Below are positions 1-62,020 of a stretch of DNA of 62,020 nt, in pieces. Each line of letters begins with the position of its first letter. Position 1 is the first letter of the stretch. The notes under the pieces are model-generated. The model was not told where the DNA came from. It saw nothing but the letters and a program-made list of their open reading frames with translations, and did no database searches. Source of the stretch: Lachnospiraceae bacterium (lineage in GTDB: Bacteria; Bacillota; Clostridia; Lachnospirales; Lachnospiraceae); contig JAFVXW010000047.1 of assembly GCA_017500935.1 (NCBI GenBank), positions 1-62,020 on the forward strand, written 5' to 3'. Position numbers and translations under genes: made by a program.

Positions 1-133
1 CGATTTCCTCTACCATTGGGACCACCCTACGGCAAGGGCCGCACCAAGGTGCCCAGAAGTCCAACAGGACCTTCTTTTCAGAATTCATCACTTCATCATG
101 GAAATTATTGTTGTTAATATTGATAGCTGCCAT
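1..133 (-). CDS. Thioredoxin, N-terminal part (runs off the window)
   Basis: Read from the minus strand, this frame starts with ATG at 133 and contains the thioredoxin active site Trp-Cys-Gly-Pro-Cys at about residues 30-34, inside the context [10 protein letters not shown]. That motif defines the cytoplasmic thiol-disulfide reductant fold. Only about 44 residues are present because the gene continues past position 1. A ribosome binding site (GGAGGG) lies 8-13 bases before the start, inside the end of the rhodanese remnant, which stops 3 bases upstream. The pairing of thioredoxin with a rhodanese lipoprotein suggests a small redox/sulfur operon. Family assignment is secure; the C-terminal half cannot be judged. 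Confidence 0.9.
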
Positions 134-136
134 AAG

Positions 137-466
137 TTAGCCCTCCTTGTTTTTCTTTATGGCATCATTATAGCCGGAACAAAGTGGTTCTTCCGTGATG
201 TCATCACCTAAATGGAAAGAATCTAAAAATCTGCCGGACCCTTCATCCGGCAATTCCGGTATTTCATCTGTACCGATGGTTTCATTGGCAACATTGATTG
301 CTCCGGGAATATGCTTCTCCGCAAATTCCTCTGGTGTGCGTACATCCAGAATAATATAGCCGGAGCCTTCTTCCATCATGGTTATGGCCTCATCCATATT
401 GACCTGGCGGTAGGTAATTTCTTCCGCAGGTGTAGCGCAGCCTACCAGGAGAACGGAGATTGAAGT
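137..466 (-). pseudogene. Rhodanese-like lipoprotein, broken at both ends
   Basis: The frame reads back from the usual ATG (397) to a stop at 467-469. In this upstream part it encodes the end of a lipoprotein signal peptide: a hydrophobic run ending L-V-G-C, then A-T-P-A-E-E. No start codon is left for that signal, so the 5' end is missing. The rhodanese body is recognisable (I-L-D-V-R-T-P-E-E-F followed by I-P-G-A-I-N). After E-L-P-D it changes to unrelated sequence, and the loop with the catalytic cysteine (normally C-R-S-G) is absent. It was probably an exported sulfurtransferase-type protein; the remaining product cannot have the normal activity. It sits directly before the thioredoxin gene. 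Confidence 0.75.
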
Positions 467-646
467 TTATTTTAAATGTACTATCTATATTTCCATTATC
501 AAACCGTAAACACTAAAAACACGCCACAAACAAGAAACCTCTACAAATGTAGCTCCAAATATCCTTATTTGCCGTTTATAAATTATGCAGGACATGATAT
601 GATAGGTCTGTAAAATCATAAAAGAAAAGTCAGGTAACCAAAAATT
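467..646. other. Intergenic region between the rhodanese remnant and the exporter
   Basis: This AT-rich gap of 180 bases separates divergent genes. It must hold the promoter of the plus-strand exporter. A possible extended AT-rich -10 (around 590-600) is visible, but no -35 with good spacing stands out. No RNA gene or repeat is seen. Confidence 0.4.
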
Positions 647-1444
647 ATGAGTGAAATAGTCAGCCAAAACGAAAGGGAAATGTATAAATTTCGTCTGGTG
701 ACCCGTTTGGGAGAAACCATGCTGAGAAATGGCAGCGAGATTTTTCGCGCGGACGAGGCAATGCATTATGCCGCAGATGCGTTTGGCTTGCAGGATTTTT
801 GTTCTTATGTGATCGCAAACGGAATGTTTTCCTCCTTTTGTTCGGGAACACAGATGTATTCCTGCAAAATTCTGAGCCTTCCCCTTACTCCCATTGTCCT
901 GCAGAAAGTGGAAGCATTGAATGACCTTTCCAGAAAAATTTCCGCAGGCGGATGTACGCCGGAAGAGGTGGAAGCAACGCTGGATGAAATAGATAAAATG
1001 GGAACCGGAAGCAGCTGGAAGACAATCCTGGCTGCTGCCTGTGGTGCTGCGTGCTTTTCCTGTTTGTTCAAAGGAAGTATTACGGATGGAATTGGTGCGT
1101 TTATTTCCGGTTTTGTTTTGGAATTGTTTTTGTTATATCCCTGTGCCAGATGGAAACTGCCCAAGATTATGGCGAATATTGCTGGAGCGGCTGTGGCAGC
1201 TGTTGTGTGCTGCCTGCTGTTTGCATTGGGATTGGGAGACAACCTGGATCTGATGATGATAGGACCGGTTTTTGTGATGACTCCCGGAGTTCTTTTGACC
1301 AATGCAATCCGGCATTTTATGGAAAATGACTATCTTTCCGGTTTACTGCGCCTGATGGATGCAATACTGGTTGCAGGCGCGATCGCGATAGGAGTAGGAT
1401 CGGTGATGCGCATTTGGTTTCTTGTGTCAGGGGGAATTTTGTAA
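647..1444 (+). CDS. Threonine/serine exporter family protein, large subunit (ThrE N-terminal type)
   Basis: The 265-residue protein matches the ThrE N-terminal family (YjjP type). A soluble N-terminal part of about 110 residues carries the typical T-R-L-G-E-T-M-L-R-N-G-S-E-I start, and about five hydrophobic segments follow from residue 125. These proteins are thought to form, with a small partner, an inner-membrane exporter of threonine and serine or, in some bacteria, of dicarboxylates. The next gene starts at the stop codon (TAATG overlap) and encodes that partner. The start at 647 has only a weak Shine-Dalgarno. An ATG at 680 preceded by AGGGA is a plausible alternative that keeps the whole family motif. 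The substrate cannot be told from sequence. Confidence 0.85.
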   Translation: MSEIVSQNEREMYKFRLVTRLGETMLRNGSEIFRADEAMHYAADAFGLQDFCSYVIANGMFSSFCSGTQMYSCKILSLPLTPIVLQKVEALNDLSRKISAGGCTPEEVEATLDEIDKMGTGSSWKTILAAACGAACFSCLFKGSITDGIGAFISGFVLELFLLYPCARWKLPKIMANIAGAAVAAVVCCLLFALGLGDNLDLMMIGPVFVMTPGVLLTNAIRHFMENDYLSGLLRLMDAILVAGAIAIGVGSVMRIWFLVSGGIL

Positions 1445-1911
1445 TGGAAGCACTGTTTCAGATATTAATGGCTTTAGGGGGAACCATGGCTTTTTCCGTG
1501 TTGTTTGGAGCTTCCCCAAGGCATTATTTAAGATGTGGTTTGGTGGGGGCTTTTGGTTGGAGCATCTATCTGTTGGTTAAGGCTCTGATCGCAAGCGAGA
1601 TGATCGCCATTTTAATAGCCTCTGCTTTATTAACTGCATTATCCAGACGGTTGTCTGTTTGGGAAAAAGCACCTACTATTATTTTTCTTGTCACCGGAAT
1701 TTTTCCGCTGGTTCCGGGAGCCTCCATTTTCTATACTGCCTATTATTTGTTTCAGGGAAATCAGGCATTGGCCCTGACTTATGGCTTGGCAGCTATGAAG
1801 ACATCCATTGCAATTGCACTGGGGATTGGATTCAGTTACTCTATTCCGGCAAAATATTACGGTTGGAAAAGAAATCCGGAAATCTGGAATGAACAAAACC
1901 ATAGGTTATAA
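1444..1911 (+). CDS. Threonine/serine exporter family protein, small subunit (ThrE_2 type)
   Basis: The 155-residue protein has four to five hydrophobic helices and the conserved L-F-G-A-S-P-R-H-Y and L-V-P-G-A-S-I-F-Y motifs of the ThrE C-terminal/YjjB family. Its ATG overlaps the last base of the upstream stop codon, so translation is almost certainly coupled. An earlier in-frame start exists at 1414 but lies inside the preceding gene and would add non-family residues, so 1444 is preferred. Together the two genes give the split form of the ThrE exporter common in Firmicutes. A hairpin just after the stop probably ends the transcript. Confidence 0.85.
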   Translation: MEALFQILMALGGTMAFSVLFGASPRHYLRCGLVGAFGWSIYLLVKALIASEMIAILIASALLTALSRRLSVWEKAPTIIFLVTGIFPLVPGASIFYTAYYLFQGNQALALTYGLAAMKTSIAIALGIGFSYSIPAKYYGWKRNPEIWNEQNHRL

Positions 1912-1957
1912 GAAGCAGTCGTTCCTATACTTTGGTCGTTTCCCGAACGGCTGCTTC
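1912..1957. terminator. Hairpin between convergent genes
   Basis: GAAGCAGTCGTTC at 1912-1924 pairs with GAACGGCTGCTTC at 1945-1957, 12 of 13 positions. It starts one base after the exporter stop and faces the convergent GNAT gene. There is no clean T-run on either side, so terminator strength is uncertain. Confidence 0.5.
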
Positions 1958-1980
1958 CTGCACCTGTTTCCCTTCAATTT

Positions 1981-2808
1981 TCAACACCTGACTTCCTTCG
2001 TAATCAGATCACTCTTTTCCGCCGCAAAGCCGCGGGCTTTCAGCGCGGCTTCCAGCTTTTCATTTTCGATCGCATAAGTACAGGAAACTTTTTTCAGGCC
2101 TTGGGCTTTTGCATAATTGATTGCAAAATCGATGCACTTGTCATAATCGCCCCCCATCAATGCAATATGCAGTGTTACCTGGTGTTGAAAGCGGGCGCCG
2201 CAAACGATGAAGCTTCCGCTCTCCTTGTCTTCAAACACTTTGCCCTCTATCGCAAACTGCTTTACATTGGCTTCGTTGATATGATAAAAAGTACGGTTAA
2301 AAGTCATGTAGTCGTTGTACTCCTGTTTCATCGGCAGAATCAGTTCAACCGCCCGCTGCCAGCCGATATGTACAAACCCATGCGAATCTCCGCCTTCGGG
2401 ATCTGTCAGGTGATAACCGCGGTGCTGCGCCACAGTTTTAAGGCCAAAAGCTTCTGCCAGAGCACTGCTGGCCACGTTGTTTACACCGGTAAACATGGCC
2501 ATGGACGGGCAGTTATATTTCTGTGCCAGTTCAACGTATTTTTTATAAATTTCTCTGCCGACGCCTTTGCGCTGATATTCAGGTGTCACACGCAGTGTTT
2601 CCAGCCAGCCGCTGCCATCCGGCAGAACAGAAAACCGGCCGATTCCCACCATTTTTTCGCCATGGGAAACGCAGACCAGACCGCCGTCCAGACTGTTGAA
2701 ATAATGCCAGGCATCTTCCAGATAAACATAGTCACCCATGGTTTCTTTTTCTACCCGCACAGCTTCTGCCATATCTTCGTAAGCTGCAAGCTTTACTGTA
2801 AAATCCAT
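1981..2808 (-). CDS. GNAT family N-acetyltransferase
   Basis: The 275-residue protein has an N-terminal GNAT domain with the acetyl-CoA loop R-V-T-P-E-Y-Q-R-K-G-V-G-R-E at about residues 75-88, followed by a second domain of about 130 residues that looks like a degenerate GNAT repeat. Such enzymes move an acetyl group from acetyl-CoA to an amine; the substrate is unknown. I chose the ATG at 2808 because AGAGGGA lies 7 bases before it. An ATG two codons upstream abuts that site, and the longer frame to 2832 has no ribosome binding site. It lies between the exporter pair (convergent) and a decayed phosphoesterase. Confidence 0.8.
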   Translation of the reverse strand: MDFTVKLAAYEDMAEAVRVEKETMGDYVYLEDAWHYFNSLDGGLVCVSHGEKMVGIGRFSVLPDGSGWLETLRVTPEYQRKGVGREIYKKYVELAQKYNCPSMAMFTGVNNVASSALAEAFGLKTVAQHRGYHLTDPEGGDSHGFVHIGWQRAVELILPMKQEYNDYMTFNRTFYHINEANVKQFAIEGKVFEDKESGSFIVCGARFQHQVTLHIALMGGDYDKCIDFAINYAKAQGLKKVSCTYAIENEKLEAALKARGFAAEKSDLITKEVRC

Positions 2809-2885
2809 AATCATTCCCTCTGATTTCTGCACAAATATATTTGATCACACCATATGTGATCTGCGTGTGACTTTCATTCATTATA

Positions 2886-3262
2886 TCACAAAATCCTGAT
2901 GATCTGTTCCCAAAGCATATCTCTTCCGCATTTACATTCCGGTTATCATGATAATGTCCAAAGAACCATTTCTTAAAATTTACATTCTGCCGAATTTCTT
3001 CCAGATAGTTTGTCAGCAAATCCGGTTTATACATTCCACTGCTGATCCGTGCAGCTGTACTGGAAGATGCACAGTGAGTCACAATAAAATCCACCTCATT
3101 TTTATATTTCAGAAGATTCTTCCATCCTTCCTCCATTTCTTCTGACGGTAATTCTTCTTTCCACCATTCCAATTTTCAACCGGATAGGAATATAAACGGT
3201 CAAAATTTTCATGATTTCCATCTAAAAATAATGTGGTAAACGGCCTGCAATCCAGCAATTAT
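2886..3262 (-). pseudogene. Calcineurin-like metallophosphoesterase, decayed
   Basis: Three pieces of one phosphoesterase lie in different frames. The first (about 3175-3262) reads R-P-F-T-T-L-F-L-D-G-N-H-E-N-F-D, with the metal-binding GNHE motif. The second (from TTG at 3172) reads W-W-K-E-E-L-P and continues through I-V-T-H-C and the G-H-Y-H motif. The third, after a one-base slip, ends M-L-W-E-Q-I-I-R-I-L and stops at 2886. The first part lacks the usual N-terminal D-x-H-G, and about 50-60 residues normally lying between the first two pieces are missing. This is a dead gene with an internal deletion and frameshifts. Confidence 0.8.
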
Positions 3263-3526
3263 ACCTATAATATAATTTTACTTTTCTATGTTAGCATTCT
3301 CTCTTTGACACAAAAGCACAATAAAAAGCCCCCTCCAATCATTTCCAAACACTTCCAGAAATAATTGTAAGGGAGCCTTCTTTATTTGTCATTGAACTTG
3401 CAGCATAAAAGTTTTGCGCCATTATGCGATGCGATATCCATAATTTTTCTTAAATTTATGCCTGTTTTCTTTTTATCGATTACAGGAAACATAAAACACC
3501 TCCAAAAATCCAAGAAAGAGCTTATC
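3263..3526. other. AT-rich intergenic region
   Basis: There is no credible gene here. C-rich and G-rich short blocks near 3330-3345 and 3370-3378 could form a weak imperfect hairpin past the end of the kinase operon, but pairing is poor. Short ORFs in this gap have no ribosome binding site or family resemblance. Confidence 0.4.
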
Positions 3527-4420
3527 CTATTCCAACGCTCTTACCCTCCTGTAATAAGTAGATTTTGACCCAATTTTTGTCCTTTTCATCGCTTCCTCTA
3601 CTGTAATCAAGCCCTCTTTCAATTCCTGATTCACCTGACGAAGCACTTTTTCATCCACTTCTATCGGTTTTCTGCCACTATACTTTCCCTTTTTCTTAGC
3701 TTCTTCAATACCCTCCCGTCTGCTAGCCGCATGTTCACGCCTTGTAATCATCCTTTGCGTTACCAGTATCGGAACCATGGCAGCTCGTGTCGCCGAATCC
3801 ACTAACACCTGGCCATTTTGACTGATAACATCTACGCCATTTATCACAATTGTAAAAATCCCATCCATAAATCCCGCAGCAGTATCTCCTATCGCTTCCA
3901 CGGATTCCACAATAATCTTATCTCCATATTGTAATACAGATAACATTCCGGGAGCAAATTCCTCCACAATTTGTGACCCTCTTTTTCTTTCTACAATCAG
4001 ATTATCATTGGCAGCCCGCATCGTTGTTCTAAGAAGCCATTCAAAACGATCATAATAATCCATACCAACCGATTCCAGTATTTCCCATAAATCCTCTCGA
4101 TTTTCAGATGGTGTTCTCTCTGCAATAAATGTTGGAATATAGTTCACCCTATAATACCGCTCTAATCGAAGATCCATGTCAATTCCCGGTATTCCCTGGA
4201 AGACACTTGCAGGAAGCCCATCAATAATCTCCCAATACGGACTTATCACATACTGAAAATTTTCTTCATCAAATTCCTGATAATCGATCTGAGCTACACT
4301 AATTTTTTCACCACTCTTCATAACTGCCTTAATGATTCCAGAGCTTACATAGGAAGGTATTCCTGCCAGCGGTGTCGTTATTTTATTTCTAGGCTGCCAA
4401 TCTCTGACTACTGCCCGCAT
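3527..4420 (-). CDS. Unrecognised protein with serine-recombinase-like C-terminal hinge and HTH
   Basis: This 297-residue protein starts at 4420 with AGGAGG 8 bases upstream; the kinase stop codon TAG is part of that site. Residues 1-220 match no family I recognise. From about 228 the sequence R-R-E-G-I-E-E-A-K-K-K-G-K-Y-S-G-R-K-P-I, then a helix-turn-helix ending K-S-T-Y-Y-R-R, closely resembles the hinge and DNA-binding tail of Tn3/Hin-type resolvases. The catalytic resolvase domain (Y-x-R-V-S-T) is absent, so it should bind DNA but not recombine it by that mechanism. It is the second gene of an operon with a HipA/CtkA-like kinase. By analogy with HipA systems it may be an antitoxin, a repressor or the kinase target; this is inference. 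Confidence 0.7.
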   Translation of the reverse strand: MRAVVRDWQPRNKITTPLAGIPSYVSSGIIKAVMKSGEKISVAQIDYQEFDEENFQYVISPYWEIIDGLPASVFQGIPGIDMDLRLERYYRVNYIPTFIAERTPSENREDLWEILESVGMDYYDRFEWLLRTTMRAANDNLIVERKRGSQIVEEFAPGMLSVLQYGDKIIVESVEAIGDTAAGFMDGIFTIVINGVDVISQNGQVLVDSATRAAMVPILVTQRMITRREHAASRREGIEEAKKKGKYSGRKPIEVDEKVLRQVNQELKEGLITVEEAMKRTKIGSKSTYYRRVRALE

Positions 4421-4432
4421 TTTCTTAACCTC

Positions 4433-5287
4433 CTATTTTGACATTAATTCATTATAAGATTTCAGCAATATTTTCTCATATCGCTGTTTAAGAATGGTTT
4501 TATAAAATTCTCTGCGCTTTTCACTAATATTTTCTACGGAATCAATCAATTTATGAATTTTATCAAAGTCAATTCTTTCAACAACCCTGATAAGTGCATT
4601 ATTACATTCTTCAAATGCCAGACTTGAAATAATTTCATAATATGAACTTTTCTTCCCCTTATACTTCACTTGTGATGTCGGGAATTTATAAATTCGCATA
4701 TCGATTTCTTCCTGATTTTCAAGGACAGCTGCTATCTTTTCGTCTGTATTTAACTGTGGAAATAAACTGGAACCGTTATCAAAAATAGGCGAAAGTCTAT
4801 ATTTGTTATCCTTTTTGATAAATCCCCAATTGCTTCCATGGCGGTCAAAATTAGCAATCAACGCGTCTATAACAAACATATCCCAAAACAAATCTATCGT
4901 TTGCTCTACATCTGTGAGTTTCACATTATCCTGGAGCATTTCAATAATATCTTCGTAGGAATACTGATATTTTTCTTTATCTTGTTCCAAAGAACTATCT
5001 CCAACGCCGTTAAACGGCACAAACACTTCATCTTCCCCAAGAAAGTCTTGTATTACCACAACATTTTCACCCTTATATATGCCTAAAAATGTTTCCTGCG
5101 TTTCGATTCCAAGTAAAGCAAAAATGTGACTTCCCAAATACTCTGATACATGGTTATAACGTAAACCTTCTCTGGAATTTTTCCGAAATTTAACCAAATA
5201 TGGCTTTTCATTTATAAGAATCGATTTTTTCCGTTCTGCTCCGGAGTAATATCTGTTTCCATCCGGATATCTTGAATAATCTCTCAT
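4433..5287 (-). CDS. HipA/CtkA-like protein kinase
   Basis: The 284-residue protein has the compact HipA/CtkA kinase core. A likely ATP-anchoring lysine is in L-V-K-F (about Lys33). The catalytic loop A-N-F-D-R-H-G-S-N-W has Asp148 and Asn153. The metal-binding P-I-F-D-N-G-S-S-L has Asp170. It lacks the N-terminal HipA domain of about 100 residues and is close in size to HipT and Helicobacter CtkA. Such kinases phosphorylate Ser/Thr on targets such as glutamyl- or tryptophanyl-tRNA synthetase and can cause growth arrest. The target here is unknown. ATG 5287 is chosen for its GAGGTG site. The frame could start up to three codons earlier, but there the site would lie inside the start. A strong promoter lies just upstream, and the partner gene follows after 12 bases. 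Confidence 0.85.
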   Translation of the reverse strand: MRDYSRYPDGNRYYSGAERKKSILINEKPYLVKFRKNSREGLRYNHVSEYLGSHIFALLGIETQETFLGIYKGENVVVIQDFLGEDEVFVPFNGVGDSSLEQDKEKYQYSYEDIIEMLQDNVKLTDVEQTIDLFWDMFVIDALIANFDRHGSNWGFIKKDNKYRLSPIFDNGSSLFPQLNTDEKIAAVLENQEEIDMRIYKFPTSQVKYKGKKSSYYEIISSLAFEECNNALIRVVERIDFDKIHKLIDSVENISEKRREFYKTILKQRYEKILLKSYNELMSK

Positions 5288-5305
5288 AATCATCACCTCA
5301 TCTAT

Positions 5306-5334
5306 AGTATATTAACCGCCTCCCGTAGTGTCAA
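5306..5334 (-). promoter_or_regulatory. SigA-type promoter of the kinase operon
   Basis: On the minus strand TTGACA (5329-5334) and TATACT (5306-5311) are separated by exactly 17 bases, close to the ideal vegetative promoter. It ends 18 bases before the kinase start at 5287, so the leader is very short. Confidence 0.8.
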
Positions 5335-5361
5335 TAGGTTCTATTCTATTTTTGACACTCC
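5327..5361. promoter_or_regulatory. Inverted repeat overlapping the -35 (possible autoregulatory operator)
   Basis: AGTGTCAA (5327-5334) and TTGACACT (5354-5361) form a perfect 8-base inverted repeat with a 19-base centre. The inner arm covers the -35 box of the kinase promoter. An HTH protein encoded in the same operon could bind here; that link is inference. Confidence 0.5.
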
Positions 5362-5442
5362 TTTGTCTTTTATGCAATTCATATACAAAAACATAGTTTG
5401 TTCACCGTCTGACACAGAAAAAGTATAGAAATTTCACCATGC

Positions 5443-5487
5443 AAAAATCCAGCCAACCGCCTCCTTCATTCCGTTGACTGGATTTTC
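5443..5487 (-). terminator. Terminator of the serine hydrolase gene
   Basis: Two arms, 5443-5457 and 5473-5487, share the core ATCCAG/CTGGAT and pair over 13 of 14 positions. Read on the minus strand the stem is followed by TTTTTGC. It lies about 55 bases past the hydrolase stop codon. Confidence 0.75.
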
Positions 5488-5540
5488 TCTACTGCTCAAA
5501 CAAGCTATACTTGAATTCGTCCCCTCTACCCCAAGGCTGT

Positions 5541-6722
5541 CTAATCCAGACACCCATAAACCACATTTTTCAGCCGCGGATGATAATACTCCGCATCCGG
5601 GTTCAAAAGATGCTGTGCGTAGAAAAATGACAATCCGATCGCAGGGTCCACAACAGCCATAGAACCGGCTGCGCCGTCCCATCCAAACTGTCCGAGACTG
5701 CCTGTCGTACCGCTGAGTACCGGATCAATATGGGTGTAAACGCCAAGACCATAGCCGCAGCCGCGAAGCTGTCCCCAGCAAAAATCCGGTCTCTGGTCAG
5801 ATGTCAGACGGTCTGTACGCATCAGGTCAATCGTATATCCGGACAAAATCTTCTCACCGGTTGCTCCGACTCCACGGTTTGCCAGTGCCGCCAGCAGCTT
5901 CACATAATCTGCAGTTGTCGTGATGATTCCGGCACCGCCGCTGTCGTATTCTTCGCCTAAAATGTGGGACACACCTTTACCGTAGTTTACAAAACGGTCT
6001 CTTTTTACCCTGCCGCCCGTTTGCAGCTGCTCCCGTTCGATTTCTTCCTCCGGAATCGGCCGACGCACATACTGACTGGCCATCTTTCCCAACACCTCCG
6101 GTGTGTGGTGGAAAACACAGCTCTCCATCTTCAAAGGATCAAAAATATTTTCTTTTACATAATCCCGGAATTTCTTCCCGGTTATCACTTCGATCACAGC
6201 CGCCAGGACATCATGACAAAGGCTGTACTGCCAATGTGCACCCGGTTCAAAAGAAAGCGGATCGGATGCCAGACAGCGGATTGCCTGCAAGGTATTCATC
6301 TTTCCGCCGGTCAGCTGACGCGCTTTATTAAGACCTTCCGATTCCAGATCATAATGCAGCCCCGCCTTCATGGAAAACAGATCGCCGATCGTGATCGCAT
6401 TTTTTGCTTTTACCAGCTCTCCGTTCTCTGTTTTTACATACATTTCTTTATATTCCGGGATAAAATCATACAAAGGATCTGACAGCAGAAAATACCCTTT
6501 TTCCAGAAGCTGCACGCCCGCTGTCACAGTCGCGACCTTGGAACAGGAATAGATATTGAACATTTCCTCACCGGTGAGCGGCGTTTTCGTCTCCAGATCA
6601 GCATAACCGCTGGCATAGGAAAAAACCTGCTGCCCTCCCAGATAAACCGAAATTGCATGTCCCGGCGTACGCTGCTGCTGGGCCTCCTCATCCATAAACC
6701 GTTTTAAGTTTGTAAAATCCAT
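5541..6722 (-). CDS. Beta-lactamase-related serine hydrolase (class C / esterase type)
   Basis: The 393-residue protein belongs to the PF00144 group, which includes class C beta-lactamases, DD-peptidases and EstB-like esterases. The nucleophile motif S-x-x-K is Ser59-Cys-Ser-Lys62. A second catalytic tyrosine is probably Tyr166, but the usual Y-x-N reads Y-S-L. Near the C-terminus, W-D-G-A-A-G-S stands where lactamases have the K/H-x-G strand; W-G-G-A-A-G-like versions are common in esterases. There is no signal peptide, so the enzyme is probably cytoplasmic and hydrolyses a small ester or amide rather than cell-wall peptides. ATG 6722 has GAGGGA upstream. It is a single-gene unit with its own terminator, divergent from the next gene. 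Confidence 0.8.
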   Translation of the reverse strand: MDFTNLKRFMDEEAQQQRTPGHAISVYLGGQQVFSYASGYADLETKTPLTGEEMFNIYSCSKVATVTAGVQLLEKGYFLLSDPLYDFIPEYKEMYVKTENGELVKAKNAITIGDLFSMKAGLHYDLESEGLNKARQLTGGKMNTLQAIRCLASDPLSFEPGAHWQYSLCHDVLAAVIEVITGKKFRDYVKENIFDPLKMESCVFHHTPEVLGKMASQYVRRPIPEEEIEREQLQTGGRVKRDRFVNYGKGVSHILGEEYDSGGAGIITTTADYVKLLAALANRGVGATGEKILSGYTIDLMRTDRLTSDQRPDFCWGQLRGCGYGLGVYTHIDPVLSGTTGSLGQFGWDGAAGSMAVVDPAIGLSFFYAQHLLNPDAEYYHPRLKNVVYGCLD

Positions 6723-6808
6723 CGTTCATTTCCCTCATTTTTTCAAATATCACAAATCCATGTTTTTCAACATTTTGTATTTACAGCATTTATGCAGACA
6801 TTTTAATC

Positions 6809-6817
6809 TGATATAAT
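6809..6817 (+). promoter_or_regulatory. Extended -10 promoter element
   Basis: TGATATAAT fits the extended -10 consensus (TGnTATAAT), with TATAAT at 6812-6817, 32 bases before the start at 6849. The -35 region is weak, as is common for extended -10 promoters. Confidence 0.65.
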
Positions 6818-6848
6818 ACACATATATCACAAAAAGGAGATGGGTTCA

Positions 6849-7814
6849 ATGACACGAAAAGAGAATTATATAAGAGCTTTATATAATCGGAACCCCCAGT
6901 GGGTGCCTTATGTAGATGAAGCCGTTATAACCGTTCTGCCCCCAGTATGCGAACGCCCCGGACTGGCCGGGAAGGACGCATTCGGCTGTGAATGGCTGCT
7001 GGAAGAGGAAGCGGAAGGCGGTACATACCCTGCAAATTACAACTATGTCATTACCGATCTTCAAAAATGGCGCACACAGCTGAAACTTCCGGATATCAAT
7101 GCCTATGATTGGAGCGAAGCCCGAAAAAATGCAGCTGAAATAGACCGCGAACAGTATCTTGTGGGCGGTTTTATTGAAATGGGAATCTTTGAAAGAATCT
7201 GGCTGCTCATAGGCATGGAAGAAGCACTGATGGCATTCTGCACCGATGACGATAAACTTTGTGAATTGGCTCACGCCATCGCCGACTATAAAATAGAATT
7301 TCTGAAAAAATATCACGCAGAAGTCGGACTTGATATCCTCTGGTACGGAGATGACTGGGGCACACAGGACAATCTTTTCATTTCTCCCGAAAAATGGCGC
7401 ACAGTCATAAAGCCCGCCACACAGCGAATTTATGACTGTGCAAAAACTTTGGGAATTCTGGTGAACCAACATTCCTGCGGAAAAGTCGAATCCATTTTCG
7501 GAGATATCATCGAAATGGGCGCAGTCAGCTGGAATCCCTGCCAGCCCTGCAATAACCTCGCCGGACTCAAGAAAAAATACGGCAGCCAAATCTGCTTTAT
7601 CGGCGGTGTTGACAGCCAGTTTGTATTGGGTAATCATTCCGCCACAGTTGCTGATGTGATCACGGAAGTCAAACGCAGAATAGACGAAATGTCTCTGCCC
7701 GACGGCGGATATATTATCGGTCCAAGCCACGGTGTTCCTTATGATCCCGCAAAGCTGAAGGCCATGCATGATACCATAAGGGAGTATGGAAAAGAAATAT
7801 ATAATAAATCATAA
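6849..7814 (+). CDS. Uroporphyrinogen decarboxylase family protein (methyltransferase-like)
   Basis: The 321-residue protein has the URO-D fold pattern: W-Y-G-D-D-W-G-T-Q in the middle, a zinc-type H-S-C-G near residue 213, and G-G-Y-I-I-G-P-S-H-G-V-P at the end. Members without the tetrapyrrole-binding arginines, like this one, resemble MtaA/MtbA corrinoid-dependent methyltransferases or related proteins found near sugar catabolic genes. No corrinoid protein gene is next to it, so the reaction is unknown. The first ATG (6840) overlaps the ribosome binding site AAAGGAG; the second, at 6849, is correctly spaced and is chosen. An extended -10 promoter precedes it and a strong terminator follows. 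Confidence 0.75.
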   Translation: MTRKENYIRALYNRNPQWVPYVDEAVITVLPPVCERPGLAGKDAFGCEWLLEEEAEGGTYPANYNYVITDLQKWRTQLKLPDINAYDWSEARKNAAEIDREQYLVGGFIEMGIFERIWLLIGMEEALMAFCTDDDKLCELAHAIADYKIEFLKKYHAEVGLDILWYGDDWGTQDNLFISPEKWRTVIKPATQRIYDCAKTLGILVNQHSCGKVESIFGDIIEMGAVSWNPCQPCNNLAGLKKKYGSQICFIGGVDSQFVLGNHSATVADVITEVKRRIDEMSLPDGGYIIGPSHGVPYDPAKLKAMHDTIREYGKEIYNKS

Positions 7815-7821
7815 TGATATG

Positions 7822-7852
7822 TCCGGAGAAGCTGATCTTCTCCGGATTTTTT
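7822..7852 (+). terminator. Rho-independent terminator
   Basis: TCCGGAGAA (7822-7830) pairs perfectly with TTCTCCGGA (7838-7846), followed by six T residues. It lies 8 bases past the URO-D family stop codon. Confidence 0.9.
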
Positions 7853-7933
7853 ATCTGAAAAACTATCTTTTTCCCTTTCCCGATCGTTATATCAGGTGAA
7901 AGCGCTTTTCAATACAAAGAAAGGAGGAAAAAC

Positions 7934-8322
7934 ATGGATGCCGATTTTTTGCTTCTGCACCGTATGAAAAACGGTGATGAGCAGGCGATCGAGGATTTTG
8001 TCAGAAAATACTATCCTGCAATCCTGCGGTACTGCCATCTGCATACCCGGGATACCGGCTGTGCCGAAGATCTGACGCAGGAGACTTTCGCCCGGTTTTT
8101 CCGTACTTTCAAAAACTATCAGCATTACGGAAAGGCCGCCAATTATCTGTATGTGATCGCAGGCAACCTGTGCCGGGATTTCTATAAAAAATCCGATGCC
8201 ATCCCCATGGATATGCAGCCATTATCAGAAACTCTGCCGCCGGTATCTCCGATGGAAAATCTGCATCTGCAGCTGGATATCCGTCACGCCGTACAAAATC
8301 TGCCGCCGGACACTTGGACTGG
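7934..8322 (+). pseudogene. ECF RNA polymerase sigma factor, region 4 lost
   Basis: The first 120 or so residues are a normal ECF sigma factor: sigma region 2 runs from about residue 25 with I-L-R-Y-C-H and the E-D-L-T-Q-E-T-F-A-R-F-F motif, followed by a typical linker. At H-A-V-Q-N-L-P-P-D, where region 4 should begin, the sequence changes into sequence with no sigma-4 helix-turn-helix. In the +1 frame the same bases continue as a membrane protein. The region-4 HTH that recognises the -35 box is therefore missing, and the gene is very unlikely to work as a sigma factor. AAAGGAGG lies before the start. It heads an operon ending in an ABC transporter, a known Firmicutes arrangement for antimicrobial-peptide sensing. 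Confidence 0.75.
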
Positions 8323-8807
8323 CAGGACCGTTGTTTGTGATCCTGATTCTCCCGGAATTATGGAAAAACCGCAGCTTCGATGCCATGGAAGTGGAATGTA
8401 CCACGTTTTACACTATTCGTTCCATCTATGCTGCCCGCCTGATGTTGTTTGCAGGCGTTGATCTGCTGTTTTTGTTCTTTTTTTTCGCAGGTATTTCCGT
8501 ATTCACCCAAATTACAGTATGGGAAATGCTGATTCAGTTTGTTCTCCCTTTTAACGTGACCTGCTGCATCTGTTTTAGAACGCTGTATGCCAAACGCATC
8601 CGATCTGAAGCACTGGCCCTGCTGCTGTGTTCCCTCTGGGCCGGTGTATGGGCAATGCTGATCTTAAACAATGCTGTTTATTCCGTCATTTCTGTTCCTG
8701 TCTGGATTGCCGCACTGGCTGCATCCATTTTGGGAATTTGCCATACCCTCTTGCAGGGGCAGCATAAATGGCAGCAAATTTTGGAGGTAAAACCCCTATG
8801 GACTTAA
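8323..8807 (+). pseudogene. Membrane (probable anti-sigma) protein, N-terminal part lost
   Basis: This frame contains a conserved-looking piece (F-D-A-M-E-V-E-C-T-T-F-Y-T-I-R-S-I-Y-A-A-R) and then four or five hydrophobic helices. It fits the membrane half of the second gene of sigma/ABC operons. It has no start codon of its own in the family region: the upstream part in this frame overlaps the sigma gene and is nonsense. The simplest reading is a deletion at about 8315-8325 that joined the front of the sigma gene to the back of this gene out of frame. Its stop overlaps the ATPase start (8798) by 10 bases, the normal coupled arrangement. Confidence 0.6.
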
Positions 8808-9685
8808 AAATTTCCAATCTGACCAAAGAATTTGACGGTTTCAAAGCCGTCAGCGATTTCAGCCATCAAATGCACTGCGGCGTTTATGGTCTGCTGGGTG
8901 TCAACGGCGCAGGCAAAACCACCCTCATGCGGATGCTGACCACCCTGATAAAACCCACGTCCGGCAGAATTACCTGGGATGGTGAAGATATTTTTGCCAT
9001 GGACGGCAAATATCGGATGCTTCTTGGCTATCTGCCGCAGGATTTCGGCTTTTATCCGGATTTTTCCGTTTATGACTATCTTATGTACATTGCCGCACTC
9101 AAAGGAATCCGCCCTGCTGCCGCAAAACAGCGGGTGAACGAACTTTTAAAACAGGTCGGTCTCACAAAGGCCCGGAAGAAAAAAATGAAAACCCTTTCCG
9201 GCGGCATGAAACGCCGCGCCGGAATTGCCCAGGCTATGCTCAATGACCCTAAAATCCTGATTCTGGACGAACCCACTGCCGGTCTTGATCCCAGTGAGCG
9301 AATCCGTTTCCGCAATCTGATCAGCGAGCTTTCCGAAGACCGTATTGTTCTGCTGTCCACCCATATCGTTTCCGATATCGAATATATCGCCAATGAAATC
9401 CTGCTGATGAAAGACGGACAGCTTGTAATCTCAGGCACTGCCCAGGATATCATTGACTCCATGCCGGAATCTGTCTGGACCTGCCGCGTTTCCAAAAAGG
9501 ACATCGACAGCTGCCTGAAAAATCACAAAGTATCCAATGTAAAAAACATCCCCGGCGGTGCCGAGCTGCGGATCATCTCCCTAAATCCGCCTTCCGCAAA
9601 CGCCGTCCGGGCAGATGCCACACTGGAAGATGTATTCCTTTATTACTTTGGCGAAAGGACTGGTGAGAACAATGATACGATATGA
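8798..9685 (+). CDS. ABC transporter ATP-binding protein
   Basis: The 295-residue ATPase has Walker A G-V-N-G-A-G-K-T-T near residue 40, the signature L-S-G-G-M-K-R-R, and Walker B I-L-I-L-D-E-P-T-A-G-L-D. It is the BcrA/NatA-like type paired with an ABC-2 permease, and in operons like this it usually exports or removes peptide antibiotics. ATG 8798 is chosen because GGAGGT lies 7 bases before it; the longer frame reaching back to 8768 lies inside the previous gene. The permease gene starts 14 bases before its stop. Although the two upstream regulatory genes are damaged, this gene is intact. Confidence 0.9.
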   Translation: MDLKISNLTKEFDGFKAVSDFSHQMHCGVYGLLGVNGAGKTTLMRMLTTLIKPTSGRITWDGEDIFAMDGKYRMLLGYLPQDFGFYPDFSVYDYLMYIAALKGIRPAAAKQRVNELLKQVGLTKARKKKMKTLSGGMKRRAGIAQAMLNDPKILILDEPTAGLDPSERIRFRNLISELSEDRIVLLSTHIVSDIEYIANEILLMKDGQLVISGTAQDIIDSMPESVWTCRVSKKDIDSCLKNHKVSNVKNIPGGAELRIISLNPPSANAVRADATLEDVFLYYFGERTGENNDTI

Positions 9686-10916
9686 ATTTCAAAAAATATT
9701 CGGTTCTGCAGGCGGAAGAATTGCCCTGTTTTTATACATGGCGGTTGTCATTCTGGCATGTTTTCTTGCCGCAAACGGATTTATGAACGTGGATGTCAAA
9801 TGGATCAACGAACAGGGTGAAAGTGAACGCGGATTTCATGCCGTCCAAAAGCTGAAAGCAGCCAGAAACGAGTGGGAAGGCTGGCTGGACGAAGAAATGC
9901 TGAATAACGTAATTCAGGAAAATCAACGCATCAATTCCACTCCCGATGGTCAGTCCGATAATGTACAGCAAAGCAACATTGCCTACTGCTGGAAACAGGG
10001 ATTTCATCCGATCCGCAATCTGATCAACCGCTCTTTTTCAGACGGTTTTCGTTCCTATGACTACTATACGGCAGACAAACTCTCTGCGATCACGGAAGAA
10101 ACCTTTTATGCCAACAGAATCCGACAGCTAAAGAACTGGCTGTACGACGAAACCGATGTGGCATATCATCTGTATTCCGAAGCAGAAAAGCAGTATCTGA
10201 CCGGACAGTACGAAAAACTGGAAACGCCCCTCTACATCGATTATCACGACGGCTGGTATCAGCTTTTGGAAAACGCTTCCTTTCTGCCCATGCTTGGAAT
10301 CCTGATCATCGGCTATATGGTGGCAGGTATTTTTTCCAACGAATTTAAATGGAAGGCAGACACTGTTTATTTTTCAACCCTGTCAGGACGAACCAAGGCT
10401 GCTTCCGCCAAGATCCGGGCCGGTCTTTTACTGGTTACTGTGCTGTACTGGAGCGCCATGCTGATCTACAGCATCGTCACCTTAAGTTACCTTGGTTTGG
10501 AAGGCGCAGGATGCGCAGTCCAGCTTCGGGCCTGGAAATCCATTTATAATATCACCATGTGGCAGGCCTGGGCTCTGGCTTTGATCTGCGGATACATCGG
10601 CAGCCTGTTTCTGACTGCACTGACCATGTTTATTTCCGCCAAAACCAAATCCGCCGTCATCGCAGTCACCACTCCTTTTGTTATTCTGTTCATCCCCTCT
10701 TTTCTGCAGGGAATGGCAGACTGGCTGGATACGGCAGTCTCCATGATGCCGGTCAGCCTGCTGGAATTCTATCAGCATCTGGGAACCTTTAACCTGATCA
10801 CGGTTTTCGGCAAGGTTTACCGCGTGATGGATCTGTGTATTCCCTTATATACGGTTCTGACCGTAATACTGGTTCCTGTAATCTATCGGGAATTTGGCAA
10901 GAAGCAGGTGGGGTAA
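9672..10916 (+). CDS. ABC-2 type transporter permease
   Basis: The 414-residue protein has one N-terminal membrane helix (about residues 15-35), a large extracytoplasmic loop of roughly 170 residues rich in charged and aromatic residues, and then about five membrane helices. That is the layout of ABC-2 permeases in BcrAB/bacteriocin-immunity exporters. The ATG at 9672 overlaps the end of the ATPase gene, so the two are coupled. An earlier start at 9615 would lie wholly within the ATPase gene and add no conserved sequence. It completes the two-component exporter. The substrate is not evident. No clear terminator follows. Confidence 0.85.
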   Translation: MIRYEFQKIFGSAGGRIALFLYMAVVILACFLAANGFMNVDVKWINEQGESERGFHAVQKLKAARNEWEGWLDEEMLNNVIQENQRINSTPDGQSDNVQQSNIAYCWKQGFHPIRNLINRSFSDGFRSYDYYTADKLSAITEETFYANRIRQLKNWLYDETDVAYHLYSEAEKQYLTGQYEKLETPLYIDYHDGWYQLLENASFLPMLGILIIGYMVAGIFSNEFKWKADTVYFSTLSGRTKAASAKIRAGLLLVTVLYWSAMLIYSIVTLSYLGLEGAGCAVQLRAWKSIYNITMWQAWALALICGYIGSLFLTALTMFISAKTKSAVIAVTTPFVILFIPSFLQGMADWLDTAVSMMPVSLLEFYQHLGTFNLITVFGKVYRVMDLCIPLYTVLTVILVPVIYREFGKKQVG

Positions 10917-11054
10917 GGAAATTTCCTGTCTGTTTCCTCAATCGATGTAATATGATGGGCTTACTGCATAGATTGTAATTTCCTTTTACTCATTTTCCTC
11001 TCCTTTTTAACGATTTATAATCGTTTTTATATTAATTTTTCAAAAAACAGGGGT

Positions 11055-11118
11055 TATAATATACTTAACAAGGTAGTCGTTCCAAAACTTTCCAGTGTCA
11101 GGACGGCTACTTTTTATT
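11055..11118 (+). ncRNA. Candidate short antitoxin RNA facing the holin-like toxin
   Basis: A -10 TATAAT lies at 11055-11060. About 13 bases later a stem begins: GTAGTCGTTCC (11073-11083) pairs, with one bulge, with GGACGGCTAC (11101-11110), followed by TTTTTATTTTT. This makes a compact transcript of roughly 50 nt ending in an intrinsic terminator. Its end overlaps the stop codon of the toxin gene on the other strand, so it would pair with the 3' part of the toxin mRNA as in type I toxin-antitoxin loci. No good -35 is visible. Confidence 0.55.
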
Positions 11119-11190
11119 TTTCATATTCAGAATTGAAATAATCAGCGACGCCACCGCCAGAATTATCATGAATTCTTCATATGTACTCAT
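11107..11190 (-). CDS. Holin-like small toxin (27 residues, type I toxin candidate)
   Basis: This 27-residue peptide begins M-S-T-Y-E-E-F-M-I-I-L, continues with a single hydrophobic helix, and ends with a lysine-rich tail (N-M-K-N-K-K). That is the pattern of the putative holin-like toxins of Firmicutes (M-x-T-Y-E-x-L start, one membrane helix, basic end). The ATG at 11190 is supported by AAAGGA 8 bases upstream. A longer frame to 11298 has no family features. Such peptides insert into the membrane and are held off by an antisense RNA; a matching convergent short RNA is seen at its 3' end. Toxicity is inferred. Confidence 0.7.
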   Translation of the reverse strand: MSTYEEFMIILAVASLIISILNMKNKK

Positions 11191-11347
11191 AAGCATCATC
11201 CTTTCTAACCGGCTTAACGCTTTAACCCTTCCCATGGATTTCGACACATTTCTATGTCTGTATAAAAGTTTCCGATTCACCCAAAACCATTCAGGCATAA
11301 AATCATTGACCAGTCACTTTTGACGATTTACCAAGGACACAAAACAG

Positions 11348-11698
11348 TTAAATTGGAGATGCTTTCTGCATCATCTTTGAAACCGACTTTTTATAAAAGG
11401 CAGGAATCGAACCTGCGACAGTAAACACGCCGTAGGAAGTTGTAATCTCGGTCTTAGCATTAGAAGCAACGATCGCAGCATCAATCTTCTGAAAACGCTC
11501 AATCAGATCAATAATCTGCTGATATGCAGACTCTGCCTCTCTGGCATATTCTTCTCTGGCGATCCGCTTAGCGTATACCTTATCTTCATTCGGCTTGATG
11601 GTATCAACAAAACTCGCTTTGGCAATCTTATCTGCAATTCTCTTAACCAACAGATCTCTTTCATCAAGTGCCTGTGTGATCAGCATTTTCTCGCTCAT
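11348..11698 (-). CDS. Hypothetical protein, phage-type coiled-coil, possibly truncated
   Basis: The 116-residue protein is mostly helical and charged: A-L-D-E-R-D-L-L-V-K-R-I, then an A-E-S-A-Y-Q-Q-I-I-D-L-I-E-R-F helix, then A-S-N-A-K-T-E-I with T-S-Y-G-V-F-T-V-A-G. It resembles small hypothetical proteins of Clostridia phages and the DIP1984 group, which continue beyond this motif. Here the sequence turns into unrelated residues (S-I-P-A-F-Y-K-K) exactly where a tRNA T-arm-like stretch lies, so the C-terminus is probably replaced. The start at 11698 follows a strong hairpin with a T-run, so expression may be attenuated. No function can be assigned. Confidence 0.55.
   Translation of the reverse strand: MSEKMLITQALDERDLLVKRIADKIAKASFVDTIKPNEDKVYAKRIAREEYAREAESAYQQIIDLIERFQKIDAAIVASNAKTEITTSYGVFTVAGSIPAFYKKSVSKMMQKASPI
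11400..11416 (-). other. tRNA T-arm-like sequence inside a coding frame
   Basis: On the minus strand GCAGGTTCGATTCCTGC is a perfect T-arm: a 5-base stem GCAGG/CCTGC around the invariant TTCGATT loop. No acceptor, D- or anticodon arm is present, so this is not a tRNA. It may be a remnant of recombination at a tRNA attachment site. Confidence 0.5.
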
Positions 11699-11707
11699 AA
11701 AAAATGA

Positions 11708-11740
11708 CCCTTGATCTTTCACATTCCTAAAGATCAAGGG
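11708..11740 (-). terminator. Intrinsic terminator or attenuator at the start of the 116-residue gene
   Basis: CCCTTGATCTTT and AAAGATCAAGGG (11708-11719 and 11729-11740) form a perfect 12-base stem with a 9-base loop. On the minus strand it is followed by TCATTTTTT and then the ATG at 11698. It covers the place where the ribosome binding site should be. It could end transcription from the promoter at 11847-11875 or regulate the gene. Confidence 0.7.
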
Positions 11741-11846
11741 CCTTCAATTGTAGATAGGATCAATCATTTGAATAACCTCTTCTTTCTATTAAATTTTTAA
11801 GGGTGTTTCTGTTAGTACATTGGTCTCACTCCTTTTTTGTATCTTT

Positions 11847-11875
11847 ATCATAACGCCGGATTCGGATTTTTTCAA
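11847..11875 (-). promoter_or_regulatory. SigA-type promoter ahead of a leader
   Basis: TTGAAA (11870-11875) and TATGAT (11847-11852) on the minus strand are 17 bases apart. The transcript would begin near 11840, pass a strong AAGGAG site, a two-codon ORF (ATG-TAC-TAA, 11812-11820), and reach the hairpin at 11708-11740 before the next gene. Confidence 0.65.
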
Positions 11876-11948
11876 GATGGGATGTTCCATAAAAAAACAA
11901 GACAAATATCGGATAAAATGCGAATAGAAATTCCCCTGTTTTTTGTGT

Positions 11949-11995
11949 TATAATAATTATGTTGGGCGGCTTTCCGTAACGGAAGCCGCCCATTT
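11949..11995 (+). ncRNA. Candidate orphan short RNA or terminator hairpin
   Basis: TGTTATAAT (extended -10, TATAAT at 11949-11954) is followed 9 bases later by GGGCGGCTTTCCG (11964-11976) pairing with CGGAAGCCGCCC (11980-11991), a 12-pair stem with one bulged T, then ATTTTG. The layout copies the short RNA at 11055-11118, but no toxin gene faces it. It also lies past the stop of the convergent DUF5722 gene and could act as its terminator. Confidence 0.4.
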
Positions 11996-12022
11996 TGTAT
12001 GCTTGTAAAGCTATCTTTTCTT

Positions 12023-13654
12023 TTATCTTGCCCCACTTCCGGGTCTGGTCAGCACAATGCCCTGATTGATCATCTGTGTGATATCCATACCCATGATCTG
12101 GGAAGCTCTCGCCCTAGCGATACCTTCATTTTTTGTTCCCAGATTCTTATAAATCTCGTACGCGGGTTTTCTGTTTCCGGCAGGATCCAGCAGACCCATC
12201 GCCAGTCGCTGTGTTACTTCCGCGGCAGCATCGGTCTGGCGGAACAGGATAAAGGCATCAATATCCGGCAAAGATGCAGCCTTGAGATAACCGTAAGCCA
12301 CAGAAGCTTCCTGTGCTTCCAGACCATAGCTGGAGGTATAGCCAACTTCAGAAAGCGCAATGCTGCGCACCTGTCCGGCAGGATTCAAAAATACAGGCTG
12401 CTGCATATATGACACCAAAAGATGAATATTCTGCATAGTCATATAAGGAGTGCTAAGATCTGTCTTTACCCAGTTAGCAGGGCCGTTCCATGCGTAAGGG
12501 TCATACAGCGGAGCGTTGTAGGGATGGAACGCAAGACTCCAGTCGATATTGCCTTCTCCCAGCATGCAGGTATTGAATGTATCCAGATATTCTCTGGATA
12601 AAAAGCTGCCCGGATTGGATTTGCGGTTCCATTCCTGATCCAGAGAGAGATAAAGGCGGACATTAGCGTTCATGCCTTTGAGTTCGTTGTAAAAAATACG
12701 GAATGCCTTGGCATAAATGTTTACATTGACATCCAGAGAGGAGGAGCTTGTGTACCACCAGGAAGTACGGGCATTGATCTCATTTCCCAAAATCCAGTTG
12801 TCGATCTGGCCGACACCGTTTTTGCCGGAGTATCTCTGGCCCAGGAACGCTGCGATTGCTTTGAGGTGATCGACTGCCTGATCGGTTGCCACATTAATGG
12901 CATAACCGGGACATTTTCCGCCTTTTGCAAGGGGATGAACCAGATGCTTGCCGTAAGCGCCTTTTCCCTCATTTAAAAGCACCATGTTGATTGCAATGCC
13001 CTGTTTGTTGAAGGTAGTCACAACAATGTCATACATTGCAACCGTATTGGGGTCAAAATAGTAAATCTGTCCATTATATCCAAAGGGAATGGCACCGGGC
13101 ACATTCGCTGCAGAAACCAGCTGGTCCAGATACATATTGTAGGAAATCTGCTGGATGCCCAGTTCTTTATAATCGGTTCCGTTGATTCTTGCCGCATCCG
13201 GCAGAAGACCTTTGATGCCCACATTCATGCGGGGAGAAGTGTGAACCGCCACTGCCTCCGGATTGGTAATGTAATGTTCATTGCTGACCTGCACCAGCTT
13301 GCCGCCCTGTTTAACAGCAACCAAAAACTTGCGGCTGAGGTTGGAATCAGGTGTATTGTAGTTTAACGGAAAAACTGCTGTCACAGCAGGCGCTGCCGCC
13401 ACTGCTGCCACGGCATTGCCAGTCGGTCCGTCCTGCCACACTTCATTGGCAAACACATAATAAAGGCCGTCATCACTGGCAGGAACTGCGGATGCAGTGA
13501 TCTGGCAGACAACATTGGTCCCTGAAATCAGCGCGGAATTGATCGCAACTGTCCGCACAGAAGCTTCCGCTGCATTGGATGCACCGAAAAACAAGATCAG
13601 TGCAGCGGCTGCAGCCAGCAACATCATAGAAATTTTTTTTCTAAAATAAAGCAT
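12023..13654 (-). CDS. Secreted DUF5722 protein (putative glycoside hydrolase), copy A
   Basis: The 543-residue protein has a signal peptide (K-K, a hydrophobic run from about residue 9, then A-S-N-A-A-E-A at 25-31). A beta-type N-terminal domain of about 110 residues follows, then a TIM-barrel-like domain. In the barrel, Glu292 in W-I-L-G-N-E-I-N and Glu436 in A-L-S-E-V-G-Y-T look like the acid/base and nucleophile of clan GH-A retaining glycosidases (Asn-Glu at strand 4, Glu at strand 7). DUF5722 has no well-known substrate. The copy at 13715-15352 is very similar and has both glutamates at the same residue numbers, so this is a tandem duplication. It is probably exported and acts on polysaccharide. 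The start has GAGGGG, rather distant. Confidence 0.75.
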   Translation of the reverse strand: MLYFRKKISMMLLAAAAALILFFGASNAAEASVRTVAINSALISGTNVVCQITASAVPASDDGLYYVFANEVWQDGPTGNAVAAVAAAPAVTAVFPLNYNTPDSNLSRKFLVAVKQGGKLVQVSNEHYITNPEAVAVHTSPRMNVGIKGLLPDAARINGTDYKELGIQQISYNMYLDQLVSAANVPGAIPFGYNGQIYYFDPNTVAMYDIVVTTFNKQGIAINMVLLNEGKGAYGKHLVHPLAKGGKCPGYAINVATDQAVDHLKAIAAFLGQRYSGKNGVGQIDNWILGNEINARTSWWYTSSSSLDVNVNIYAKAFRIFYNELKGMNANVRLYLSLDQEWNRKSNPGSFLSREYLDTFNTCMLGEGNIDWSLAFHPYNAPLYDPYAWNGPANWVKTDLSTPYMTMQNIHLLVSYMQQPVFLNPAGQVRSIALSEVGYTSSYGLEAQEASVAYGYLKAASLPDIDAFILFRQTDAAAEVTQRLAMGLLDPAGNRKPAYEIYKNLGTKNEGIARARASQIMGMDITQMINQGIVLTRPGSGAR

Positions 13655-13714
13655 AAAAAATAAAATCCCCTCATATCAGCGGGTATCTTCCGATGCCCGT
13701 ATCATTTCATATCT

Positions 13715-15352
13715 TTAATTGGAAATAACCCCATCTCCGGTTCTGGTCCAGATGATCTTTTCATTGACCATTTTGGTGACATCCATACCGATGATCTCGG
13801 AAGCTCTCTGGATGGCAATACCTTCATTTTCGGTTCCCAGATATTTGTAAATATCGTAAGCAGGCTTCTTATTGCCTTCCAGATCGATCAGGCCCATTGC
13901 CAGATAACTCTTCATCTCATGGGCATTGTCCGTCTGGCGGAACAGGATAAAGGAATCAACATCCGGCAGTGAAGCTGCTTTGAGATAACCGTAGGCAATG
14001 GATGCCTCCTGTGCCGCATCTCCAAAGCTGGATGTATAACCGATTTCGCCCAGAGAAATACTGCGCACTTCTCCTGCAGGATTTAAAAACTCCGGCTGAT
14101 GCATGTAATCAATCAGCAGATCCAGATTCTGCATGGTCATATACGGTGTTTTCAGGTTATTTTTTACCCATACCGCAGGACCGTTCCACGCATAGGCATC
14201 ATACAGCGGAGAGTTGTAAGGATGGAAAGAAAGACTCCAGTCGATATTTCCCTCTCTGAGCATATAGTAGTTGAACTGATCCAGATATTCTCTGGACAAA
14301 AAGCTTCCCGGATTGGATTTGCGGTTCCATTCCTGATCCAGAGAAGTGTAGATTCTGTAATTGGCATTCATACCCTTCATTTCATTATAGAAAATTCGGA
14401 ATGCCTTGGCATAAATGTTGACATTCAGATCCAGAGAATCAGATTTGGTGTACCACCAGGAAGTACGCGCATTGACTTCATTTCCCAGAACCCAGTTGTC
14501 GATCTGGCCGCAGCCAAGCTTGCCGGAATATCTCTGTCCTAAAAAGGCCGCAATTGCTTTCAAGTGATCTGTACCCTCTTTATCTGCCACATTCAGCGCA
14601 TAACCGGGGCAGTCTCCGCCCTGTGCAAGCGGATGAATCAGGTCTTTGGAATATTCGCCGGTTCCTTCATTTAAGATAACCATGTTCACGGCAATTCCCT
14701 GATAGTTGAAAATCTTAACAACATTGTCATACATCTGCATGATGCCGCCGTCAAAATAATAAGGCTTTCCATTGTACTCAAACAGAATCGCACCGGGCAC
14801 CTCTGCAGAAGAACAGATCAGATCCAGATACATATTGTAAGCAACCTGCTGAATGCCCAGTTCTGCATAATCTGTACCGTCCATTCTCAGCGCATCCGGA
14901 AGGATACCCTTAATACCAACTTCCATACGGGGGCTTGTAAAACCTGCCAACGCTTCCGGATTGGTTATGTAATGCTCATTGCTCACCTGCACCATTCTGC
15001 CGCCCTGTTTGACTGCGATCAGAAACTTACGGCTCAGATGTGAATCCGGCGTATTGTAATTAAGCGGAAAAGAAGCAAATGCTGACGCACCGGCACTTAC
15101 TTTTGCAACGACCTCTCCCACCGTTCCGTCTTCCCACACTTCATCGGAATAGACATAATAAAATCCGTCATCACTTGCCGGTACTTTGGATGCACTGATC
15201 TGGCAGACAACTTCTGATCCGGAAATCAGACAGGAATCAATGGACACCGTCCGTCCCGAAGCTTCTGCGGCAAATGAAATATTCGCAAACAATAACAGCA
15301 CGCCGATGAGCATCATCGCTGCGGCTGAAAATCCTTTTCTGGATTTACCCAT
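13715..15352 (-). CDS. Secreted DUF5722 protein (putative glycoside hydrolase), copy B
   Basis: The 545-residue paralog of copy A lies 60 bases upstream of it in the same direction, so the two probably share a transcript. The signal peptide covers residues 1-30 (K-S-R-K-G-F, then a hydrophobic run ending S-F-A-A-E-A). The same beta domain and barrel follow. The putative catalytic glutamates are Glu292 (V-L-G-N-E-V-N) and Glu436 (S-L-G-E-I-G-Y-T). By eye about two thirds of positions match copy A, with differences clustered in the sugar-facing loops and near the C-terminus, which suggests related but different substrates. GGAGGTAG precedes ATG 15352. There is no anchor or carbohydrate-binding module. 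Confidence 0.75.
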   Translation of the reverse strand: MGKSRKGFSAAAMMLIGVLLLFANISFAAEASGRTVSIDSCLISGSEVVCQISASKVPASDDGFYYVYSDEVWEDGTVGEVVAKVSAGASAFASFPLNYNTPDSHLSRKFLIAVKQGGRMVQVSNEHYITNPEALAGFTSPRMEVGIKGILPDALRMDGTDYAELGIQQVAYNMYLDLICSSAEVPGAILFEYNGKPYYFDGGIMQMYDNVVKIFNYQGIAVNMVILNEGTGEYSKDLIHPLAQGGDCPGYALNVADKEGTDHLKAIAAFLGQRYSGKLGCGQIDNWVLGNEVNARTSWWYTKSDSLDLNVNIYAKAFRIFYNEMKGMNANYRIYTSLDQEWNRKSNPGSFLSREYLDQFNYYMLREGNIDWSLSFHPYNSPLYDAYAWNGPAVWVKNNLKTPYMTMQNLDLLIDYMHQPEFLNPAGEVRSISLGEIGYTSSFGDAAQEASIAYGYLKAASLPDVDSFILFRQTDNAHEMKSYLAMGLIDLEGNKKPAYDIYKYLGTENEGIAIQRASEIIGMDVTKMVNEKIIWTRTGDGVISN

Positions 15353-15501
15353 AACACTACCTCCAGTCTAAATTGTTCAGTACCTTTTATTATAACCTAC
15401 CGGTACGAAAATTGCTACTGTTCTTCTGATATTTCTCCCCCTTTCCAATCCCCTTCCATCATGCTATGATAACAGCATACCGATTTTCAGGAGGTTCTCC
15501 C

Positions 15502-16338
15502 ATGCTCTACCTACTGCTCGCCATCCTAAGCAGCTCCATGATCGCGATCATCATGCGCATCAGTGCCGACAAAGTTTCCGCAAATGTCAGCATGCTGGCT
15601 GTCAACTATACCGTCTGTACCCTCTTAAGTGCCGCCTATGCAGGTTTTGACCTCATTTCACCGGAAATTTCCGGTTTTTCCCTGTCCACATGGCTGGGTA
15701 TCATAAGCGGCTTCTTTTATCTGGGCGGCTTTGTGCTGTTCCAGACAAGTACACGCAGAAACGGCGTGGTACTGACCTCTGTTTTTATGAAACTGGGCCT
15801 TCTGGTACCGATCGTCGTTTCCGTGATCGCCTTCCGCGAATTTCCTACCGCTGTACAGACTCTGGGCTTTTTCCTTGCTGTGTTTGCCATTGTTCTGATC
15901 AATCTAAAAAAAGAAAATACCAAAAAAGGCATGGGCTTTGGCCTGCTTTTGCTTTTATTGACCGGCGGAGGCGGCGATGCCATTGCCAAAATTTTTGAAA
16001 GACTGGCGCCTGCCGCGCTTTCCGATCAGTATCTGTTTTACACCTTTGGCATGGCTCTGTTTTTAAGCATCCTGCTGGTACTGTATAAAAAAGAACACCC
16101 GGGACTGCCCGAACTCTTCTTCGGCGCAGTCATAGGTGTTCCCAATTTCTTTTCCTCCAAATTTCTGCTGGGCGCGCTGACAAAGCTTCCCGCAGTGGTG
16201 GTTTTCCCCAGCTTCAGCGTAGGCACCATGCTGCTTGTCACGCTGACCGGTGTCATTGTATTTAAAGAGCGTCTGTCAAAGCTCCAATGGTTTGCACTGA
16301 CAACAATCATCGCAGCGCTGATCTTACTCAATATCTAA
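15502..16338 (+). CDS. EamA/DMT family transporter
   Basis: The 278-residue protein has about ten membrane helices in two repeats, with a conserved N-terminal M-L-Y-L-L-L-A-I-L-S-S-S and a G-G-G-G-D-A-I-A-K segment between the repeats. That is the layout of drug/metabolite exporters of the EamA superfamily. The ATG at 15502 has AGGAGG 8 bases upstream; the longer frame from 15466 has no site. The substrate cannot be told. Its 3' end overlaps the convergent 94-residue gene by 15 bases. Confidence 0.85.
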   Translation: MLYLLLAILSSSMIAIIMRISADKVSANVSMLAVNYTVCTLLSAAYAGFDLISPEISGFSLSTWLGIISGFFYLGGFVLFQTSTRRNGVVLTSVFMKLGLLVPIVVSVIAFREFPTAVQTLGFFLAVFAIVLINLKKENTKKGMGFGLLLLLLTGGGGDAIAKIFERLAPAALSDQYLFYTFGMALFLSILLVLYKKEHPGLPELFFGAVIGVPNFFSSKFLLGALTKLPAVVVFPSFSVGTMLLVTLTGVIVFKERLSKLQWFALTTIIAALILLNI

Positions 16339-16608
16339 TCCGAACCGGTACAGCTCATTGAGTTTTTCCTGTGTCCGTTCCAGCTCTTTCTTCTGCATGA
16401 TCGCATTGCGGTCACTTAAAATTGCCAGCATTTCATCCACCACTTCCACTTCCGGCAGATAAGAATAATGCGACAGATACGCGATCATTCTGGACGCTGT
16501 ATAATCGGTATTCAGATTGCGTGTGATCAGATCGCACAGATTCTGGGGATAGCCCCGTTCAACCAGTATCTGATACAGCTGCATGCTCAATTCTGTCCTT
16601 GGTTTCAT
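16324..16608 (-). CDS. Small conserved hypothetical protein (94 residues)
   Basis: The soluble, mainly helical protein reads K-P-R-T-E-L-S-M-Q-L-Y-Q-I-L-V-E-R-G-Y-P and ends in a helix rich in Glu and Lys (K-K-E-L-E-R-T-Q-E-K-L-N). It has no cysteines, membrane helix or signal. I recognise it only as the kind of short protein found across Lachnospiraceae. The sequence is coherent through the whole frame with typical codon use, so it is likely real. It overlaps the convergent transporter end by 15 bases and follows the GNAT gene with a 38-base gap, so the two may be one transcript. Confidence 0.65.
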   Translation of the reverse strand: MKPRTELSMQLYQILVERGYPQNLCDLITRNLNTDYTASRMIAYLSHYSYLPEVEVVDEMLAILSDRNAIMQKKELERTQEKLNELYRFGLDIE

Positions 16609-16646
16609 CGCAGATCACTTCTCCGTAAAATTTTATTCATCTGCCC

Positions 16647-17195
16647 TCAGGCATCTTTAAGACTCTCCCAGCGCTCTCTGGTCATCACATTGGTATGCCC
16701 CACCCGGATCTCCTGCAGCAGCGGCACCGGCACTTCCCCGCAGGTGTGATGGTATACAAAACCGGCCTTTTCCTGCACGCGCTTTGACTTTGTATTTCCG
16801 TCATAGTAACCGACCCACACGGTGGTCATGTTAAGATCCTCAAAGGCATGGCGCAGCAGCTCTCTCACCGCTTCCGGCATATAGCCTCTGCCCCAGAAGG
16901 GTTTTCCCAGCCAGTATCCAATCTCGCACTCATCCTCGCGCTCCGTCATATCCGTCTGTTCGCCGCATTTTAAGGAAATCGCACCGATCGCCTGTCCAAC
17001 GCCCTTTTCACAGATCGCATAACATTCTTCACCCGAAAAAACATTGCGGATCACTTCCAGGCTCTCTTCCACACTTTTATGGGGAGGCCATCCGGCAATG
17101 GGCCCCACTTCCGGATCTTTTGCATATTCATATAAACTTTCTGCATCCGCTTCTGTCCAGGGACGCAGAAACAGTCTCTCTGTCATAAGTACCAT
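16647..17195 (-). CDS. GNAT family N-acetyltransferase (RimJ/RimL-like)
   Basis: The 182-residue protein begins T-E-R-L-F-L-R-P-W-T-E-A-D-A, the classic start of RimJ/RimL-type acetyltransferases. The acetyl-CoA site includes G-Y-W-L-G-K-P-F-W-G-R-G-Y, and N-T-K-S-K-R-V-Q-E-K-A-G-F closes the fold. These enzymes acetylate N-terminal amines of ribosomal proteins or small amines and antibiotics; the substrate here is unknown. ATG 17195 follows AGAGGA at good spacing. It heads a likely two-gene unit with the 94-residue protein. Confidence 0.85.
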   Translation of the reverse strand: MVLMTERLFLRPWTEADAESLYEYAKDPEVGPIAGWPPHKSVEESLEVIRNVFSGEECYAICEKGVGQAIGAISLKCGEQTDMTEREDECEIGYWLGKPFWGRGYMPEAVRELLRHAFEDLNMTTVWVGYYDGNTKSKRVQEKAGFVYHHTCGEVPVPLLQEIRVGHTNVMTRERWESLKDA

Positions 17196-17401
17196 ATTTT
17201 TCCTCTTTTCCGCGCAGATCCCAAACCTGACATCCGCATATTTTATATATCATAACATTTTCTCAATCATCTTACAATAACTCCCTGACCGCCACATTTT
17301 TGTTTACTTTTCCTCACTGCACCATTAAAATATAAGCATAAGATTTCTCACAAGCGGGCAGCCGCCTGCATCCATTTTCACTACAAACAGGAGGATCCCA
17401 C

Positions 17402-17736
17402 ATGATAAATGCAATCGCAAAAAGAAAATCCATCCGTAGTTTTACAGACCGCAAAGTAGAACCCGAAAAAGTTGAAGCGCTGCTGCGCGCCGCCATGAGA
17501 GCCCCCAGCGGCATGAACGGCCAGCCCTGGGAATAGAAGGCCTTGGCGCCGGCTGGATGGGCGTTGGCCCCAACACCGAAGGTCAGGCACGTCTTAGCGA
17601 ACTTTTAGGCCTTCCCGCCAATGTAAAACCCTATTCCATCGTAGGCATCGGTTATCCGGCAGAAGACGCCGATCTGGAAGCGGTTGACCGCTATGACGTA
17701 TCCAGAATCCATTACAACAGCTATCACTTAAAATAA
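17402..17736 (+). pseudogene. Nitroreductase, internal deletion
   Basis: The first 40 or so codons encode a normal nitroreductase start (A-I-A-K-R-K-S-I-R-S-F-T, then A-P-S-G-M-N-G-Q-P-W-E) and end in TAG at 17534. One base over, the frame continues G-L-G-A-G-W-M-G-V-G-P-N and runs to a natural C-terminal part ending Y-H-L-K at 17736. Roughly 75-80 residues of the middle, including part of the FMN site, are missing between the two halves. A good ribosome binding site (AGGAGG) remains at the start. The gene is dead; it lies directly before the GH2 gene. Confidence 0.85.
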
Positions 17737-17762
17737 AAAGCACAGCGAAAGGAATCAACATC

Positions 17763-20363
17763 ATGAATGTACGCAAGACAAGCTTTCCCCAGCCCGACAT
17801 TGCCCGCAGCGAATGGCTGAACTTAAACGGCACCTGGGATTTTTCCCTGGATGAAAAAACCTATGCCGGCACCATCGAAGTGCCCTATCCCTGGGGTTCT
17901 CCTCTTTCCGGCGTAAATGAAGAAAAGGACGGCACCGGCTATTACCGCAAAACTGTCAGCTGGAATCCCTTAAACGAGCGCATCTGGCTGGTATTCGGCG
18001 CAGTTGACTACACCTGCGAAGTGCGCGTAAACGGTACCGTTATGGGCACTCACAAAGGCGGCTACAACCGCTTTGAATTTGATGTGACCGACTGCTGGAA
18101 TCGTGACGGCGAAAACACCATCGAAGTGGATGCCACCGACTTAAGCGCAGACAGCCAGACCTACGGCAAACAGGGCTATGGCAACGCGCGCGGCATCTGG
18201 CAGACCGTATGGATGGAATCCCGCCCTGCAGCTTACATCGACAGCTTCTTTGTAAAAACCAAGCTCGACGGCACTGTCACCTACGATATCACCTGTAAAA
18301 ATGCGGCAGACGGCACTTTTGTGACCGCTGCGTTCGCAGATTGCAGCGCCTCCGCTCCCGTCATAGACAACAAAGCACAGATCACCTTCACCGTGGCCGA
18401 TCCCAAATGGTGGTCCCCCGAAGAGCCCAACCTCTACGAAGGCACCCTGACTCTGGGCAATGATGTGATCAGCACCTACTTTGGCATCCGCGAGATCGGA
18501 ACCGGCAAATTCGGCGCAAACAACCGCAACTACATCACCTTAAACGGCAAACCCTACTATATTAACGGTGTTCTGGATCAGTCCTTCAATCCCCAGGGCT
18601 TTTTCACCCTGCCCTCCGATGATGACTGCCGCGAAGAAATCCTCCGCTTAAAACGCATCGGCGTCAACATGGCCCGCATCCACATCAAAGCCGAAGAACC
18701 CTTAAAACTCTACTGGGCTGACAAACTGGGCTTACTGATCATGGAAGACATCCCCTGCTTCTGGGGCGAACCCCTTCCCGAAACCCAGGCACAGTATGAA
18801 ATCGAAATGGAAGAACAGATCCTGCGCGACAGAAACCACCCTTCCACCTTCTACTGGGTTGTTTTCAATGAAACCTGGGGCCTGTTCCACTTCTCCTACG
18901 ACGAAGAAGGCAACAAAAAACAGACATACAAACCCGAAACCGCAGAATGGGTTGTTCGCTGTGTTGAAAAAGTCCGCGCACTGGATGACACCCGCCTGAT
19001 CGAAGACAACTCCGTCTGCAACCGCGACCATACCGTAACCGATGTCAACACCTGGCATTTTTACTCCAACGGCTACAAGATCGTAAAAGGCGTTGTGGAT
19101 GACTTCTGTAACGGCGCATATCCCGGCACACAGGAAAACTACAAGGAAGGCTACACCATGGCCGATGTTCCCTGCATGAACAGTGAATGCGGCAATGTAT
19201 GGGGCATCACCGGCAACGCAGGCGAAAGCGACATTTCCTGGCAGTACAAATACATGATGAACGAATTCCGCCTCCACGACAAGCTCTGCGGCTTTGTCTT
19301 CACCGAATTCCACGATGTGATCAACGAATTCAACGGCTACTACAAGATTGACAACGGCGACAAGGATTTCGGCTATGATCTCTATGACATGACCTTAAAA
19401 GATCTGCACAGCCAGGACTATCTGGGCTGCGATTTTGCACCCATGACCACGGTAAAACCCGGCGATACACTGGAAATCCCGCTGTTTGGTTCCAGCTTCT
19501 CCGATAAATACCACGGCAAGCTTCTGACCATTGACTGGCAGCTGGCATGTCTGGATCCCGCAGACGGCGACTACATCGCAGACGGCGGCGAAAGCTATCT
19601 GGTATGGGCAGGCTACGGTACCTTCCCTGCAGGCTCCATCCCTGTGACCATCCCTGAGCATGACGGCATCGCCCTTTTATCCTTTGCGCTCTATGCAGAC
19701 GATGAAAAAATCATGCAAAACGGCATCCTCTTTGACGTAAACGGCACCAGAGATAACGCCCTGGTTTTAAGTCCTGCAGACTTTACCGGTGACTTTAACC
19801 GCATCATCCCCACCGCCATGGGCAAAACCAGCGGTCTGGGCAAAGGAAGCTTTACCACCTCCATCAAAACCGCTGATATTCCCGGCTTTGACAAGGCTGA
19901 CAGCCTGCGCCTGCTCTTTGAGGCATCCACCCGTGAACCCATGACCCATGACTATCCCGATGAAACCACCGGTGCCAAGATCGACTTAAACTACATGCTC
20001 GGCTACCGCTGCGATCCCGGTGCAAACCGCAATTCCTTCCCTCAGACCGATGCCTCCAAATGGGGCGGCATGATGGAAATTGCCATCGACGGCATCTCCT
20101 GCGGCACTATTTATCTGGCTGATGACCCGGCTGACTCCCGCGGCGCACTCTCCCACCACTACCAGCCCGTTGACAACCTTCTGGAAGAAGCAGGCACCTA
20201 CGGAACCCTGTGCGATATCATGATTCCTTCCGCACTGCTTCTGAAACTGCAGGAAAAAGACAGTTTCACACTGACCTTTACCATGAAGGACGAAGCCGGC
20301 CTTTCCCTCTACTCCAGAACCAGCGGCCGCTACGGTATTGGCATCATTCTGGAAGCAAAATAA
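17763..20363 (+). CDS. Glycoside hydrolase family 2 protein (beta-galactosidase/glucuronidase type)
   Basis: The 866-residue enzyme has the GH2 order: sugar-binding jelly roll (W-L-N-L-N-G-T-W-D-F near residue 18, then R-K-T-V), an immunoglobulin-like domain, and a TIM barrel from about residue 255. The acid/base is Glu370 in V-V-F-N-E-T-W-G; the nucleophile is Glu475 in M-N-S-E-C-G-N. A further beta domain of about 280 residues follows. There is no signal peptide, so it works on imported oligosaccharides. The exact bond (beta-galactoside, -glucuronide or -mannoside) cannot be fixed. Its codons strongly prefer C and G in third position (GGC, ACC, AAC, GAC), more than most neighbours, which suggests high expression. 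AAAGGA precedes the ATG. Confidence 0.85.
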   Translation: MNVRKTSFPQPDIARSEWLNLNGTWDFSLDEKTYAGTIEVPYPWGSPLSGVNEEKDGTGYYRKTVSWNPLNERIWLVFGAVDYTCEVRVNGTVMGTHKGGYNRFEFDVTDCWNRDGENTIEVDATDLSADSQTYGKQGYGNARGIWQTVWMESRPAAYIDSFFVKTKLDGTVTYDITCKNAADGTFVTAAFADCSASAPVIDNKAQITFTVADPKWWSPEEPNLYEGTLTLGNDVISTYFGIREIGTGKFGANNRNYITLNGKPYYINGVLDQSFNPQGFFTLPSDDDCREEILRLKRIGVNMARIHIKAEEPLKLYWADKLGLLIMEDIPCFWGEPLPETQAQYEIEMEEQILRDRNHPSTFYWVVFNETWGLFHFSYDEEGNKKQTYKPETAEWVVRCVEKVRALDDTRLIEDNSVCNRDHTVTDVNTWHFYSNGYKIVKGVVDDFCNGAYPGTQENYKEGYTMADVPCMNSECGNVWGITGNAGESDISWQYKYMMNEFRLHDKLCGFVFTEFHDVINEFNGYYKIDNGDKDFGYDLYDMTLKDLHSQDYLGCDFAPMTTVKPGDTLEIPLFGSSFSDKYHGKLLTIDWQLACLDPADGDYIADGGESYLVWAGYGTFPAGSIPVTIPEHDGIALLSFALYADDEKIMQNGILFDVNGTRDNALVLSPADFTGDFNRIIPTAMGKTSGLGKGSFTTSIKTADIPGFDKADSLRLLFEASTREPMTHDYPDETTGAKIDLNYMLGYRCDPGANRNSFPQTDASKWGGMMEIAIDGISCGTIYLADDPADSRGALSHHYQPVDNLLEEAGTYGTLCDIMIPSALLLKLQEKDSFTLTFTMKDEAGLSLYSRTSGRYGIGIILEAK

Positions 20364-20384
20364 ACAGCAGAAACTTTGATACAT

Positions 20385-20409
20385 GGTCTGCGCAGTCAAT
20401 GCGCAGACC
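20385..20409. repeat. Perfect hairpin after the GH2 gene
   Basis: GGTCTGCGCA (20385-20394) and TGCGCAGACC (20400-20409) make a perfect 10-base stem with a 5-base loop, 20 bases past the GH2 stop. No T-run follows, so it may protect the mRNA end or partly terminate. A similar stem occurs at 47551-47581. Confidence 0.7.
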
Positions 20410-20449
20410 CGCTGCAGAATCAGCCCACGCAAACAGGAGGGACCTTCGT

Positions 20450-20965
20450 ATGAATGAACCGCAAAATACCGCAGACTCCAAAAATATCCCGGAAGACAAA
20501 AAGGAGCTTTACGAACTCTTAAAACGCCTCGAAGCTGCCAACGCCGGTCAGGAGCTTTATGCCAAAAAGCAGTACCGCATGTCCCAGATCAGCGCCGCAG
20601 CCTGCGTACTGATGCTGATCGTTGTTTTGGCATGTGCAGCCGTCCTGATGCCCAAAGTGCTTCATCTTTTCAATCAGGTGGATGCGATCACGCAGAAAGT
20701 GGATGTTGTTTTTGAAGAGATCGACACTCTTTATGACCAGATCAGCGTTGTCATGAAAGACCTGGAATCCATCACCTCCGGCCTGGCCGACACCTTACCG
20801 GAAATGATGACCAATCTGGACACTTTAATGGAAACTTCCAGCGAAGGCATCACGGAAGCCATCGACAAAGTATCTTCCATCGATATCAAAACGCTGAATA
20901 ATGCCATTGCAGATCTGCAGGCCATTGTGGAACCCATTTCCAAACTCTTTGGCGGCAGACGGTAA
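20450..20965 (+). CDS. Single-pass membrane protein with a coiled-coil-like domain
   Basis: The 171-residue protein has a charged N-terminal part (D-K-K-E-L-Y-E-L-L-K-R-L-E), one membrane helix at about 48-70 (A-A-C-V-L-M-L-I-V-V-L), and a C-terminal helix region with heptad-like repeats of I/L/V (V-D-A-I-T-Q-K-V-D-V-V-F and following). This resembles the methyl-accepting-like or apolipoprotein-like helical rods seen in small membrane proteins of Clostridia. No enzyme motif is present. The start at 20450 has AGGAGGG; a longer frame from 20210 runs through the GH2 gene and is spurious. It may share a transcript with the GH2 gene and ends at a strong bidirectional terminator. Confidence 0.75.
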   Translation: MNEPQNTADSKNIPEDKKELYELLKRLEAANAGQELYAKKQYRMSQISAAACVLMLIVVLACAAVLMPKVLHLFNQVDAITQKVDVVFEEIDTLYDQISVVMKDLESITSGLADTLPEMMTNLDTLMETSSEGITEAIDKVSSIDIKTLNNAIADLQAIVEPISKLFGGRR

Positions 20966-20976
20966 AAAACAAGCTA

Positions 20977-21005
20977 AAAAAGGCTGCCCGCAAGGCAGCC
21001 TTTTT
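20977..21005. terminator. Bidirectional rho-independent terminator
   Basis: AAAAAGGCTGCC (20977-20988) pairs with GGCAGCCTTTTT (20994-21005), giving T-runs on both strands. It serves the membrane protein gene on plus and the parvulin gene on minus. Confidence 0.9.
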
Positions 21006-21015
21006 CAATATCGTC

Positions 21016-21756
21016 TTATTCACCCATATACTTTGCGCGCAGTTCATTTACCTTTGCGGTATAAAGTGCGCTCTGCTTTCTCTGTGCCAGATTCACGCCG
21101 ATCTGTTCAGCCACTTCTTCAAAAGAAGCAACGGAAGCTTCGGTCTTTGCTTCCACCTTGATCAGATGATAGCCAAACTGGGTCTTTACAGGACCAACCA
21201 CCTTGCCGATCTCAGCGGAGAATGCAGCATCTTCAAATTCCTTTACCATCTGGCCCTTGCCAAAGCTCCCCAGATCGCCGCCCTTAGAACCGGAAGGACA
21301 GGTGGAGCATTCCTTTGCAGCATCTTCAAAGGTCTTTTCGCCGTTTTCGATGGAAGCTAACACTGCCTTGCAGGCATCCTCGTCAGCAACCAGAATGTGC
21401 TTTGCGCTTACGGTTTCAGACTTTCTGAAATGCTGGGGGTTTTCAGCATAGAAAGTTCTTGCTTCTTCTTCGGTCACTTCCACGTCAGAAAGCACCTTCT
21501 TCATAGCAAGCTGTGCATAGATATCCCTCTTTGCCTTTTCCAGAACTTCCTGAAACTCTTCGGTTTCTTCCAGCTTGATCTCTTCGCCGTATTTTGCAAA
21601 CAGGTGAATTGCAACCACCTGATCCAGACACTGCTTACGGAACTGAGGATTCTGTGCATATGCCTGCTGCTGACCGGGCAGAGTGCTGATGAATGCATCG
21701 ATATCTGCATCGGTAATGTTTACACCGTTAATAGTTGCTAAAATTGCTTCGCTCAT
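21016..21756 (-). CDS. Peptidyl-prolyl isomerase, parvulin type (cytoplasmic)
   Basis: The 246-residue protein has an N-terminal helical part of about 110 residues and a parvulin domain from about 115 to 205. The domain has the family motifs A-K-H-I-L-V, S-G-S-K-G-G-D-L-G-S-F-G-K-G-Q-M and F-G-Y-H-L-I-K-V. It catalyses cis-trans isomerisation at proline bonds. Unlike PrsA it has no signal peptide or lipobox, so it is a cytoplasmic chaperone-like isomerase. The start at 21756 is preceded by AAGGAG. The HAD gene ends 14 bases upstream of it, so both probably form one transcript ending at the bidirectional terminator. Confidence 0.9.
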   Translation of the reverse strand: MSEAILATINGVNITDADIDAFISTLPGQQQAYAQNPQFRKQCLDQVVAIHLFAKYGEEIKLEETEEFQEVLEKAKRDIYAQLAMKKVLSDVEVTEEEARTFYAENPQHFRKSETVSAKHILVADEDACKAVLASIENGEKTFEDAAKECSTCPSGSKGGDLGSFGKGQMVKEFEDAAFSAEIGKVVGPVKTQFGYHLIKVEAKTEASVASFEEVAEQIGVNLAQRKQSALYTAKVNELRAKYMGE

Positions 21757-21770
21757 GTTGATAAAACTCC

Positions 21771-22493
21771 TTATTTTATAATTTTCAAGCTCGCATCCAG
21801 AAAAGCAGCCAGCTCATCAAAACCGCCGTTGGGATACTGTGAAATATCTGCGTCATCCTTATTGATCAGACAGTCTGTCAGCAAAAAGACCTGCATTCCC
21901 ATTTCTCTGGCGATCATGTCCTCGGACACGTCATTACCTATCATAACACATTCCTGCGGTTCTGCACCAATTTTTTCAAGAATTTCCCGATAATATGCCG
22001 GATTCGGCTTGCAGTAACAGGAATTGTCGTAGGTTGTATACAGTGCAAAATCCTCCGGCGCAAGTCCTGCCCAGCGGATACGGCTCTGCGTTGCCGCCGC
22101 CGGAAACAGCGGATTGGTCGCCAGCACCACACAAAAACCGCGCTCCTTTAAACTGCGCACGATCTTTGCCGCCCGCGCATCAAAACCGCAGACCTTCTGC
22201 ACCTGCTGGAACTCATTCTGATAAAAATTATCAAAGACCGGCCAATGTTCCTTTACGGTTTCACCGTACACGCCTGCAAGCACATCCCAAAACACCTCAT
22301 GATTGCACTTTCGGCCGTCATTTTTTACCATCGCGCGGGTGCCTTTCCAGATCGTCTCAAACAAAAGTCCGGGTTCATATCCAAACGGCGCAAGCTTTGC
22401 AGCCAGCTTTCCAAAATAACTCTTAATAAAAACATCCTGATCCATCGGCAGCAGTGTGCCGTCCAGATCAAACAAAACGCATGTTACGCCCAT
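21771..22493 (-). CDS. HAD family hydrolase
   Basis: The 240-residue protein has the four HAD motifs: D-L-D-G-T-L at residues 9-14 (nucleophile Asp9), a threonine in L-A-T-N-P (about 119-123), a lysine in Y-C-K-P-N-P-A-Y-Y, and M-I-G-N-D-V-S-E-D for magnesium binding. The cap lies between motifs 1 and 2 as in phosphoglycolate-phosphatase relatives. It should remove phosphate from a small metabolite in the cytoplasm. It lies between GH38 (35 bases upstream) and the parvulin gene, all on the minus strand, and could belong to the GH38 transcript. Confidence 0.85.
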   Translation of the reverse strand: MGVTCVLFDLDGTLLPMDQDVFIKSYFGKLAAKLAPFGYEPGLLFETIWKGTRAMVKNDGRKCNHEVFWDVLAGVYGETVKEHWPVFDNFYQNEFQQVQKVCGFDARAAKIVRSLKERGFCVVLATNPLFPAAATQSRIRWAGLAPEDFALYTTYDNSCYCKPNPAYYREILEKIGAEPQECVMIGNDVSEDMIAREMGMQVFLLTDCLINKDDADISQYPNGGFDELAAFLDASLKIIK

Positions 22494-22527
22494 TTTACAA
22501 TTTCCTCACTTTGCCGGACATGCCCTT

Positions 22528-25155
22528 TTATTTCAGATACTCTGTAAGATCCACGTTGGCGATTTTCTTTTTGCCAAGAGACACTTCCAGCTTCCGGCCG
22601 TCTGCAAACCCAAACACTGCTGCAGCATCTTCCCCGGCGGGATTGTAGATACGTGCAAAAATCGTATCCTCTTTTTTGTCCACTCTGGAAAGAACAGCAC
22701 CGTCCAGCGTAAATCCGGCAAAATCGGAGGCTTCCCTGCTGCCCTGGCAGGCTACACCCCAGCACAGAAGCGGCAGCTGCCAGGACAGGGCCTCATTGCA
22801 GATCGCTTCTTCACTTCTGCCTTTTTCCGCCATTCTCAGCGCATAGCGGAAGGTGGTTTTTCCTTTCATTTTGCTGTCTTCGGAAAACCAGCGGCATCCA
22901 TGCCCCATACTTGTCTCATCACGGGTCAAAAGCTCCATACAATATACATTTCCCACAGAGCGCAGCAGTGTCAGTGCAGTCACGCTGCCGGCATCGGTGT
23001 GGAAAGCTTCGTATTCCTGAGAGGAAGCGGAATAAATTTCCAGATCAAAGTTCTCTGCCGGTACATGTACCAGATTGCGGCAGGGCATGGTCATGATGTT
23101 TTTGGGTTCCAGCTCATTTTCATGGAACACAGGCCGTCCGGTCAGATCAAAGGCTGTATCGGAGTAGATTTTTGCAGGCTGTCCGGGTGTTTCAAACAGC
23201 GCGCGCAGACGGAAGCCTTCGCTTTCATTTGCGATATCCGTCTGAATTTCTGCAATGTCACTGCCTTTTTTCAGGGTAAACACAGAGATTGCCTGAATAC
23301 CGGAATCTTCTTTTCCGGGCACACATATTTCATATGCCACTTCTATGCAGCTTTTCTGTTCCTCTTTGCGGCAGCTGATCACCTCTGCCTTCTGTGTCAC
23401 AGTCCGCAGCCCCTGCGCATTGGAGAAGGTATAACCGTCACCTTCATCTGCGCACCATTCCATGCGGTTGGCATTTTTCAACAGATGACCTGTATTTTTA
23501 TTGAGGATATCCACAGAACCGTCGCTGTTGACAGTCAGTCTGAGGATATCATTTTCAATGCTTCCGGCATTCCCAGCCATTTCCTGTGCACATTCTGCGA
23601 TTTCCTCTTTCTGCGCCAGATAAAACAGCTTAAAGCCCATCGCAGGCACGTTTTCAGCCATAAAGCGATAAGAAACGCCGGTCAGAAGATCCTGATCGCC
23701 GGTATCCTTATCCAGAATTGTCAAACGGGTAGTGTCTTTCTCCAGTTCCTCAAAATACACATATTTTAAGTCTTCCAGATCGGCTCTCTTATAAAAAAGC
23801 ACCTGCGCCTCAGAGCCTTCGATAATCTTTTCCCCGTCAGAAATGCAGTTGCCTGCCACTTTATAGGGAATGGACAGCTTGCCTTCCACCATCATGGAAC
23901 GCTCATAGGGCAGACAGTTATATACCAGGATTGCACCGGGATTTCCATGGCCGTTTAAGGATGCGCCGATCTTCAGCATATCGTCTTTGATGATCTCATC
24001 CGCAATCTGCTTTACACCGGCCAGGCGGCTTTTGGTATCTGCATTGGTCTCATCCACAGAACAGGTACAGATGGAATCATGGGGATGACATTTGATCAGC
24101 TCACGCTCTGCAATGGCAAGCATGGCATCTCTGTCCAGAAATTCAAAATCATCACAGGGTTTTTCATGCATATCCAGTCCGGAAAGATAGGAAAAAAGCA
24201 GGTTTTCCGCAGTACGGTTCTGCATTTTGATATCCATTCTGGAGCTCATGACATTACCCAGCACAAAATGCTCTTTGTAATTGCCGCGCTGCTCGCCCTT
24301 TACTTCCAGAAGCTGATGGTCCACCATGCCCTGAATTTCTTTTTCCAGTTCTTCAAAGTAGATATCCTGTGTGCTTCCCTTAAATTCCACTTCCGGGAAT
24401 GCATCCTGTAAAAACCCGAGCACTTCCGGGAAATTGTCTCTGGGCTCAATATGATCGATACCGCAGATCAGCATACGGTTTTTATACGGAAATACATCCC
24501 TGTCAAAACCGGCAAGCACTTTTCCCATAAATTTTTCTGCCCACTCACGGGTCATATGATGGCGGTCAATATGCTTCCAGATGGTGGGAAGCACCAGTTC
24601 CACGCCCATATTGTAGGTTCCATGCTCAGTCAGCAAAGAAGTGCCGTCGGGAGAGGTAAACATTTCTGCACCCAACAGATCCTTGGTTTCCTCTTCAAAA
24701 CGCTGTCCGCGGGTGTACATGGCATATTTTTTGCCGAAAAAAGAATACATCTGGGGCAGCTGTCCGCAAATACCGAAGCTGTCCGGTGAATATCCCACAT
24801 TTCCGCCGCCGTCATAGGCTTTGGTGATCGCATCGCCGATCTCCAGATTCTTCCACAAAGATTCGCCGCTGGGAATAAACATATCCGGCACCACATACCA
24901 AGGGCCCACGATCAGCTTTCCTGCACAGATCAGCTCATGAATACGCTCCTTCATCCAGGGCTTTGCTTCCAGATAGTCCTCCAGCATGATGGTCTGACCG
25001 TCCAGCAAAAAATACGGATGTCTGCCGGATTCCAAAAGCTTAACAACTTTGTCCATCAGACGCACCAGTCTTACCTGAAAACGTCTGAAGGGCAGGTACC
25101 ATTCTCTGTCCCAGTGGGTACTGGGAACAAGGTGGATAATGTATTTCTTTTCCAT
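22528..25155 (-). CDS. Glycoside hydrolase family 38 alpha-mannosidase
   Basis: The 875-residue enzyme starts Y-I-I-H-L-V-P-S-T-H-W-D-R-E-W, where His14 and Asp16 bind zinc. The catalytic nucleophile Asp125 sits in G-Y-S-P-D-S-F-G. The central three-helix and long C-terminal beta domains have family-like length. It releases alpha-linked mannose, as in MngB-type enzymes acting on imported mannosyl sugars or N-glycan fragments. There is no signal peptide. AGGAGG precedes ATG 25155; the frame extending to 25275 covers the terminator region and is not coding. The ribosomal operon upstream on the same strand is separated by a terminator. Confidence 0.9.
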   Translation of the reverse strand: MEKKYIIHLVPSTHWDREWYLPFRRFQVRLVRLMDKVVKLLESGRHPYFLLDGQTIMLEDYLEAKPWMKERIHELICAGKLIVGPWYVVPDMFIPSGESLWKNLEIGDAITKAYDGGGNVGYSPDSFGICGQLPQMYSFFGKKYAMYTRGQRFEEETKDLLGAEMFTSPDGTSLLTEHGTYNMGVELVLPTIWKHIDRHHMTREWAEKFMGKVLAGFDRDVFPYKNRMLICGIDHIEPRDNFPEVLGFLQDAFPEVEFKGSTQDIYFEELEKEIQGMVDHQLLEVKGEQRGNYKEHFVLGNVMSSRMDIKMQNRTAENLLFSYLSGLDMHEKPCDDFEFLDRDAMLAIAERELIKCHPHDSICTCSVDETNADTKSRLAGVKQIADEIIKDDMLKIGASLNGHGNPGAILVYNCLPYERSMMVEGKLSIPYKVAGNCISDGEKIIEGSEAQVLFYKRADLEDLKYVYFEELEKDTTRLTILDKDTGDQDLLTGVSYRFMAENVPAMGFKLFYLAQKEEIAECAQEMAGNAGSIENDILRLTVNSDGSVDILNKNTGHLLKNANRMEWCADEGDGYTFSNAQGLRTVTQKAEVISCRKEEQKSCIEVAYEICVPGKEDSGIQAISVFTLKKGSDIAEIQTDIANESEGFRLRALFETPGQPAKIYSDTAFDLTGRPVFHENELEPKNIMTMPCRNLVHVPAENFDLEIYSASSQEYEAFHTDAGSVTALTLLRSVGNVYCMELLTRDETSMGHGCRWFSEDSKMKGKTTFRYALRMAEKGRSEEAICNEALSWQLPLLCWGVACQGSREASDFAGFTLDGAVLSRVDKKEDTIFARIYNPAGEDAAAVFGFADGRKLEVSLGKKKIANVDLTEYLK

Positions 25156-25208
25156 CAAAATATCCTCCTGCAAAATATGAAATAGTGTGCGCCTTGCGCA
25201 TATACGTC

Positions 25209-25249
25209 TTTTTATACGATAGAAAACGAAGTTTCCTGTCGTATAAAAA
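25209..25249. repeat. Long near-perfect hairpin upstream of the mannosidase gene
   Basis: TTTTTATACGA (25209-25219) and TCGTATAAAAA (25239-25249) are perfect inverted repeats. The inner bases extend the stem to about 19 pairs with one mismatch and one wobble around a GAA loop. It is transcribed in the mannosidase leader only if the rpsR terminator is read through. Confidence 0.65.
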
Positions 25250-25270
25250 AGGTCCGCATTTTGCGGACCT
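25245..25270 (-). terminator. Terminator of the rpsF-ssb-rpsR operon
   Basis: Read on the minus strand, AGGTCCGC pairs with GCGGACCT around an AAAAT loop and is followed by six T residues (positions 25245-25250). It lies 13 bases past the rpsR stop. Confidence 0.9.
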
Positions 25271-25282
25271 CTCATAATTGTT

Positions 25283-25546
25283 TTATTCAGCTACGTAAGG
25301 CATTAAGCTGATGTGACGAGCGCGCTTGATAGCTACAGTAAGAGCTCTCTGGTGCTTAGCACAGTTGCCGGTGATTCTTCTGGGAAGAATTTTGCCTCTT
25401 TCAGATACGTATCTTTTTAACTTGTTGGTATCCTTGTAATCGATAACGTTGTCTTTACCGCAGAATACGCAAACTTTTTTTCTTCTACGCAGACCGCCTC
25501 TTCTCTTAGCGGGTGCATCGGTCTTTTCGCCTCTATTGAATGCCAT
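25283..25546 (-). CDS. rpsR: 30S ribosomal protein S18
   Basis: The 87-residue protein has the S18 pattern: a basic N-terminal tail with [10 protein letters not shown], then C-V-F-C (part of a zinc-binding form), [23 protein letters not shown], and [14 protein letters not shown] at the end. It binds 16S rRNA with S6 in the platform of the small subunit. It is the last gene of the rpsF-ssb-rpsR operon, the standard bacterial order, and ends at a clear terminator. AGGAGG precedes the ATG. Confidence 0.98.
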
Positions 25547-25632
25547 GATGGATTACCTCCTGTCTGAAATATAAACCTTCACAAATGCTTCGCATCCGTG
25601 AAGCAGTGTGAAACTGTCTTAGACAATCTCAC

Positions 25633-26175
25633 TTAGTTGAAAGGCAGCTCCTCGTCGATTCCGTCCGGAATGTTCATGAAGCCGTCGGTTGCAGCAGCCG
25701 GTTCCGGTCTGCGAGAAGCACCGCCGTTATAGCCGTTACCACCACCGTAGCTGTTACCGCCGTTATTGTTACCGCCGTAGCTGTTGCCACCGTAATTGTT
25801 ATTGCTATAATTGCCGCCGTTATAACCCCCGTCGTTATTTCCGGCACTGTTCTTGCTTTCCGCGAATTCCTGATCCTCAACTACCACGTCAGTTGTATAC
25901 ACCTTCACGCCGTCCTTGTTGGTGTAGCTGCCGGTCTGAATACGGCCGGTTACCAACAGTTTGGTGCCTTTGTGAAGATACCGTTCTGCAAATTCAGCTG
26001 CTTTACCGAATGCAACACATCCGATAAAATCTGCGGAGTTCTCATCGGAACCGCCGCGGTTGAATCTGCGGTCAACGGCCAGTGTATATCTGGCAATTGC
26101 CATTGCGTTATCTCCCTGGGAATATCTCACTTCTGGATCCCGGGTCAAGCGTCCCATAAGAATAACTTTATTCAT
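25633..26175 (-). CDS. ssb: Single-stranded DNA-binding protein
   Basis: The 180-residue SSB has an OB-fold of about 110 residues starting M-N-K-V-I-L-M-G-R-L-T-R-D-P-E. A low-complexity linker of Gly, Asn and Tyr repeats follows (about residues 115-160). The acidic tip ends D-E-E-L-P-F-N, which recruits replication and repair partners. It binds single-stranded DNA as a tetramer during replication. It sits between rpsF and rpsR. The linker is encoded by repeated GGTGGTAAC-like units, which explains the repeat-like DNA at 25730-25830. Confidence 0.97.
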   Translation of the reverse strand: MNKVILMGRLTRDPEVRYSQGDNAMAIARYTLAVDRRFNRGGSDENSADFIGCVAFGKAAEFAERYLHKGTKLLVTGRIQTGSYTNKDGVKVYTTDVVVEDQEFAESKNSAGNNDGGYNGGNYSNNNYGGNSYGGNNNGGNSYGGGNGYNGGASRRPEPAAATDGFMNIPDGIDEELPFN

Positions 26176-26189
26176 AATTACTCGCTTTC

Positions 26190-26480
26190 TTATTTCTCGT
26201 CCTGTTTAACGATCAAATATCTGAGTACGTTGTCCATAATGCGGATACGTCTTTCGATTTCTGCAGGTGCAGAAGTCTCAGCTTCGAATGCGATGAAGTA
26301 GTAGAAACCTTCTTTCATTTTCTGAATTTCGTAAGCAAGTCTCTTCTTGCCCCATTCATCAACGTTGGTGATGGTTCCACCGAATCTCTCGATCAGAGCT
26401 TTGCACTTGCCAACAGCAGCAGCTCTTTCTTCATCTTCGATTCTCGCACTAACAACAACAGCTAATTCGTATTTGCTCAT
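26190..26480 (-). CDS. rpsF: 30S ribosomal protein S6
   Basis: The 96-residue protein begins M-S-K-Y-E-L-A-V-V-V-S-A-R-I and has the S6 signature W-G-K-K-R-L-A-Y-E-I-Q-K, with the ferredoxin-like fold that pairs with S18 on 16S rRNA. ATG 26480 has AAGGAGG 8 bases upstream; the longer frame to 26543 is leader. It is the first gene of the operon, 14 bases before ssb. A sigma-A-type promoter about 70 bases upstream fits. In many bacteria the S6:S18 complex represses its own leader; I could not confirm the characteristic CCG bulge in this one. Confidence 0.96.
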   Translation of the reverse strand: MSKYELAVVVSARIEDEERAAAVGKCKALIERFGGTITNVDEWGKKRLAYEIQKMKEGFYYFIAFEAETSAPAEIERRIRIMDNVLRYLIVKQDEK

Positions 26481-26551
26481 GTTAGTTACCTCCTTTTGGT
26501 CTCTGGCCCCTTCTCGAAAAAGGAGCAAGGAAAATGTTATCACGAGGAGTT

Positions 26552-26580
26552 ATGATACCATATAAAGCCTGAATAATCAA
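26552..26580 (-). promoter_or_regulatory. Promoter of the rpsF operon
   Basis: On the minus strand TTGATT (26575-26580) and TATCAT (26552-26557) are separated by 17 bases. The -35 overlaps the last codons of the DUF951 gene. It leaves a leader of about 65 bases before rpsF. Confidence 0.6.
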
Positions 26581-26759
26581 GCCTTTTTCCTGATATTTCT
26601 AATGTTTTTTTCAACAAGTTTTCTTGCGATCATGATCTGATGCTCACATCCCGTGCATTTCAAACGAAAATCCGCGCCGACACGGAGAACCTCCCATTCC
26701 TTGGCTCCGCAGGGATGCTGTTTTTTGAGCGTCACAAAATCTCCGACCTGAATATCCAT
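26577..26759 (-). CDS. DUF951 family protein
   Basis: The 60-residue protein has the DUF951 pattern: I-Q-V-G-D-F-V-T-L-K-K-Q-H-P-C-G at the start, W-E-V-L-R-V-G-A-D, and K-C-T-G-C-E-H at about residues 34-40. Cys17 with Cys35/Cys38 suggests metal binding. Function is unknown; it is widely conserved near the rpsF operon or housekeeping genes in Firmicutes. GGAGGAAA lies before ATG 26759, and the sirtuin gene is just upstream with a 20-base gap, so they are likely co-transcribed. Confidence 0.85.
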   Translation of the reverse strand: MDIQVGDFVTLKKQHPCGAKEWEVLRVGADFRLKCTGCEHQIMIARKLVEKNIRNIRKKA

Positions 26760-26779
26760 ATTTTCCTCCGGAACTCCTT

Positions 26780-27496
26780 TTACAGCTGTGAAAAGACCTC
26801 TCCGATCTTTCCTGTCACCACCAGATCAGCTGCACTGTCTCTGGATGTGGGTGCCAGATTGACCAGCACAAGCTTATTTCCCCTGTAATAATCGATCAGT
26901 CCTGCAGCCGGGTAAACCACCAGCGAAGTGCCGCCGATGATCAGCATGTCCGCATTGCTGATCGCCTCAATGGCGCCCCGCATCACCTGCATGTCAAGCC
27001 CCTCTTCATATAAGACCACATCGGGCTTGATCGTGCCGCCGCATTCACAGCGGGGCACGCCCTGGCTGTTCAATATATACTCTGCGTCATAAAAACGTCT
27101 GCAGTCCTCACAGTAATTGCGCAGCACACTTCCATGCAGCTCAAACACCTTTTTGCTGCCGGCCGCCTGATGCAGACCGTCGATATTCTGCGTCACCACA
27201 GCCTTTAACTTGCCCTGCACTTCCCACTGGGCCAGCTTTAAATGCGCTGCATTGGGCTGTGCCTGCAGATACAGCATTTTATTTCTGTAAAAACGGTAAA
27301 ATTCCTCCGTTTTTCTTCTGTAAAAAGTATGGCTTAAAATTGTCTCCGGCGGATAGGCATACTCCTGATGATACAGACCGTCCGTGCTGCGAAAATCAGG
27401 GATTCCGCTTTCCGTAGAAACACCTGCGCCGCCGAAAAATACGATATTGCTGCTCTTTTCCACCCATTCTTTCAAGGTTTCAACCGCACTGCCCAT
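26780..27496 (-). CDS. NAD-dependent protein deacylase, SIR2 family
   Basis: The 238-residue sirtuin has the NAD-binding G-G-A-G-V-S-T-E-S-G-I-P-D-F-R-S, the T-Q-N-I-D-G-L-H motif, the catalytic histidine in F-E-L-H-G-S, and a zinc ribbon (C-E-D-C then C-E-C). It removes acyl groups from lysine using NAD+. It lacks the Ala/Tyr/Arg pocket typical of CobB desuccinylases as far as I can see, so deacetylation is likeliest. ATG 27496 follows CGGAGG; a GTG 15 bases earlier is also in frame. It precedes the DUF951 gene. Confidence 0.93.
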   Translation of the reverse strand: MGSAVETLKEWVEKSSNIVFFGGAGVSTESGIPDFRSTDGLYHQEYAYPPETILSHTFYRRKTEEFYRFYRNKMLYLQAQPNAAHLKLAQWEVQGKLKAVVTQNIDGLHQAAGSKKVFELHGSVLRNYCEDCRRFYDAEYILNSQGVPRCECGGTIKPDVVLYEEGLDMQVMRGAIEAISNADMLIIGGTSLVVYPAAGLIDYYRGNKLVLVNLAPTSRDSAADLVVTGKIGEVFSQL

Positions 27497-27564
27497 ACAC
27501 ACCTCCGTCACAAAACTCCTGACTGCGCATCACGGCACATTCTTTGTTTGCCGTTATCAGACGA

Positions 27565-28431
27565 TTATCCAAATACCTTTTCCTTTGCCTTCACGCCGGA
27601 AGGAGTCGCTGCCAGTCCGCCTTCACCGGTCTCCCTGACACATGCAGGCATCTGCACGCCGACTTCACGCATCGCGTCGATGACTTCATCGGGAACGATA
27701 CGGCTTTCCACGCCTGCAAGTGCAAGATCTGCCGCGGAAATTGCCACCATGGCACCGGAAACATTGCGCTTTACGCAGGGGATCTCAACCAGACCTGCAA
27801 CCGGATCACATACCAGACCCAGAAGATTTTTCATGGCGATGGCTGCCGCATGGGTGATTGCTGTGGAATCGCCGCCCATCAGATATGCCGCACCGCCTGC
27901 TGCCATGGAAGACGCAGAACCGATCTCGGCCTGACAGCCGCCTGCCGCACCTGCAATGAACGCGCGGGATGCAATAACGCCGCCGATACCGGCTGCCACA
28001 TACATTGCCTCTGTCATCTTTTCATCGGAAAATCCGTACGCTTCCTGCATTGCAATGAAAACTGCAGGCACAACGCCGCAGGCACCTGCAGTGGGGGCTG
28101 CCACGATACGCTTCATACATGCGTTGGATTCGCCCATTTTCACCGCTTTTTCCATTACCTTGCCCATAAAACTGCCGCAGATGGCCTTGCCGCTGTCCAC
28201 ATACTGCTGCAGACGCGCGCCGTCTTTGCCAACCAGTCCGCTGGCAGAAACCAGATTTGCATCATATCCTGCATCCGCATCTTTCATCGCCTGATACATG
28301 GCCTGCATCTGCGCAAAGGACTGCTCCTTTGTCAACTGGCGATCCTTACAGTCATTGACCATGATCGCTTCCCAAAAACTGATATTTCCCTGTTCTGCTG
28401 CCTTGCAGATATCCGCTAATGCACGAAACAT
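27565..28431 (-). CDS. sdaAA: L-serine ammonia-lyase, iron-sulfur type, alpha subunit
   Basis: The 288-residue protein matches the alpha subunit of the clostridial L-serine dehydratase: A-A-P-T-A-G-A-C-G-V-V-P-A-V near residue 150, G-C-Q-A-E-I-G near 188, and C-D-P-V-A-G-L-V-E-I-P-C-V-K near 225. The cysteines hold the oxygen-sensitive 4Fe-4S cluster. With the beta subunit encoded 15 bases upstream it converts L-serine to pyruvate and ammonia. The presence of this form fits an anaerobic fermenter. Confidence 0.96.
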   Translation of the reverse strand: MFRALADICKAAEQGNISFWEAIMVNDCKDRQLTKEQSFAQMQAMYQAMKDADAGYDANLVSASGLVGKDGARLQQYVDSGKAICGSFMGKVMEKAVKMGESNACMKRIVAAPTAGACGVVPAVFIAMQEAYGFSDEKMTEAMYVAAGIGGVIASRAFIAGAAGGCQAEIGSASSMAAGGAAYLMGGDSTAITHAAAIAMKNLLGLVCDPVAGLVEIPCVKRNVSGAMVAISAADLALAGVESRIVPDEVIDAMREVGVQMPACVRETGEGGLAATPSGVKAKEKVFG

Positions 28432-28446
28432 TTATGTCTACCTCCG

Positions 28447-29112
28447 TTATTTTTCTTCCAGACACAGATATGTAACCTTATCAATGCCGTCTTCCTGTTC
28501 CAGCTGACGGATACATTCTGCAGGCACTTCCTGATCCACCTCAATTACCATAACGGCATTGCCGCCGCGCTCATCACGGTAAACCTGCATGGTACCGATA
28601 TTGATGCCTTCTGTTCCAAGCTTTGAGGTTGCCTTTACGATACAGCCCGGCTTGTCCTGATTGTACACAACAAGGGTGGGCGCTTCACCGCTGAAATTGG
28701 CCATCATGCCGTCAATCTCACAGATACGGATACGGCCGCCGCCGATGGAAGCGCCGATCACTTCCAGACTTCTGCCGTTTACGCCTTCCACTTCGATCTT
28801 AACGGAGTTTGGATGCGCATCCTGTAAAAATACTTCACCGAAGGAAAAATCCACACCTTCTTCTTTTGCAATATCAAAGCTGTAGGGAATTCTGCTGTCA
28901 TCCACCGCCATACCCAAAAGTCCTGCCACAAGCGCACGGTCTGTACCGTGTCCTTTGCCGGTTGCAAGAAAAGAACCATGTAATGAAATATGCGCTTTTT
29001 TTACCTTTTCACCCAGAAGCTTTCTGGTGATCTGACCGATACGCGCAGCTCCCGCAGTGTGGGAACTGGAGGGGCCAACCATCACGGGGCCGATAATGTC
29101 CAAAATATTCAC
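28447..29112 (-). CDS. sdaAB: L-serine ammonia-lyase, iron-sulfur type, beta subunit
   Basis: The 221-residue beta subunit begins I-L-D-I-I-G-P-V-M-V-G-P-S-S-S-H-T-A-G-A-A-R, the family signature, and ends in an ACT domain (about residues 150-221) of the kind that binds serine or another amino acid. It precedes sdaAA by 15 bases. GGAGGA lies upstream of the ATG. Its promoter must lie in the short gap to the divergent amidotransferase gene at 29216. Confidence 0.95.
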   Translation of the reverse strand: MNILDIIGPVMVGPSSSHTAGAARIGQITRKLLGEKVKKAHISLHGSFLATGKGHGTDRALVAGLLGMAVDDSRIPYSFDIAKEEGVDFSFGEVFLQDAHPNSVKIEVEGVNGRSLEVIGASIGGGRIRICEIDGMMANFSGEAPTLVVYNQDKPGCIVKATSKLGTEGINIGTMQVYRDERGGNAVMVIEVDQEVPAECIRQLEQEDGIDKVTYLCLEEK

Positions 29113-29215
29113 GCGATAAATCCTCCTGTCTTTTTTGTCTGTTCAGGTCTGTCCCTGAGTCTTTCTTCATATTATATATAATCATACTAAATTTCAGGAG
29201 GAAGTACAACAAAAA

Positions 29216-29929
29216 ATGATAATTGGAATCGCCGGATATCCGCAATTGATACATGCTTACGAAACAGCCCTGCAGTCCTGCCTGCAAAACGGAGACCTTT
29301 CTGCTTCTTCCGGTAAGTCTCCCGAGATCCGCTGCGGCCTCTCATCCCAAAACGCCAAGGAATGGGATGCGCTTATTCTGCCCGGAGGCGGCGACATCTC
29401 TCCTGCTTTTTTACCGGGACAGCCGCTTTTGCATCCCGCCTGCAGCGATGTGGATCCACAGCTTGACCGCAGCCAGCTGGAGCTTCTGGATCTTTTTATC
29501 CAACACAAAAAGCCCATACTGGGTATTTGTAAGGGCATGCAGCTGATCAATCTGTATTTTGGGGGCAGTCTGTGCCAGCATCTGCCGACTGCTGCCAGAC
29601 ACAAGGATCAGAACGGGGATCTTTTACATCCGGTCTACGCCAGACCGGGCAGCTTTTTATACGATCTCTACGGTCCCCGCACGGTCGTAAACAGCGCTCA
29701 CCATCAGGGGATTCTTGACGGCTCCACCGCTCTTGGCAAAAATATAGCTGTCGTCCAGCGCAGCGCCGACGGCACAGCAGAGGGAATCGTTCACAATTAC
29801 CTGCCTGTCATCGGGCTGCAGTGGCACCCGGAGCGGCTTACAGGCCATACTCTGCATCCGGACGCCGCTGACGGCAGCCTTATCTTTCAGTATTTTCTGA
29901 ATCTGGTCAAAGCCGCAGACTTAGCTTAA
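29216..29929 (+). CDS. Class I glutamine amidotransferase-like (gamma-glutamyl-GABA hydrolase type)
   Basis: The 237-residue protein has the amidotransferase triad: Cys105 in G-I-C-K-G-M-Q-L and His204/Glu206 in L-Q-W-H-P-E. L-P-G-G-G-D at about 55-60 and the overall length match PuuD/peptidase C26 enzymes, which hydrolyse gamma-glutamyl amides such as gamma-glutamyl-GABA. No polyamine genes are nearby, so the exact substrate is open. A strong AGGAGGA precedes the ATG. Its end overlaps the convergent isomerase gene by 9 bases. Confidence 0.85.
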   Translation: MIIGIAGYPQLIHAYETALQSCLQNGDLSASSGKSPEIRCGLSSQNAKEWDALILPGGGDISPAFLPGQPLLHPACSDVDPQLDRSQLELLDLFIQHKKPILGICKGMQLINLYFGGSLCQHLPTAARHKDQNGDLLHPVYARPGSFLYDLYGPRTVVNSAHHQGILDGSTALGKNIAVVQRSADGTAEGIVHNYLPVIGLQWHPERLTGHTLHPDAADGSLIFQYFLNLVKAADLA

Positions 29930-30781
29930 CAGTTCAACCAGTGCATCATGAGCGATGGTAAATGCTTTTTCGCCGTCGCTCATGCCGCGCTTTGCAGCAT
30001 TCTTTTCCAGATCCTTAAGACCTGCAAAGTCAGCCAGATGGGGTTCCAGACTTAAGAAGCCTTCATAGCCATTGCAGTCAAGCTGTACGAAGATACGGGA
30101 TACATTGCCGTCACCCTGACCTGCAGGCACAACGGATTCGTCTGCAAACAGCGCATCCTTTACATGTACATAGGTAATATAGGGCTTTAACAGCTCATAA
30201 GCCTTTTTGGTGTCCTGACCGCACTGTACGAAGTTTGCAAAGTCAAAGGTACATCCGAAGTTGGGGCCGTAGAACTTCTCCATCAGTTCCAGACAGCGGG
30301 GTGCGATATCGCCGTAGATGTCCTTTTCGTTTTCATGAAGCAGTACGACATTTGCTTCCTTTGCCACTTCGATCATACGTGCCATACGTGCAAACACTTC
30401 ATCTTTGTATGCCGCAGGATTTTCGCCCTGGGGAATAAAGAAGCTGAACATACGGATATATTTGGTGCCCAGAATTTTTGCGATCTTACATACATGTTTG
30501 AGTCTTTCAATGTGAGGCTCAAATTCTGCGTTGATATCGATCTTGCCGATGGGAGAGCCCAGTGCAGATACGCTGATGCCGGCCGCATCCAGCTTAGCCT
30601 TTACTTCCTGTGCTTTTTCAACGGTGAATTTTGACACGTTGATACCGTCTGCGCTGCGCAGTTCCACCCACTTTACGCCAAGGCGCACAAGCAGGTCGAT
30701 CTGCTTGTCAAGAGACTCATCGATCTCATCTGCAAAACCGCTGATATTACAATGTTTTAAAATACTTCTTGCTGCGTTCAT
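29921..30781 (-). CDS. Sugar phosphate isomerase/epimerase-like protein (cluster 1, last gene)
   Basis: The 286-residue protein has the AP-endonuclease-2/xylose-isomerase-like TIM barrel with metal ligands in order: a glutamate in V-V-L-L-H-E-N-E, an aspartate in C-T-F-D-F-A-N, a histidine in Y-V-H-V-K-D-A, and a glutamate in L-S-L-E-P-H. Members include IolE, hydroxypyruvate isomerase, DgpB/C-type C-glycoside-cleaving proteins and 3-keto-sugar enzymes. It is the last of four minus-strand genes (two of this family, two Gfo/Idh dehydrogenases) and lies 6 bases after the previous gene. A role in dehydrating or eliminating from an oxidised sugar is inferred from the setting. Confidence 0.8.
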   Translation of the reverse strand: MNAARSILKHCNISGFADEIDESLDKQIDLLVRLGVKWVELRSADGINVSKFTVEKAQEVKAKLDAAGISVSALGSPIGKIDINAEFEPHIERLKHVCKIAKILGTKYIRMFSFFIPQGENPAAYKDEVFARMARMIEVAKEANVVLLHENEKDIYGDIAPRCLELMEKFYGPNFGCTFDFANFVQCGQDTKKAYELLKPYITYVHVKDALFADESVVPAGQGDGNVSRIFVQLDCNGYEGFLSLEPHLADFAGLKDLEKNAAKRGMSDGEKAFTIAHDALVELLS

Positions 30782-30787
30782 TTCTTT

Positions 30788-31810
30788 TTATTTTTCCTCT
30801 CTTGTCTCAGTAAGCTGTACCGCATGTCCTTTGCGCGCCGACTCATACATGGCAAGCATCAGCTTTGTTGTTTCCTTTATGCCGTTTAATTCCTGCGGAT
30901 AAGGTCTGTTGTTTTTTACCGCATCATGAAAATCATGGATGCAGGATCCGTGTCCGCTTCCCCAGTATCCTTTTCCCAAAGGCGCGATCACCTTGGTTTC
31001 CGGCACTTTTCTGGTTCCGTCAGGATAGATCAGCTCCACTCTGGGATCTTCCATGCGGATCTTCATATTTTCACAGAAAAGCTCGATCAGGGGCGCATCG
31101 TCCGTACAGTATGCCGTGGTGGCATAAAAGACCGCCGAAGCATCTGCAAAACGGATATTGGCCTCCATCATATCTTCCACTTCGATGATGCCTTTTAAGT
31201 GGTGGTTGGCGATGACGGCATCCGTCCATACCGGCTGTCCGATCAGATATACCAGAAGATCCAGCGTGTGTACAGACTGGTTGATCAGCGCACCGCCGCC
31301 TTCTGTGGCAAGACTGCCTCTCCAGCCGCTTTCCGTATAATAAGGTGTCTGTCTGTTCCAGGTCACAAAGGCTCTTGCGCCTTTGATCTTTCCTGCCTCT
31401 CCTGACGCAAGCAGTTCTTTTACTGCCTGCACGCAGGGATTGTACCGGTTCTGGAAGCATACGCCCAGTTTTTTGTCAGATTTCAGCACGGCTTCTTCCA
31501 GCTGTGCAAGCTGCTGCCAGCTGATAACCGGCGGTTTTTCCATAAATACATGTACATGATGCTCCAGCGCATAGACTGCCATGGGAACATGCAGATAATG
31601 GGGTGTACAGATGTGCAGCACTTCCGGTTTTTCGGCTTCAAGCATCTCTTCCAAAGACGCATAGGCATTGCCGCCGTACTCTGCCGCAAAACGCTGTGCA
31701 CGCTCGGGAATGATATCCGCAAATCCGACGATCTCACAGTCTGCCAGATTTTTTAAGACTGCCGCATGAACTGCAGCGATCCCGCCGCAGCCCACCAGTG
31801 CCGTACGCAT
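30788..31810 (-). CDS. Gfo/Idh/MocA family oxidoreductase (cluster 1)
   Basis: The 340-residue dehydrogenase has an N-terminal Rossmann fold (A-L-V-G-C-G-G-I-A-A-V-H), the family E-K-P-P motif near residue 95, and G-G-A-L-I-N-Q-S-V-H-T-L-D-L with the probable catalytic histidine. Such enzymes oxidise sugar or inositol hydroxyls with NAD(P), including C3 of glycosides. Its ATG overlaps the stop of the upstream Gfo/Idh gene by one base, and the next gene follows in 6 bases. The two dehydrogenases differ clearly, so they probably act on different substrates or in different steps. Confidence 0.88.
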   Translation of the reverse strand: MRTALVGCGGIAAVHAAVLKNLADCEIVGFADIIPERAQRFAAEYGGNAYASLEEMLEAEKPEVLHICTPHYLHVPMAVYALEHHVHVFMEKPPVISWQQLAQLEEAVLKSDKKLGVCFQNRYNPCVQAVKELLASGEAGKIKGARAFVTWNRQTPYYTESGWRGSLATEGGGALINQSVHTLDLLVYLIGQPVWTDAVIANHHLKGIIEVEDMMEANIRFADASAVFYATTAYCTDDAPLIELFCENMKIRMEDPRVELIYPDGTRKVPETKVIAPLGKGYWGSGHGSCIHDFHDAVKNNRPYPQELNGIKETTKLMLAMYESARKGHAVQLTETREEK

Positions 31811-32994
31811 TACTTGCCCTCGTCAGCAGTTTTTGTTCCATATGTACCTGCTGTGTCAAAAGTCACTTCCTGTACATTTTCTTTCTTTACAGAGTTTGCT
31901 CTGCGTTCATTTAATTCTTCCAGGAATTCATCCTCGTCAAAAGGAATGCCTACCATGCGGCCCTTCCAGGAAGACAGATGCATTGCGTTGGAAAGGGTAA
32001 GGCCGTTGATACCTTCTGTGCCTTCTGCCACCAGGGGCTCACCGCGCAGGATTCTGCCTGCAAATGCGCGCATTACGCCGACATGCTGCAGATTTTCGCC
32101 TTCCAGTTCCACTTCCACAAATTTTCCTTCCGGAGTTGCAAAACCCTTATCGGTGGTAAAGCACCATTCTCTTTCGCTTACTGCCAGCTCGTATACAGTC
32201 AGCTTTTCGCTTTCGCATACCAGTTTTGCCTTTTCCAGAGTGATCTCAAAACGGTTGGTACCGGGTGCATCGCCGGTGGTGGTTACAAACACGCCGGTTG
32301 CGCCGCCGGGGAATTCCAGATATGCTGTTACATCGTCTTCAACTTCGATATTGTGCCATTTTCCTTCGTGACAGAATGCCTGTACACGGCAGGGCATACC
32401 GCAGATCCACTGCAGAAGGTCTAAGTTGTGAGGGCACTGGTTGAGCAGAACGCCGCCGCCTTCGCCGTCCCAGGTTGCACGCCATCCGCCGGAATTATAG
32501 TAAGCCTGTGTACGGTACCAGTCAGTGATGATCCAGTTTACACGTTTGATATTGCCGTAAACGCCGCTGCTTACCAGCTCTTTCATCTTGCGGTAAACAG
32601 GATTGGTACGCTGGTTGAACATCATACCGAATACCTTGTCGGATTTTGCAGCTGCTTCGTTCATTTCGCGTACCTGTGCGGTATATACACCGGCAGGCTT
32701 TTCGCACATTGCATGCAGACCTCTTTCCAGGGCTGCGATCACCAGAGTGGGATGATCATAGTGAGGGGTTGCAACCAAAACTGCATCGCAGCAGCCGGAA
32801 TCCAGCAGTGCATATGCATCGTCAAAAATCTGTACGCTTTCAGGCAGATTTTCTTTTGCCCACTGTCTGCGGGATTCTTTTAAATCTGCAACAGCGGTAA
32901 GTTCAAATTCAGGGAGTTTGCCGTCCTTAATGTTTCCAATATGGCCGCTTCCCATGTTTCCGATACCGATAATACCAAGTCTGACACGTTCCAT
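31810..32994 (-). CDS. Gfo/Idh/MocA family oxidoreductase, long form (cluster 1)
   Basis: The 394-residue dehydrogenase begins V-R-L-G-I-I-G-I-G-N-M-G-S-G-H, carries C-E-K-P-A-G-V-Y near residue 95, and G-E-G-G-G-V-L-L-N-Q-C-P-H-N-L-D-L with the catalytic histidine/aspartate. The C-terminal part is about 50 residues longer than in the neighbour. ATG 32994 is chosen because AGGAGG lies just upstream, and the frame extending to 33048 has no site. Long forms of this family occur in oxidative glycoside-cleaving clusters; here it is the second gene after the isomerase-like protein, with translation coupled to the next gene. Confidence 0.88.
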   Translation of the reverse strand: MERVRLGIIGIGNMGSGHIGNIKDGKLPEFELTAVADLKESRRQWAKENLPESVQIFDDAYALLDSGCCDAVLVATPHYDHPTLVIAALERGLHAMCEKPAGVYTAQVREMNEAAAKSDKVFGMMFNQRTNPVYRKMKELVSSGVYGNIKRVNWIITDWYRTQAYYNSGGWRATWDGEGGGVLLNQCPHNLDLLQWICGMPCRVQAFCHEGKWHNIEVEDDVTAYLEFPGGATGVFVTTTGDAPGTNRFEITLEKAKLVCESEKLTVYELAVSEREWCFTTDKGFATPEGKFVEVELEGENLQHVGVMRAFAGRILRGEPLVAEGTEGINGLTLSNAMHLSSWKGRMVGIPFDEDEFLEELNERRANSVKKENVQEVTFDTAGTYGTKTADEGK

Positions 32995-33016
32995 TCTTCT
33001 TGTTCCTCCTTCGCTT

Positions 33017-33802
33017 TTAACGCCAGCCTGCTTTTGCCAGATTGTCATAACTGATCTTTAAGCAGTCAAAAGGGCTTGTCTGGCAGACATCCTGTTCTAC
33101 CAGCATATATTCACAGCAGCTGTCTTCCAGAGCCGCAAAAATTCCTTCAAAATTCAGATTTCCTTCCATCACGGGTGCCATGATGGGGCCGTTTTTGCTC
33201 ACTTCGCAGTCCTTTAAATGTACGCAGGGGATTCTGTCAGCCAGCTTGCCGATCCACTGACATACATCCGCACCTGCAGTCTGTACCCAGTAGGTATCCA
33301 GGGTAAAGCCCAGTTCATCTGGCGCAAACCAGTCCATCAGATATTCGATCACGCGCTTATCTGCAGCCGCATCCGGCGCGCCTTCCGCATACATCTTACG
33401 GAATTCAAAATCATGGTTGTGATACATCAAAAGCATGCCTGCCTCTTTGATCTTGCGGGCTGCTTCCTGATAATCCAGTTTGAAATGATACAGCCATTCG
33501 GGAGAACGGTATTTTTCAGGCATAATGCCCATACCGATATACTTGCATCCCAGGATCTTATGCTCCTCGATCAGCTTATCCGTATCATTTACGATCCTAT
33601 TTAAATCACTGTGGGTCAGTACGATGGAAAGTCCTGCTTCATCACACACCTTGCGGATCCATTCCGGCTTTAATCCCGCACCGATGGCAGAAAGCTGTAC
33701 AGTAGTATAACCCATATCTGCAATCTTACGGATCGTGTATTCAAAATCCTTTTCCGTCTGGGTATACATTCTCAATGTATAAAGCTGTGCACCTGTTTTC
33801 AT
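33017..33802 (-). CDS. Sugar phosphate isomerase/epimerase-like protein (cluster 1, first gene)
   Basis: The 261-residue protein begins T-G-A-Q-L-Y-T-L-R-M-Y, typical of the IolE-like branch. Metal-site candidates are in M-Y-H-N-H-D-F-E-F, G-F-T-L-D-T-Y-W-V, V-H-L-K-D-C and L-V-E-Q-D. It is the first gene of the four-gene operon and is transcribed away from an AraC regulator. ATG 33802 is chosen for GGAGGA just upstream; the longer frame to 33886 lies in the promoter region. Only the fold can be assigned with confidence; reaction and substrate are inferred from the cluster. Confidence 0.85.
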   Translation of the reverse strand: MKTGAQLYTLRMYTQTEKDFEYTIRKIADMGYTTVQLSAIGAGLKPEWIRKVCDEAGLSIVLTHSDLNRIVNDTDKLIEEHKILGCKYIGMGIMPEKYRSPEWLYHFKLDYQEAARKIKEAGMLLMYHNHDFEFRKMYAEGAPDAAADKRVIEYLMDWFAPDELGFTLDTYWVQTAGADVCQWIGKLADRIPCVHLKDCEVSKNGPIMAPVMEGNLNFEGIFAALEDSCCEYMLVEQDVCQTSPFDCLKISYDNLAKAGWR

Positions 33803-33975
33803 GTCATTCCTCCATTTCAGCCTGCAGCTTACATGTACTCTTCCACTTTCCATCATATCCCACCAAAGCCGGAATAACCATTGCAAATAAGTATTTTTTT
33901 ATTGCAAATATAGCGATTATACACTATGCTGAAAACAGAACCCGCAAAAGAAATTCCCTATCGGAGGCAATCCAC

Positions 33976-34833
33976 ATGCTCCCCAGCAGATCCTTTCAGG
34001 ATGACCATATTTTTTTCAGCTATAACGAGTCGGAGTCTGTCACAGACCGCCACGACCTGCACTGCCACAACTTTTATGAAATTTATTTCTTCATCGCAGG
34101 AGATGTGGACTATCTGGTGGAGGGCCACCGCTACCGCCCCACACCGGGCAGTATTCTGCTGCTTTCTCCCCATGTCTTCCACGGCGTAAAGATCGAAAAA
34201 AACCAGATTTACAAAAGAATCTCCGTCCATTTTCATCCCGATATTCTGTCTGCGCAGCGGCAGGAATTTCTGCTTTCTGCCTTTCCCTCCCTGCAGCAGG
34301 TACATCAAAAGCAGATTTTTTATGAAAATACGGAACGTTTTGCGTTGGATTTTTTCTTTCATTCCCTGCTTGACTGTATCGAAATGCCGGACAAGCTGCA
34401 AAAGCAGCTCCTTCCCATCCGCATAGAATCGCTGCTTTCCCAGGTCGTTTCCATGACGGAAACACTGTCTTTGCCTGCTGCCAATGCTGCGGCTGCAAGA
34501 TCCGAGGGTACCATCGCCGAACTGATCCGCTATCTGAACAGTCACTTAAACGAAGACATCACGTTAGACCAGCTCAGCAGCCGTTTTTTCATCAGCAAGC
34601 ACCATTTAAACAAGGTTTTCCGTAACGCTGCGGGCACTACCGTGATGGATTATCTGCTGCACAAGCGCATCATTGCCGCCCAGCAGCTTTTGATCAACGG
34701 CGCCAGCGCCCAGGATGCCTGTCTGCAGACCGGTTTCCACGATTATTCGGCCTTTTACCGCTCCTACACGCGCATTCTTGGACATTCGCCCTTAAAAGAC
34801 CGCGGTGTACAGCCGGTTTTTTCTAAAAGCTAA
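33976..34833 (+). CDS. AraC family transcriptional regulator
   Basis: The 285-residue regulator has a cupin-like sugar-binding domain (D-R-H-D-L-H-C-H-N-F-Y-E-I near residue 25, then P-G-S-I-L-L-L-S-P) and two AraC helix-turn-helix motifs from about 180 (L-D-Q-L-S-S-R-F-F-I-S-K-H-H-L, then D-A-C-L-Q-T-G-F-H-D-Y-S-A-F). It faces away from the four-gene sugar operon, so it most likely senses the substrate and activates that operon. ATG 33976 has GGAGG upstream. The frame extending back to 33775 overlaps the divergent gene and is not credible. Confidence 0.88.
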   Translation: MLPSRSFQDDHIFFSYNESESVTDRHDLHCHNFYEIYFFIAGDVDYLVEGHRYRPTPGSILLLSPHVFHGVKIEKNQIYKRISVHFHPDILSAQRQEFLLSAFPSLQQVHQKQIFYENTERFALDFFFHSLLDCIEMPDKLQKQLLPIRIESLLSQVVSMTETLSLPAANAAAARSEGTIAELIRYLNSHLNEDITLDQLSSRFFISKHHLNKVFRNAAGTTVMDYLLHKRIIAAQQLLINGASAQDACLQTGFHDYSAFYRSYTRILGHSPLKDRGVQPVFSKS

Positions 34834-34913
34834 AGATGCCGCGGCAGAATCTTTGATGAATCACCCTCTTTTGGGTTACTCACAATAATTCTGCCGCAGC
34901 ATCTTTTTTTATC
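34832..34913. terminator. Bidirectional terminator with a long stem
   Basis: The arms 34832-34850 and 34888-34906 (cores GCGGCAGAAT and ATTCTGCCGC) pair over about 18 positions, and seven or more T residues follow on plus. On minus the stem is followed by TTTAG only. It separates the AraC gene from the convergent DUF5722 gene. Confidence 0.85.
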
Positions 34914-36816
34914 TGTTTGATCCGATCTGGCTCCAGCTGGTGATTCCGATGATGGACTTGGCAAATTCTGCCATCGCCGCCGAGTTGGGGCCGTCGATAT
35001 GTTTGAATACTTCGTAAATGTACTTGCGTCTGCCGCCTGTGTCCGTAATGCCAAGCGCAAGATCCTGATGCACCTCTTCGGCTGCATCCGTCTGACGGGA
35101 CAAAATCAGCGAATCGATATGAGGATTTGCCTCCGCTTTATAATAGGCGTAGACAAAGGCCGCTGCCTGATTGCTCTCTCCTTTGGTGGAAGAATATCCC
35201 AGCTCACTTAAAATGACATGGCGGACTTCCCCGTTTTTCATCAGCATTTCCGGCTTCTGCAAAAAGTCTGTCACCACATTGATATTTTCCATGGTGATAA
35301 AGGAGGTGTTTTCGGAATGGGTCACAAGTCCCTTATAGGCAGAACCCAGATCCCAGAACGTGGTATCTGTCAAAGGCAGCGCGTAGGGATGATGCGCCAG
35401 TCCCCAGTCGATATCCCCCTGTTTTTTCAGATAAGCTGCGATTTCGATCAGCATATCCTTCACATCATAGTTGGGATTGTTTTTCATGTTGCGGTCCCAC
35501 TGCTGATCCATGGAAACATAGACGCGCGCATTGGCGTTCATGCTCTTGATGATATTGTAAAAAACACGGACAGAATCCGCATACGCCTGCGAATACTCTG
35601 CCAGTCCTACTTTCTGCATGTAGTTCCAGCTTTCGCGTACATTGACCTCATTGCCGATGATCCAGTTCATGACAACGCCGTGTTCATTGTCTCTGTAGCG
35701 TTTGGAAAGGAATGCCGCCACCGCCGCCATGGTCTGGATGCCGTCCTCTTCTTCCGTGTTGAAAGCATAGTAAAGACCGCTTCCGTTTCGGGAAAGAGGA
35801 TGGATCAGCTGCGGCTGTGTTCCCCTGTTATTATTTAACAAAATCGCTGAAATTGTGATACCTTTGCGGGTCAGCTCAGAGAATACGATATCGTACTCCG
35901 CAATACGCTGTCCGTTAAACTTATAGGTTCGGCCGTTGTAAGTATAATGAATGGTCGGATAATTGCCGTTGGTCGTATCCCCCAAAATATTGGACACCAG
36001 AATATTATAGGCAGCATGTTTTACGCCAAGGTCTTTGAGCTCATTGTTGCGGATTCTGATGGGATCGGGCAGAAGTCCTTTTTTGGAACTGCTTGTCGGG
36101 AAAGCTGCCGTATAAGAAGCCAGTGCTTCCGGATTGGTGATGTACTGCGGCTCACACAGCGGCACAAAAGTACCGTCCAGACGGACAGCCACCACAAATT
36201 TTGACAAAAGTCTGGAATCGGCCTGGCTTTCATTTACAGGCGTTTCCAGCGTAAAGGAGGTATCTTTATAGACCGCATCCAGCCAGCCGCCTTCCGGGTT
36301 GATCTGATCTTCATACATTTTCAGCTCAAACAGGTAAAAAAAGCCGTCCTCACTGGCAGGTTTTCCTTCCACGCTACAGTCCAGCACCACCTGTGCGCTT
36401 GCGCTGTCGATCAGACAGGAATTGACTGTCACAAAATCTCCCCTGTTTGCTTCGGTCAGCGTGATAAGACTTTCGGTTTCTGTCTCCGATTCGGTCTCTG
36501 TCTCTGTTTCTGTCTCAGCTTCTGCATCGCCTGCGCCTTCTGATACAGCCGTTTCGATCTCTGCTGCCGTTTCTTCCATTCTTTCTGCTGCCGCAGATTC
36601 TTCCATTTCAACCTCAGCTTCGGCGACAAAGGTCTCTCTTTTGCTTCCGGTGTCTAAAAACGCAAAACTGAGGGAAGCAGCCACAACCACAACAGCAGCC
36701 GCCATGATAATCGAATATAATATAATCAGCTTTCTGCTGATCCGTTTCTGTTTTCTTTTACGTTTCCGTACTTTTTTGCTCACGTTCTTTGATAACTCCC
36801 ATATAAATGCATTCAA
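34909..36816 (-). CDS. Membrane-anchored DUF5722 protein, copy C
   Basis: The 635-residue protein has a basic N-terminus, one membrane helix at about 31-52, an acidic stalk of about 65 residues rich in Glu, Thr and Ala (T-E-T-E-T-E repeats near 105-120), then the DUF5722 beta domain and barrel. The putative catalytic glutamates are Glu390 (I-I-G-N-E-V-N) and Glu538 (I-L-S-E-L-G-Y-S), the same motifs as copies A and B but about 148 apart. The membrane helix probably anchors the enzyme outside the cell with the stalk spanning the wall. A GTG at 36783 preceded by GGGAG is a possible alternative start. It is not adjacent to A and B, and its sequence is clearly more distant. Confidence 0.75.
   Translation of the reverse strand: MNAFIWELSKNVSKKVRKRKRKQKRISRKLIILYSIIMAAAVVVVAASLSFAFLDTGSKRETFVAEAEVEMEESAAAERMEETAAEIETAVSEGAGDAEAETETETETESETETESLITLTEANRGDFVTVNSCLIDSASAQVVLDCSVEGKPASEDGFFYLFELKMYEDQINPEGGWLDAVYKDTSFTLETPVNESQADSRLLSKFVVAVRLDGTFVPLCEPQYITNPEALASYTAAFPTSSSKKGLLPDPIRIRNNELKDLGVKHAAYNILVSNILGDTTNGNYPTIHYTYNGRTYKFNGQRIAEYDIVFSELTRKGITISAILLNNNRGTQPQLIHPLSRNGSGLYYAFNTEEEDGIQTMAAVAAFLSKRYRDNEHGVVMNWIIGNEVNVRESWNYMQKVGLAEYSQAYADSVRVFYNIIKSMNANARVYVSMDQQWDRNMKNNPNYDVKDMLIEIAAYLKKQGDIDWGLAHHPYALPLTDTTFWDLGSAYKGLVTHSENTSFITMENINVVTDFLQKPEMLMKNGEVRHVILSELGYSSTKGESNQAAAFVYAYYKAEANPHIDSLILSRQTDAAEEVHQDLALGITDTGGRRKYIYEVFKHIDGPNSAAMAEFAKSIIGITSWSQIGSNR
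36478..36532. repeat. Low-complexity Glu-Thr coding repeat
   Basis: Repeats of TCTGTCTC/TCTGTTTC on plus (ACN-GAR-ACN-GAR codons on minus) encode the Thr-Glu-rich stalk of the membrane-anchored DUF5722 protein. Such repeats change length easily by slippage. This is not a CRISPR array: the units are not separated by unique spacers. Confidence 0.8.
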
Positions 36817-36949
36817 CTCTTGTTTACGGGCAGATGTTTTATTCTAGCATTTGCCGGATTATATTTGCAAGGGAAATATCCTTCAAAATGCAAAAAAACA
36901 GACAGCAGAGCACTCACTTTCTCCGCTGTCTGCATAGATACATAATAAA

Positions 36950-39076
36950 TTATAAATTCACGGTTTCTCCACAGCTTACCGCAATCGTTTCACAAACCTT
37001 GCCGGTCAGGGCAGCGCTTCTTGCATCAGGCTGCTGGCATCCTGCATATACCGCATATTCGCCGGCTTCCAGTACAAACTTTCCGTCCTCATCATACAGA
37101 CCAAAGGCAGCGTCTGTCAGAACAACGGTCACAGTCTTTTCCTCTCCGGGCTGTAAATATACTTTTTTCAGGCCTTTCAGCTGTGCGTTGGGGGTATTTT
37201 CGCGAAGTGCCTTTACATATACCTGTACGGTTTCGCCGCCGGCATAGCTGCCGGTGTTTTTCACTGTCACATCCACGCTGATCTGTCCGCCCTTTGCGAT
37301 TGTCTGTCCGTCTGCCTTGATGCCGCCGACCTCAAAGGTTGTGTAGGACTTGCCAAAGCCGAATGGATACAGTGCTTCCTGTTCCATATAGCGGTAGGTT
37401 CTGCCCTTCATCGCATAGTCGGTAAAGTCCGGCAGCTCCTCTGTGGTACGGTAGAAGGTCACGGGCAGCTTTCCTTCGGGACTGTATGCACCAAATATCA
37501 GCTCTGCCACTGCCTGGCCGCCGCGGGCACCGGGATACCATGCCTGAATGATGGCAGGAAGATGGCTGTCTTCCCAGTCAAGTGCCATGGCAGAACCGGT
37601 CATGGAAACTAAAATCACGGGTTTTCCGCTTTCATATGCGATCTGCAGCACTTCGTTCTGCAAGCCGGGGAAACTTAAATTTAACTTGTCACCGCTGGAA
37701 AATTCGTTGCTGGCATCGCCCTGTTCGCCTTCGATGCTGGCATCCAGACCAAGCACAACCACCAGCACATCACTCTGCTCACAAACCGCTTTCACTTCGG
37801 AAAATCTGTCACGGTCTTTGGTCAGGCCGCTGCTTCTGTCACGGTAAAGATGGCAGCCTTCGGAATAGAATACACGCACATCATCGCCCACATAGTCTTC
37901 AATGCCTTCCAGCACGGTCACATATCTGGACGCAGTACCTTCATAATTGCCCACCAGAGCTCTTCTGGAGTCCGCATTGGGGCCGATCACGCCGATGCTT
38001 TTGATCTTGTTTTTATCCAGAGGAAGCAGGCCGTCATTTTTTAACAGCACCAGACTTTTTCTGGAAACCTCCAGATTCAGTGCCTTATGCTCCTTGCTGT
38101 CTACGCAGGAATAATCGATGCTGTCAAAAGGCACTGTGCCTTCCTCTTCAAAAAGTCCCAGCTTCATACGGCATTCCAGCAGGTTGGTCACAGCCTCGTC
38201 CAGACGCGCCTCATCCACATAACCGCCGCGCACCGCATCGCGCAGGTTGGGGAATACACAGCCGCAGTTTAAGTCACAGCCGTTTTCCAGCGCCATTGCC
38301 GCAGATTCCACCGCATTTTTGGTCACTTTATGATTTTCATGGAAATCCACCAGCGCCCAGCAGTCGGAAAGCACATGGCCTTTAAATCCCCATTCTTCTT
38401 TTAAAATATCGGTCAGCAGGGTTTTACTGCCGCAGCAGGGCTCGCCGTTGGTACGGTTGTAAGCGCCCATCACGGCTTCCACATTTGCTTCCTGTACGCA
38501 GGCTTTGAAGGCAGGCAGATAGGTTTCATACAGATCCTGTTTGGAAACCACCGCATTAAAGGTATGACGGTCACCCTCAGGGCCTGAATGCACCGCAAAA
38601 TGCTTGGCACATGCCGCAGCCTTCATAAAGCCGCCTTCTTCCTTCTGCAGTCCCTGTACAAAACGCACGCCCAGTCTGGAAGTCAGATAGGGGTCTTCCC
38701 CGTAGGTTTCCTGTCCTCTGCCCCAGCGGGGATCTCTGAAAATATTGACATTGGGAGACCAGAAGGTAAGACCTTTGTAAATGTCTCTGTCTTCTTTTTC
38801 TCTCTGCATATTGAATTTGGCGCGTGCTTCCTCAGCGATCACATCCGCCATTTCTCCCACCAGCTCTTCGTCAAAGGTGGCAGCCACGCCGATGGTCTGC
38901 GGAAATACGGTTGCCGTTCCGGCTCTTGCCACGCCGTGCAGCGCCTCATTCCACCAGTTATATTCCGGAATTCCCAGTCTTTCAATTTCAGCAGCATTGT
39001 AGATGGTCTGGCTTACCTTTTCCTCCAAAGTCATCTGTGCCACCAGTGCCGCTGCGCGTTCTCTGAATTTGCTCAT
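36950..39076 (-). CDS. Glycoside hydrolase family 3 protein (beta-xylosidase/glucosidase type)
   Basis: The 708-residue enzyme has the GH3 N-terminal barrel with F-W-S-P-N-V-N-I-F-R-D-P-R-W-G-R-G-Q-E-T (about 104-123), K-H-F-A-V-H-S-G near 158, and the nucleophile Asp238 in H-V-L-S-D-C-W (usually S-D-W). An alpha/beta sandwich domain and a fibronectin-III-like C-terminal domain (G-E-T-V-Q-V-Y-V) follow. The W-W-N-E-A-L-H-G-V start is typical of beta-xylosidase/arabinosidase-like members. No signal peptide is present, so it acts on imported oligosaccharides. It lies downstream of the isomerase and xylulokinase genes, separated by a terminator-like stem. Confidence 0.88.
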   Translation of the reverse strand: MSKFRERAAALVAQMTLEEKVSQTIYNAAEIERLGIPEYNWWNEALHGVARAGTATVFPQTIGVAATFDEELVGEMADVIAEEARAKFNMQREKEDRDIYKGLTFWSPNVNIFRDPRWGRGQETYGEDPYLTSRLGVRFVQGLQKEEGGFMKAAACAKHFAVHSGPEGDRHTFNAVVSKQDLYETYLPAFKACVQEANVEAVMGAYNRTNGEPCCGSKTLLTDILKEEWGFKGHVLSDCWALVDFHENHKVTKNAVESAAMALENGCDLNCGCVFPNLRDAVRGGYVDEARLDEAVTNLLECRMKLGLFEEEGTVPFDSIDYSCVDSKEHKALNLEVSRKSLVLLKNDGLLPLDKNKIKSIGVIGPNADSRRALVGNYEGTASRYVTVLEGIEDYVGDDVRVFYSEGCHLYRDRSSGLTKDRDRFSEVKAVCEQSDVLVVVLGLDASIEGEQGDASNEFSSGDKLNLSFPGLQNEVLQIAYESGKPVILVSMTGSAMALDWEDSHLPAIIQAWYPGARGGQAVAELIFGAYSPEGKLPVTFYRTTEELPDFTDYAMKGRTYRYMEQEALYPFGFGKSYTTFEVGGIKADGQTIAKGGQISVDVTVKNTGSYAGGETVQVYVKALRENTPNAQLKGLKKVYLQPGEEKTVTVVLTDAAFGLYDEDGKFVLEAGEYAVYAGCQQPDARSAALTGKVCETIAVSCGETVNL

Positions 39077-39128
39077 ATTTTTCTCCGTTATCTGTCATAC
39101 TGCGCTCACAGCGCACAAATTACATAAA

Positions 39129-39154
39129 CCCCCGGCCGCATTGCAGACCGGGGG
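39129..39154 (-). terminator. GC-rich stem between the isomerase and GH3 genes
   Basis: CCCCCGG (39129-39135) and CCGGGGG (39148-39154) form a 7-base GC stem; on the minus strand it is followed by TTTATG, a weak T-run. It probably reduces rather than abolishes read-through into GH3. Confidence 0.55.
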
Positions 39155-39172
39155 CCATTTTCACTTATCAGC

Positions 39173-40657
39173 TTATGCGAAAGGATTTTCAGTAGGATAC
39201 ATCATACCCTTAGGCTGATTGAAGTTGATGTCCTGTACGGGAACGCCGATGAACTTGAATACTTCATACAGAGCCTTGCCGTAGTGACCGAATGCAACTG
39301 CACCGTGGTGAGGATAGTTCTTTTCGATCAGAACGTGTCTGTAGAAACGTCCCATTTCAGGAATTGCGAATACGCCTACGCCGCCGAAGGACTTGGTTGC
39401 AACGGGAAGAACTTCACCGTGTGCAATGTAAGCGCGCAGCTGGCAGTCAGCGGTGGACTGTAAACGGAAGAAGGTGATATCGCCGGGGATAATGTCGCCT
39501 TCGAGAGTACCGTTTGTTACTTCTTCGGGAAGTGCTCTTGCCATGATCATCTGGTTCTTCATGCTGCAGAATGCCAGCTTCTTGGAGCAGGTATTGCCGC
39601 AGTGGAAGCCCATGAAGGTATCCTTATGGGTGTAATTGAATTTGCCTTCAATGGATTCCGCATACATATCATCCGGAACAGTGTTGTTGATATCCAGCAG
39701 AGTCACGATATCTTCACTTACAACAGCGCCGATAAATTCGCTTAAGCAGCCGTAAATGTCAACTTCACAGGATACGGGGATGCCCATACCGGTCAGACGG
39801 CTGTTAACGTAGCAGGGAACGAAACCAAACTGAGTCTGGAATGCGGGCCAGCACTTGCCTGCGATGGCAACATATTCACGGTAACCCTTGTGAGCTTCTA
39901 CCCAGTCAAGCAGGGTCAGCTCATACTGAGCCAGTTTTGCAAGAATCTCGGGCTTCTGGTTGCCTGCGCCCAGTTCTTCTTCCATCTCTTTGATCTTAGC
40001 GGGGATTCTTTCGTCGCCTTCATGCTTGTTGAATGCTTCGAACAGATCCAGCTCAGAGTTTTCTTCGATCTCTACGCCCAGGTTGTACAGCTGCTTGATA
40101 GGAGCGTTGCAAGCCAGGAAGTTAAGAGGTCTGGGACCGAAGCTGATGATCTTTAAGCTCTTTAAGCCGATGATCGCTCTTGCGATGGGTAAAAATTCGT
40201 TGATCATGTCTGCGCATTCAGCAGCAGTGCCAACGGGATATTCAGGGATATAAGCCTTTACATTGCGAAGCTTTAAGTTGTAGCTGGCATTGAGCATACC
40301 GCAGTAAGCATCGCCGCGGCCCTGAACCAGATCGTTCTGGGTTTCTTCTGCAGCTGCGATGAACATGGAAGGACCGTCGAAGTGCTTAGCCAGCAGGGTT
40401 TCTGCGATTTCGGGACCGAAGTTGCCAAGATATACGCACAGAGCGTTGCAGCCTGCAGCCTTGATATCTTCCAGAGCCTGTACCATGTGGATTTCGCTCT
40501 CTACGATACAAACGGGACATTCGTAGATGTCATTTACGTCATATTTTGCTGCGTAAGCGTCAACCAGTGCTTTTCTTCTGTTAACGGACAGAGATTCCGG
40601 GAAGCAGTCACGGCTTACCGCAACGATACCGAGTTTCACTTTGGGTAAATTGTTCAT
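39173..40657 (-). CDS. L-fucose/L-arabinose isomerase family protein
   Basis: The 494-residue protein looks like the fucose-isomerase-like group: V-K-L-G-I-V-A-V-S-R-D-C-F-P-E at the N-terminus, an I-V-E-S-E motif near residue 55, N-T-C-S-K-K-L-A-F near residue 360, and F-G-H-Y-G-K-A-L near the end. These enzymes interconvert an aldose and a ketose using manganese. Next to xylulokinase, the product should be xylulose or a related ketopentose; L-arabinose, D-arabinose or L-fucose are possible substrates. ATG 40657 has AGGAGG 9 bases upstream. Codons are highly biased, suggesting strong expression. Confidence 0.75.
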   Translation of the reverse strand: MNNLPKVKLGIVAVSRDCFPESLSVNRRKALVDAYAAKYDVNDIYECPVCIVESEIHMVQALEDIKAAGCNALCVYLGNFGPEIAETLLAKHFDGPSMFIAAAEETQNDLVQGRGDAYCGMLNASYNLKLRNVKAYIPEYPVGTAAECADMINEFLPIARAIIGLKSLKIISFGPRPLNFLACNAPIKQLYNLGVEIEENSELDLFEAFNKHEGDERIPAKIKEMEEELGAGNQKPEILAKLAQYELTLLDWVEAHKGYREYVAIAGKCWPAFQTQFGFVPCYVNSRLTGMGIPVSCEVDIYGCLSEFIGAVVSEDIVTLLDINNTVPDDMYAESIEGKFNYTHKDTFMGFHCGNTCSKKLAFCSMKNQMIMARALPEEVTNGTLEGDIIPGDITFFRLQSTADCQLRAYIAHGEVLPVATKSFGGVGVFAIPEMGRFYRHVLIEKNYPHHGAVAFGHYGKALYEVFKFIGVPVQDINFNQPKGMMYPTENPFA

Positions 40658-40681
40658 GATAATCATCCTCCTGATTTTAAT

Positions 40682-42151
40682 TTATTTTAACTTGGGAAAC
40701 AGTGCTTTCACAGTGGGGTAAATCTGCTTAAACTGCTGATATCTTTCTTCATATTTGGCTGCCAGTTCAGGGGTGGGTTCCACGGTGTCCACAACCTTCA
40801 CCAGTTTGTCAGCCGCATCCTTTACGGATGCATATTCGCCGCATGCCACTGCCGCAAGGATCGCGCCGCCGTAGCCGGGGCCTTCTTCACTCTCGATCAC
40901 ATCAACTTTAATGTTGAGAACATTGGCAATGATCTTCTTCCACAGAGGGCTCTTTGCGCCGCCGCCGCAGATCTTGGTGCGTTCGATGGCGATACCGAGG
41001 GATTTTGCCACTTCAAAGGAATCTCTGAGCGCAAATGCCACGCCTTCCAGCACTGCCTGGGTCATGTCAGCTCTGCTGGTATCCATGGTCATGCCGATAA
41101 AAGTGCCTCTTGCATCGGGATCATTGTGAGGGGAACGCTCGCCCATCAGATAAGGCAGGAAGTAAACATGGTTCTCGCCCAGCTTGTCGATGGCAGCCTG
41201 TTCCTTTGCATATTCTTCGGTGCCGATGATGTCATCCATCCACCATTCGTTGCAGGATGCAGCGGAAAGCATGCAGCCCATCAGGTGATAATGACCGTCA
41301 GCATGTGCAAATGCGTGGAGCGCATTGTATTTGTCCACGCCGAAATTCTCGGAAGAGATAAATACCGTACCGCTGGTACCTAAGGACAGATTGCAGCAGC
41401 CTTCGCCGACTGTGCCTGTACCAACTGCTGCCGCAGCATTGTCGCCTGCGCCTGCAGCTACCTTCACCTCTGCAGAAAGACCAAGCTTTTCTGCGATCTC
41501 GGGAAGCAGGGTCCCAACCACTTCATAGCTTTCATAAATGCCTGCCAGCTGTTCTTCCTTCACACTGCAGATCTCACACATTTCTTTGGACCAGCAGCGG
41601 TTCTTTACATCAAACAAAAGCATGCCGGAGGCATCGGAAGGATCGGTGCAGTGTACGCCGGTGAGCTTGTATGCCAGATAATCCTTGGGCAGCATGATCT
41701 TTGCGATACGGGCAAAGTTCTCAGGCTCTTTGTTTTTTACCCAGAGGATCTTGGGTGCGGTAAAACCGGTAAAGGAAATATTCGCGGTGTATTTGGAAAG
41801 GTTTTCCTTGCCGATCACCTGATTGAGATAATCATTCTCTTCCCAGGTTCTGCCGTCGTTCCACAGGATCGCGGGACGGATCACGTTATCCTCTGCATCC
41901 AGAATTACAAGACCGTGCATCTGGCCGCCGAAGCTGATGCCTGCCACCTGCTCTTTGTCAAATCCGTTAAGCAGCTCTGCCAGACCTTCCATGGTCTGTG
42001 CAAACCAGTCCTCGGGCTTTTGCTCAGACCAGCCGGGATGAGGGAAATATAAGGGATATTCTTTGGATACCACATTGGCGATCTTGCCGTTTCCTTCCAT
42101 TAAAAGAAGCTTGACCGCAGAAGTACCAAGATCGATACCGATATAATACAT
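40682..42151 (-). CDS. xylB: Xylulokinase
   Basis: The 489-residue FGGY kinase begins Y-I-G-I-D-L-G-T-S-A-V-K-L-L-L and has the family signatures M-H-G-L-V (about residue 76), D-A-S-G-M-L near 185, and G-G-G-A-K-S-P-L-W near 400. It phosphorylates xylulose to xylulose 5-phosphate for the pentose phosphate pathway. ATG 42151 has AAAGGAG upstream; the longer frame to 42202 lies in the leader. It is followed by the fucose-isomerase-like gene with a 24-base gap, and preceded by a sigma-A-type promoter and a palindromic possible operator. The divergent LacI regulator is the natural candidate controller. Confidence 0.9.
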   Translation of the reverse strand: MYYIGIDLGTSAVKLLLMEGNGKIANVVSKEYPLYFPHPGWSEQKPEDWFAQTMEGLAELLNGFDKEQVAGISFGGQMHGLVILDAEDNVIRPAILWNDGRTWEENDYLNQVIGKENLSKYTANISFTGFTAPKILWVKNKEPENFARIAKIMLPKDYLAYKLTGVHCTDPSDASGMLLFDVKNRCWSKEMCEICSVKEEQLAGIYESYEVVGTLLPEIAEKLGLSAEVKVAAGAGDNAAAAVGTGTVGEGCCNLSLGTSGTVFISSENFGVDKYNALHAFAHADGHYHLMGCMLSAASCNEWWMDDIIGTEEYAKEQAAIDKLGENHVYFLPYLMGERSPHNDPDARGTFIGMTMDTSRADMTQAVLEGVAFALRDSFEVAKSLGIAIERTKICGGGAKSPLWKKIIANVLNIKVDVIESEEGPGYGGAILAAVACGEYASVKDAADKLVKVVDTVEPTPELAAKYEERYQQFKQIYPTVKALFPKLK

Positions 42152-42173
42152 AGATGTCTCCTTTCTGACTGCT

Positions 42174-42183
42174 GCGTGCACGC
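42174..42183. promoter_or_regulatory. Palindrome in the xylB leader (possible operator)
   Basis: GCGTGCACGC is a perfect 10-base palindrome, 31 bases past the -10 box of the xylB promoter and 23 bases before the start codon. A LacI-type repressor bound here could block transcription. A related imperfect element, CGTGC-GCGG-GCACG, lies at 42343-42356. Confidence 0.45.
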
Positions 42184-42214
42184 GCACACAACACGAAACC
42201 ATACTCTTAATTAC

Positions 42215-42243
42215 ATCATAGTGAAAAGGAACAAAAAAATCAA
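42215..42243 (-). promoter_or_regulatory. Promoter of the xylB operon
   Basis: On the minus strand TTGATT (42238-42243) and TATGAT (42215-42220) are separated by 17 bases. Transcription would start near 42208, about 57 bases before the xylB ATG. Confidence 0.7.
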
Positions 42244-42342
42244 TATATGGATTTATTTTCAGTAAAATTCACAAAAAAACTTTCTTTTTTTCTACGTGTA
42301 TACCGTACCATGCACCACCTGACTCCGTTTCCGTGCTTGCGG

Positions 42343-42356
42343 CGTGCGCGGGCACG
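42343..42356. promoter_or_regulatory. Second GTGC-type inverted repeat (possible operator)
   Basis: CGTGC and GCACG form a 5-base inverted repeat around GCGG, with two further CGTGC units nearby (42332-42336 and 42361-42365). It lies upstream of the regulator promoter, in the divergent regulatory region. Confidence 0.35.
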
Positions 42357-42373
42357 TTTTCGTGCATTCCGTG

Positions 42374-42403
42374 TTGACTTTAAGCCGCAGTGCGTGTTAC
42401 GAT
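42374..42403 (+). promoter_or_regulatory. Promoter of the LacI-type regulator gene
   Basis: TTGACT (42374-42379) and TACGAT (42398-42403) are separated by 18 bases, leaving a leader of about 80 bases before the ATG at 42489. Confidence 0.55.
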
Positions 42404-42488
42404 TGATATGATATCAGGGGCAAAAATGCCTGCACAAAAAGCAATCGTGCCTGCGTATGCCCCATTCCGATACGAGGAGAAAACACAC

Positions 42489-43505
42489 ATGGCAACCATA
42501 AAAGAGATCGCAGAACTGGCCGGTGTCTCCAGAGGTACTGTGGACCGCGTGCTAAACAACCGCGGCAGCGTTCATCCCGCCACGGCTGCGCTGGTCAAGG
42601 AAATCGCCCGGCGTCTGGATTATAAACCAAACCCTGCCGGAATCGCCCTTGCCGCCCAGCGGCGGAATTTAAAGCTTGGTGTTCTGCTTTTTGACACCGG
42701 CAACTCTTTTTTTGATGAAGTTTTAAAAGGGGTCAAAGAAAAACAGGCAGAACTGGCCGGATACAACTGCAGTGTTTTAGTCCGGCGGGTCGGTTTTTCG
42801 GCCCAGGCCCAGATCGAAGCCATCGCTTCGCTGGAAGAAGAACATATTGACGGTCTGGTGCTCACACCTTTTAACGATGCGCGGATCGCCTCCTGCATTG
42901 ACCGCCTGTCTGCCAAGGGCATTCCTGTCATCACCACCAACACAGACATTCACAATTCCAAGAGGCTTGCCTTTGTGGGAAGCGATTTTTACCGCTGCGG
43001 ACAGACCGCCGCAGGTCTGATGCGCCTGTTGACCACCGGTGAGACCAAAGTGGGGATCGTCACAGGTTCTTCCCAGGTGCTCTGTCATACAGACCGCATT
43101 CAGGGGTTCTGTGACACCATCGAAAAACACTATCCGCGCATCAGAATCGTAGAGACCATCGAGCACAGCGATGACGAATTTGAAAGCTACGACAAAACAC
43201 TGGCACTTCTAAAGCGCCGTCCCGATATCAATGCCCTGTATTTTACCGCAGGGGGCGTATACGGCGGCTGCAGAGCCGTCCGCTTACTTGGCCGGAATGA
43301 TATCCGTATCATTTCTTTTGATAAAATCCCCACCACCAAAGATCTTGTGGAACAAGACGTGATCGCGGCAACCATCTGCCAGCAGCCCAATGTGCAGGGT
43401 GCCCGCCCGCTGCAGCTTTTGTTCGACTATCTGACAACAGGTCAGAAGCCTGAAAAGGAATTTTTTTACACCGCTGTTGATATAAGGATAAAAGAAAACA
43501 TCTGA
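42489..43505 (+). CDS. LacI family transcriptional regulator
   Basis: The 338-residue regulator begins T-I-K-E-I-A-E-L-A-G-V-S-R-G-T-V-D-R-V-L-N, the standard LacI DNA-binding head, followed by a periplasmic-binding-protein-like sugar domain (L-K-L-G-V-L-L-F-D-T-G at about 58 onward). The S-R-G-T-V-D-R form is typical of regulators binding oligosaccharide or sugar-acid signals. ATG 42489 follows GAGGAG. The gene is divergent from xylB, and two downstream genes, a probable toroid enzyme and an ESS-type transporter, follow closely on the same strand. It probably controls xylB and/or those genes. Confidence 0.88.
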   Translation: MATIKEIAELAGVSRGTVDRVLNNRGSVHPATAALVKEIARRLDYKPNPAGIALAAQRRNLKLGVLLFDTGNSFFDEVLKGVKEKQAELAGYNCSVLVRRVGFSAQAQIEAIASLEEEHIDGLVLTPFNDARIASCIDRLSAKGIPVITTNTDIHNSKRLAFVGSDFYRCGQTAAGLMRLLTTGETKVGIVTGSSQVLCHTDRIQGFCDTIEKHYPRIRIVETIEHSDDEFESYDKTLALLKRRPDINALYFTAGGVYGGCRAVRLLGRNDIRIISFDKIPTTKDLVEQDVIAATICQQPNVQGARPLQLLFDYLTTGQKPEKEFFYTAVDIRIKENI

Positions 43506-43524
43506 CGAAAGGAGTTATCAATCC

Positions 43525-45210
43525 ATGAAAAACAATTACCCTCTGCTGATCACCGCCGCTGAGCAAAAACTCTCCAGTATGCTGAGCCTGCTCTGCACTG
43601 ATCCCGACAACCTCTACTGCGGCGCGGTTGATGAATCTTACAACAATCTGCTGGAACCCGGCTCCACCGCTGATCTGATCCGCCACTGCTGTACGCTGTA
43701 CTCCTGTCCGGACAGCCGTTTTTACTGTGACCGGAATCTGCTGACCACCGTCAGAAACGCCTGCGATATGATCCTGCGCGCTTCCCATCCGGACGGCACC
43801 AGTGATTACCGTGCCACCAACTTCCTGACTCCTCCCCCCTTTGAGTTAATTTCCATCTGCCGCGGCTATAAGATTTTTGTGCGCAATATGAAGGGAACTC
43901 AGGAAGAACTGGATACCCGTGACAGTATCTATGCAGCCATCGCCCTCTGGGCAAAGGGCTGTTTAAACGGCGGTTTCCATACCCCCAACCACCGCTGGGT
44001 GGAAAGTGCCTGCATGGCCATGTGCTACAATGTCATCCATGAACCCAGACTGCTTGCCAAAATCGAGAGTTATCTTTCCGAAGGTATTGACTGTGACGAA
44101 TACGGTGAATTCACCGAGCGTTCCATGGGCACTTACAATCCCATCAACGACAATGCCATGATGATCCTGGCCGAGGAACTGAACAAACCGGAATTATACA
44201 AATATGCACTCCGCAATATGGAGCTGACCTTCTTTTATCATGAAGGCGACGGAACTGTGTTCACCCGCAATTCCACCCGTCAGGACAGTGCCTATGACCG
44301 TACATTTCCCAGCAAAATATGGTATTTTCTCTATGTATGGGCAGGTGATTTGTTTCACAACCGCAAATACCTGAAATTTGCCGATGACATGTTCCGGACC
44401 GCGCTGCTTAGCGCATCGGAAATTCCTGACTGTCTGTGGCTGTATCTGGAACGTCCCCAGCTTCAGACTCTGGAGCCTGATTTTACCGATATCACGATTC
44501 CTGCAGAATATCACGCATTTTATCCCAAATCCCGGATCCTGCGTGTACGCAAAGGTGATTTCAGCTACACACTGCTTTCCCGCAATCCCGACTTTTTGCA
44601 TATTAAATTCGGTCCTCATACCATGACGCTGCGCATGTGCTCCTCCTTCTTTGCAGTTGCACAGTTTGCGCCCGAAACCATTATAAAAACCGAAACCGGC
44701 TACCGCATGACCTTCCGCGCTCACGGCGAATACAAGGGGCTGTTTCCCACACCGCCTGCAAGTCCTGACTGGGAACTGATGGACCATTCCCTGCGCCCCG
44801 TCATCCACAGCTGTGACCTTGACTACACGCTGGATATCACAGATACCAAAGACGGCCTGATGCTCCATATCCGCGTGGACAATACCCCCCGCGTACCTTT
44901 CAAGCTGGAATTTTCCCTTCCTGCCGGCGTCAAGTTAGAAACCGATCAGATCATGCTGACCACCACTCCCGGCGGCGAACTGACCGTCAAGCAGGGCGCT
45001 ATGCGCATCGAAGATATGCCCACCGGGTGTGAAGTCACCGTTGACGGTCTGTTTGCAGACCACACCTATCACAGAAACATGCGCGGCAGCATCCCGCCCA
45101 TGCCCGGTTCCTTTGCCGTATATTCCACCGGAAGCTCTCCCATCGACCGTACGATCAGCATCCGTTTCTCCAAACGGACCTGCTCTAAGCCGATGCATCA
45201 AAAAATCTAA
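43525..45210 (+). CDS. Unrecognised protein, possible alpha/alpha-toroid polysaccharide lyase
   Basis: The 561-residue protein has no family I can name with certainty. Its N-terminal 320 residues look alpha-helical with G-G-F-H-T-P-N-H-R-W-V near 152-162 and N-P-I-N-D-N near residue 208, patterns like the alpha/alpha toroid of heparinase- or hyaluronate-lyase-like enzymes. The C-terminal 240 residues look beta-rich. There is no signal peptide. It starts 19 bases after the LacI gene (AAAGGAG upstream), and a transporter gene follows 110 bases later. A cytoplasmic role on imported uronic-acid oligosaccharides is a guess from the neighbours. Confidence 0.55.
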   Translation: MKNNYPLLITAAEQKLSSMLSLLCTDPDNLYCGAVDESYNNLLEPGSTADLIRHCCTLYSCPDSRFYCDRNLLTTVRNACDMILRASHPDGTSDYRATNFLTPPPFELISICRGYKIFVRNMKGTQEELDTRDSIYAAIALWAKGCLNGGFHTPNHRWVESACMAMCYNVIHEPRLLAKIESYLSEGIDCDEYGEFTERSMGTYNPINDNAMMILAEELNKPELYKYALRNMELTFFYHEGDGTVFTRNSTRQDSAYDRTFPSKIWYFLYVWAGDLFHNRKYLKFADDMFRTALLSASEIPDCLWLYLERPQLQTLEPDFTDITIPAEYHAFYPKSRILRVRKGDFSYTLLSRNPDFLHIKFGPHTMTLRMCSSFFAVAQFAPETIIKTETGYRMTFRAHGEYKGLFPTPPASPDWELMDHSLRPVIHSCDLDYTLDITDTKDGLMLHIRVDNTPRVPFKLEFSLPAGVKLETDQIMLTTTPGGELTVKQGAMRIEDMPTGCEVTVDGLFADHTYHRNMRGSIPPMPGSFAVYSTGSSPIDRTISIRFSKRTCSKPMHQKI

Positions 45211-45320
45211 AGTACAGCCGGTGTTAAGATATCAAAAAACCGGTCGCAAAGATTGACGAAACTTGTATTTTGAGGCATAATAATAAAATGAATTTCTTAT
45301 GAGATGGGAGTGTATTATTT

Positions 45321-46757
45321 ATGTACGAATCCAGTTGGGATTTCACTCTGGCTAATTATGGCCCTGTATGGAGCTTTATGGTACAGCTTGGCTTACTGCT
45401 TTTGTTCCTTGTATTGGGAAATATTTTCCGCCGGACCATTCCGTTTTTCCGCAAGTGTCTGGTGCCTTCCGCGCTTTTGGGCGGCACTTTATTGCTTCTT
45501 GTCAACATCTTCGCCAAACAGTTTGATTTTGTGATGGTAGACAACCGGCTGATGCAGGTTATCACCTATCACTGTCTGGCCATCGGTTTTGCCGCAATGT
45601 CTCTGAAAACAGAAAAAAGCACGCATAAGACCACTCCGGCGCAGGTAGTCGAATTCGGTGCGCTGCAGGGCGGCACCTATATGCTGCAGGCCTTTGTCGG
45701 TCTTGGCATCACTCTGATCCTGTTTGCAGTCACCCGCTATGGCGGCAGCGTCATTTCCTATATCTGCGGTCTGATCCTGCCTTTGGCTTACGGTCAGGGC
45801 CCCGGAAACGCATTAAGCTGGGATATTAACTTTACCAACACCCCTGCCGCACAGTTTGCCGGAAACGGAAGCTTTGGTCTGTCCTTAGCCTCCATCGGTT
45901 TTGTAGTGGCATCTGTGTTCGGCATATTGTATATCAACATCAGCAAAAAACACGGAAAGCTTTCTGTCCGCAGCGGCAACGCATCCGCTGTTCCGGTTAT
46001 ACATGAACAAAGCGAATACGAAGAGCTTCCCGACAATGAATCCGTGGATAAATTCACACTGCAGATGGGATTTGTCGCTTTGGCATATGCCCTTGCCTTT
46101 GGTTTCATGTGCCTTTTGGGCGCCATCTCCGATTTCACCAACAATATCGGCTGGGGCTTCAACTTCCTGTGGGCATCCCTGTCAGCCATGCTGATCCGTG
46201 CTGTTGTCAAGCATCTGCAAAAAGGAAAGCTGATGCACCACGAATATATCAACAATTATCAGATGGACCGCATCTCCGGCTTTTTCTTCGATCTGATGAT
46301 CGTAGCCGGTGTATCTGCCATTGAGATCAACGATATCAAGAACTATATCCTGCCCATCGTGATCTTAAGCGTTGTAGGAACCGTCATTACTTACATCTAC
46401 ATCCATATGGTTTCCAGAGAATGCTTCAAAGGTTTTGAGCATGAGTTTTTCCTGATGAGCTTCGGTACCCTGACCGGAACCGCCTCCAACGGCATGATCC
46501 TTATGAAAGAGGTTGACCCGCAGCTTCGCACTCCGGTTTCCAGCCTGTACATCCTTTCCAACTTCCCGGCAATGGTGATGATCGCACCGCTTCTGTTCTT
46601 ACTGAACTTTGCCGGCCAGTCACCGGTAAATGCCGTGATCGCCTGCGCAATCTTCTTTGTGCTCTGGCTTTCCTACACAATCTTCCTGTTCCGCAGAAGG
46701 ATCTTCAAAAAGAAATTTGCGGATAAACCGGTTGCCGTGTGGACAGAAGAAAATTAA
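45321..46757 (+). CDS. Sodium/glutamate symporter (GltS/ESS) family transporter
   Basis: The 478-residue protein has about 12 hydrophobic helices in two halves. Motifs fit the ESS family: L-V-P-S-A-L-L-G-G-T-L-L-L near residue 50, and the re-entrant-loop-like P-L-A-Y-G-Q-G-P-G-N-A-L in the middle. The helix halves are separated by a hydrophilic stretch near 215-240. GltS imports glutamate with sodium, but this divergent member sits with a LacI regulator and a possible lyase, so it could carry an acidic sugar or another anion. ATG 45321 has GGGAG upstream, rather distant. A strong bidirectional terminator follows. Confidence 0.75.
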   Translation: MYESSWDFTLANYGPVWSFMVQLGLLLLFLVLGNIFRRTIPFFRKCLVPSALLGGTLLLLVNIFAKQFDFVMVDNRLMQVITYHCLAIGFAAMSLKTEKSTHKTTPAQVVEFGALQGGTYMLQAFVGLGITLILFAVTRYGGSVISYICGLILPLAYGQGPGNALSWDINFTNTPAAQFAGNGSFGLSLASIGFVVASVFGILYINISKKHGKLSVRSGNASAVPVIHEQSEYEELPDNESVDKFTLQMGFVALAYALAFGFMCLLGAISDFTNNIGWGFNFLWASLSAMLIRAVVKHLQKGKLMHHEYINNYQMDRISGFFFDLMIVAGVSAIEINDIKNYILPIVILSVVGTVITYIYIHMVSRECFKGFEHEFFLMSFGTLTGTASNGMILMKEVDPQLRTPVSSLYILSNFPAMVMIAPLLFLLNFAGQSPVNAVIACAIFFVLWLSYTIFLFRRRIFKKKFADKPVAVWTEEN

Positions 46758-46768
46758 AAAATAAAAAT

Positions 46769-46808
46769 TCCGCCGCATCTGCGATTTGTTTCAGTCGCAG
46801 ATGCGGCG
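46769..46808. terminator. Bidirectional terminator with a 15-base stem
   Basis: CCGCCGCATCTGCGA (46769-46783) pairs perfectly with TCGCAGATGCGGCGG (46794-46808). T-rich sequence follows on both strands. It separates the symporter from the convergent phosphatase-family gene. Confidence 0.92.
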
Positions 46809-46825
46809 GTTTCTTTTTCCTGTCT

Positions 46826-47530
46826 TTAAACTTCCACTACAGTCACATACGGTCTGTGGTCAGACTCCTGCACATCCGGTATTTCTGCCGAAACTGCCTT
46901 TAAATCTTTGCTCACAAACATGTAATCAATTTTGATATCCGGCGCATCAGAAGGATAACTGCAGGTGCCGGGCGCAAGCAGCTCTCCCGTATCTGTCATT
47001 TTCTCCCGCAAAGCATCCAAAAGAGGATTTTCCGGCGTCACATTAAAATCTCCCATCAGAACACAGCGCTTTTGCTCTGTCTGTTCCAGTACGGTCTGCA
47101 CTGCATTTTCCTGTTCATCCGGATTTAAGCCAAAATGTGTCACACAGGCGCATAAACCGCCCGGTACGTCGATATATGCCTTTAACAGACAGCGGGTTTC
47201 GTAATCGTCATTGTCTGCCATTCTCACCGCAGGATCGGGGATCATAACGGTTTGGGCTGACAGGATCGGATATCTGGACAAAATCGCATTGCCGTACGGA
47301 TTGGCTCCCCTGACGTCAATGGCTTTGGCAAAATAATAATGATAACCGGTCAGTTTGGCCAGAATCTGTGCCTGCGCCTGATAATCAGCCGCTTCTCCCT
47401 GTCCGCGCACTTCGTTTAAACCCACCACATCGGCATCATAAGCTTTGATGACCGCAGCAATCTTATCAAACTCGATCTTTTTACTCTGATAGTTTCGACA
47501 GTGCTGGATATTGTAAGTCATGATTTTCAT
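46826..47530 (-). CDS. Endonuclease/exonuclease/phosphatase family protein
   Basis: The 234-residue protein has the EEP fold: M-T-Y-N-I-Q-H-C at the start, the metal-binding L-N-E-V-R near residue 45, M-G-D-F-N-V-T-P near 160, and E-S-D-H-R-P near the C-terminus with the catalytic histidine. Members hydrolyse phosphodiester bonds in nucleic acids, lipids or inositol phosphates; this short intracellular form cannot be narrowed further. ATG 47530 is chosen because the family motif begins there; an upstream start at 47548 adds six non-conserved residues. The ribosome binding site (GTGGGT) is weak. The oxidoreductase gene ends 61 bases upstream. Confidence 0.82.
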   Translation of the reverse strand: MKIMTYNIQHCRNYQSKKIEFDKIAAVIKAYDADVVGLNEVRGQGEAADYQAQAQILAKLTGYHYYFAKAIDVRGANPYGNAILSRYPILSAQTVMIPDPAVRMADNDDYETRCLLKAYIDVPGGLCACVTHFGLNPDEQENAVQTVLEQTEQKRCVLMGDFNVTPENPLLDALREKMTDTGELLAPGTCSYPSDAPDIKIDYMFVSKDLKAVSAEIPDVQESDHRPYVTVVEV

Positions 47531-47550
47531 AAGTTTACCCACTTTCAAAT

Positions 47551-47581
47551 CACGGCCTGCGCATGAAATACGCAGACCGTG
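47551..47581. terminator. Hairpin between the OYE-like and EEP genes
   Basis: CACGGCCTGCG (47551-47561) pairs with CGCAGACCGTG (47571-47581) at 10 of 11 positions. There is no T-run. It resembles the stem at 20385-20409 in its GGTCTGCG core. Confidence 0.5.
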
Positions 47582-47591
47582 AAATCTTTTA

Positions 47592-48914
47592 TCATTTCTT
47601 CAGTTCTTTAAAATAGGGAAGATATACCTCTCCGTCGCGCACCACGCAGCCCGTCGGCTTTCCGCCGCCGATCAGCGTTTCGCAGCTGCCGCAGGCCACA
47701 CAGGTTTTTGCCGGATCGATCATGCCGTTTTCTGCGATCTGGTTTGCAAAACCGGGATTCGCGTAAGCCATCCTGCCAAAAAGCATCTGGTCAAGCAGCC
47801 CTTCCTCAATCGCACCTGCGGTGTAAAAGCCTGCATACTGGCGCAGATAAGAGGGCGCAGAAGCAGAAATAAACATTTCCGGAACGGCTTTTTTTACGGC
47901 ACCGATACACGCACTGATGCGCGCCATGCCTTCCAGCGGGTGTTCATCGGGAATATAGGCGCCCATATCATAGGGACGGTTCATATGTTTATAGACGCAG
48001 GGATTTCCCACAGTCAGATTCACCATGGAAACACCGTAATCTTCATACAGACTTCTCACCAGACGGATCGGCTCATCCATGTCAGGCGTGCTGTCGCCGC
48101 CTTCTTTGACACCAAAGCCGTACGGCCATGCAAGGCCGTCATAAATGCCGATGCGGACAGTCACCATGAAATCTTTGGTCTCATGCACTTTGGCCGCCTG
48201 TACCGAATTGCGCAGAAGCCGGGTTCTGTTTTCAAAGCTGCCTCCGTACATACCGGGGCGTTCATATGCAGAAGTCAGTTCCGTCAGAAGATAGCCGTGG
48301 CAGCATTTTACGTCCACTGCGTCAAAACCGGCTTCTTTGGCCAACAGTGCAAACTCAGCGAACTCTTCCTCCACTTTTTTCAGATAATCATCGGTGACGA
48401 TACAGCTGTCATCAATGTCCATGCCTTTATCCAGCACCGGATGCCGGTAAGCGATCAGCGGTGCCGCTTTGCCGCCGGGAGCAGAATACCGCCCGGAATG
48501 ATGCGCCTGGATCACCAGATACGGAGCAAATCCATTGGCCTGCATACCTGCTTCCCTGATCGCCGCCGTAAAAGCCTTAAAATTGTCCAGATTATCTTTT
48601 GTCAGCATCATCTGCTTTGTTCCGCAGCGTGCCTCGGGCGCAAGTGCGATCGCCTCGATCCAGATCATGCCGCTGCCGCCGCGTGCATAGCGCAGATAAC
48701 GTCTGAGTGTCAGTTCAGAGGGAGAACCGTCCGCCAGACCGTCTGCCCCTTCAAGAGGTGCAATACCCAGCCTGTTTTTGAGCGTCACATTTCCAAAGCT
48801 GACTTCTTTTGTCAGAAGCTCCGTGTTTTGCGAAAACGGAATATGTACTCCAAGTTCCCTTGCTTTTTCTTTTATTTCTTCCAGATTCCTGTAATGAAAC
48901 CGTTCGTGTCCCAT
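47592..48914 (-). CDS. Old Yellow Enzyme family NADH:flavin oxidoreductase with Fe-S motif
   Basis: The 440-residue protein has the FMN-binding barrel of the OYE family: T-L-K-N-R-L-G-I-A-P-L-E-G near residue 45, H-H-S-G-R near 140, and a barrel closing in G-R-M-A-Y-A-N-P near 395. The C-terminus has four cysteines spaced C-x2-C-x2-C-x11-C, the form of the 4Fe-4S cluster of dienoyl-CoA-reductase-like members. The extra FAD/NAD domain of those enzymes is absent. It should reduce an activated C=C bond, for example an alpha,beta-unsaturated ketone. It is the last gene after a Gfo/Idh dehydrogenase (23-base gap). Such a substrate could be a product of 3-keto-sugar elimination; that is inference. 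Confidence 0.85.
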   Translation of the reverse strand: MGHERFHYRNLEEIKEKARELGVHIPFSQNTELLTKEVSFGNVTLKNRLGIAPLEGADGLADGSPSELTLRRYLRYARGGSGMIWIEAIALAPEARCGTKQMMLTKDNLDNFKAFTAAIREAGMQANGFAPYLVIQAHHSGRYSAPGGKAAPLIAYRHPVLDKGMDIDDSCIVTDDYLKKVEEEFAEFALLAKEAGFDAVDVKCCHGYLLTELTSAYERPGMYGGSFENRTRLLRNSVQAAKVHETKDFMVTVRIGIYDGLAWPYGFGVKEGGDSTPDMDEPIRLVRSLYEDYGVSMVNLTVGNPCVYKHMNRPYDMGAYIPDEHPLEGMARISACIGAVKKAVPEMFISASAPSYLRQYAGFYTAGAIEEGLLDQMLFGRMAYANPGFANQIAENGMIDPAKTCVACGSCETLIGGGKPTGCVVRDGEVYLPYFKELKK

Positions 48915-48937
48915 CGCATTTCCTCCGCTATGCAGTC

Positions 48938-49951
48938 TTATTTTACTTCCACCTTCTGTCCGGTCTTTGCACTTTCGATGGCAGAGAAGGTCATGGCCAC
49001 ACTGCCGTAGTTGTAATCACAGTTATTTTCGGATACGCGGCCTTCCTTTAACGCGGTCAGCATTTCGTTGATCGCGCCTGCAAACCAGATAATGCCGTCC
49101 CAGTCAGCGGGAGGATTGAGCACACCTTTTTCGGTGGTGCCGTCTTCGTTGATATATTCCACCTGTGCATATTCGTCAAAACCGTTCCAGACTGCGGTTC
49201 CCTTGGTACCGATGATGCGCCACTGGGAATGCCATGCGGTTTTCATGGTGTTGGTGTCCATAACCGCATTGTAAACCAGCACAATGCCGTCTTCCATTTC
49301 AAAAATACATGCGCCGCTGCCGTCGCCGTTGTAGTGAGAGCCTTCCGGATTGTAGCTGTGGCAGTATACGGTCTTTGCGTCTTTTCCAAGGATAAAACGG
49401 GCTGTGTCAAAGCTGTGGATCGCCTGATCCTGCAGCATGGGGAATTCCAGAGAGTTTCTGCCGCCCTTCAAATCGGAGTTTACATAAATTTCAGAACATA
49501 CCATCCAGATCTTGCCCAGCGCACCGCTCTGCACCGCATGACGCATTGCACGCACAGGAGCCAGATAACGGCGGTTCTGCATAACATCCAGTACGCAGCC
49601 GCTTTCCTTTACTGCCTGTAAAAGCTGCGCACCTTCTTCTCTGCTCATGCAAAGAGGCTTTTCACTGAAAACATGAACGCCTGCACCAAGACATTTTAAG
49701 TCGATATCACAATGCACGGGGCCGTTTGCCAGATTCACCACGATTTCCGGTTTTACTTCTTCCAGCGCGATATCAAAATCGGTGTAAATATCACAGTTGA
49801 TATTGTATTCCTGCTGACGCTGCTTTGCTGCTTCGGGATTGATATCCACCATAGCTGCAATCTCAACGTCCTTGCGCACAGCAAATACATCCAGCCATTC
49901 CTGAGAGATCCATCCGCAGCCTACGATCATAATTCTGAATTTTTTATCCAT
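48938..49951 (-). CDS. Gfo/Idh/MocA family oxidoreductase (cluster 2)
   Basis: The 337-residue dehydrogenase has R-I-M-I-V-G-C-G-W-I-S-Q-E-W at the NAD-binding end, S-E-K-P-L-C-M near residue 95, and L-Q-D-Q-A-I-H-S-F-D-T with the probable catalytic histidine. It fits the sugar-oxidising branch of the family. It lies between an isomerase-like gene (66 bases upstream) and an Old Yellow Enzyme relative (23 bases downstream). The set has the same composition as cluster 1 but a different order, so it may act on a different glycoside. Confidence 0.87.
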   Translation of the reverse strand: MDKKFRIMIVGCGWISQEWLDVFAVRKDVEIAAMVDINPEAAKQRQQEYNINCDIYTDFDIALEEVKPEIVVNLANGPVHCDIDLKCLGAGVHVFSEKPLCMSREEGAQLLQAVKESGCVLDVMQNRRYLAPVRAMRHAVQSGALGKIWMVCSEIYVNSDLKGGRNSLEFPMLQDQAIHSFDTARFILGKDAKTVYCHSYNPEGSHYNGDGSGACIFEMEDGIVLVYNAVMDTNTMKTAWHSQWRIIGTKGTAVWNGFDEYAQVEYINEDGTTEKGVLNPPADWDGIIWFAGAINEMLTALKEGRVSENNCDYNYGSVAMTFSAIESAKTGQKVEVK

Positions 49952-50016
49952 ATTCCGTATCCTCTTTCTTTCGATTTATGCTTTTGCGGCGCGCACACGG
50001 CCGCTGTCTGCTATTT

Positions 50017-50880
50017 TCATCCCAGAATATTCTGAAGTGCCTGATAGGACTCTTGTGCAGCCTTCACCCAGTCACCCTTTAAGTTGCGTGCCAGATGCTG
50101 GTCAGCCTCATATTCCACAGACATGACACCCTGATAATCAATGGCATTGATGCCGCGCACAAAGCTGTCCCAATCCACAAGACCGGTTCCAAGCGGCGGG
50201 AATAACACTCTGCCGCGCACCTGACTGCCCGCTGCGTCTTTCATATGCATATGTTTGATCTTTTCTGCGCCGAACTGACGGATCATAAATTCCATATCGG
50301 TGTTTCCGTAAAGCTGGTCATGGGAAGGATCATAGTTCACGCCAAGATACGGGGAATTGTAGTGATTTACCAGATAGCTTGTGGTATAAAAATCACAGCA
50401 CAGCATCGCCCACACGCTCTCCACTGCCAGAGACACCTTTTTTTCTTCTGCAAGAGGCACCAGTTCATCAAACGCTTCAAATACCATGTTCCATGCCTGT
50501 CCCTGTGTCACCTGATCGCCCACGCTGATGCGGTTTGGAATCCACGGACGGGGACCGGAGAACAGATTCACGGTACCGATACCCAGATCTGCACAGCGGC
50601 GGATGTAGTCTTTGGTCTGTTCAATGGCCTGACGGCGCACTTCTTTATCCAGTGCCACATAATCCAGCTGAATGACAAACTCTGACAAAGTCAGACCGGC
50701 CTCACCGATCACCTTCAGCTGACGCGCCATTTCCGCATCGCTTCCGCATTTTTCTGCCCATGTGGTGTTTAATTCGATGGCATCATAACCGATATTTTTC
50801 AAAATTTCAGCGGTCTTTTCCATCGGCATTTCCAGCAGTGTTCCATTGGCATAAAAACCAACTTTTCTTCCATTGATCAT
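50017..50880 (-). CDS. Sugar phosphate isomerase/epimerase-like protein (cluster 2)
   Basis: The 287-residue protein has the AP-endonuclease-2-like barrel with ligands in A-V-E-S-V-W, G-V-N-Y-D-P-S-H-D, M-H-M-K-D-A-A-G and S-V-E-Y-E-A. These Glu, Asp, His, Glu positions are the standard divalent metal site. It begins the cluster of three genes (isomerase-like, Gfo/Idh, OYE-like). An IclR regulator gene lies 131 bases upstream on the same strand. Closest general types are hydroxypyruvate isomerase/IolI-like proteins and C-glycoside-cleaving DgpC-like proteins; which one cannot be decided here. Confidence 0.85.
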   Translation of the reverse strand: MINGRKVGFYANGTLLEMPMEKTAEILKNIGYDAIELNTTWAEKCGSDAEMARQLKVIGEAGLTLSEFVIQLDYVALDKEVRRQAIEQTKDYIRRCADLGIGTVNLFSGPRPWIPNRISVGDQVTQGQAWNMVFEAFDELVPLAEEKKVSLAVESVWAMLCCDFYTTSYLVNHYNSPYLGVNYDPSHDQLYGNTDMEFMIRQFGAEKIKHMHMKDAAGSQVRGRVLFPPLGTGLVDWDSFVRGINAIDYQGVMSVEYEADQHLARNLKGDWVKAAQESYQALQNILG

Positions 50881-51011
50881 GCTTTTTGTCCCTCCTTGTC
50901 AGACAATATAAACTCTCGTACGCTTTAACAACCTATACGTGTCTGTTACTATGTTCTGCTGATTTGGATGCACCCGGAATTTCCAAGTACTTTTTTGTAA
51001 TTTCCAGGAGC

Positions 51012-51776
51012 CTATACAATATCCTTGACTGAATATTTATGCTGCAGCTTCTCTGCTGCCTTTTTTACTTCCGATACAATATAGCTCAGCAATTTCTCAT
51101 TTTCCGGAAAATTGGTGTTTCCCGAAACGCCCAGACTAAACGTCACATTTCCTTCCCGGTCAAAAACAGGCACTGCCAGACAAAATACCCTGGGTGAAAG
51201 TTCTCCATTGTCTATGGCATATCCCTGCTGCCGTACCGTTTCCATCTCCTCCAACAATATCTGCGGATCGGTGATGGTTTTATCCGTATAGCCAAACAGA
51301 CCGAAGGTCTCCAGAATGCTGTCAAACTCCTCTCTGGTACGATGCGCCAGAATGCATTTTCCCAGCGCGCTGCAGTGAAAGGGTTCATCCATCCCCGGGA
51401 AAGCCGGTTCCTGCACAAAACGGCTGTCCTTGCCTTTCACCTGATCGATCAGAAAGATCCGGTTCTGCAAAAACACACCGATCTGCGCTGTCATATTCAC
51501 CTTTTCTGCCAGCTGACGCAGACAGGGGCGCACCTCATCGAGGATCATGGAATTGGAAATCGTTCTGGTACTGAACAGAAGCGTTCCCACACTGGAATAA
51601 TACTTCATCGTACCTTCTTTTTTATAAACCAGATCATGCCTTGCAAGCACCGACAAAATCCGGGAGGCGGTACTTTTATCCACGCCAAATTCCTGCGCGA
51701 TCTCGCTGACGCTGGCACAGCGGTTGATGGCAATATATTTCATGATCTGAATCCCACGATCCAAAGATGTCAGCAT
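51012..51776 (-). CDS. IclR family transcriptional regulator
   Basis: The 254-residue regulator has a winged helix-turn-helix at residues 5-65 (V-S-E-I-A-Q-E-F-G-V-D-K-S-T-A-S-R-I) and an IclR effector domain with P-F-H-C-S-A-L-G-K-C-I-L-A near residue 138. Most members repress a catabolic operon until a small organic acid or sugar derivative binds. ATG 51776 has AAGGAGG 8 bases upstream; the frame reaching back to 51995 has no family sequence. The downstream isomerase-like/Gfo/OYE cluster is the obvious target. Confidence 0.9.
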   Translation of the reverse strand: MLTSLDRGIQIMKYIAINRCASVSEIAQEFGVDKSTASRILSVLARHDLVYKKEGTMKYYSSVGTLLFSTRTISNSMILDEVRPCLRQLAEKVNMTAQIGVFLQNRIFLIDQVKGKDSRFVQEPAFPGMDEPFHCSALGKCILAHRTREEFDSILETFGLFGYTDKTITDPQILLEEMETVRQQGYAIDNGELSPRVFCLAVPVFDREGNVTFSLGVSGNTNFPENEKLLSYIVSEVKKAAEKLQHKYSVKDIV

Positions 51777-51918
51777 ACGGCGGCCTCCTTTTTTGCTGTA
51801 CTGCCGCAGCATCAGACTACGGCAGTTTATATTACTATCAGTATAGCATTTCCGGCAAAAAAGGCGCAAGATATACCGGCACATCAGTTGCGCTATTCGC
51901 AACTGACTGCCGGTTATC

Positions 51919-53385
51919 TTACATTTTCCGTTTCCTGAATTCTGACGGAGAGACTTTTTCATATTTACGGAAAACTCTTGCAAACTGGGAGGCACTGTTA
52001 TATCCCACTATATCCGCGATATACTCCATGGTATAATCCGTTTCCACCAACAGCTTTTTAGCCGCCCGGAGCCGTTCACCATGAATGCATTCCAGATAAG
52101 ACTGCCCGATTTTCATCTTAAAAACATTGGAGATATAGCTCGTGTTGTACCCCACATCATTTGCCAGTTTTTCCAGTGAAATATCCTCGTTGTAATGCTC
52201 CCGGATATAATCCAGCAGTTTTTTGATCAGCCATTCCTCCTGATTCCCGAAATTGCTTTCAAGACTTTTTCTTAGTTCAATAATCTTTGCCTCCATTGCA
52301 GGCATCAGCTGCTCAAAAGCTGTCACAAGGGACATATTATCTATCCACTCATCCGGCACTGAAATGCCGTTATTTTCCAGATACAACATAATATTATATA
52401 AAAAACTTGCAAAAATTTCTTTCGGAACCCCATACAAACCGGATAATATTCGTACTTTATCCAGATATTCCTTTAAATGCTGCCTCATCTTCACAACATC
52501 ATTTTCCAAAAAAACACTGACGCAATCCTGATAGGTAATCAGCGACAAACCTGACAAGCTTTCATTCTTCCCGAAATTCCTGATACAGAATATTTTCTGA
52601 ACAGCATTGGAATACAGATAATGCAGCATTTGATAACTGTCCGAAGTGATGCTGGCCGCGATTTCTATCTGCTCCCCGCGATACTGCATCCGCAGTTCCT
52701 TTTTCAACAAATCCGTCTGTATCTGATGCTGTTTCTGGCTATGATTGCAGATTGCAATGATCTGACTGCGTTCCTTCCACAGAAAACAATAACAGACATT
52801 GTAATGGTTCAAAAGTCTCTCTCTAAGCCACTGACTGTAGGATTCCTCCGGACAAATACAGGATACGGCAATTACCGTAAAATAAGTATACGGGAACAAT
52901 CTGCCAAAAACCTCAGCATCATTATCCAACTCCCATGACGGAAGATTATAGAGCATGACATCTCTCACCTTTTTTAGAACAGCCTGATGCAGCATTCTGC
53001 TCTGTTCCTTTTTTTCCCGCCATACTTTCTTGACAGCAGCCTTCAGAACCATTCCATTTACCGGTTTGAGAATAAAATCCTGTACATTAAGCCGGATCGC
53101 CTGCTGGGCATAATTAAAATCCGCATGGCTGGTCAATATCACAACCCTGATATCCATTTCTTTTTCCTGCACATAAGAAATCAGATCAAATCCATTCATT
53201 CCCGGCATCCTGATATCTGTCAGCAAAAGATCAACCGGCTGCGTTTCAAGAATATCAATTGCTTTCTCCACATAATCCGCTGTAACAACTTCCACATCAA
53301 AACCAAGATTGATTTTTCTTTCGATCATGAAACGGATACCATTTAAAATAATCTGTTCATCATCAACAATTAATATCCGAAACAT
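51919..53385 (-). CDS. Response regulator, REC plus AraC-type HTH (YesN-like)
   Basis: The 488-residue protein has a receiver domain at residues 1-120 (I-L-I-V-D-D-E-Q and the phosphorylated aspartate near residue 56 in L-L-L-T-D-I-R-M-P-G-M-N), a middle region of about 260 residues, and a C-terminal AraC-type DNA-binding domain (S-L-E-K-L-A-N-D-V-G-Y-N-T-S-Y-I, then A-D-I-V-G-Y-N-S-A-S-Q-F-A-R-V-F). It takes phosphate from the sensor kinase encoded 23 bases upstream and most likely activates the CUT1 importer genes in the same operon. GGAGGTGAG precedes ATG 53385. Confidence 0.92.
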   Translation of the reverse strand: MFRILIVDDEQIILNGIRFMIERKINLGFDVEVVTADYVEKAIDILETQPVDLLLTDIRMPGMNGFDLISYVQEKEMDIRVVILTSHADFNYAQQAIRLNVQDFILKPVNGMVLKAAVKKVWREKKEQSRMLHQAVLKKVRDVMLYNLPSWELDNDAEVFGRLFPYTYFTVIAVSCICPEESYSQWLRERLLNHYNVCYCFLWKERSQIIAICNHSQKQHQIQTDLLKKELRMQYRGEQIEIAASITSDSYQMLHYLYSNAVQKIFCIRNFGKNESLSGLSLITYQDCVSVFLENDVVKMRQHLKEYLDKVRILSGLYGVPKEIFASFLYNIMLYLENNGISVPDEWIDNMSLVTAFEQLMPAMEAKIIELRKSLESNFGNQEEWLIKKLLDYIREHYNEDISLEKLANDVGYNTSYISNVFKMKIGQSYLECIHGERLRAAKKLLVETDYTMEYIADIVGYNSASQFARVFRKYEKVSPSEFRKRKM

Positions 53386-53408
53386 ATATGTCTCACCTCC
53401 AAAAATCT

Positions 53409-55160
53409 CTACTTCTTTGAAATGCTTATTCTGTTTATAGTCTGATTTTCCTGCCGTATTATCTGAACGGCAGCTTTTCCATCAAAAAAAATCTTTAATC
53501 GTTCTTTAATATTAAACAATGCCTTTCCATTACGGTTTCCACGAAATTCCTCCGGATTCAATCCATCCGTCAACAGCCTGTTAACCTCCTGCATACGTTC
53601 CCAGGATATTAACTGACCTGTATTGGAAACCGTTATCACAACCTCATTTTCCGTTTCCGATACCTTTACAGCCACTTCACAAAATTTTCTGCATTGAGAA
53701 CAGCCATAAAGAATTGCATTCTCCAAAACAGGCTGCAGTACAAATGCCGGAAGCAGCATTTCCATCAGTGACTCCTCAACCTGTACAGAATACCTGACTC
53801 TGTCACCGAACCGGGTCTGCTGAATTGTCATATAATGGCCTGCAATCTCCAATTCTTCTCTGAGAGTGATCGGTTTTTCATCAATCGCAACCGAATAGCG
53901 CAGCAGTACAGACAGGGAATATATCATATCCGCAGCTTCATCGTTTTGCTCAAACAGCACCATATACCGGATCGTCTCCAGCGTACCATGCAAAAAATGC
54001 GGATGAATCTGATGCTGAAGCGCCTTGAATCTTGCAGCCTGCGTAATCAGTTCCATTTTCTCCACTTTTGAGATCAGCGTATTATTTTCACGAATCAGCT
54101 TATTGTAGGTATCTATCAGAGAATCCAATTCATCCGTATTATTATCTATTTTTCGAGTATCCTGATAGGGAAGCAGATTATTGGAATCTGATTTCTGCAT
54201 AAAGTCCGCAAAATGAAGAATTCTTTTGGATAAAGACAAAACACTTACGAAAAACATGATAAACAGAAATAAAAGTGAAACAATAATAACAGAAATAATC
54301 AGACTGGGGGACATCATCGTTAAGGGTTCAAACAATCCCGTCATGGGGCCTGCAGCCTCAATACAAATATTTAACGCTTCAATCGTCCAGACATACCGAT
54401 ACTGACGCTTCCAGTACAGCAGTTCATATCCGGGATCACAGTTTCCATTTTCCACGCTTTCTGTGCCGCCGGAAACTGTTGAAAATACAGCCGCATTATT
54501 ATGATATACTGTCATTATACCATCTGATTTTTCCACCTCTGCAATTATCATATCCAGACATTCTCTCAAAAGCTTTGAGGACAGACAGATTTCCAGATAC
54601 CCAATACATTCCGGATAACTGGTGCTGTAAATCTTTTGATAGCCGTAAATCATTTGGCATCCGCCTTTTTCAGAAAAAGAGGTTTCCCATATCATTTCAT
54701 TCACGCGCGCATTTTCCAGCAAAGCTACAACTTCCTCCTTCACCGGATATTTCTCCCAGTTCATAAACGGCCATGCGTACAGAACAAGCGGTGAATCACA
54801 ATATATATTGATATTCTCCAGATAAGGCACCGTTTGATTCAGACTTTCAGTCAAAGTCTTGACACGCAGAAATGCCCCATAGGGCATCGGAGATTTTGTG
54901 GATTTGTATTCCAGATAATAGAAAATATCTTTATTTATAGCCAGAGGCTCCACTGCATTTTGGGCTGCTTCCATTGCATTTTCCAGCAGTTCAATACGGT
55001 TCTGCATATTATGATACTGTACATTCAATGTATTTTTTGCATAATAAACCTTCAGAACCTCTTCAAAAATCAGCCAGGAGCAAAAAATAGGAATCACCAC
55101 TATGAAGATAAACTGGAAAATCAACCTGTAAAAAAAGGAGTTTTTCCACTTCTTTCGCAT
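53409..55160 (-). CDS. Sensor histidine kinase (YesM-like)
   Basis: The 583-residue kinase has a membrane helix near residues 10-32, an extracellular sensor region of about 250 residues, a second helix near 285-310, a short HAMP-like linker, and the LytS/YesM-type histidine motif Q-I-H-P-H-F-L-H-G-T-L-E near 390. The usual form is N-P-H-F-L-Y-N-T-L; here Asn, Tyr and Asn are changed to His, His and Gly. An ATPase domain with N-A-I-L-Y-G follows. It probably senses a sugar or the binding protein outside the cell. ATG 55160 is chosen for AGGGGAAA; the frame to 55238 crosses a hairpin and is leader. Confidence 0.87.
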   Translation of the reverse strand: MRKKWKNSFFYRLIFQFIFIVVIPIFCSWLIFEEVLKVYYAKNTLNVQYHNMQNRIELLENAMEAAQNAVEPLAINKDIFYYLEYKSTKSPMPYGAFLRVKTLTESLNQTVPYLENINIYCDSPLVLYAWPFMNWEKYPVKEEVVALLENARVNEMIWETSFSEKGGCQMIYGYQKIYSTSYPECIGYLEICLSSKLLRECLDMIIAEVEKSDGIMTVYHNNAAVFSTVSGGTESVENGNCDPGYELLYWKRQYRYVWTIEALNICIEAAGPMTGLFEPLTMMSPSLIISVIIVSLLFLFIMFFVSVLSLSKRILHFADFMQKSDSNNLLPYQDTRKIDNNTDELDSLIDTYNKLIRENNTLISKVEKMELITQAARFKALQHQIHPHFLHGTLETIRYMVLFEQNDEAADMIYSLSVLLRYSVAIDEKPITLREELEIAGHYMTIQQTRFGDRVRYSVQVEESLMEMLLPAFVLQPVLENAILYGCSQCRKFCEVAVKVSETENEVVITVSNTGQLISWERMQEVNRLLTDGLNPEEFRGNRNGKALFNIKERLKIFFDGKAAVQIIRQENQTINRISISKK

Positions 55161-55184
55161 ATTTCTTTTCCCCTTTTCAAATAT

Positions 55185-55225
55185 GCCAAAAGAGTCGCTA
55201 CCTTTTTGGTACCAACTCTTTTGGC
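55185..55225. repeat. Hairpin between the binding-protein and kinase genes
   Basis: GCCAAAAGAGT (55185-55195) and ACTCTTTTGGC (55215-55225) are perfect inverted repeats, with an inner TACC/GGTA stem around a five-base loop. No T-run follows on the minus strand. It sits 32 bases past the binding-protein stop, where operons often have an element that raises the binding-protein level over downstream regulators. Confidence 0.7.
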
Positions 55226-55256
55226 GATATATATTCAATTATACATCAGACACAAT

Positions 55257-56978
55257 TTATTTGCCAGTAATTCTGTCTCTGCGGGCCTGCATAACAGCCA
55301 GATAATCCTGCATGCCTAATTCATTCATTTCTTCAATATAGGTATCCAGGTCATCTAAAGATTTTCTGCCAAGGATCAGGTCTACCACCAGCTCAGAACA
55401 GTAGGTTGATAAAGTTCCGCTTACTTCATCGATCAACGCAGATTCTTCGTCACTTGCCTGTGCATACTGAGTACCGATCGGAACTACATTACCGGCTGCT
55501 AAGTTCATTTCGAAGTACTGGGAAATTTCCAGCGCGAATGCGTTTCTTGCGTTAACTCTTTCATCTTCATCAACTTTTACGTTGTAGATATTAGGACATA
55601 CATACAGGGAAGGGAATACCCAGGTATTACACCAGTTTGCAAGAGACCATGTATCTTTATTTTCCTGATCACGGAGACTTACAACAACTCCATTCTGGTC
55701 AACTTCATAACCAAGACCTTCAACACCGTAGTTACTCAGATACAGGTACTCATCACTATAAATATAGTCGATGAATTTCATAGCTGCTTCCACTTTGTCT
55801 TCGGATGTCTTGCCGGGAATAACCATACCGTAACGGATAGAACCTCCATAGTAGTCCTGAATCATATCAAAGCCGTTGGAAGGATCTGCATCCCAATCCA
55901 GATAAATAGGCTGATAATCAGCGTAATCAGTCATAACATCTGTAAACGCACTGCCCTGATAATTAAAGGTAAGAGCCACACGGTTCTGGGCGATCATTTC
56001 GGTATCAGATATGGAGAGCGCTTCGGTATCGTACAGACCTGCTTCATAAATCTTGTTCATGAATTCAATATAAGCAGGGAAATTCTCATGCTCGAAGTTA
56101 TTGTAGACAACATCTACGCCTTCTCTGTAGCCGCCGGTGGTCTTACAGTTAAGACCGAAAGGATGTGCAAAACCATTGTGGAAGTTATTGATGGTTACAT
56201 ACATAACTTCGTCAGCTTTGCCGTTGCCGTTTGCGTCCTGATCCTGCATCTTCTTTAATACATCAAACAGTTCATCGGGGGTGTAGAAATATTTGTATTC
56301 TTCGCCGATCGCTTCCAGCCAGTCTTTACGGATCAGCAGGTTTTTGTAGTTGTAAATCTGAATGGTTTCTCCGGTTTCAGGGTCAACAGGCGGTTTGTTA
56401 CCGAAAATTTCACAGAACCAGTAAGTTGTGCCGTCGCCTAACAGAGACATTTCCCAGCTGCCGGGGCTGTATTTATCATGGAAAGCTTTGATGGAACCGT
56501 CGGTATCATACTGTTCAAGCAGTTCGGTCACTTCACGGATCAGTCCTCTGCGTCCCCACTCCGTCATGGTTGTATCCATATCACCAAACGCATTTACAAG
56601 CAGATCGGGAAGGTCATTCTGGCTGGCCATTCTTGTATTTAATACATTGTCCCAGTCAGCATCTTCAACAAACTCAAATTCCAGTGCTACTCCGCGTTCA
56701 GCCATATCTTCGATGAAAGCTTTTCCGGCTGCGAATTCAGGGAACTCTTTACTTTCATATCCACCCATAGGCATGTTGCGGGTCATAATTTTAAGAGTTA
56801 CCAGCTCCTGCTCTTCCTCAGCCTCGCCATTGCTTTCAGCTGCAGAGTCCTGTTCAGCAGAAGCATCAGCTTTTTCCTCAGCCTTTGCTCCGGTGCTTTC
56901 TTCTGCCTGACCGCATCCTGCCAATGCTCCCATAGCTACTGCAGACGCAAGCAATAACGAAATTACTCTTTTTTTCAT
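55257..56978 (-). CDS. Extracellular sugar-binding lipoprotein (CUT1 importer)
   Basis: The 573-residue protein has a lipoprotein signal (K-K-R-V-I-S-L-L-L, lipobox L-A-G-C with Cys22), a Glu/Ala-rich linker to about residue 60, and the large two-lobe binding fold of LplA/YtcQ-type CUT1 proteins (L-K-I-M-T-R-N-M-P-M-G-G). After removal of the signal it is lipid-anchored outside the membrane and hands an oligosaccharide to the two permeases encoded upstream. Its substrate is unknown; the large form is usual for plant glycan oligosaccharides. No ATPase gene is in the operon, so it must share a common MsmX-like ATPase. Confidence 0.88.
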   Translation of the reverse strand: MKKRVISLLLASAVAMGALAGCGQAEESTGAKAEEKADASAEQDSAAESNGEAEEEQELVTLKIMTRNMPMGGYESKEFPEFAAGKAFIEDMAERGVALEFEFVEDADWDNVLNTRMASQNDLPDLLVNAFGDMDTTMTEWGRRGLIREVTELLEQYDTDGSIKAFHDKYSPGSWEMSLLGDGTTYWFCEIFGNKPPVDPETGETIQIYNYKNLLIRKDWLEAIGEEYKYFYTPDELFDVLKKMQDQDANGNGKADEVMYVTINNFHNGFAHPFGLNCKTTGGYREGVDVVYNNFEHENFPAYIEFMNKIYEAGLYDTEALSISDTEMIAQNRVALTFNYQGSAFTDVMTDYADYQPIYLDWDADPSNGFDMIQDYYGGSIRYGMVIPGKTSEDKVEAAMKFIDYIYSDEYLYLSNYGVEGLGYEVDQNGVVVSLRDQENKDTWSLANWCNTWVFPSLYVCPNIYNVKVDEDERVNARNAFALEISQYFEMNLAAGNVVPIGTQYAQASDEESALIDEVSGTLSTYCSELVVDLILGRKSLDDLDTYIEEMNELGMQDYLAVMQARRDRITGK

Positions 56979-57054
56979 TTTTGTTTCCTCCTATTCTTTT
57001 TATCTCCAACAAATCATTCTTTACTCAGCTGTAACAAAAACAATTTGTTTGAAT

Positions 57055-57966
57055 TCAACCTTTTAAAGATCCCAGCATAATACCTTTGGTAAAATGCTTC
57101 TGGAACATGGGATAAACTGCAATGATCGGTGCCGTTGTCAATATGATCATTGAATATTTAATCTGGTTTGCTGAAAGGGCCGCCTGACGGGCTGCCTCAT
57201 AAGCCTCTTTGCTGAGTGACTCCAGAAGCTTCTGATCTGTAGTCGCAGTTGTCGCCGCCAGCAGATGTTTTAAGTAAAGCTGAACCGGCCACAGTTCCTG
57301 TCTTGAAGTATATATGGATGCGCCAAACCATGCATTCCAGGTTCCTACAATGGTGTAGATCATAATAACCGCAATAACGGGCTTGGAAAGCGGAATTACG
57401 ATCTTTCTGAAGGTAGCAAACTGGCTGCATCCGTCTATCAGGGAAGAATCGATCAGTTCTTCCGGCAGTGATGCCATGAAAGTTCTGCACAGAATGATAT
57501 TCCAGATACCGTAGCAGCCGGGCAGGATCAACGCCCACGGAGTATTGTATAAACCCAGCTTGGAAATCAACAGGTAAGTCGGAATCATACCGCCGCCAAA
57601 ATACATGGGGATCAGCAGAAAATATGTAACAAACTTTCTGAATTTTAAATTCGGACGAGATAACGGATATGCCATTGACACGGTAGTCAAAAACATCAGG
57701 ATACAATTGGCAATTACATATCCCACAGAATTGAGCATACTTCTCCAGTACTCTACATTCTGCATAACGATCTCATAAGCTTTTAAGGAAAATCCTACCG
57801 GCCATAATACTACCTCGCCTGCCAGTACCGCTTTCGTGTCACTGAAAGAGCAGGAGAAAACATATATCATCGGATATAAAGTAAGTGCCAATGCAATGGA
57901 TGCAATAATCGTAATAACCGTATCAAAGAAAGTCCATCCGTGTAATTTTCCTTTTCGTATTTTCAT
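57055..57966 (-). CDS. CUT1 ABC importer permease (LplC/YtcP-like)
   Basis: The 303-residue protein has six membrane helices and the inner-membrane EAA loop E-E-L-I-D-S-S-L-I-D-G-C-S-Q, used to contact the shared ATPase. The start T-I-I-A-S-I-A-L-A-L-T-L-Y-P-M-I-Y-V-F-S-C-S and the C-terminal K-G-I-M-L-G-S-L-K-G are typical of LplC/YtcP permeases that work with LplA-type lipoproteins. It forms the channel with the permease encoded 44 bases upstream. The lipoprotein gene follows after 76 bases. Confidence 0.9.
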   Translation of the reverse strand: MKIRKGKLHGWTFFDTVITIIASIALALTLYPMIYVFSCSFSDTKAVLAGEVVLWPVGFSLKAYEIVMQNVEYWRSMLNSVGYVIANCILMFLTTVSMAYPLSRPNLKFRKFVTYFLLIPMYFGGGMIPTYLLISKLGLYNTPWALILPGCYGIWNIILCRTFMASLPEELIDSSLIDGCSQFATFRKIVIPLSKPVIAVIMIYTIVGTWNAWFGASIYTSRQELWPVQLYLKHLLAATTATTDQKLLESLSKEAYEAARQAALSANQIKYSMIILTTAPIIAVYPMFQKHFTKGIMLGSLKG

Positions 57967-58010
57967 TTATCTTTCACATCTCCTTTTCTCTGATTATCGT
58001 CTGCATCCCA

Positions 58011-58946
58011 TTACCACATGGAAAAATCTGTGTATTTTCTGCTGACAGAATTGGCGATCCACAGCAGAGTAAAGCTCATAACGCTCATGATAAGTCCGCT
58101 GGCCGTTCCGTAACTGAACTGTCCTCCCATCAGGGTTTCACGGTACATATAGGTTCCGATAACATCCGCAGTTTCATATACAGATTCATTGTAAAGAAGC
58201 AGGATCATGTCGGTATTGGATGCAAGCATATTACCGATGGAAAGAATCAGCTGAATCATGATCAGCGGCATCAGACAAGGAATTGTAATATACCAGATTC
58301 TCTTTAACCGTCCTGCACCGTCTATCATGGCAGCTTCATACATTCCAGGATCAATGGACGCCAGACTGGAAAGATAAATGATACTGCTCCATCCAAAGCT
58401 TTTCCAGATATTGGTCAGGGTGTAGATCCAGGGAAAGGCCTGCTGGTTTACATTTAAACTTTTTGCTTCAAATCCCAGAAACTGCAGTGCCTGTGTAATA
58501 ATACCGTCACTGGCGATAAAACGGCTTACCAGACCGGCTACGATAACCGCTGATAAAAAGTGCGGCAGATAACTTACTGTCTGTGTAAACTTTCTGAACT
58601 TGCTGGAACGGATTTCATTTACGATCAGTGCAAAAATGATCGGAACAGGGAATCCAAGCACAAGTCCCATGAAATTCAGCACCAGTGTGTTGCGCAGGAT
58701 TCTTTTAAAATAATGGGAGCTCAGGAACTTCTCAAACCACTCAAATCCCACCCATTCTACATTTTTTCCTATGAAAGCACTTCCCGGGTAATAGTCCTGA
58801 AAGGCAATCACAATTCCGTATAACGGAATATAACTAAAAATAAAGATCAAAATCATGGGAATCAGCATAAGTGCATAATACTGAATGTTTTCCCGGACAT
58901 CTCTTTTTTCTAAAGCAGCCTTGGCTTTTGTAATGATACCTTTCAT
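58011..58946 (-). CDS. CUT1 ABC importer permease (LplB-like)
   Basis: The 311-residue protein has six membrane helices. Markers are I-P-L-Y-G-I-V-I-A-F-Q-D-Y near residue 42 and the EAA-type loop Y-E-A-A-M-I-D-G-A-G-R-L-K-R-I-W near residue 208, where the shared ATPase docks. The N-terminal basic stretch (K-A-K-A-A-L-E-K-R-D) is family-like. It is the first gene of the operon: permease, permease, lipoprotein, kinase, response regulator. The gap of 227 bases upstream to the acyltransferase gene, with a terminator of that gene in it, must contain the promoter. Confidence 0.9.
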   Translation of the reverse strand: MKGIITKAKAALEKRDVRENIQYYALMLIPMILIFIFSYIPLYGIVIAFQDYYPGSAFIGKNVEWVGFEWFEKFLSSHYFKRILRNTLVLNFMGLVLGFPVPIIFALIVNEIRSSKFRKFTQTVSYLPHFLSAVIVAGLVSRFIASDGIITQALQFLGFEAKSLNVNQQAFPWIYTLTNIWKSFGWSSIIYLSSLASIDPGMYEAAMIDGAGRLKRIWYITIPCLMPLIMIQLILSIGNMLASNTDMILLLYNESVYETADVIGTYMYRETLMGGQFSYGTASGLIMSVMSFTLLWIANSVSRKYTDFSMW

Positions 58947-59074
58947 TTCCCTCTATTCCTTTCGTAAAAGTATAGATTAATTATATACTTACTTATTTTT
59001 CGCTTCCACAACGGGTTTGCAACACTTTTTTTCATTCTATACATTCTTTTAGATTTATCAGATTGAACAAAAAA

Positions 59075-59106
59075 AATCCGCAGGACTTTTTATCATCCTG
59101 CGGATT
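59075..59106 (-). terminator. Terminator of the acyltransferase gene
   Basis: AATCCGCAGGA (59075-59085) pairs perfectly with TCCTGCGGATT (59096-59106). On the minus strand the stem is followed by eight T residues. It lies about 67 bases past the acyltransferase stop. Confidence 0.9.
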
Positions 59107-59172
59107 GACGCTATTGATATTCCGTTTTTCTCTGCTGTTTTCACGCTGTTTTATAAAACATTCCTGCGGACA

Positions 59173-60402
59173 TCACAATCCCAAAAATCCGCCGTCCTGC
59201 CCTTCTGTATGTACATTTTTCCAGCGGTAATACAGATTTACGTATTTAAGCGCATTGAAACGCTTATCGCCCTTAAACTGATAAACCTTTTTGTTATGGT
59301 AAACATTCAGCTTATTTCTGCCAAGCACAGAAACTGCGGTCACTTCCTCAAAAGGCAGAACCATCTGCGCTTCTTCTCCCTCATCAATCACGATGCGGTT
59401 GCCGTACAATGCCATGGATATCTGTTCTTTGATCAGCTGCTTGTTCTTATACAAAATAACTTCAAAAAACTTCGCCTGGTCGCGGTACATCGGTTCCTGT
59501 TCGTAAAGCTTTACGTCCAGCCTGTTGATAAACGCCTTCTGATATTCATACCATTCGGTAACTGTCTGAAAAGGAAACTCACAATTTTCGCCTTTCAGAC
59601 GCATATCCGCCTGATAACGGATCTTTTTGCCGCATTTTGTACAGGAAACCATGTCATTTTCACTTCTGAACACAGAAAGACCGCAGTCGGGACATACGTA
59701 GATCGCGCGTTCCATATATTCCGCATTCTTTTTATGACGGAAAATACCGCCTGCTGTCGGGTCATCCACATACAAGCCGTCACAGATTCTGCGCAGCACC
59801 TCGTCCTCGGACATAGCAGCCAGCTGCTCCGGTTCCAAAACCTCGGATATGTAAGCGCGCATCTTACCTTTTCTTACCACATCGCTCCAGCGGGGCTGCA
59901 CACCGTATCCGCCCTCAATGCGGAACAGTGCTACCGGCACTTTCATGCGTTTTACCATCTTCACGATGGCCGGATTGATATGCTCGGTCTTGCCGCTGTA
60001 GGTACGGTTGCCCTCCACCGCAATGGCAATGGTTCCGCCCTCTTTTAACACTTTCATACAGGTCACGACTGCCTGCAGGTCTGTGGTCTGCTTTTTGATC
60101 GGAATGGGAGCGATTACCCAGCGAAGCAGCGAGGAAATCCAGCCCATGGAAAAAATATCCTCTGTTGCCATATAATAAACCGGCCCCCGAAACGCCAGTC
60201 CCACAAAAAACTGGTCAAAAGTGGTCTGATGATTTAAAAGCACCAAATACTGTCTGTCTCCCTGCTGTTTAAATTTCTCGATGTCTACACCAAACTTCCA
60301 TTTTGTATAAGGTCCGATCACGTGACGCAAAGTTGCCGTGATCACTTTATGACGAAGTTTGATCCATGTTTCTCTTTTCTTTTTTCCTTTGTTGTTCTTC
60401 AT
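59173..60402 (-). CDS. PlsC-type acyltransferase fused to a zinc ribbon and C-terminal PH-like domain
   Basis: The 409-residue protein has a PlsC-like acyltransferase domain at about 30-215 with the catalytic N-H-Q-T-T-F-D (His and Asp four apart) and V-E-G-N-R-T-Y-S for the phosphate-binding part. It should add an acyl chain to lysophosphatidic acid or a similar lipid at the membrane surface. A four-cysteine zinc ribbon follows (C-P-D-C then C-T-K-C, about residues 237-260), and then a region of about 140 residues resembling a PH-type fold. ATG 60402 has GAGGGGGAAG upstream. The fused architecture is unlike the usual 240-residue PlsC. Confidence 0.82.
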   Translation of the reverse strand: MKNNKGKKKRETWIKLRHKVITATLRHVIGPYTKWKFGVDIEKFKQQGDRQYLVLLNHQTTFDQFFVGLAFRGPVYYMATEDIFSMGWISSLLRWVIAPIPIKKQTTDLQAVVTCMKVLKEGGTIAIAVEGNRTYSGKTEHINPAIVKMVKRMKVPVALFRIEGGYGVQPRWSDVVRKGKMRAYISEVLEPEQLAAMSEDEVLRRICDGLYVDDPTAGGIFRHKKNAEYMERAIYVCPDCGLSVFRSENDMVSCTKCGKKIRYQADMRLKGENCEFPFQTVTEWYEYQKAFINRLDVKLYEQEPMYRDQAKFFEVILYKNKQLIKEQISMALYGNRIVIDEGEEAQMVLPFEEVTAVSVLGRNKLNVYHNKKVYQFKGDKRFNALKYVNLYYRWKNVHTEGQDGGFLGL

Positions 60403-60432
60403 TACTTCCCCCTCAAAGAACTTCATTAAAAA

Positions 60433-60464
60433 TACCGGAGCTTTCTTTTTTGAAAACTCCGGTA
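60433..60464 (-). terminator. Terminator of the small membrane protein gene
   Basis: TACCGGAG (60433-60440) pairs with CTCCGGTA (60457-60464), with further A-T pairs inside; on the minus strand five T residues follow. It lies between the small membrane protein gene and the acyltransferase gene. Confidence 0.85.
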
Positions 60465-60524
60465 CTATTTTATCAAAATTTTCTTATTTTGTCATGATTT
60501 TTTAAAAATCTGAGTGCAAATGAC

Positions 60525-60848
60525 CTATTCAAGCACTTTTCTGTTATATTTTTCACGTTTTTTGTAATCGGCATTGAACAGATGCTCCCTGCCAAAATCA
60601 ACATGCTTGTTCTGTTCTTCTGCCGTATCAAAAACAGTGCCCTGATAAGAAGCAAGACCTTCTGTCTGACATAGTCTGAAATACTGTCCGGCCTGCGCGG
60701 TCATCTTCTGCAGATTGCCTACCCATGCCCAGAACATGCAGGTCAATTTGTTTCCGTACTGTTTTTCAGGATCGGTTTCCTGAACCAGCCATGCAAGTAC
60801 CAGTAAAAGAAAAACGGCTGTTAAAAAGATAATCATCGTTCCCTGCAT
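60525..60848 (-). CDS. Small single-pass membrane protein, hypothetical
   Basis: The 107-residue protein has one membrane helix at about 4-22 (M-I-I-F-L-T-A-V-F-L-L-L-V-L) and a soluble, charged tail with Q-K-M-T-A-Q-A-G-Q-Y-F-R and F-D-T-A-E-E-Q-N-K-H-V-D-F. I recognise no family. ATG 60848 is chosen because GAGGG lies 6 bases before it; the ATG two codons upstream is too close to that site. It is probably translated: a good ribosome binding site precedes it and its own terminator follows. Confidence 0.65.
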   Translation of the reverse strand: MQGTMIIFLTAVFLLLVLAWLVQETDPEKQYGNKLTCMFWAWVGNLQKMTAQAGQYFRLCQTEGLASYQGTVFDTAEEQNKHVDFGREHLFNADYKKREKYNRKVLE

Positions 60849-61110
60849 ATACATCCCTCACTCTCATTTTATCTCTTTTGTGTCTTGGGGAACTGCTCTC
60901 AAAATAAGGAAAATCATTCCTTTCTTGGGGATATATTAATTATATGCACATTTACCTGTTCAGTCAATATTTTTCAGTCACTTTATAATTAAATTTCAAA
61001 TTTTCAGACAATTCATCGTTTCACGCACAATTTTCCCGGCTGACATCCGCCATTTCTTCCAGCATACTTTATAATCCCGGTCACTTTTAAACGGGACTAC
61101 ATGGATTTTT
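60849..61110. other. Intergenic region between minus-strand genes
   Basis: AT-rich sequence that should hold the promoter of the small membrane protein gene. Apart from a weak -10-like ATAATT near 60950 on minus I see no certain element, RNA gene or repeat. Confidence 0.35.
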
Positions 61111-62007
61111 TCAAAATTCCACCGGCTCTGTACTCATTTTTACCGGCAGAATTGTCTCACCGTCAAATTCCATCTTATCCAGACAAAGTACACGGTTTCC
61201 GGCTTCCTTGTCCCCGATATAGCGGCGGTGATATGCGATCAGCCACTGATCCTTTTCTTCCACATACAGATATCCGTGATGGCCGGGGCCTTCTGCCACG
61301 CCTTCCTGCACTTCCAGAATAGTAGTATGTTTTTCAAACGGGCCAAACGGCGAATCGGAAACGCAGTAATTGACATGATAAGTACCGTTTGTCCAGTCAC
61401 CGGCAGACCACATAAAGTAGTATTTGCCGTCTTTTTTGAGCATGCAGGGGCCTTCCACGTAGTCGGGAGGTGTGATTTCTTTGCACCAGGAGCCGTCTTC
61501 CAGCGTCACAAAACCATCCATGGTTTCATTCATGACCGCCACATTGCAGTGTCTCCAGCCGCCCCAGTACAGATAAATAGTGCCGTCATCGTCCTTAAAC
61601 AGATGGGCATCGATGGGCTGCGCGTCATTGACAAAATGATCCACCAGAGAATGCCCCAGATATCCCTTAAAAGGGCCTTCCGGCTTGTCGGAAACCGCAA
61701 TTTCCAGTCCGCCCACCGCTTCGTCGCTCTGAATATCATTGCTGGCAAAGATCAGGTAATGCTTGCCGTTTTTCTCAATTTCGGTGGGTGCCCACACCGC
61801 ACGCCAGATGTAAGGGAAATCATTCATATCAATGATGCCTTCATGTTTTTCCCAGTTTTCCAGATCGGTGGAGGTAAATGCTTCCAGATTCATCTGGTCT
61901 TCGTATCTGGTAAAGGAACGTGTCACGTAGATCACGTATTTTCCGTCATAAATTCTTGCTTCCGGATCGGCGTAGTAGCCGTCCACGATGGGGTTTGCAA
62001 ATTTCAT
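61111..62007 (-). CDS. Glycoside hydrolase family 43 protein
   Basis: The 298-residue enzyme has the five-bladed beta-propeller motifs of GH43: the base Asp14 in Y-Y-A-D-P-E-A, the pKa-modulating Asp133 in P-I-D-A-H-L, and the general acid Glu185 in Y-V-E-G-P. It should cleave arabinofuranose or xylose from plant polysaccharide fragments by inversion. No signal peptide is present, so it works inside the cell. AAGGAGG lies before ATG 62007, so the gene is complete, with its promoter outside the window. It may belong to the same catabolic programme as the xylB-isomerase-GH3 genes. Confidence 0.9.
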   Translation of the reverse strand: MKFANPIVDGYYADPEARIYDGKYVIYVTRSFTRYEDQMNLEAFTSTDLENWEKHEGIIDMNDFPYIWRAVWAPTEIEKNGKHYLIFASNDIQSDEAVGGLEIAVSDKPEGPFKGYLGHSLVDHFVNDAQPIDAHLFKDDDGTIYLYWGGWRHCNVAVMNETMDGFVTLEDGSWCKEITPPDYVEGPCMLKKDGKYYFMWSAGDWTNGTYHVNYCVSDSPFGPFEKHTTILEVQEGVAEGPGHHGYLYVEEKDQWLIAYHRRYIGDKEAGNRVLCLDKMEFDGETILPVKMSTEPVEF

Positions 62008-62020
62008 AGGTGCCTCCTTA

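Follow-up and report, generated by a model that had tools for sequence, protein, structure and literature searches.

We found a two-gene unit that we read as a hipMP-like operon encoding a type II toxin-antitoxin pair, in which the second protein would inhibit the kinase encoded by the first and also repress the operon (probability roughly 0.78). It lies in a stretch of 62,020 nt from a gut bacterium (Lachnospiraceae bacterium, GCA_017500935.1, contig JAFVXW010000047.1, positions 1 to 62,020, forward strand), which is called the window here. Both open reading frames are read from the minus strand. First comes the gene of the kinase (4433..5296, ATG at 5287, 284 aa), a putative toxin (HipM-type), and 12 bp downstream follows that of its partner (3527..4420, 297 aa), a putative antitoxin and autorepressor (HipP-type), which bears out the tight operon described in an earlier note on this DNA. 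The unit consists of these two genes, and in the window no HTH gene immediately precedes the kinase. Hip kinase families were named by gene context in 2021 by Gerdes, Baerentsen and Brodersen (PMC8262856), who describe hipMP as a short HipM kinase with a downstream putative antitoxin, HipP, that is similar to gamma-delta resolvase and was postulated to bind DNA and to autoregulate. The same source gives lengths of 279-321 aa for four short Hip kinase families, places the HipM clade next to HipG and describes HipS-like domains for hipIN, hipJS and hipL; its conclusion names HipJ once in place of HipM. With a short kinase lacking N-subdomain 1 and a downstream gene similar to gamma-delta resolvase, proposed to act as autoregulator, the window module fits hipMP by this description. 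The arrangement is therefore already known, and the earlier suggestion that a resolvase-derived module in this position may be a novel form does not hold. The module differs from the published account in that the main text of PMC8262856 mentions for HipP neither a HipS-like domain nor a loss of catalytic residues nor an operator. A search by title for later literature on the HipP/HipM resolvase family (since 2021), which covered few subscription papers, found none. The module is real and conserved, and in the literature covered we found no description of its domain make-up, lost active site and operator.

The kinase is a compact HipA/CtkA-like Ser/Thr kinase, with Asp148, Asn153 and Asp170 in place as stated before (numbered from the ATG at 5287, codons within 4433-5287). 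HipA_C was its sole Pfam domain (3.9e-17), and the best match among solved structures was CtkA (3akj, 9e-50), followed by HipT of Legionella (8ezr_B, 6.3e-6). A good match was also obtained to the PADLOC candidate PDC-M03A (5.8e-33). The protein is short, lacks N-subdomain 1 and has the core motifs, features by which a hipMP kinase is told. Catalytic motifs were kept in 16/17 kinases from loci with the same kind of fused partner (fusion loci, see below) and were degenerate in one (L005). In our own tree of 41 kinases, built without HipM reference sequences, the fusion kinases grouped with that of L006 at weak support (51-54), and many other kinases near them are preceded by an HTH protein, which is also the arrangement of HipG. 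Such HTH proteins, of Xre type, were seen upstream of many further CtkA-like kinases from genomes of this family (L060-L081), their C-terminal part reading like LPEYLQHDLDAYK...DCLWGELYGSIN...LRKKYL. Six of these loci (L063, L064, L074, L078, L080 and L081) carried only an HTH-less protein of 67-95 aa resembling that C-terminal part, possibly a stand-alone antitoxin part.

The N-terminal half of the partner is predicted to have a HipS fold (residues 25-146; 3983..4348, minus strand) according to VIA-align and the Foldseek ranking, and sequence links also tie this part to HipS-like proteins. The match to PADLOC PDC-M03B was limited to residues 84-142 (3.8e-5). For this domain Pfam returned no family with the window sequence and no HipA N-terminal domain was found; among 16 rows of the domain a single one matched Couple_hipA (0.028). 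A PDB sequence profile search with the domain found no HipS, and its two matches (E 0.46 and 0.47) were to unrelated proteins. Because the Pfam and PDB profile searches gave no direct HipS match, the HipS-like identity rests on fold and intermediate sequences. Residues 1-147, which had been counted with a stretch of 220 unrecognised residues, thus form by modelled fold a recognisable HipS-like domain. The earlier note had also named as a counter-indication a known domain with an unrelated role; the domain is indeed recognisable, but its role would be directly related to the kinase. A single-chain structure model of kinase and partner was poor (pTM 0.47) and carries no weight for or against docking.

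The same half could alternatively act as a lid that helps or targets a signalling kinase, with the resolvase half placing the pair on DNA and no toxin involved. The nearest solved kinase is CtkA, which to our knowledge is not a proven toxin-antitoxin toxin. This reading is also in line with the correspondence of HipS to N-subdomain 1, a part of active HipA kinases (PMC8262856). The geometry of operon autoregulation and the decay seen at two loci (L005 and L027, see below), however, look toxin-antitoxin-like, and we consider a signalling function improbable. Known HipS-containing systems resemble the toxin-antitoxin operon that we propose to different degrees. The hipIN (PDC-M03) system is similar in that the window kinase matches PDC-M03A and the N-terminal domain of the partner is HipS-like, but HipN ends in a HIRAN domain where the window partner has its resolvase part. 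A locus of the same genus (L035, 1135-1845, minus strand) encodes such a HIRAN-type partner (PDC-M03B, 9.4e-100), so that both types of partner coexist in one genus. With hipBST the module shares a core kinase and a separate antitoxin of HipS fold, but it has two genes instead of three (hipB-hipS-hipT) in reversed order, and it joins HipS in one protein to a DNA-binding part that is derived from a resolvase and not from HipB.

The C-terminal half of the partner (residues 149-297; 3530..3976, minus strand) is derived from a serine recombinase. Like Tn3 and gamma-delta resolvases it contains the second half of the catalytic domain, a long helix (residues 209-243) and a C-terminal three-helix DNA-binding part (residues 257-296). 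It matched Pfam Resolvase (4e-5, residues 158-246) and a PHROG DNA invertase (1.9e-8, residues 158-294), and the profile of the partner family matched residues 54-179 of gamma-delta resolvase 1gdt (1.1e-7). A HIRAN match was not found in Pfam, the C-terminal part being resolvase-like by sequence and fold. The resolvase-like tail noticed earlier is therefore real, but it starts near residue 149 and not 220, and the statement that the partner lacks a catalytic domain has to be revised, as about half of this domain is present in degenerate form. The serine and the arginines of serine recombinases are catalytic residues. In alignments the segment with the nucleophilic serine has no counterpart in the fusions, and where free recombinases have their R..R motif the window partner reads EAIGDT (residues 175-180; 3881..3898, minus strand). 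The first arginine is gone in 17/17 aligned fusions and the second in 15/17 (L004 and L039 retain it). Seven tail-like free recombinases (L008, L010, L011, L012, L014, L030 and L031) retain both the N-terminal serine segment and the arginine motif. Judged from these alignments the resolvase-derived half has lost the recombinase catalytic parts, and it further differs from Tn3 and gamma-delta resolvases by its fusion to a HipS-like domain. A tree of the tails separated eleven free recombinases from all 17 fusions (support 0.987), which fits a single capture of the recombinase tail.

Directly upstream of the kinase we identified a 33-bp interrupted palindrome, AGTGTCAA-N17-TTGACACT (5327..5359, minus strand), as a putative operator. 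Its right arm contains the -35 box of a promoter-like site, TTGACA-17-TATACT (5306..5334, minus strand; 11/12 matches), which was the best of five such sites in 3380-5480, their number being below the shuffle mean of 7.4. At up to three mismatches the palindrome had one site in the 3.56-Mb genome, a control pattern read backwards also having one match, and its shuffle expectation in the window was 0.01. A counterpart of 32-34 bp was present at the same position relative to the promoter in all fusion loci with upstream DNA (17/17). The mean number of identical positions between the arms was 7.0 of 8, whereas shuffled arms gave 2.2 and, in 10,000 shuffles, 3.4 at most. These loci do not amount to 17 independent proofs, since they are kin and their elements were also the source of the operator profile. 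Partners without the resolvase part (L006, L009 and L045) gave no operator hit. Measured from its outer TGTC to GACA, both included, the window element is 29 bp long, compared with 28 bp for Tn3 resolvase site I (PMC4499144), and this resemblance might suggest a switch in which a functional recombinase cleaves or inverts DNA at the palindrome. We rejected such a switch as almost certainly wrong, as the partner has no nucleophile segment, its arginine motif is lost and, in a further difference from Tn3 and gamma-delta, there is a single site, placed over a promoter.

Some relatives differ in both the arms and the recognition helix. L028 has ATTTGCAA in each of its two arms, with 7/7 inner positions alike and 4/7 like the consensus, and its recognition helix is SIDKYYR as compared to S[KR]STFYR or similar elsewhere. 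The arms of L007, TGCATCAA and TGCGTCAA, are alike at 6/7 positions and its helix is SASTFFR. By sequence, arms and helix have changed jointly in L028 and partly so in L007. In L024, L004 and L022 the left arm has drifted and the right arm has not (5/7 alike). The free recombinase L010 has upstream of it an exact half-site, GTGTCAATAGG, which equals the right half of the window element when this is read from its outer end inwards. When ten free recombinases were tested for the half-site (omitting L013 as a near copy of L012, and L083, which had too little upstream DNA), L010 matched 11/11 positions (0/400 shuffles), nine positions matched in L008 and in L031 (P about 0.04) and the other seven were unremarkable. 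A half-site common to free recombinases in general is not supported, as L010 alone among the ten is exact. In the region upstream of this free serine recombinase (L010, 1247-1360), TGTCAATAGGGTATAC and TATATATCCTATTGACACA are oppositely oriented, an arrangement like that of a res site.

Full-length relatives of the partner with open frames were found in 18 loci, down to about 32% identity, namely the window, L003, L004, L005, L007, L016-L024, L026, L028, L039 and L040. Loci representing one place were merged (L001/L032/L046 with the window, L002/L036/L052 with L017, L037/L056 with L003, L038/L053 with L004, L042/L059 with L005, L015/L043/L057 with L007, L054 with L039 and L055 with L040). The kinase lay directly upstream of the intact partner in 18/18 loci, so that the partner does not occur mostly without the kinase, an outcome the earlier note had set against its idea of a module. 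In L021 the kinase is cut by the contig end, and this locus was left out of operator and pair counts because the contig begins inside the kinase. Three loci with a decayed, broken or partial partner (L025, L027 and L029), none with a kinase directly upstream, were counted apart. Over 136 pairs kinase identity tracked the identity of both the HipS-like domain (r = 0.93) and the tail (r = 0.90). Since free recombinases of this type are common, the partner might be taken for a fusion that arose by accident or recently and serves no function. The number of loci, the open frames in full-length relatives down to about 32% identity and the matching operator speak against this, and we rejected it as next to impossible; being conserved in full-length relatives (44-87% identity), the resolvase-like tail is not there by chance.

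Among the first 12 kb of the window and 12 other loci, neighbouring genes were mostly not in common. L023 and L027 have an upstream gene in common (51% over 176 aa), and one window gene is similar to ABC-type genes of L023. The close pair L019 and L021 has the next downstream gene in common (4411-5256 and 1626-2474, respectively), which encodes about 281 aa and starts 16 nt after the partner; the L019 copy had no Pfam or PADLOC match. The spread of the fusion module is patchy, in counts that include the genome of the window where it was drawn. Partner relatives occurred in 14/299 genomes of the family, some matched by the tail only. A profile of the HipS-like domain matched 3/391 genomes of the class, 2/13 of the genus and, in a second draw from the family, 10/397, seven of these with the fusion and three with a tail-less partner. 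The kinase search in this second draw matched 45/397 genomes at 49 places. The eight best-scoring loci had a fusion partner in seven cases and a HipS-like-only partner in one (G179); the other 22 of the 30 places examined had no HipS-like partner downstream, and many had an upstream HTH protein. HipS-like partners were also present at G111 and G695, outside the 30 places. The fusion was not found in phage, plasmid and viral collections, where phage and plasmid records gave recombinase-tail matches only (two plasmid and three phage records) and viral contigs no confirmed relative of the HipS-like domain or the kinase.

A patchy spread would also suit a use of the same parts mainly as phage defence, in which the partner would be displaced or degraded upon infection and the kinase would then arrest growth, so that the infection aborts. 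PADLOC lists related kinases and the HipS-like region (the PDC-M03A and PDC-M03B matches given above), and HipAD (DS-6), another HipA-type kinase with a non-HipB partner predicted to bind kinase and DNA, protects against phage (PMC13092281). The HipAD partner, however, has DUF3037 and DUF1829, and the measured phage protection is that of HipAD (PMC13092281). PDC-M03 is only a candidate system, on which a literature search found nothing, and relatives of the domain or the kinase were, as noted, unconfirmed in viral contigs. Five flanking window ORFs scanned against PADLOC held no clear defence gene; there was no match for four of them, and the fifth, by eye an ABC-type ATPase, hit ATPase models (best mad3, 1.5e-29). 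We therefore regard defence as a possible but rather doubtful main function. The initial idea of a new toxin-antitoxin or defence-type module is thus kept in its first part, a toxin-antitoxin being probable, and its newness yields to hipMP.

Decay at single loci leans towards the kinase as the harmful member in such a toxin-antitoxin pair, in a pattern that comprises few loci and metagenome frameshifts that may be errors. In L005 the active site of the kinase (2388-3236, minus strand) is degenerate (GNSSRSTYSWGY, FNNDE), and partner and operator are retained. In L027 the operator stands directly before the partner and the kinase is absent in about 6 kb upstream; this partner is frameshifted and hence a weaker case of a kept antitoxin. 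L025 has a truncated partner without kinase and operator, and L029 is a tail fragment. Just upstream of operator and partner, L027 has a 401-aa ORF (4538-5743) that by eye is group II intron reverse transcriptase-like.

In the mechanism that we propose for the hipMP operon the short kinase would be the toxin. Its partner would unite two tasks for which hipBST has separate proteins, HipS and HipB. The HipS-like half, to judge from its fold, would hold the kinase inactive by docking close to its Gly-rich loop; HipS of E. coli is described as blocking HipT near the Gly-rich loop (PMC10627512) and Legionella HipS as shifting the P-loop (PMC9325769). The resolvase-derived half, without catalysis, would dimerise and bind the 33-bp palindrome, and from the position of this putative operator over the -35 box we infer repression of the operon. 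Loss or displacement of the partner would then free the kinase and derepress the operon. Toxicity, inhibition, DNA binding and dimerisation are all predictions here, as would be a kinase substrate and any trigger. One conceivable trigger, which we regard as very improbable, is a decoy sensor, in which resolvase half-sites of an incoming element could titrate the antitoxin off operator and kinase and so arm the toxin. In its favour stands the exact half-site upstream of L010, a single case among the ten free recombinases. The exact operator pattern was not found in viral contigs, and an enrichment of decoy half-sites in viruses was rejected, as the extended half-site occurred in 46 stretches there and the reversed pattern in 47; the window-specific half-site occurred 12 times, a count without control pattern.

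If the proposed mechanism is true, a family named from gene neighbourhoods would gain a concrete mechanism, with a kinase-blocking part, a DNA-binding part and the bases bound. An enzyme of mobile DNA would have been captured, would have lost its catalysis and would have been turned into the repressor half of an antitoxin. The joint changes of helix and operator in relatives would then represent a natural experiment on the site choice of DNA-binding parts of resolvase type.
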